From positions 1-13,893 of the forward strand of contig RFLL01000203.1 of assembly GCA_003693905.1 (NCBI GenBank): a stretch of 13,893 bases of DNA. The letters are read 5' to 3'. A program made the position numbers and the translations under genes. The notes beneath the pieces were generated by a model. That model saw only the letters and a program-made list of their open reading frames with translations, ran no database searches and had not been told where the DNA came from. Source of the DNA: Alphaproteobacteria bacterium (GTDB lineage: Bacteria; Pseudomonadota; Alphaproteobacteria; Kiloniellales; J153). This document shows positions 1 to 13,893 of the stretch, one piece after another (position 1 is the stretch's first letter; every line of letters begins with the position of its first letter).

Positions 1-37
1 ACGGCATCATTAAGCGACTTTAAGCTTTTCGTGCGCG

Positions 38-56
38 CATACGCGCAAGCCGTATG
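38..56. promoter_or_regulatory. Inverted repeat upstream of the XRE regulator
   Basis: CATACG (38-43) and CGTATG (51-56) form a perfect 6-bp inverted repeat with a 7-base spacer. It lies about 30 bases ahead of the regulator's ATG at 88. Two TTAAGC hexamers lie further upstream at 10-15 and 20-25, one helical turn apart. The position suits an autoregulatory operator, but this is inference from geometry alone. Confidence 0.35.
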
Positions 57-87
57 AAGTTACGTGTAAAGCGATGCCCGCCCAACG

Positions 88-930
88 ATGAACCGAGCTC
101 CCGCCACCACCGGCCCCCGATCGGACTTCGCCACCAACCTGCGCTATCTTTGCAGCTATTACTACTCGGCTTCCGAGGTGTGCCGGCGGATCGGCATCAA
201 CCGGCAGCAGTTCAACAAGTACCTCGCCGGCACCGCCCGGCCCTCGGCCCGCAACATGCGGCGGATCTGCGAATTTTTCGGGGTCGAGGAGTTCGAGATC
301 CTTGCGCCCCATGATGAGTTGCGCAAGGTCGTGCAGTTCCATGGCGTGCGCGCCGACGAAACCTACCCGGTGCGCGCGCTCAAACGGTCCCTGGCCCAGT
401 CGGATCCGATCATCCGCAAGTACTACGGTTATTACTTCGCCTATTATTATTCCTTCTCGACTCCGGGAAAAATCCTCAAGTCGCTTCTGCTGCTCAACGA
501 ACGCGGTGGCGTCCCCGGCTACAGACGCATCGAGCGCCTGATCGATCGCGAACGTACCGCCAGATCCCGCCCCGGCTTCGTCTACAAATACGAGGGGATC
601 GCCCTTTACCTGCGCGAGCGCATTTTTCTGATTGATCGCGAACGGTTGACCGGAAACGAGATTTCGCAGTCCGTTCTCTATCCATCGTACAAGAACAAGG
701 TCGGTCTGCTGCCCGGTCTCATTCTGGGAACTGCCGGGATGGTCTCGCGCGAGCCGATCTGTGCCCGCATCCTGCTCGAATATCTGGGGACGTACGCCGA
801 TACCAGGGCACGCCTGGCCGAGTGCGGCCTCTACTCGCCGCAGTCGGGAAAGATCAGCGAGGCCATCATGCGCGCCATTGACAACGACATTCCGGCCCAC
901 GACTTCGCCTTGCGTGCTCTGCCGCAGTGA
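88..930 (+). CDS. XRE-type helix-turn-helix transcriptional regulator with unknown C-terminal domain
   Basis: This 280-residue protein is predicted to be a cytoplasmic DNA-binding regulator. Residues about 16-74 form a Cro/C1-type helix-turn-helix: RRIGINRQQFNKYLAG around 34-49 supplies the turn and recognition helix, and RPSARNMRRICEFFGV is the usual XRE follow-on. Residues about 80-280 form a larger domain that I do not recognise, perhaps for ligand sensing. It has a striking tyrosine cluster (KYYGYYFAYYYSF, 111-123) and the string LIDRER twice (151-156 and 181-186). ATG at 88 is the first start after an in-frame TAA at 67-69. No clear ribosome binding site precedes it, so translation may be weak or leaderless. 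The next plus-strand gene encodes an ABC binding protein, which makes it the natural candidate target. The HTH call is firm; the effector is unknown. Confidence 0.82.
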   Translation: MNRAPATTGPRSDFATNLRYLCSYYYSASEVCRRIGINRQQFNKYLAGTARPSARNMRRICEFFGVEEFEILAPHDELRKVVQFHGVRADETYPVRALKRSLAQSDPIIRKYYGYYFAYYYSFSTPGKILKSLLLLNERGGVPGYRRIERLIDRERTARSRPGFVYKYEGIALYLRERIFLIDRERLTGNEISQSVLYPSYKNKVGLLPGLILGTAGMVSREPICARILLEYLGTYADTRARLAECGLYSPQSGKISEAIMRAIDNDIPAHDFALRALPQ

Positions 931-1141
931 CCGTTCGGCGGGAGGGCTATTAAGCTGAATTATACTTTAAAAGCATAAACAGGCTTAATTTTCAGCCACG
1001 GTTTCACCTTCTGCTACCTCTGGGTCTCCGATATCCTCGTCGGGACTGGTTGTCGGCCCGCCACGGTACGTCTGCGCCTGCCAAGGCGCGCGGGCCCGCG
1101 GCGGGAACCGGACCCACGCAGGGACAAGGGAGGTACATCCA
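931..1141 (+). promoter_or_regulatory. Leader and probable promoter region of the ABC binding-protein gene
   Basis: The first part is AT-rich, unlike the genes around it. ATTAAGC (949-955) and GCTTAATTTT (983-992) form a 7-bp inverted repeat with a 27-base loop. It could be a weak terminator for the regulator gene, or an operator. A -10-like TATACT lies at 961-966 without a convincing -35, which would give a leader of about 170 bases. The GC-rich remainder ends in a good Shine-Dalgarno, GGGAGG, eight bases before the ATG at 1142. No small ORF or known riboswitch was recognised. Confidence 0.4.
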
Positions 1142-2395
1142 ATGACCGGAAAAACGAAGGCGCGCACAGTGGCCCGCTTTGCTCGCACGATTCTTGCCAC
1201 CGGGGCGGTCTTGCTTGCCGGCGGCGTGCTCACGGGCGGCTCGGTGCTGGCGGATGCCATCAAGATCGGAGGAATTGCACCCCTGTCACCGCCAGGCGGG
1301 GTCCAGACCGGTGAATCGCTGCGCGACGGCATGAAGGTCGCCGTCGAGGAACTGAATGCCGGCGGCGGCGTGCTCGGAAAGAAGGTCGAGTTGATCGTCG
1401 AAGACACTTCCGGCGTACCGGAGAAAGGTGTCGCCGCCTTCGAGCGTCTGGCGACCAAGGAAAACGTGGTTGCGGTCACCGGCAGCGCCCACAGCGCGGT
1501 CTGTGCCGCGGTCGGCCCGGTCGCGCACAAGTACGGCATTGCCTTCATCGCCGGCGAGTGCTGGTCGGACAACGTGACCGGCGCCCAGATCCCCGAAGTC
1601 TTCCGCATCACGGTGGCCAATTCCCTGGTCTATTCGGTGGCTGCCGACTGGGTAAAGGCGGTCGGCTTTAAGCATGTCGCCATCATCGGCGAGAACTCCG
1701 ACTGGGGACTCGGGGTCATCGACGTATTCAGGAAGAACCTCGAAGGTACCGGTGCCAAGGTCACGGCCTTCACCGCCGAGCGCACGGTGAGCGACTTCAC
1801 GCCCCAGCTTCTCCAGCTCAAGCGGGCCGACCCCAGGCCGGACCTCCTGATTGCCGGCTTTACCGGCGCCGGGCTTCTGCAGATGCTGCGCCAGGCCTAT
1901 GACCTTGGATTGGCGCCGACCAAGCAGACCGCCGTTTTCGCCGCCGGGGCCGACGTTCTCGAACCGGAGTTCTGGAAGACCATGGGCGATGCCGGCGTCT
2001 ACGTCATCGGCAATCCCGCCGGCCTTCCCGGCAAGCCCGACACGCCGCTGTCGCGCAAGTTCGCGGCCGCCTACAAGAAGCTCACCGGACGCCCGGCCAA
2101 TTCGGTGGCCATGGAAGGATACGACGGGATCATGGTCATCGCCGAAGCGATCAAGGCGGCCGGCAGCACCGACCGTGGCAAGATCGTCGAGGCGCTACGC
2201 AAGATCCGTTGGGAAGGAACCCGCGGCACCATCTATTTCCCGCAGACGCGTGAACCGGCCTGGGCCTTCCAGCAGTGGCCGGAAGTGCCGATCTTCGTCA
2301 TCCAGTACGATCAGCCCAACCAGCTTCCCGAGGATGCGCAGATCCTGTGGCCGCGCAGCCAGGCGACCACGGACAAGCTGCTCCTGACGCCATGA
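1142..2395 (+). CDS. ABC transporter substrate-binding protein, branched-chain amino acid (LivK/Peripla_BP_6) type
   Basis: This 417-residue protein is a periplasmic solute receptor for an ABC importer. Residues 1-37 are a signal peptide: a basic start (TGKTKARTVARFAR), a hydrophobic core and a cleavage site SVLA|D. The mature N-terminus, IKIGGIAPLSPPGG, is the family's typical first strand and ligand loop. It is followed by the expected helix GESLRDGMKVAVEELNAGGGVLGKKVELIVEDT, and later blocks (VAVTGSAHSAV, VAIIGENSDWGLGV, SVAMEGYDGIMVIAEAIKAAGS) follow the two-lobe type I fold. GGGAGG eight bases upstream supports the ATG start. No permease or ATPase gene is adjacent; the next gene is convergent and encodes an MFS pump. 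The ligand could be an amino acid, amide, aromatic acid or other small organic molecule, since family members vary widely. It may work with a transporter encoded elsewhere or serve as a sensor receptor. Confidence 0.9.
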   Translation: MTGKTKARTVARFARTILATGAVLLAGGVLTGGSVLADAIKIGGIAPLSPPGGVQTGESLRDGMKVAVEELNAGGGVLGKKVELIVEDTSGVPEKGVAAFERLATKENVVAVTGSAHSAVCAAVGPVAHKYGIAFIAGECWSDNVTGAQIPEVFRITVANSLVYSVAADWVKAVGFKHVAIIGENSDWGLGVIDVFRKNLEGTGAKVTAFTAERTVSDFTPQLLQLKRADPRPDLLIAGFTGAGLLQMLRQAYDLGLAPTKQTAVFAAGADVLEPEFWKTMGDAGVYVIGNPAGLPGKPDTPLSRKFAAAYKKLTGRPANSVAMEGYDGIMVIAEAIKAAGSTDRGKIVEALRKIRWEGTRGTIYFPQTREPAWAFQQWPEVPIFVIQYDQPNQLPEDAQILWPRSQATTDKLLLTP

Positions 2396-2453
2396 GCATG
2401 CTTCCGGGCGCCGGGATCGGGCGTTCGGGACAGGGCAAAATGCGGAAATGACC

Positions 2454-2496
2454 GCGGAATACGAGGCGGAAAACGATCAGCCGCCTCGTATTTCGC
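2454..2496. terminator. Long hairpin between convergent genes, probable bidirectional terminator
   Basis: Arms at 2454-2469 and 2481-2496 pair over 16 bp with a single G-T wobble, around an 11-base loop. The inner 12 bp (AATACGAGGCGG) are perfect. The hairpin sits between the stop of the plus-strand binding-protein gene (2395) and the stop of the minus-strand MFS gene (2582). Only TTT follows the stem in the plus direction, so termination may rely on the stem more than on a U-tract. No gene was seen in the rest of 2396-2581. Confidence 0.65.
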
Positions 2497-2581
2497 ATAC
2501 CTGCCCTCCCATGCTGGGCGTGGTGTCCTTGCATCAATCACATCTTTCACCTGTTTTTCTTCTTTTCGCAGGCGCTGGCTG

Positions 2582-3814
2582 TTATCGACCGTTTCCTGCG
2601 GGAACTGGTTTGCCGATCAGAGCGAAGGCGCCCAGAACCGTCGCGCACAGCATGACCGCCGGAAAGGCGAGCACCGGCAGCGACGGCTGCATGACGCCCA
2701 CGATTGCCGTCGACAGCGCGCCGGCGGCCATCTGCAAAAAGCCGACCATGGCGGAAGCCGAACCGGCGCGGTCGCTGAAGCGCTCAAGCGCCGCGGCAAC
2801 CGCTGTCGGCATGAACACCCCGAGGCCGGTGACGTAGATGACGATCGCGAGATTGAGACCGTGCTTGTGAAGAAGGCCGACAAGAGGCAGCCCGATCATC
2901 ACGGACGCGCCGACGAGCATGATGGCGAGGCCCGTGATGGTGATCCGCTCATAGGAAACGCGCCTGACCAGGCGGCGCGTGATCGCCCCCCCGATGATGA
3001 AGCCGCTGACCGCCAGGGGTGGATAGAAGCCATACTCCGTGGCGGAAATGCCGAGCGTCTCGATGTAAACCGCCGGTGATCCGGCGAAGAACGCCGACAT
3101 CGCGCCGATGATGAAGGCGCTGGAGACCGCATAGCGCGCAAAGACCGGATCTTTCAGGATCGCACCATAGCCGGAAAAGGCCTCGCCGAACCGAAGGGCC
3201 GGCAGGGGATGCAGGTTGCTTTCGGGCAGACGCAGCGCCGTGGCGGCGATGACGAGGAGGCCGAGCGCGACCGTGGCGAGGAAGATCGCCCGCCATCCAA
3301 ACGCATCCTGAAGGATGCCGCCGACGAGGGGTGTCAGGCCCGGCACGAGGGCAAAGACGATGGTGATCAGCGCAAGAACCCTCGCCAGATCGGGGCCGTC
3401 GAAAACATCGCGCACGACCGCGCGGGCGATGACAATGCCGGCGGCCGCGCCGATCGCCTGCAGGATCCGGGCGGCGATGAGAAAACCGATCGCAGGCGCG
3501 AGGGCGCAGAGGATCGATCCGGCGATGTAAAGGAGTATCCCGAAGATCAGCACCGGCCGCCGTCCGAACCGGTCCGAAAGGGGACCGTACATCAGTTGCG
3601 CGAACGCAAACGCGGCCAGGAAGGCCGTAAAGGTCATCTGCACGCGCCCCATGTCCACCGACAGGGACCGCGCGACAGCCGGCAATGCGGGCAGATAGAT
3701 GTTGCTGGCGAATTGGCCGAGAGCGGTCAAAGCCGTCAGCAGCATCACCATGAACGGGGTGGCGGCAAACAGGCCGCGCGCGCTTTCCTTTATTCGTTCG
3801 CCCTGCCATTCCAC
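2582..3814 (-). CDS. Bcr/CflA-type MFS multidrug efflux transporter
   Basis: This is an inner-membrane drug:H+ antiporter of the 12-TM major facilitator superfamily, 410 residues from the start chosen here. After a short cytoplasmic lead, TM1 begins at about residue 19 and carries the family signature ALTALGQFASNIYLPALPAVARSL. MFS motif A, GPLSDRFGRRP, lies at 77-87 between TM2 and TM3. Later hydrophobic blocks continue to the C-terminus (VGFLQMAAGALSTAIVGV). A GTG at 3841 is also possible, but GGAAGGG (3824-3830) lies nine bases before the GTG at 3814, and no such site precedes 3841. The gene begins just after the DUF1302 stop (3853), so it is the last gene of the marR-controlled operon. It may export the same toxic compound as the RND system, or add a second pump. 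Substrate is not predictable. Confidence 0.9.
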   Translation of the reverse strand: MEWQGERIKESARGLFAATPFMVMLLTALTALGQFASNIYLPALPAVARSLSVDMGRVQMTFTAFLAAFAFAQLMYGPLSDRFGRRPVLIFGILLYIAGSILCALAPAIGFLIAARILQAIGAAAGIVIARAVVRDVFDGPDLARVLALITIVFALVPGLTPLVGGILQDAFGWRAIFLATVALGLLVIAATALRLPESNLHPLPALRFGEAFSGYGAILKDPVFARYAVSSAFIIGAMSAFFAGSPAVYIETLGISATEYGFYPPLAVSGFIIGGAITRRLVRRVSYERITITGLAIMLVGASVMIGLPLVGLLHKHGLNLAIVIYVTGLGVFMPTAVAAALERFSDRAGSASAMVGFLQMAAGALSTAIVGVMQPSLPVLAFPAVMLCATVLGAFALIGKPVPAGNGR

Positions 3815-3852
3815 GGAGAATACCCTTCCGTCAAGCGTCACGCATCATGGAG

Positions 3853-5232
3853 TCAGAAACCCACCTCGACGCCGAAGGTGACACGATCGGCACCATCGAA
3901 CTCACCGAACAGACCGTCCCGATCGCCATAGAAAATATCGAGCCCGAGCTTGAACGTGACATCGGAGCGGTACTCGTATTCGAGGTCGGCCTGAACGAGA
4001 CCGTCGCCACCATTCAGGCTGTGAATGGCAAGCAGGCTCGCGGTCAGCCGGTCGTTGAGAAACTCTTTTTCAATCAGCAACGTGGCCCGGCTTTCGAGAC
4101 GATCCCGCACGGTGCCGGGCCACCGGTCTGTCAGGAGCGACTGGAACGACTGGCCGCTGATCCGAAGATCGGCGTCAACCTGATAGTCGAGCCCCAGGAC
4201 GGAGCCGATCTCGCCGCTCTTGATGACACCGTCGTCATCGTCCGGATCACGGGCGAGAAAGTACCGATCGGTCGCATAGCCGGCCTCGCCGCGAAGCGTG
4301 ACATCCCCGAAGGCATTCGAGAAGGTTCCACCGATCAGATGCGTGCGCCTGTATTCCGGCTTGATGACGATACCGCCGCCGGGGATCCGGCGCTGAAACG
4401 GCACCGCCTGATCCTGGTAGTGGTAGAGATAGTCGAGCGAGAGATCCCAACCACCGATGAAGGCCGTGAGCCGGGTTCCGTAATCGTCGTCGCGGATGAA
4501 CCGGCCGGGACGGTGGGGTGCGTCGACGACGACGGGGCCGGCGCCGATGGTGGCAGGACCAGGCCTTGGCACGACGAGCGGCGACGAAAAGGCGAAGGTT
4601 GCACCCGGGTCGGGGACGTCGTCGTAGCTGTGATCCGGAATCCAGATGAGCTGAACCGTCCACTCACCCACCGGAATCTCGGCATTGGCGGTCCAAAGCG
4701 GAATCCGCCGATCTTCGAATTCGGGCAGGATGAATTCCCGGAAATCGAAAGGATTCACGATATCGAGGACGCGAAGCCCGTCGGCCTGCCCCCAGACGAT
4801 CTGTTGCTTGCCCAGCCGCACGAAGGACTCGCCGATATTCGCGTCTAAATAGAACTCGCGCAGTTCGAGATCGGCCGCATCGCCGATGAACCTCCGGCGC
4901 GTGAGGGCTGAGCGAAATGCGCTCTGCCGATCCGGTTGACCGGGTTCCAGATTATCGACGGGATCGAAACGGATCCGTCCAAGCGCCGTAAGGCGAAGAT
5001 CGCCGGCCAATCGCACCTGGACCTCGGGCTTGAAGGTCAGATCCCATTTCTGGAGCCCGCCATCGGCGGTCTCAATCGCCGTGCTGCTTTCGATCAGCCC
5101 GCGCAATTCCACGCGATCAAGCCAACCTTCCTGAGCGCGCACGTTCTCCATTCCGCCTGCCATGACGAAGAGAAGGGCAAATCCGAAGGTGACGCGGCGG
5201 ACGAGCGGGGAGTGTGCGTCATGTCCCTGCAA
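3853..5232 (-). CDS. DUF1302-type outer-membrane beta-barrel protein
   Basis: This 459-residue protein is predicted to be an outer-membrane component. A signal peptide covers about residues 1-33 (RRVTFGFALLFVMAGG core, cleavage near VRA|QE). The mature part alternates polar and hydrophobic residues in many short strands rich in D, R, Y and F. The final residue is Phe (VTFGVEVGF), the usual outer-membrane barrel ending. The segment VRLGKQQIVWGQADGLRVLDIVNP matches the conserved N-terminal core of DUF1302 proteins. These often sit beside RND/MMPL transporters and LolA-like or DUF1329 periplasmic proteins. The start is TTG, with GAGGG nine bases upstream inside the preceding gene; three bases separate it from that gene's stop, so translational coupling is likely. 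The later ATG codons lie within or after the signal core. The role as exit channel or lipid acceptor is inferred from partners. Confidence 0.82.
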   Translation of the reverse strand: MQGHDAHSPLVRRVTFGFALLFVMAGGMENVRAQEGWLDRVELRGLIESSTAIETADGGLQKWDLTFKPEVQVRLAGDLRLTALGRIRFDPVDNLEPGQPDRQSAFRSALTRRRFIGDAADLELREFYLDANIGESFVRLGKQQIVWGQADGLRVLDIVNPFDFREFILPEFEDRRIPLWTANAEIPVGEWTVQLIWIPDHSYDDVPDPGATFAFSSPLVVPRPGPATIGAGPVVVDAPHRPGRFIRDDDYGTRLTAFIGGWDLSLDYLYHYQDQAVPFQRRIPGGGIVIKPEYRRTHLIGGTFSNAFGDVTLRGEAGYATDRYFLARDPDDDDGVIKSGEIGSVLGLDYQVDADLRISGQSFQSLLTDRWPGTVRDRLESRATLLIEKEFLNDRLTASLLAIHSLNGGDGLVQADLEYEYRSDVTFKLGLDIFYGDRDGLFGEFDGADRVTFGVEVGF

Positions 5233-5235
5233 AGC

Positions 5236-8200
5236 CTAGAACCCTCGCCGCAACATGCTCTGTTTGAACATCCGGTCGGAAATTTTCGTCCGGTAGTCGA
5301 TGTTGGAGAAGGTAAAGAGCGTCGAATGCCCGGTCTTGTGGTTGACGGCGTGGATCCGCAGCGCCGTCCAGATGCCGTCGACCTGCGCAATCTCCGGCAG
5401 AGTGATCGTCTTCAGGTGGTTGCCGTTGGTGTCCCAGTAGTCGCTCTTGCGCGACATCCAGATGTCCGGATCGACGCGCCAGACGACGCGGCCGTAGCCG
5501 AGCTCGTTGGCAACCCTTTCGCTGACGGGCGTACCTTCGACGACGAATGTCGCGCGCCCTTCGACGTCCTCCCGGCCGAGGGCCCTGAAGCGATAGTCGG
5601 AAAGCTCGATCTTGTTCTCCTTCTTGATCTCCTCGTAGGTGAAATCGGTGCCGAGGAAGTAGTCCCCGCGATCCGAAGCCGAAATGCGGCGAACCTTGCG
5701 CAGCGCCGGAAGATAGAGCCACTGATCGTCGTCGACGCTAGGATCGGGATAGTCGTAGGTCAGAAAGGCGGTGCCTTTTATGTTGGTCGGGGAAAGGTAG
5801 AAGATCACGGTGCGCTTTTCTTTGCCGTAATACCGGCGCAGCGCTTTGGTGAGCCGTACCCGCGTCGTCCCGGAGCGATCGGTCAGCTCCATTCTGAGGT
5901 CGCGTGTGACCCACACGCCCTCGTTACGGGCGACGACCTTTTCCATGATCTCGCGCCCGCTCGGAAGCTCCTCTGCCCGGGCGGCAGGCGCGGCGAAGGC
6001 GAACGCCGCGGCGGCGATCAGCACAACGCCGAGTCGGCTTATCCTGGCGAGTCCCGTTGCCGTCATGGCGCTTTCCCCGGATCGGCGGGTCAGAAAAGCA
6101 GGTTGCGCGATCTTGACGAGCGCCGGGATCACGGTCATGGCAGCGAGAAAGGCGGTCGAGGTCGCAATCGCGACGAGCGAGCCGAACTTGATGAGCGGCG
6201 GCACGCCACTGGCCGTCAGAACGGCAAAACCGAGGGCGACGGCAATGAAATTGAACAGAAGCGCGCGCCCCGTGTTCGGGAACAGCATCAGAAGCGCTTC
6301 GTCATTGAAGCCGTGCCGTCCAACGAGCTCCTTCAACCGGTCGAGCGCGTGGATGGAAAAGTCGACACCGAGACCAATGGCGATGGCGGCGAACATCGAG
6401 GTACCGACACCGAGCCAGATGTCGCCGAACCCCATTACGGCATAGATGATGAGAACCGCCATGGCGATGGGAAGCAGACAGATGACGCCGGCGACGATAG
6501 AGCGAAAGACGAGCGCGGCCATCAGTCCGACGGCGATCAGAGACAAGATCACACTGCGCGCGTGATTGATCGCGATGTTGCGGATCCAGTGGTAGTCGAC
6601 ATTCACGCGGCCGGTGACGGTGCCGGTGATGGCCGGCGTGTTGAATTCTTCAGCAAGATATGTCTCGAGCGCCGGAACGATGACCTTGTTGTTGGTGTAC
6701 TGGCCGGTATCGACATTTGCCCGCACCAGAGCGCGCTGATAGGCATAGTCGACTTCTTCCTCGAAATCGGTTGGATCGCTCGATGCGGAATAGAGCAGGA
6801 AAAGCTGCGAGACGAGTAGCGGGTCGTCCGGAATGCGATAGGCATCGGACCGGTTCTCGTTCACCGCGCGGTGCATCTGCTTGATGTAGTCGACGACCGA
6901 CGTTGTGCCCCCGACGTGGGGAAGGCCTTCGAGAAAGGTTTGCAAGTTTTCGATGCGGCGCAGATTCTCGGGCTTGTGAAGATCCTCGGGGTTCGGCGTC
7001 TCGACGACCACGTCGAGGTAATAGGTTCCGTCCATCGCCGCATTGATCGCCTTGTCGGCACGGTAGAGCGGTTCGGTTTTCTGGAAGTTCTCGATCTGCT
7101 GCTCCTCGACGACGACGCGCGTCAAGCCGATCCCCCCGACGGCGGCGATGAATGCGGCACCCATGAGCACGGCGCGGGGATGGGCGAGCACCTGGCGACC
7201 GAAGGCGATCATGAAACGGCTGGCGGGATCGCCGTCGCCGGCGTCTTTACGCGCCTTGCGAAAGGGACGGCTGAGGCGCTTCGGCCACAGCGTCATCGCG
7301 GCGGGCACGAACATCAACGTATAGATCCAGGCGATGGCCACCCCGATCGCCCCGAAAAGACCGAAGTAGCGCATCGGCGGCATGGAAGAGGCGATGGCAA
7401 GCGCAAGAAACCCGGCGATGGTCGTCAGCGTCGTCAGCGTGACCGGGCGCCACATGGCGGCCAGCGTCCGCACGACGATCTCGCGATTCGGGGTATCGGG
7501 CCGCCGACGCAGTTCCTCGTAATACTGGCTGAAAATATGGATCGAGTCGGCAACGGCGATCCCGATCAGGTTGACGATCAGCGCATTGGTGATGACGTAG
7601 AATCTGACGCCGAAAGCGGCCATCAGACCGATGCTGCCGATCACCGTTGCCGCAACCACCAGATTGGGCAGGACCATGCCGCGCAGACTGACGAAGGCGA
7701 TGCCGAGAACAAGTGTGATGACGAGGGCGGCGAGCGGATTGAGGCGCTTGGCATCACGGTCGATATAGGTGGCAAGATAGCCGGCGACCGCCCCCTCGCC
7801 GGCGACGTGGATTTCATCTCCCGTCCCCTTCGGCGCCTCTGCGGCGAGCGCGCGCATTCTGTCGTAGGTTTCCTGCGACCTGGTTTCGTCGACGAGCTCG
7901 GCAACGATGATGGTTGCCGTGTCATCACGGGCGACGAGGCTGCCCCGGTAAAGAGGAAAGTCATGGACGGCGGTGCGAATTTCGTCGGCGCGCGCCTGCG
8001 TGCCCAATGACGCCTTGAAGCCTTCCGAGGATTCGTCGAAGAACTTTTCAACCAGCATGCCGTCGTCCGTGCCGACGATGTTGCTTTTGGTGGCCAGACT
8101 CGTGACCCGTTCGGGGTCGACGTTATCGAGCTTCTTGACGCGTTCGGTCAGCCAGTCGACGAGGGCGAGACTTTCGGGGTTGAAGACGCCCTTTTCTCCC

Positions 8201-8439
8201 TTGTTGATCACGGCGATGATGATCGGGTCGCGCAGACCGAAGATGTCTTCCACCTTGTCGCGGTAGACGAGCGCGGGGTCCGCGGGGTCGATGAAGGCAT
8301 CGGCGCTCGTGTCCTTTACGAGGCGCGGAAGATTGACGCCCGCCGCCGTGATCAGCAGCAGACCGACGATCAGGATCGGCCAACGCAGGGCCGTCATTCG
8401 CCAGAAGACCTTTTGAGCACCGGTTTCAGGGAAGTTCAT
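5236..8439 (-). CDS. RND/MMPL-family transporter fused to a LolA-like outer-membrane lipoprotein-sorting domain
   Basis: Residues 1-785 form a complete RND transporter of the MMPL/HpnN type: TM1 at about 21-39, a periplasmic loop to about 235, TM2-6 to 383, TM7 at about 424-440, a second loop to about 625, then TM8-12 to about 772. The paired motifs GIAVADSIHIF (293-303) and GVDFSIHALDRLKEL (691-705) mark the TM4 and TM10 repeats. Residue 792 is a Met followed by a classical signal peptide (core VVLIAAAAFAFAAPAARA, end near 822). Residues 823-1067 match LolA-like proteins (PF17131 type: YLPALRKVRRI, WRVDPDIWMSRKSDYWD). The buried signal could act as TM13 and hold the domain in the periplasm. 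ATG at 8439 is preferred over ATG at 8454, because GAAGGTGA lies just upstream of it. An extra T near 6094-6097 would also explain the fusion. The system probably moves a hydrophobic substrate outward; the cargo is unknown. Confidence 0.87.
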   Translation of the reverse strand: MNFPETGAQKVFWRMTALRWPILIVGLLLITAAGVNLPRLVKDTSADAFIDPADPALVYRDKVEDIFGLRDPIIIAVINKGEKGVFNPESLALVDWLTERVKKLDNVDPERVTSLATKSNIVGTDDGMLVEKFFDESSEGFKASLGTQARADEIRTAVHDFPLYRGSLVARDDTATIIVAELVDETRSQETYDRMRALAAEAPKGTGDEIHVAGEGAVAGYLATYIDRDAKRLNPLAALVITLVLGIAFVSLRGMVLPNLVVAATVIGSIGLMAAFGVRFYVITNALIVNLIGIAVADSIHIFSQYYEELRRRPDTPNREIVVRTLAAMWRPVTLTTLTTIAGFLALAIASSMPPMRYFGLFGAIGVAIAWIYTLMFVPAAMTLWPKRLSRPFRKARKDAGDGDPASRFMIAFGRQVLAHPRAVLMGAAFIAAVGGIGLTRVVVEEQQIENFQKTEPLYRADKAINAAMDGTYYLDVVVETPNPEDLHKPENLRRIENLQTFLEGLPHVGGTTSVVDYIKQMHRAVNENRSDAYRIPDDPLLVSQLFLLYSASSDPTDFEEEVDYAYQRALVRANVDTGQYTNNKVIVPALETYLAEEFNTPAITGTVTGRVNVDYHWIRNIAINHARSVILSLIAVGLMAALVFRSIVAGVICLLPIAMAVLIIYAVMGFGDIWLGVGTSMFAAIAIGLGVDFSIHALDRLKELVGRHGFNDEALLMLFPNTGRALLFNFIAVALGFAVLTASGVPPLIKFGSLVAIATSTAFLAAMTVIPALVKIAQPAFLTRRSGESAMTATGLARISRLGVVLIAAAAFAFAAPAARAEELPSGREIMEKVVARNEGVWVTRDLRMELTDRSGTTRVRLTKALRRYYGKEKRTVIFYLSPTNIKGTAFLTYDYPDPSVDDDQWLYLPALRKVRRISASDRGDYFLGTDFTYEEIKKENKIELSDYRFRALGREDVEGRATFVVEGTPVSERVANELGYGRVVWRVDPDIWMSRKSDYWDTNGNHLKTITLPEIAQVDGIWTALRIHAVNHKTGHSTLFTFSNIDYRTKISDRMFKQSMLRRGF
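6064..6066 (-). other. Possible internal start codon of the LolA-like domain
   Basis: On the minus strand the ATG at 6066-6064 is preceded by GGGGA with seven bases between, and is followed at once by a full signal peptide. Ribosomes could start here to make a free 276-residue periplasmic LolA-like protein. The same site would be the ordinary start of a separate gene if the upstream RND frame ended at the out-of-frame TGA (minus strand, 6092-6090). Confidence 0.5.
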
Positions 8440-8474
8440 CAGGTTCACCTTCATGTGTCGCTGTGCGCCGTATC

Positions 8475-8489
8475 ATGTAGATACACATG
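8475..8489. promoter_or_regulatory. MarR-type operator ahead of the RND operon
   Basis: ATGTAGATACACATG contains the inverted core TGTA-GA-TACA (8476-8485). It differs at only two of fifteen positions from the site ahead of marR at 8969-8983. It lies 36-50 bases before the ATG at 8439, in the 72-base gap after the marR stop, where a repressor would block transcription into the RND gene. Known MarR proteins bind palindromes of this size. That this MarR binds here is inferred from the two-site match. Confidence 0.7.
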
Positions 8490-8511
8490 TCATGTCGAAG
8501 TTGTGGATCAC

Positions 8512-8940
8512 TCACACCGCCTCGATCAGGTCGCTCAGAAGGGCTCTGGTCTCGTGCCAGCGATCCTTGCCGAGCCGCTTGACGAGGCGGTTCTGCGTTG
8601 CCCGCCACAGCGGAAGCGCCCGTTCGAGCTTGGCCTCGCCCTTTTTCGTCAGGCGCAGAGACCGCGCCCGGCGATACCCCTCCGGCCCGACGGCGACGAG
8701 CCCGTCTTTTTCGAGGCGCCGCAGATTGCGGGTCAGCGTCGTGCGCTCCAATGCCAGGATCTCCGCAAGTTGTGAGATCGATTCCGGCGCCCCCCGCCGG
8801 ATCGCGACCAGAAGCGTGAATTGGGTCACCTTGAGTCCCAGGGGACGCAAGGCTTCGTCATAAGCCCGCGTCACCTTTCGCGCCGCCATTCGCGTACGCA
8901 GTGCCGCGCACTCCCGCTCGACATCCTTCATGGCTACCAT
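8512..8940 (-). CDS. MarR-family transcriptional regulator
   Basis: This 142-residue protein has the normal length and build of a dimeric MarR repressor. Helices of the dimer face lie at both ends (about 5-30 and 105-142). The winged helix-turn-helix is at about 53-100: SISQLAEILALERTTLTRNLRRLEKDGLV carries the recognition helix, GPEGYRRARSLRLTKKGEAKL the wing. ATG at 8940 has AGGA ten bases upstream; a second ATG at 8931 is possible. Its promoter region holds a TGTA-TT-TACA site, and a near-identical site precedes the RND gene downstream on the same strand. It therefore probably represses itself and the RND/DUF1302/MFS operon until a ligand, perhaps a substrate of those pumps, releases it. 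One cysteine (Cys11) is present; redox control is not indicated. Confidence 0.9.
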   Translation of the reverse strand: MVAMKDVERECAALRTRMAARKVTRAYDEALRPLGLKVTQFTLLVAIRRGAPESISQLAEILALERTTLTRNLRRLEKDGLVAVGPEGYRRARSLRLTKKGEAKLERALPLWRATQNRLVKRLGKDRWHETRALLSDLIEAV

Positions 8941-8968
8941 GGGCGACGGATCCTTTCACCTGCGACAG

Positions 8969-8983
8969 ATGTATTTACACATG
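8969..8983. promoter_or_regulatory. MarR-type operator ahead of marR
   Basis: ATGTATTTACACATG contains the perfect inverted core TGTA-TT-TACA (8970-8979) and matches 13 of 15 positions of the site at 8475-8489. It lies 29-43 bases upstream of the marR ATG and overlaps AT-rich sequence that could serve as the -10 on the minus strand. This fits negative autoregulation. Confidence 0.72.
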
Positions 8984-9058
8984 ATTCGTCGGGAAAATGC
9001 GCCCGCTCGTCCAGCGCCTCGTCCATATCTCCCGCTTCAACTGCTCCAAGGTTCGAGG

Positions 9059-9649
9059 TCAAGGCGCCGTCCTGCTCACGCAAAGCTCCACGGCCTCGCG
9101 ACCGGCGGCAAGCACGTCGTCGATCGCCCGTCGGGAACCGGCAGAGCGCGCCAGCAACAAGGTCCCGACCAGCGTGGCGAATGCGGCCGTGGCTTTCCGG
9201 CGCGACTCCGTCGGCTCACCGGAGATGCCGCGGGCCAGCGCCGCAATGATACGCTCCGCCCCTCGGGCAAGGGCCTCGCGGATTGGCGACACCCCGCGCG
9301 CCGCTTCGGATGCAAGGGCTGCAATCACGCACCCCCTGTCGGCGGCGGCGACATGCTCCGCCGACAGATAGCGATTGAAATAGGCCGCCACGGCCGCCTC
9401 GGCGCCGAGGCATGCGCTCTCCTCCTCCAGCTTTCGGATCGTATCGTCGATCGCCCTGCCGATCGCGGCGGCGGCCAGTTCGTCCTTGGAGGAGAAGTGA
9501 CGGTAGAACCCGCCATGTGTGAGCTTGGCCGCCGCCATGATGTCGCTCACACTGATCCCCTCGACTCCCTTTTCCCTGAACAGGCGCGAAGCGCGGACCA
9601 CGATTCTTTCATGGGTCTGCGCCTTGGCCTCCTTCGATACACGCGCCAC
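9059..9649 (-). CDS. TetR/AcrR-family transcriptional regulator
   Basis: This 196-residue protein has a standard TetR N-terminal DNA-binding domain at about residues 9-58: ERIVVRASRLFREKGVEGISVSDIMAAAKLTHGGFYRHFSSKDEL, with the recognition helix around LTHGGFYRHF. The rest is a helical ligand-binding and dimer domain typical of AcrR-like regulators. The start is GTG, supported by AGGAG five bases upstream. A perfect 24-bp palindromic site lies 34 bases upstream, over a TATAAA -10-like sequence, so autorepression is likely. It is transcribed toward marR, but 118 bases and marR's own operator lie between them, so marR probably has its own promoter. TetR genes often face the gene they control; here the facing side holds no intact gene. 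Confidence 0.9.
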   Translation of the reverse strand: MARVSKEAKAQTHERIVVRASRLFREKGVEGISVSDIMAAAKLTHGGFYRHFSSKDELAAAAIGRAIDDTIRKLEEESACLGAEAAVAAYFNRYLSAEHVAAADRGCVIAALASEAARGVSPIREALARGAERIIAALARGISGEPTESRRKATAAFATLVGTLLLARSAGSRRAIDDVLAAGREAVELCVSRTAP

Positions 9650-9682
9650 GAGGACTCCTCCGACGGCAAAGCTGTCCGACTT

Positions 9683-9706
9683 TATAGATGATGAATATCA
9701 TCTATA
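9683..9706. promoter_or_regulatory. TetR operator: perfect 10-bp inverted repeat
   Basis: Arms TATAGATGAT (9683-9692) and ATCATCTATA (9697-9706) are perfect complements around the spacer GAAT. The left arm overlaps a minus-strand -10-like TATAAA (9686-9681) of the tetR promoter. Size, symmetry and position are those of a TetR operator. On the plus strand the site faces a stretch with no recognisable gene. Confidence 0.75.
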
Positions 9707-9952
9707 TGTGTGAGTGACAAGCCTCATCTTGCCCGGCCTCTACCCCGGGGCGTCGCGGCCGCAGCGGCCGGCAGCAGTGGCGATGGCACGAGATCCCGAC
9801 TGCGACGGAGTGATATCGATCGGGCACGGGTGACATGGGATGTCGCCGGATGGAAAACGATCGAGATGGCAATGTCGATTGCGAGGGAGAATCGGAGCGA
9901 TCCCGATCCTCACCAGTCGACGACGGAAATAGCCGGCAATCCCGGGTCCCGG
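9707..9952. other. Intergenic stretch without a recognisable gene
   Basis: No convincing coding frame or RNA was found between the TetR operator and the stop of the ankyrin reading frame. An open plus-strand frame crosses it but has a low-complexity, arginine- and proline-rich translation and continues as an antisense shadow of the ankyrin and transposase sequence. A divergent TetR target gene would be expected here and is absent. Confidence 0.5.
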
Positions 9953-10426
9953 TCAGAACAGCCTGCGCAGCCAGTCCATGGCACCGGCCTTCGCATTCAG
10001 AAGCGACACGATATCGTCATGGCCGGCAGCCGCCGCAAGAGTTTGCGCCTGCTCGCGCCGCCCGTTTCTCAAATGGGGATCGACACCGGCGGCGAGCAGC
10101 AGCGGCGTGTTGCCCAGCCGGCTGCGCGCATCGATGTCGGCGCCCGCGGCGACAAGGGCCGCGAGGACTTCGTCGTGTCCGCGCCGTGCCGCCTCCATCA
10201 GGGCCGAATACCCGTCGGCATCGGTAGCGTGCGGACGGGCCCCGTGGCGAAGCAGCTCGACCACCGTGCGTCGCCGCCCTTCGGCCGCCGTGTGCCACAG
10301 GACGGTGCGTCCGTCGGCATCGCGGGCGCCGAGACGGCCGCCGTGGGCCGAATGCGACCGCACCTGATTGTAATCCTGCCGCCAGCGCGCGATGACGGCG
10401 CGCACTTCCGCGAGGCTCGTGAACAC
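9953..10426 (-). CDS. Ankyrin-repeat protein fused in frame to the tail of an IS3-family transposase
   Basis: Of 157 residues, about 1-28 (FTSLAEVRAVIARWRQDYNQVRSHSA) are the C-terminal part of an IS3-family OrfB. From about residue 30 the protein is ankyrin: repeat 1 DADGRTVLWHTAAEGRRRTVVELLRHG, repeat 2 DADGYSALMEAARRGHDEVLAALVAAG, a shortened repeat 3 (SRLGNTPLLLAAGVDPHLR, 19 rather than 33 residues), and a final repeat ending HDDIVSLLNAKAG before the tail MDWLRRLF. Ankyrin repeats mediate protein-protein contact. The original 5' end is missing, and the frame borrows transposase codons. The listed GTG start (10426) has GAGGAA directly against it and no proper spacing, so expression is doubtful. 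The frame stays open upstream to a TAA at 10498-10496. It is probably a gene fragment left by IS-linked rearrangement. Confidence 0.7.
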   Translation of the reverse strand: MFTSLAEVRAVIARWRQDYNQVRSHSAHGGRLGARDADGRTVLWHTAAEGRRRTVVELLRHGARPHATDADGYSALMEAARRGHDEVLAALVAAGADIDARSRLGNTPLLLAAGVDPHLRNGRREQAQTLAAAAGHDDIVSLLNAKAGAMDWLRRLF

Positions 10427-10680
10427 TTCCTCGTTGAGGCATTCGTCCCGGAAACGGCCGTTGAAGCTCTCGACAAAGGCGTATCTCGCGTCGGCTTACC
10501 GGAGGCGACGGAGTGCCAGTCGACACCCGTGCGGTTGGTCCATTCGAGCACCGCCCGCGAGGTCAGTTCGGTGCCGTTGTCCGAGACGATCATCAAGGGC
10601 CGGCCGCGCCGGACGCTCAGCCCTTCCTCGCGAGAGAACCGGCAAAGTTTCTTGTGGTTCATGGCCATTCCCTTCCGCAC
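10345..10680 (-). mobile_element. IS3-family insertion sequence remnant (transposase OrfB, decayed)
   Basis: Two minus-strand frames together spell parts of an IS3-family OrfB of IS407-like style. One frame gives MNHKKLCRFSREEGLSVRR and then directly GRPLMIVSDNGTELTSRAVL and VDWHSVASGKPT. The other continues as YAFVESFNGRFRDECLNEEVFTSLAEVR. Most of the DDE core between SVRR and GRPL, including the first catalytic Asp, is missing; the second Asp (SDNG) remains, and the Glu (FVESFNG) is out of frame. A one-base shift near 10480-10500 separates the frames. OrfA, the OrfB end, and both terminal inverted repeats were not found. The element cannot encode an active transposase. Boundaries are approximate. 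Confidence 0.85.
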
Positions 10681-10681
10681 T

Positions 10682-10699
10682 AACAGAATAAACAGAATA
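10682..10699. repeat. Tandem 9-bp duplication beside the IS remnant
   Basis: AACAGAATA occurs twice head to tail at 10682-10690 and 10691-10699, next to the upstream edge of recognisable IS3 sequence. It could be a slippage or rearrangement scar. The two copies do not flank an element, so it is not a target-site duplication as such. Confidence 0.5.
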
Positions 10700-11462
10700 C
10701 CGTGCCGCCGGAAACCGAACCGACGACGCATGACGGTCGCGAGCGGTTCTTTCCGTTCATCCGGGACTGATTGAGGATCCGCAGGAGGTCCGGGCCGGCT
10801 TTACCCGTAACACCGCCACCCCGGGCGCGTCGGTCTGCGCGTGCGCTATGTCAAGCTGTTCAGGGTCGACAAGGACCGCGTCCTCGGCTTCGTGGCCGAT
10901 GCCGATCAAGAATACTGGTCGGGCCTGACGTTTTTCTCGGGTCGCGCTCAGAGTTTGGATGGGATGAATTGCGAAAAGGATTGCGTATTTTTCGAGTGGG
11001 AGCGGCATATGATCGCCCGCCGCGCGACCCAACCCCAGTTCCTCCGGCTATTGGGGCGGCGGCCCAGCCAGGGGCCTGTTACGTTAAAAATAGAAGTTCC
11101 GTTCCATACGCGCCCGTGCAACCTTGTGGTGGTCGGATTCTGGCTTCGGATGCTTCTTTCCCGACCTTGGCAACGTCCGAGTTAGGAAGATCACCCCATC
11201 ACGGACTTCCTCTGAAAGGTCCTGAAAACGGCTGTTTTCTATGGGTTTCAGGATGATTTACCCGCCCCGCAAGCTCGGACGTTGAACGTCCCAGTTCCGG
11301 CCTTGGAAGTCGGACGCTCCACCCCCCTCCGCGCACCCGTGTTTTTCCTGTTTATCAGGTGCTTAGGCGTGAATATTAGAGATCCCTTACTGCACGGTTT
11401 TCTGTCGTCTCACAATGCCGTCACAGGAAGAGAATCGGGAGAAACCGGAGCGGGTGGGAAAC
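10700..11462. other. Gene-poor stretch between IS remnant and tRNA-Gly
   Basis: No confident gene lies here. A plus-strand frame at 10841-11185 (GTG start, 114 residues) has protein-like composition in its first half (RYVKLFRVDKDRVLGFVADADQEYW). It lacks a good Shine-Dalgarno and turns arginine- and tryptophan-rich after about residue 55; I do not recognise it. A minus-strand frame at 10757-11032 covers the same bases. One of these may be a fragment of a lost gene. From about 11080 the base composition is lower in GC, with many short stops and no coding signal. A small inverted repeat (CCTG/CAGG) lies near 11347-11360. Confidence 0.4.
10841..11185 (+). CDS. Doubtful ORF, unrecognised, possibly a gene fragment
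   Basis: The frame gives 114 residues from a GTG. Codons for about the first 25 residues are typical of the neighbouring genes (GTC, AAG, CTG, TTC, GAC, CGC). No domain was recognised and no ribosome binding site is convincing. The frame has a stop upstream at 10807-10809. The second half looks non-coding. It is listed only because it is the best open frame in this stretch. Confidence 0.2.
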   Translation: MRYVKLFRVDKDRVLGFVADADQEYWSGLTFFSGRAQSLDGMNCEKDCVFFEWERHMIARRATQPQFLRLLGRRPSQGPVTLKIEVPFHTRPCNLVVVGFWLRMLLSRPWQRPS

Positions 11463-11537
11463 TGGAGCGGGTGAAGGGAATCGAACCCTCGACACGTAGC
11501 TTGGGAAGCTACTGCTCTACCACTGAGCTACACCCGC
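11463..11537 (-). tRNA. tRNA-Gly(CCC)
   Basis: Read on the minus strand it folds as a full cloverleaf: acceptor GCGGGTG/CACCCGC, D-stem GCTC/GAGC with loop AGTGGTA, anticodon stem GTAGC/GCTAC with loop TTCCCAA, 5-base variable region, T-stem GAGGG/CCCTT with loop TTCGATT. The anticodon CCC reads GGG glycine codons, and the discriminator is U as in tRNA-Gly. CCA is encoded (11465-11463). A promoter-like TTGAAT-17-TATAAG lies upstream at 11731-11703. Sequence on its 3' side is gene-poor and rearranged, as is common where elements have integrated at tRNA 3' ends. Confidence 0.97.
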
Positions 11538-11840
11538 CCGTCGCATGCGATTTCGCTCACGCACAACTTTCCGTTGCGGCCCGTCTCCCTCGCGTGCGCC
11601 CCCGAAAACCCGAGGGAAGGAAGGGGCAGGAAATGCGAACGCAGCGGTAAAAACATCCGGAGGCAAGGCCCCGCCGCCCGCACGCAGGGACGCGCGTCTC
11701 CTCTTATAGGCGCAGAAAAGCGGGCATTCAAGGATGCCTGCAAAGACACCGGTCACCGTGTGTTGACTGGCTCGAGCGCTCCCGTGCTGATATCGTCCGC
11801 GCAACTTCTCAACCCGACTTTCCAGCGAGGTTCCGTAACG
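11538..11840. other. Divergent spacer between tRNA-Gly and ynjB-like gene
   Basis: This spacer holds the start signals of both neighbours and no gene that I recognise. A 7-bp inverted repeat TCCCTCG/CGAGGGA with an 18-base loop lies at 11586-11617, and the palindrome GACGCGCGTC at 11689-11698. TTGACT at 11763-11768 may be the -35 of the ynjB-like gene, with no clean -10. A frame open across this spacer joins the ynjB-like gene but has no signal-peptide-compatible start. Confidence 0.45.
11703..11731 (-). promoter_or_regulatory. Sigma70-like promoter directed toward tRNA-Gly
   Basis: On the minus strand TTGAAT (11731-11726) and TATAAG (11708-11703) are separated by exactly 17 bases. Transcription would start near 11696 and reach the mature tRNA 5' end at 11537 after about 160 bases. 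This is a long leader for a single tRNA. Confidence 0.5.
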
Positions 11841-13103
11841 ATGTCAACGACATGGGGGTGGATGGAGGCACGCCTGAAAGGCGCCGCGGCAATCATGGTC
11901 GCAATGGCAACGGCGGTTGCGGTCGCAATGGCGGGCACGGCCGCCGGCACCCCCGCCGCCGCAGCCGGGGACAGCTGGGAGGACATTGTCGCCAAGGCCC
12001 GCGGACAGATCGTCTACTGGAACGCCTGGGGCGGCGACGAGCGGATCAACGCCTATATCGCCTGGGCCGGGCGGCGCGTCGCCGAGGACTATGGCATCAC
12101 CGTACGTCACGTCAAATTGTCCGACACCGCCGAGGCGGTCGCCCGCGTGGTGGCGGAAAAGGCGGCCGGGCGCGATACCGGCGGCTCGATCGACCTGATC
12201 TGGATCAACGGCGAAAACTTCGCCGCGATGAAGAAGAACGGCCTGCTGTTCGGGCCGTTCGTCGAGCGTCTGCCCAATTTCCGCCTCGTCGATACCGTCA
12301 ACAAGCCGACCACGCTGATCGACTTCACGGTGCCGGTCGACGGCCTGGAAGCGCCGTGGGGCATGGCCAAGATCAACTTCATCTACGACCGCGCCCGCGT
12401 CACCGCGCCGCCGCGTTCGATGGCCGCGTTCCTCGACTGGGCTGCGGCGCACCCGGGCCGGTTCACCTATCCCGCGCCGCCGGATTTCATCGGCTCGACG
12501 TTCCTCAAGCAGGTGCTGATCGAAACCACCCCCGACCCGGCGCTCCTTCAGGCCCCGGTGCCCGACGATGCGGCCTTTGCGCGCGCGACGACGCCGCTGT
12601 GGGACTACCTCGATGCTCTGCACCCCCATCTGTGGCGCGGCGGCAAGACCTTTCCCAGGACTGGTACGGCGCAACTGCAACTGCTCGACGACGGCGAGAT
12701 CGATATCGCGATTTCGTTCTACCCTTCGGATGCGGCCTCGCTGATCCAGCACGGGCGTCTGCCGAAAACGGCGCGGGTTTTCGTGCTCGACGGCGGCACC
12801 ATCGGCAACACCCATTTCGTCGCCATCCCCTACAATGCGCGCAGCAAGGAAGGGGCCATGGTGCTGGCCAACTTCCTGATGAGCCCCGAGGCCCAGGCGC
12901 GCAAGCAGAACCTGGAGGTGTGGGGCGACCAGACGGTGCTCGATATCGCCAGACTGTCGCCGGCCGAGCGCGCCCTGTTCGAGGCCCTGCCCGACCATCC
13001 GGCCCTGCTGCCGCCGGAGGCGCTGGGGCCGACCCTGCTTGAGCCGCATCCATCGTGGATGACGCGGATCGAACGCGCATGGCAACGGCGTTACGGCGGC
13101 TGA
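11841..13103 (+). CDS. ynjB: YnjB-type ABC transporter substrate-binding protein
   Basis: This 420-residue periplasmic protein belongs to the YnjB (COG4134) group of extracellular solute-binding proteins. A long alanine-rich signal peptide covers about residues 1-42 (GAAAIMVAMATAVAVAMAG). Family landmarks follow: GQIVYWNAWGGDERINAYIAW at the mature N-terminus, GGSIDLIWINGENFAAMKKNGLLFGPF, PWGMAKINFIYD, and FVAIPYNARSKEGAMVLANFLMSPEAQARK near the C-terminus. The ATG at 11841, with AGG ten bases upstream, starts exactly at the signal peptide; the frame is open further upstream but that part does not look coding. It overlaps the permease gene by 25 bases, indicating an operon. The substrate of YnjBCD systems is not firmly established. 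Length is close to E. coli YnjB. Confidence 0.9.
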   Translation: MSTTWGWMEARLKGAAAIMVAMATAVAVAMAGTAAGTPAAAAGDSWEDIVAKARGQIVYWNAWGGDERINAYIAWAGRRVAEDYGITVRHVKLSDTAEAVARVVAEKAAGRDTGGSIDLIWINGENFAAMKKNGLLFGPFVERLPNFRLVDTVNKPTTLIDFTVPVDGLEAPWGMAKINFIYDRARVTAPPRSMAAFLDWAAAHPGRFTYPAPPDFIGSTFLKQVLIETTPDPALLQAPVPDDAAFARATTPLWDYLDALHPHLWRGGKTFPRTGTAQLQLLDDGEIDIAISFYPSDAASLIQHGRLPKTARVFVLDGGTIGNTHFVAIPYNARSKEGAMVLANFLMSPEAQARKQNLEVWGDQTVLDIARLSPAERALFEALPDHPALLPPEALGPTLLEPHPSWMTRIERAWQRRYGG

Positions 13104-13893
13104 GGCAATGGATCCTGCCGAGGCGTGGCGACGCCCCGGCATCCGGCGTATGCGCGCGCAACGGCTGGCTCGGTCTCGTTCCGGCATTGACCTTGGCGCT
13201 GTTCCTGGCCCCGGTCGGCGCCGGCCTGATCGGAACCTGGCTGCCCGCCGCCGGCTATCTGCCGGCTCTCGGCGGCACCTCGCCGAGCCTGGCGCCGGCG
13301 CGGACGCTGCTGGACCACCCGGCGCTGGCCGGGGCGCTGCGTCTGACGCTGACCAGCGGCTTTCTGGCCACCTCCATCTCGTTGCTGCTGGCCCTCGGAT
13401 GCGCGGCCAGCCTGCACGGCCAGCGGATTTTCATGCACCTGCACCGCGGTCTCGGCCCGCTGCTGGCCGTCCCCCACGTCGCCGTGGCGATCGGGCTCGC
13501 CTTCCTGCTGGCGCCCAGCGGCTGGCTCGTGCGGCTGGTGTCGCCGTGGCCGAGCGGATGGACCACCCCGCCCGACGTGGCCACCGTGCAGGACCCCTAC
13601 GGGCTCGGCCTCGCCTTCGCCCTGATCATCAAGGAAACGCCGTACCTGCTGCTGATGATCGTGGCCGCGCTCGATCTGGTACGGGCCGACGAGCGGCTGG
13701 CGGTGGTCCGGGCACTCGGTTACGGACCGGTCACGGCATGGTTCAAGATCGTGCTGCCGGCGATCTATCCGCTGATCCGGCTGCCCGTTTATGCCGTGCT
13801 GGCCTTTTCCCTGTCGGTCGTCGACATGGCTCTGATTCTGGCCCCGCTGACGCCGCCGCCGCTGGCCGTGCTCGTCTTTCGCTGGTTCAACGA
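13079..13893 (+). CDS. ynjC: YnjC-type ABC transporter permease (5' part, cut by window end)
   Basis: An open frame from ATG 13079 runs to the end of the window (271 codons, no stop). It encodes an inner-membrane ABC permease. A basic cytoplasmic N-terminus precedes TM1 (LGLVPALTLALFLAPVGAGL), and more hydrophobic segments follow (LRLTLTSGFLATSISLLLAL, LLAVPHVAVAIGLAFLLAP, LGLAFALIIKETPYLLLMIV). The EAA-type loop that docks the ATPase is at about residues 204-232 (ADERLAVVRALGYGPVTAW followed by KIVLPAIYPLIRLP). The start lies inside the ynjB-like gene, with 25 bases of overlap, so the two are translated together. YnjC is a double-length permease in E. coli, so about half is expected beyond this window, followed by a YnjD-like ATPase. 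Confidence 0.88.
   Translation, partial: MATALRRLRQWILPRRGDAPASGVCARNGWLGLVPALTLALFLAPVGAGLIGTWLPAAGYLPALGGTSPSLAPARTLLDHPALAGALRLTLTSGFLATSISLLLALGCAASLHGQRIFMHLHRGLGPLLAVPHVAVAIGLAFLLAPSGWLVRLVSPWPSGWTTPPDVATVQDPYGLGLAFALIIKETPYLLLMIVAALDLVRADERLAVVRALGYGPVTAWFKIVLPAIYPLIRLPVYAVLAFSLSVVDMALILAPLTPPPLAVLVFRWFN

Follow-up and report, generated by a model that had tools for sequence, protein, structure and literature searches.

A chain combining an RND transporter with a LolA-like domain, beside a porin gene, is already in print for TOL_3187/TOL_3188 of the alkane degrader Thalassolituus oleivorans MIL-1. According to the accessible text, TOL_3187 is up 42-fold on n-C28 alkane, TOL_3188 is exclusively expressed on this substrate, and TOL_3187 is proposed to export TOL_3188, a porin given 'no conserved domains' (PMC6304351). 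Among open-licence PMC papers this is the sole match for LolA-like plus MMPL. In Castellaniella defragrans, AmeABCD includes the HAE3-family RND protein AmeD, the DUF1302 outer-membrane protein AmeA and the LolA-superfamily DUF1329 protein AmeB, and its deletion lowers monoterpene tolerance (PMC6394551, sections available). In Pseudomonas putida, PP_0765, PP_0766, PP_2018 and PP_2019 comprise a DUF1302 barrel, a DUF1329 protein, a periplasmic protein and a transporter; in the available text all are required for Tween 20 use and are proposed to form a substrate transport system, the complexes being AlphaFold predictions (PMC10866462). LolA3 of Porphyromonas gingivalis is made with a signal peptide, and signal peptidase I is stated for the Flavobacterium protein (PMC13103446, PMC11885536, available parts). 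Pairing of LolA3 with LolB is described as very weak or absent (PMC13103446, available part), and the accessible main text of these two LolA3 papers mentions neither RND nor MMPL.

Fusion of an RND transporter and a LolA-like domain

The window is a stretch of 13,893 nucleotides from an alphaproteobacterial genome (contig RFLL01000203.1). On its minus strand, an ORF from ATG 8454 to a stop at 5236 encodes 1072 amino acids, with no stop between the RND and LolA-like domains; an alternative start at Met6 (8439) gives 1067. Met6 is nearly invariant (at least 90% among 52 aligned fused sequences, including the window's own) and follows a Shine-Dalgarno sequence of -6.9 kcal/mol, against -1.7 kcal/mol before ATG 8454. 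On these two grounds Met6, where the initial annotation began the frame, is likely the better start. Residues are numbered here in the 1072-residue frame, in which Met792 and residue 823 of that annotation become Met797 and Glu828 (+/-1). Features are compiled in Table 1.

Table 1. Features of the fused gene and its neighbours in the window
Feature	Position	Strand	Basis or remark
Fused gene: RND transporter, internal signal peptide and LolA-like domain	5236..8439	-	1067 aa from Met6; ORF, Pfam, alignment, AlphaFold2
RND (MMPL/HAE3-like) part, residues 6-791, 12 TM helices	6082..8439	-	Pfam, alignment, AlphaFold2, Foldseek
Internal ATG (Met797), Shine-Dalgarno-like GGGGAAA upstream	6064..6066	-	Not conserved in family
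Hydrophobic core of internal signal peptide, residues 808-824	5983..6033	-	Sequence, alignment, AlphaFold2
Ala825-Arg-Ala827, predicted signal peptidase I site, cut after Ala827	5974..5982	-	Column conservation, shuffles; weak matrix support
LolA-like (PF17131, LolA3-type) domain, residues 828-1072	5239..5973	-	Pfam, structure matches, AlphaFold2; predicted free in periplasm after cleavage
DUF1302 protein, 459 aa, PF06980, signal peptide by eye	3853..5232	-	3 nt after fused gene
MarR-family regulator	8512..8940	-	Directly upstream; conserved in cassette

The RND part scores 101.5 bits against the Pfam MMPL profile (cut-off 20.5; E 6e-29). Its AlphaFold2 helices, as assigned by the author, fit 12 transmembrane (TM) helices and two large periplasmic loops, in agreement with the full 12-TM protein first described. 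Asp303 in TM4 is nearly invariant and Asp698 in TM10 invariant among 52 aligned sequences. In MMPL/HAE3-type RND proteins, the acidic residues conserved in these two helices presumably constitute the proton relay, and the RND part may be proton-driven. It scores 221.2 bits against the NCBIfam HAE3 subfamily TIGR00921, below the cut-off of 351.9, and is therefore termed HAE3-like, its profile score indicating no TIGR00921 membership. Assignment to the hopanoid transporter HpnN was rejected, both cut-offs being missed (TIGR03480, 91.1 versus 751.85; NF052374, 40.1 versus 1100). In the PDB, Foldseek matches the fold of the RND part to MmpL3/4/5, HpnN and NPC1, which have this fold in common with it; none of the 50 matches listed is an RND structure titled with a LolA-like domain.

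The same chain carries PF17131 (LolA_like) at residues 879-1070 (E 3e-52), with 177.4 bits against a cut-off of 30 and profile positions 2-184 of 184 covered. LolA3 (PDB 9tp6) is the closest solved match by sequence (E 4e-38) and the listed match by fold (TM-score 0.90). 'LolA-like' is a family name only and implies no assignment to the Lol lipoprotein pathway (LolCDE/LolB).

The fusion is confirmed as real and common in the RND/LolA family. In a first homolog search, 118 of the 120 listed matches, the list including the window's own sequence, have lengths of 1000-1150 aa and carry MMPL and PF17131; with a Marinomonas relative as query, 113 of 120 again have this length and both domains, the domain content being taken from precomputed domains. 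The one-frame reading of the initial annotation is borne out by at least 231 listed fused entries, and the search for the same fusion that it called for found the fused form widely, close relatives not being uniformly split. The fusion is less unusual than that annotation implied, the architecture being common and printed for TOL_3187 (PMC6304351). Among 101 loci, some repeating one gene, 36 are fused (including the window), 60 split and 5 incomplete; in split forms the RND and LolA-like genes are overlapping or adjacent pairs. Some split clades lie within fused ones, and a single fused clade is rejected (p-AU 9e-5, for a group defined once the trees had been inspected).

Joining of two genes by a sequencing or assembly error is extremely improbable. 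The window's assembly is a draft of only 59.6% completeness and split homologs do occur, but the 1000-1150 aa fusions in both searches come from many assemblies, named isolates are also fused (e.g. Pelagibius L036, Denitrobaculum L072 and Marinomonas L048), and five other genomes from the same taxonomic order hold the unbroken fusion. An artefact is rejected for the family on the strength of these independent full-length relatives, the window's own draft being incomplete.

The surrounding cassette of MarR regulator, RND/LolA gene and DUF1302 gene is conserved. The DUF1302 protein (PF06980, 59.5 bits; cut-off 23.2) is presumed from Pfam and published work to be an outer-membrane barrel. Of 63 neighbours of the RND gene scanned, 57 are DUF1302 genes, and 23 of 29 fused loci have a MarR gene upstream. 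Ten upstream proteins scanned for a substrate clue gave two alpha/beta hydrolases and otherwise single mixed families or none, and pointed to no shared substrate.

The joint and its predicted cleavage site

The joint reads RRSGESAM-TATGLARISRLGVVLIAAAAFAFAAPAARA, followed beyond the predicted cut by EELPSG. It runs from a positively charged end through a hydrophobic core to an AxA site, as expected of the signal peptide that had been recognized there. The accompanying topology argument is judged right: the RND part ends in the cytoplasm, and a signal peptide is needed to move the domain out. No Cys lies close to the AxA site, hence there is no lipobox.

The initial annotation offered internal initiation at Met797 as one way in which a free LolA-like protein could be made alongside the fusion. 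This may occur in the window's lineage, where ATG 6066 follows a Shine-Dalgarno of -5.7 kcal/mol and the Met is kept in two close relatives (P0002 and P0003), although an equally good Shine-Dalgarno stands at 13% of in-frame positions and relatives with 75% and 69% identity (P0004 and P0005) have no Met. Across the family, 6 of 35 other fused loci have a start codon with a Shine-Dalgarno of -4 or better ahead of the core, but an ATG lies between the RND end and the core in just 10 of 35, and the column of Met797 holds Met in 4 of 47 fused proteins, 18 of the 47 having a Met anywhere in the region. Internal initiation is thus rejected as a general mechanism and, even for the window's lineage, is quite unlikely.

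Conservation at the joint lies elsewhere. In set 1 (47 non-redundant fused proteins, <70% identical), position -1 is Ala in 41 and position -3 is A/V/S/T in 38, whereas in the other columns q790-q826 filled in at least 60% of rows the commonest residue reaches at most 20 of 47, and the hydrophobic core drifts. The (-3,-1) positions are the best-conserved columns of the joint in this set. In a gap-free count from the domain start, 31 of 47 have Ala at -1, against 17 at the best of offsets 10-47. Set 2, a replicate of 24 other fused proteins, agrees less sharply: -1 is Ala in 15 and -3 is A/T/S/V in 21, and columns q789 and q790 of the RND tail are conserved as strongly as -1 (15/24). An [ASTV]xA motif occurs within residues 5-14 before q836 in 37 of 47 and 19 of 24 proteins, each count exceeding all 5000 shuffles. 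Over all 153 fused rows, duplicates included, a fixed offset gives Ala in just 80. The joint thus shows a feature of signal peptidase I substrates, small residues at (-3,-1) preceded by a positive end and a core, less sharply in set 2. Recent fusion with inherited residues accounts for part of this signal; in split homologs the same domain is exported via ordinary signal peptides (matrix score at least 5 in 48 of 50). The conservation suggests that the cell cuts the chain with its ordinary signal peptidase, making two proteins from one gene.

RND-superfamily lipid transporters such as NPC1 have extra lumenal domains. These known transporters, sharing the fold, lend plausibility to an uncleaved chain, in which the joint would stay as TM13 and keep the LolA-like domain as a docked or loading module by the RND periplasmic domains, another carrier being needed for the outer membrane. 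The joint core could act as an anchor: its hydrophobicity of 1.92 lies near that of real TMs (1.96-2.33) and compares with 1.65 in split signal peptides, and the frame is continuous across many lineages. Against such a tether, which the initial annotation had put forward as TM13 carrying a shuttle, stand the concentration of conservation at (-3,-1), less sharp in set 2, the AlphaFold2 model, in which residues 792-829 have pLDDT <50 and form no helix, and the linker from site to domain of about 8 residues (5-12), taken here as too short for a tethered domain to span to the outer membrane. Split relatives, some nested within fused clades, moreover export the domain as a free protein. The tether is accordingly regarded as unlikely, though less so than internal initiation.

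Whole-site scores discriminate the joint poorly from outward-going TMs. Plain AxA counting gives 42 of 47 at the joint (29 when shuffled) and likewise 42 of 47 at TM3. When the matrix is trained on the split homologs' signal peptides, it gives 3.6 at the joint, 3.3 at TM1 and 10.6 on its own training set; neither approach discriminated. A signal-peptide matrix with rough TM segments as null gave a joint median of 9.5 versus 4.2-5.8, a null flawed by segments of TM3 and TM5 lying partly on the inward-going neighbour helix. With AlphaFold2 helices as null, the joint scores 9.5 versus 8.0 for TM3 in set 1 (p 0.01; AUC 0.84 overall), and 7.1 versus 8.8, 7.5 and 7.8 for TM3, TM5 and TM9 in set 2 (AUC 0.66), a match of joint and outward TMs that speaks for the tether. 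Because the joint's advantage is thereby reduced in set 1 and almost lost in set 2, cleavage is given a slightly lower probability, and its case relies on column conservation and the shuffle test.

The Bradyrhizobium FbcH polyprotein of cytochromes b and c1 has an internal signal peptide after a multi-TM part that is cut by signal peptidase. As a control, five cytochrome b/c1 fusions (L132, L138, L139, L140 and L149) were recognized among 20 stretches, 9 of which were resolved; a clear AxA is seen by eye in three (L132, L138 and L149), L138 being without an intact heme motif, in a sample too small to count. L133, L135, L137 and L144 were rejected, the long frame in each arising by chance next to a separate cytochrome b. 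No paper on FbcH processing was found in the open-licence PMC literature. In one literature search the matches listed were viral or eukaryotic, bar one streptococcal signal-peptidase-like protein.

Proposed processing and known systems

Cleavage of a fused precursor by signal peptidase I fits better than a tether or internal initiation. The initial interpretation, from which cleavage was absent, is thus supported in part. It is tempting to propose, with somewhat better than even confidence, that the gene encodes a polyprotein cut after Ala827, whose LolA-like part is set free as a shuttle for a hydrophobic substrate, linking the pump with the DUF1302 protein. The RND part would insert with 12 TM helices and a cytoplasmic C-terminus, the internal signal peptide would insert oppositely, and the Sec machinery would export the LolA-like domain. 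Signal peptidase I (LepB) would then release a soluble LolA3-type protein, 1:1 with the pump, predicted at ~27 kDa with Glu828 as N-terminus, the uncut chain being ~115 kDa. At the RND part's periplasmic face, this protein could take or hand over a hydrophobic molecule and exchange it with the DUF1302 protein, in uptake or efflux, and the MarR protein would probably switch the cassette on when substrate is present. That this represents a widespread family, in which an RND pump brings along its periplasmic lipid shuttle via a mid-chain cut and the locus has alternated in evolution between a single cleaved gene and an overlapping gene pair because either arrangement yields the same two products, is held slightly more probable than the contrary.

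If the chain is cut, at least 231 listed fusion database entries give a wrong picture of the mature proteins, the shuttle being free and tethered-carrier models incorrect. The locus would then clearly exemplify bacterial polyprotein processing by a housekeeping signal peptidase, and LolA3-type and DUF1302 proteins would be tied to one RND-driven system for hydrophobic compounds, of relevance to alkane and terpene degraders.

FbcH belongs to a respiratory complex, and its cytochrome c1 retains its own C-terminal anchor. The processing logic proposed here is the same, an exported part being freed at an internal signal peptide, in an unrelated sequence. LolA3 is a stand-alone protein, whereas its counterpart here is fused to an RND transporter. 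The fused architecture itself was printed for TOL_3187/TOL_3188, whose homology to the present cassette is by description, not by sequence; in the accessible text of PMC6304351 neither the joint nor cleavage nor a split form comes up, and nothing on cleavage at an RND/LolA joint was found in open-licence PMC papers. New here are the non-conserved Met, the drifting core and the conserved (-3,-1) positions. The P. putida components are, in the available text, encoded by separate genes, at two loci judging by their numbers. AmeABCD, as available, likewise consists of separate genes without fusion, has DUF1329 in place of PF17131 and includes an extra COG4447 protein, AmeC, for which no such Pfam match appears among 11 window proteins scanned; its DUF1302 gene beside an RND gene is a feature also found in the window.

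A genuine fusion with a patchy distribution

The RND transporter and the LolA-like domain form a single chain with Pfam matches to MMPL and LolA_like (PF17131), the latter overlapped by a weaker DUF1329 match. The initial annotation placed the start at Met6 (8439), a choice favoured by the near-invariance of this residue across 52 aligned fused proteins and by a better Shine-Dalgarno sequence than at 8454; because of both, the shorter coding sequence is the most likely one. Residues are numbered here from 8454, the earlier numbering being lower by 5. The AlphaFold2 model (52 sequences; mean pLDDT 84.9, pTM 0.75) is well folded in the RND part and in residues 830–1072, and residues 792–829 have pLDDT <50 and no helix. 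In Foldseek comparisons the RND part resembles MmpL4/5/3, NPC1 and HpnN; for the C-terminal part the match is Porphyromonas gingivalis LolA3 (9tp6), with a TM-score of 0.90. Asp303 and Asp698, conserved in the 52-sequence alignment, occupy the positions of the proton-relay acids of RND proteins.

Features of the window around the fused gene
Feature	Coordinates	Strand	Description	Basis
Fused frame	8454–5236	-	1072 codons without a stop	
Fused coding sequence (most likely)	8439–5236	-	RND transporter and LolA-like domain	
DUF1302 protein		-	459 aa, begins 3 bases past the fused-gene stop	ORF + Pfam
MarR gene		-	upstream of the fused gene, same strand	ORF + Pfam
Transposase parts and ankyrin repeats	9953–10426 and 10198–10731	-	end of an IS transposase (rve_3) runs in frame into ankyrin repeats	
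tRNA-Gly (anticodon CCC)	11463–11537	-		ARAGORN + Rfam

The fusion is not an error. The window comes from a draft assembly, 59.6% complete, in which it occurs once. A protein search with residues 700–1072 matched 751 of 8000 scored candidates; among the best 120 listed, 118 (one being the window's own) measure 1000–1150 aa, as do 113 of the best 120 listed among 1386 matches to a query from a Marinomonas relative. The whole fusion is unbroken in five genomes besides the window's (G017, G053, G018, G052 and G030) among the 58 of the relatives search, and 55 loci came from a contig scan of genomes, most of their titles naming Alpha- or Gammaproteobacteria or genera within these. The distribution of the fusion is patchy, since the other eight genomes in the family to which the window belongs have no close copy (best match ∼25% identity) and, counting the window's genome, 13/385 genomes of the class match at E 1e-60 or better.

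Elsewhere in the window, the region 9953–10731 has the appearance of an insertion element that has decayed and become joined to an ankyrin gene, because the preceding transposase part (a weak rve match) lies in a different frame.

Fused and split arrangements and the cassette

The 101 homologous loci, some of them the same gene fetched twice, comprise 36 fused, 60 split pairs and 5 incomplete. Where the pair is split, the LolA-like gene mostly begins close to or within the RND tail, with a signal peptide of its own; a few pairs are 0.3–2.5 kb apart. In the split loci of Sedimenticola and related ones (L059, L064, L068, L069 and L070), the 0.8–2.5 kb gap holds one or two extra ORFs of 280–335 aa, some SDR-like by eye. 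Several distant split pairs (L014, L015 and L090–L093) have both genes in one frame with a single stop codon between them, an arrangement expected in one of three cases by chance.

A FastTree tree with 65 fused and 32 split rows (97 in all) requires at least 7 changes of the fused/split label, of which 5 are forced by starred branches; an IQ-TREE quick tree of 58 hand-picked rows (37 fused, 21 split) has 4 changes, and starred branches force every one of them. A single group of all fused rows is rejected (p-AU 8.8e-5; 38 chosen rows, 23 fused and 15 split), with the constraint group defined after the first trees had been seen. As a single fused group is rejected and two clades of split loci (L051/L058/L061/L062/L088 and L063/L067/L074/L082) are placed among fused ones, the locus has either re-split after fusing or fused repeatedly; the tree does not separate gain from loss.

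The cassette extends to the neighbours. The LolA-like part is followed within 120 nt by an ORF of ≥380 aa in 67/67 loci with at least 1200 nt of following sequence, and 57 of 63 scanned neighbours match DUF1302 (55/61 in the first scan, window included, and 2/2 in the second; the scanning left out L001, the window itself, and the copies or near-copies L036, L072, L083 and L038). A homolog of the window's MarR occurs ≤3 kb upstream in 23/29 fused, 14/23 near split and 0/28 distant split loci, counted where there is room, with duplicates removed and by our own near/distant grouping. Other genes adjoining the cassette upstream of the RND gene encode an alpha/beta hydrolase (L047, L049), a GST-like protein (L042) or a diguanylate cyclase (L044).

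Conservation at the -3 and -1 positions of the joint

Set 1 contains 47 fused sequences <70% identical, window included, drawn from 153 (117 proteins, 36 loci). Through the linker and hydrophobic core (q790–q826, numbered by residue of the window's protein; columns filled in at least 60% of rows), the top residue reaches at most 20/47 per column, except at q825, with Ala in 22/47 and A/V/S/T in 38/47. At q827, Ala is found in 41/47 and A/G/S in 45/47. The two columns correspond to -3 and -1 in a predicted signal peptidase I site. Gap stacking was checked by ungapped counts at fixed distances upstream of the LolA-like domain: Ala stands at -1 in 31/47, against a maximum of 17/47 over offsets 10–47, and in 80/153 fused rows with near-duplicates kept. 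Fifteen of the 16 exceptions have, by eye, a similar triplet a few residues off; L039 does not. The motif [ASTV]xA lies 5–14 residues before q836 in 37/47 (mean 22.9, maximum 33 in 5000 shuffles) and 5–16 residues before it in 39/47 (shuffled mean 27.0, maximum 39). For initiation at the internal Met797, which we consider improbable, the corresponding column has Met in 4/47 fused proteins, and any Met N-terminal to the core occurs in 18/47.

Set 2, a replicate of 24 fused proteins <70% identical to set 1 and to one another, has Ala at -1 in 15/24 and A/T/S/V at -3 in 21/24. Here -1 is not unique: q789 (Thr) and q790 (Gly) of the RND tail also reach 15/24, and q811 (Ala) 13/24. The motif occurs in 19/24 (shuffled mean 9.1, maximum 18 for stretch 5–14; 11.5 and 19 for stretch 5–16).

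A prokaryotic signal-peptide matrix, with six other TM exits as first controls, two badly placed, gives joint medians of 9.5 (set 1) and 7.1 (set 2) and TM exits of 4.2–5.8 and 3.6–7.2; genuine signal peptides of 50 split homologs score 8.6. With model-derived control helices, the joint of set 1 exceeds all six (AUC 0.84, p 7e-14; TM3 8.0, p 0.01). What did not DISCRIMINATE: the prokaryotic matrix marks the joint as an acceptable site and not as a special one, because in set 2 TM3 (8.8), TM5 (7.5) and TM9 (7.8) equal or exceed it (AUC 0.66, p 0.007). A matrix trained on split signal peptides gave no separation of the joint from the TM1 exit, simple AxA counts are weak in alanine-rich tails, and the core of the joint is somewhat more hydrophobic than those of split signal peptides. 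The FbcH control sample is too small to weigh. In L138 (from genome G175), a cytochrome b/c1 fusion, the heme-binding motif CxxCH reads CAAGR, through either a sequencing error or a true change. The -3/-1 conservation could be partly inherited from a recent fusion, yet the remainder of the joint drifted.

Proposed working and comparison with known systems

RND C-termini are cytoplasmic, and an Nin-Cout signal peptide brings the following sequence into the periplasm. Given the observed fusion, cassette and (-3,-1) conservation, we somewhat favour a polyprotein in which signal peptidase I would cut after Ala827, a cut that we infer from sequence. The freed LolA3-type protein might then ferry a hydrophobic molecule between the RND pump and the DUF1302 protein. 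An uncut domain, which seems a distinctly less probable state, would be held at the inner membrane, tethered and able to load or unload but not to travel, because the linker from site to domain is only 5–12 residues.

Neither the cleaved-polyprotein reading nor fused/split switching was found in our searches of open-licence PMC papers, nor was FbcH, which we take to be a precedent for a cleaved polyprotein. The fused architecture and its neighbouring porin are already described for TOL_3187/3188 (PMC6304351), as are related systems of separate genes for AmeABCD (PMC6394551) and Pseudomonas putida (PMC10866462). To use Tween 20, P. putida needs its DUF1302 and DUF1329 proteins as well as a periplasmic protein and a transporter (PMC10866462), and TOL_3187/3188 are induced on n-C28 (PMC6304351); both suggest uptake, and AmeABCD (PMC6394551) suggests efflux. 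LolA3, which the window's domain resembles in fold, is described as a paralog of LolA that binds LolB barely or not at all (PMC13103446, PMC11885536).
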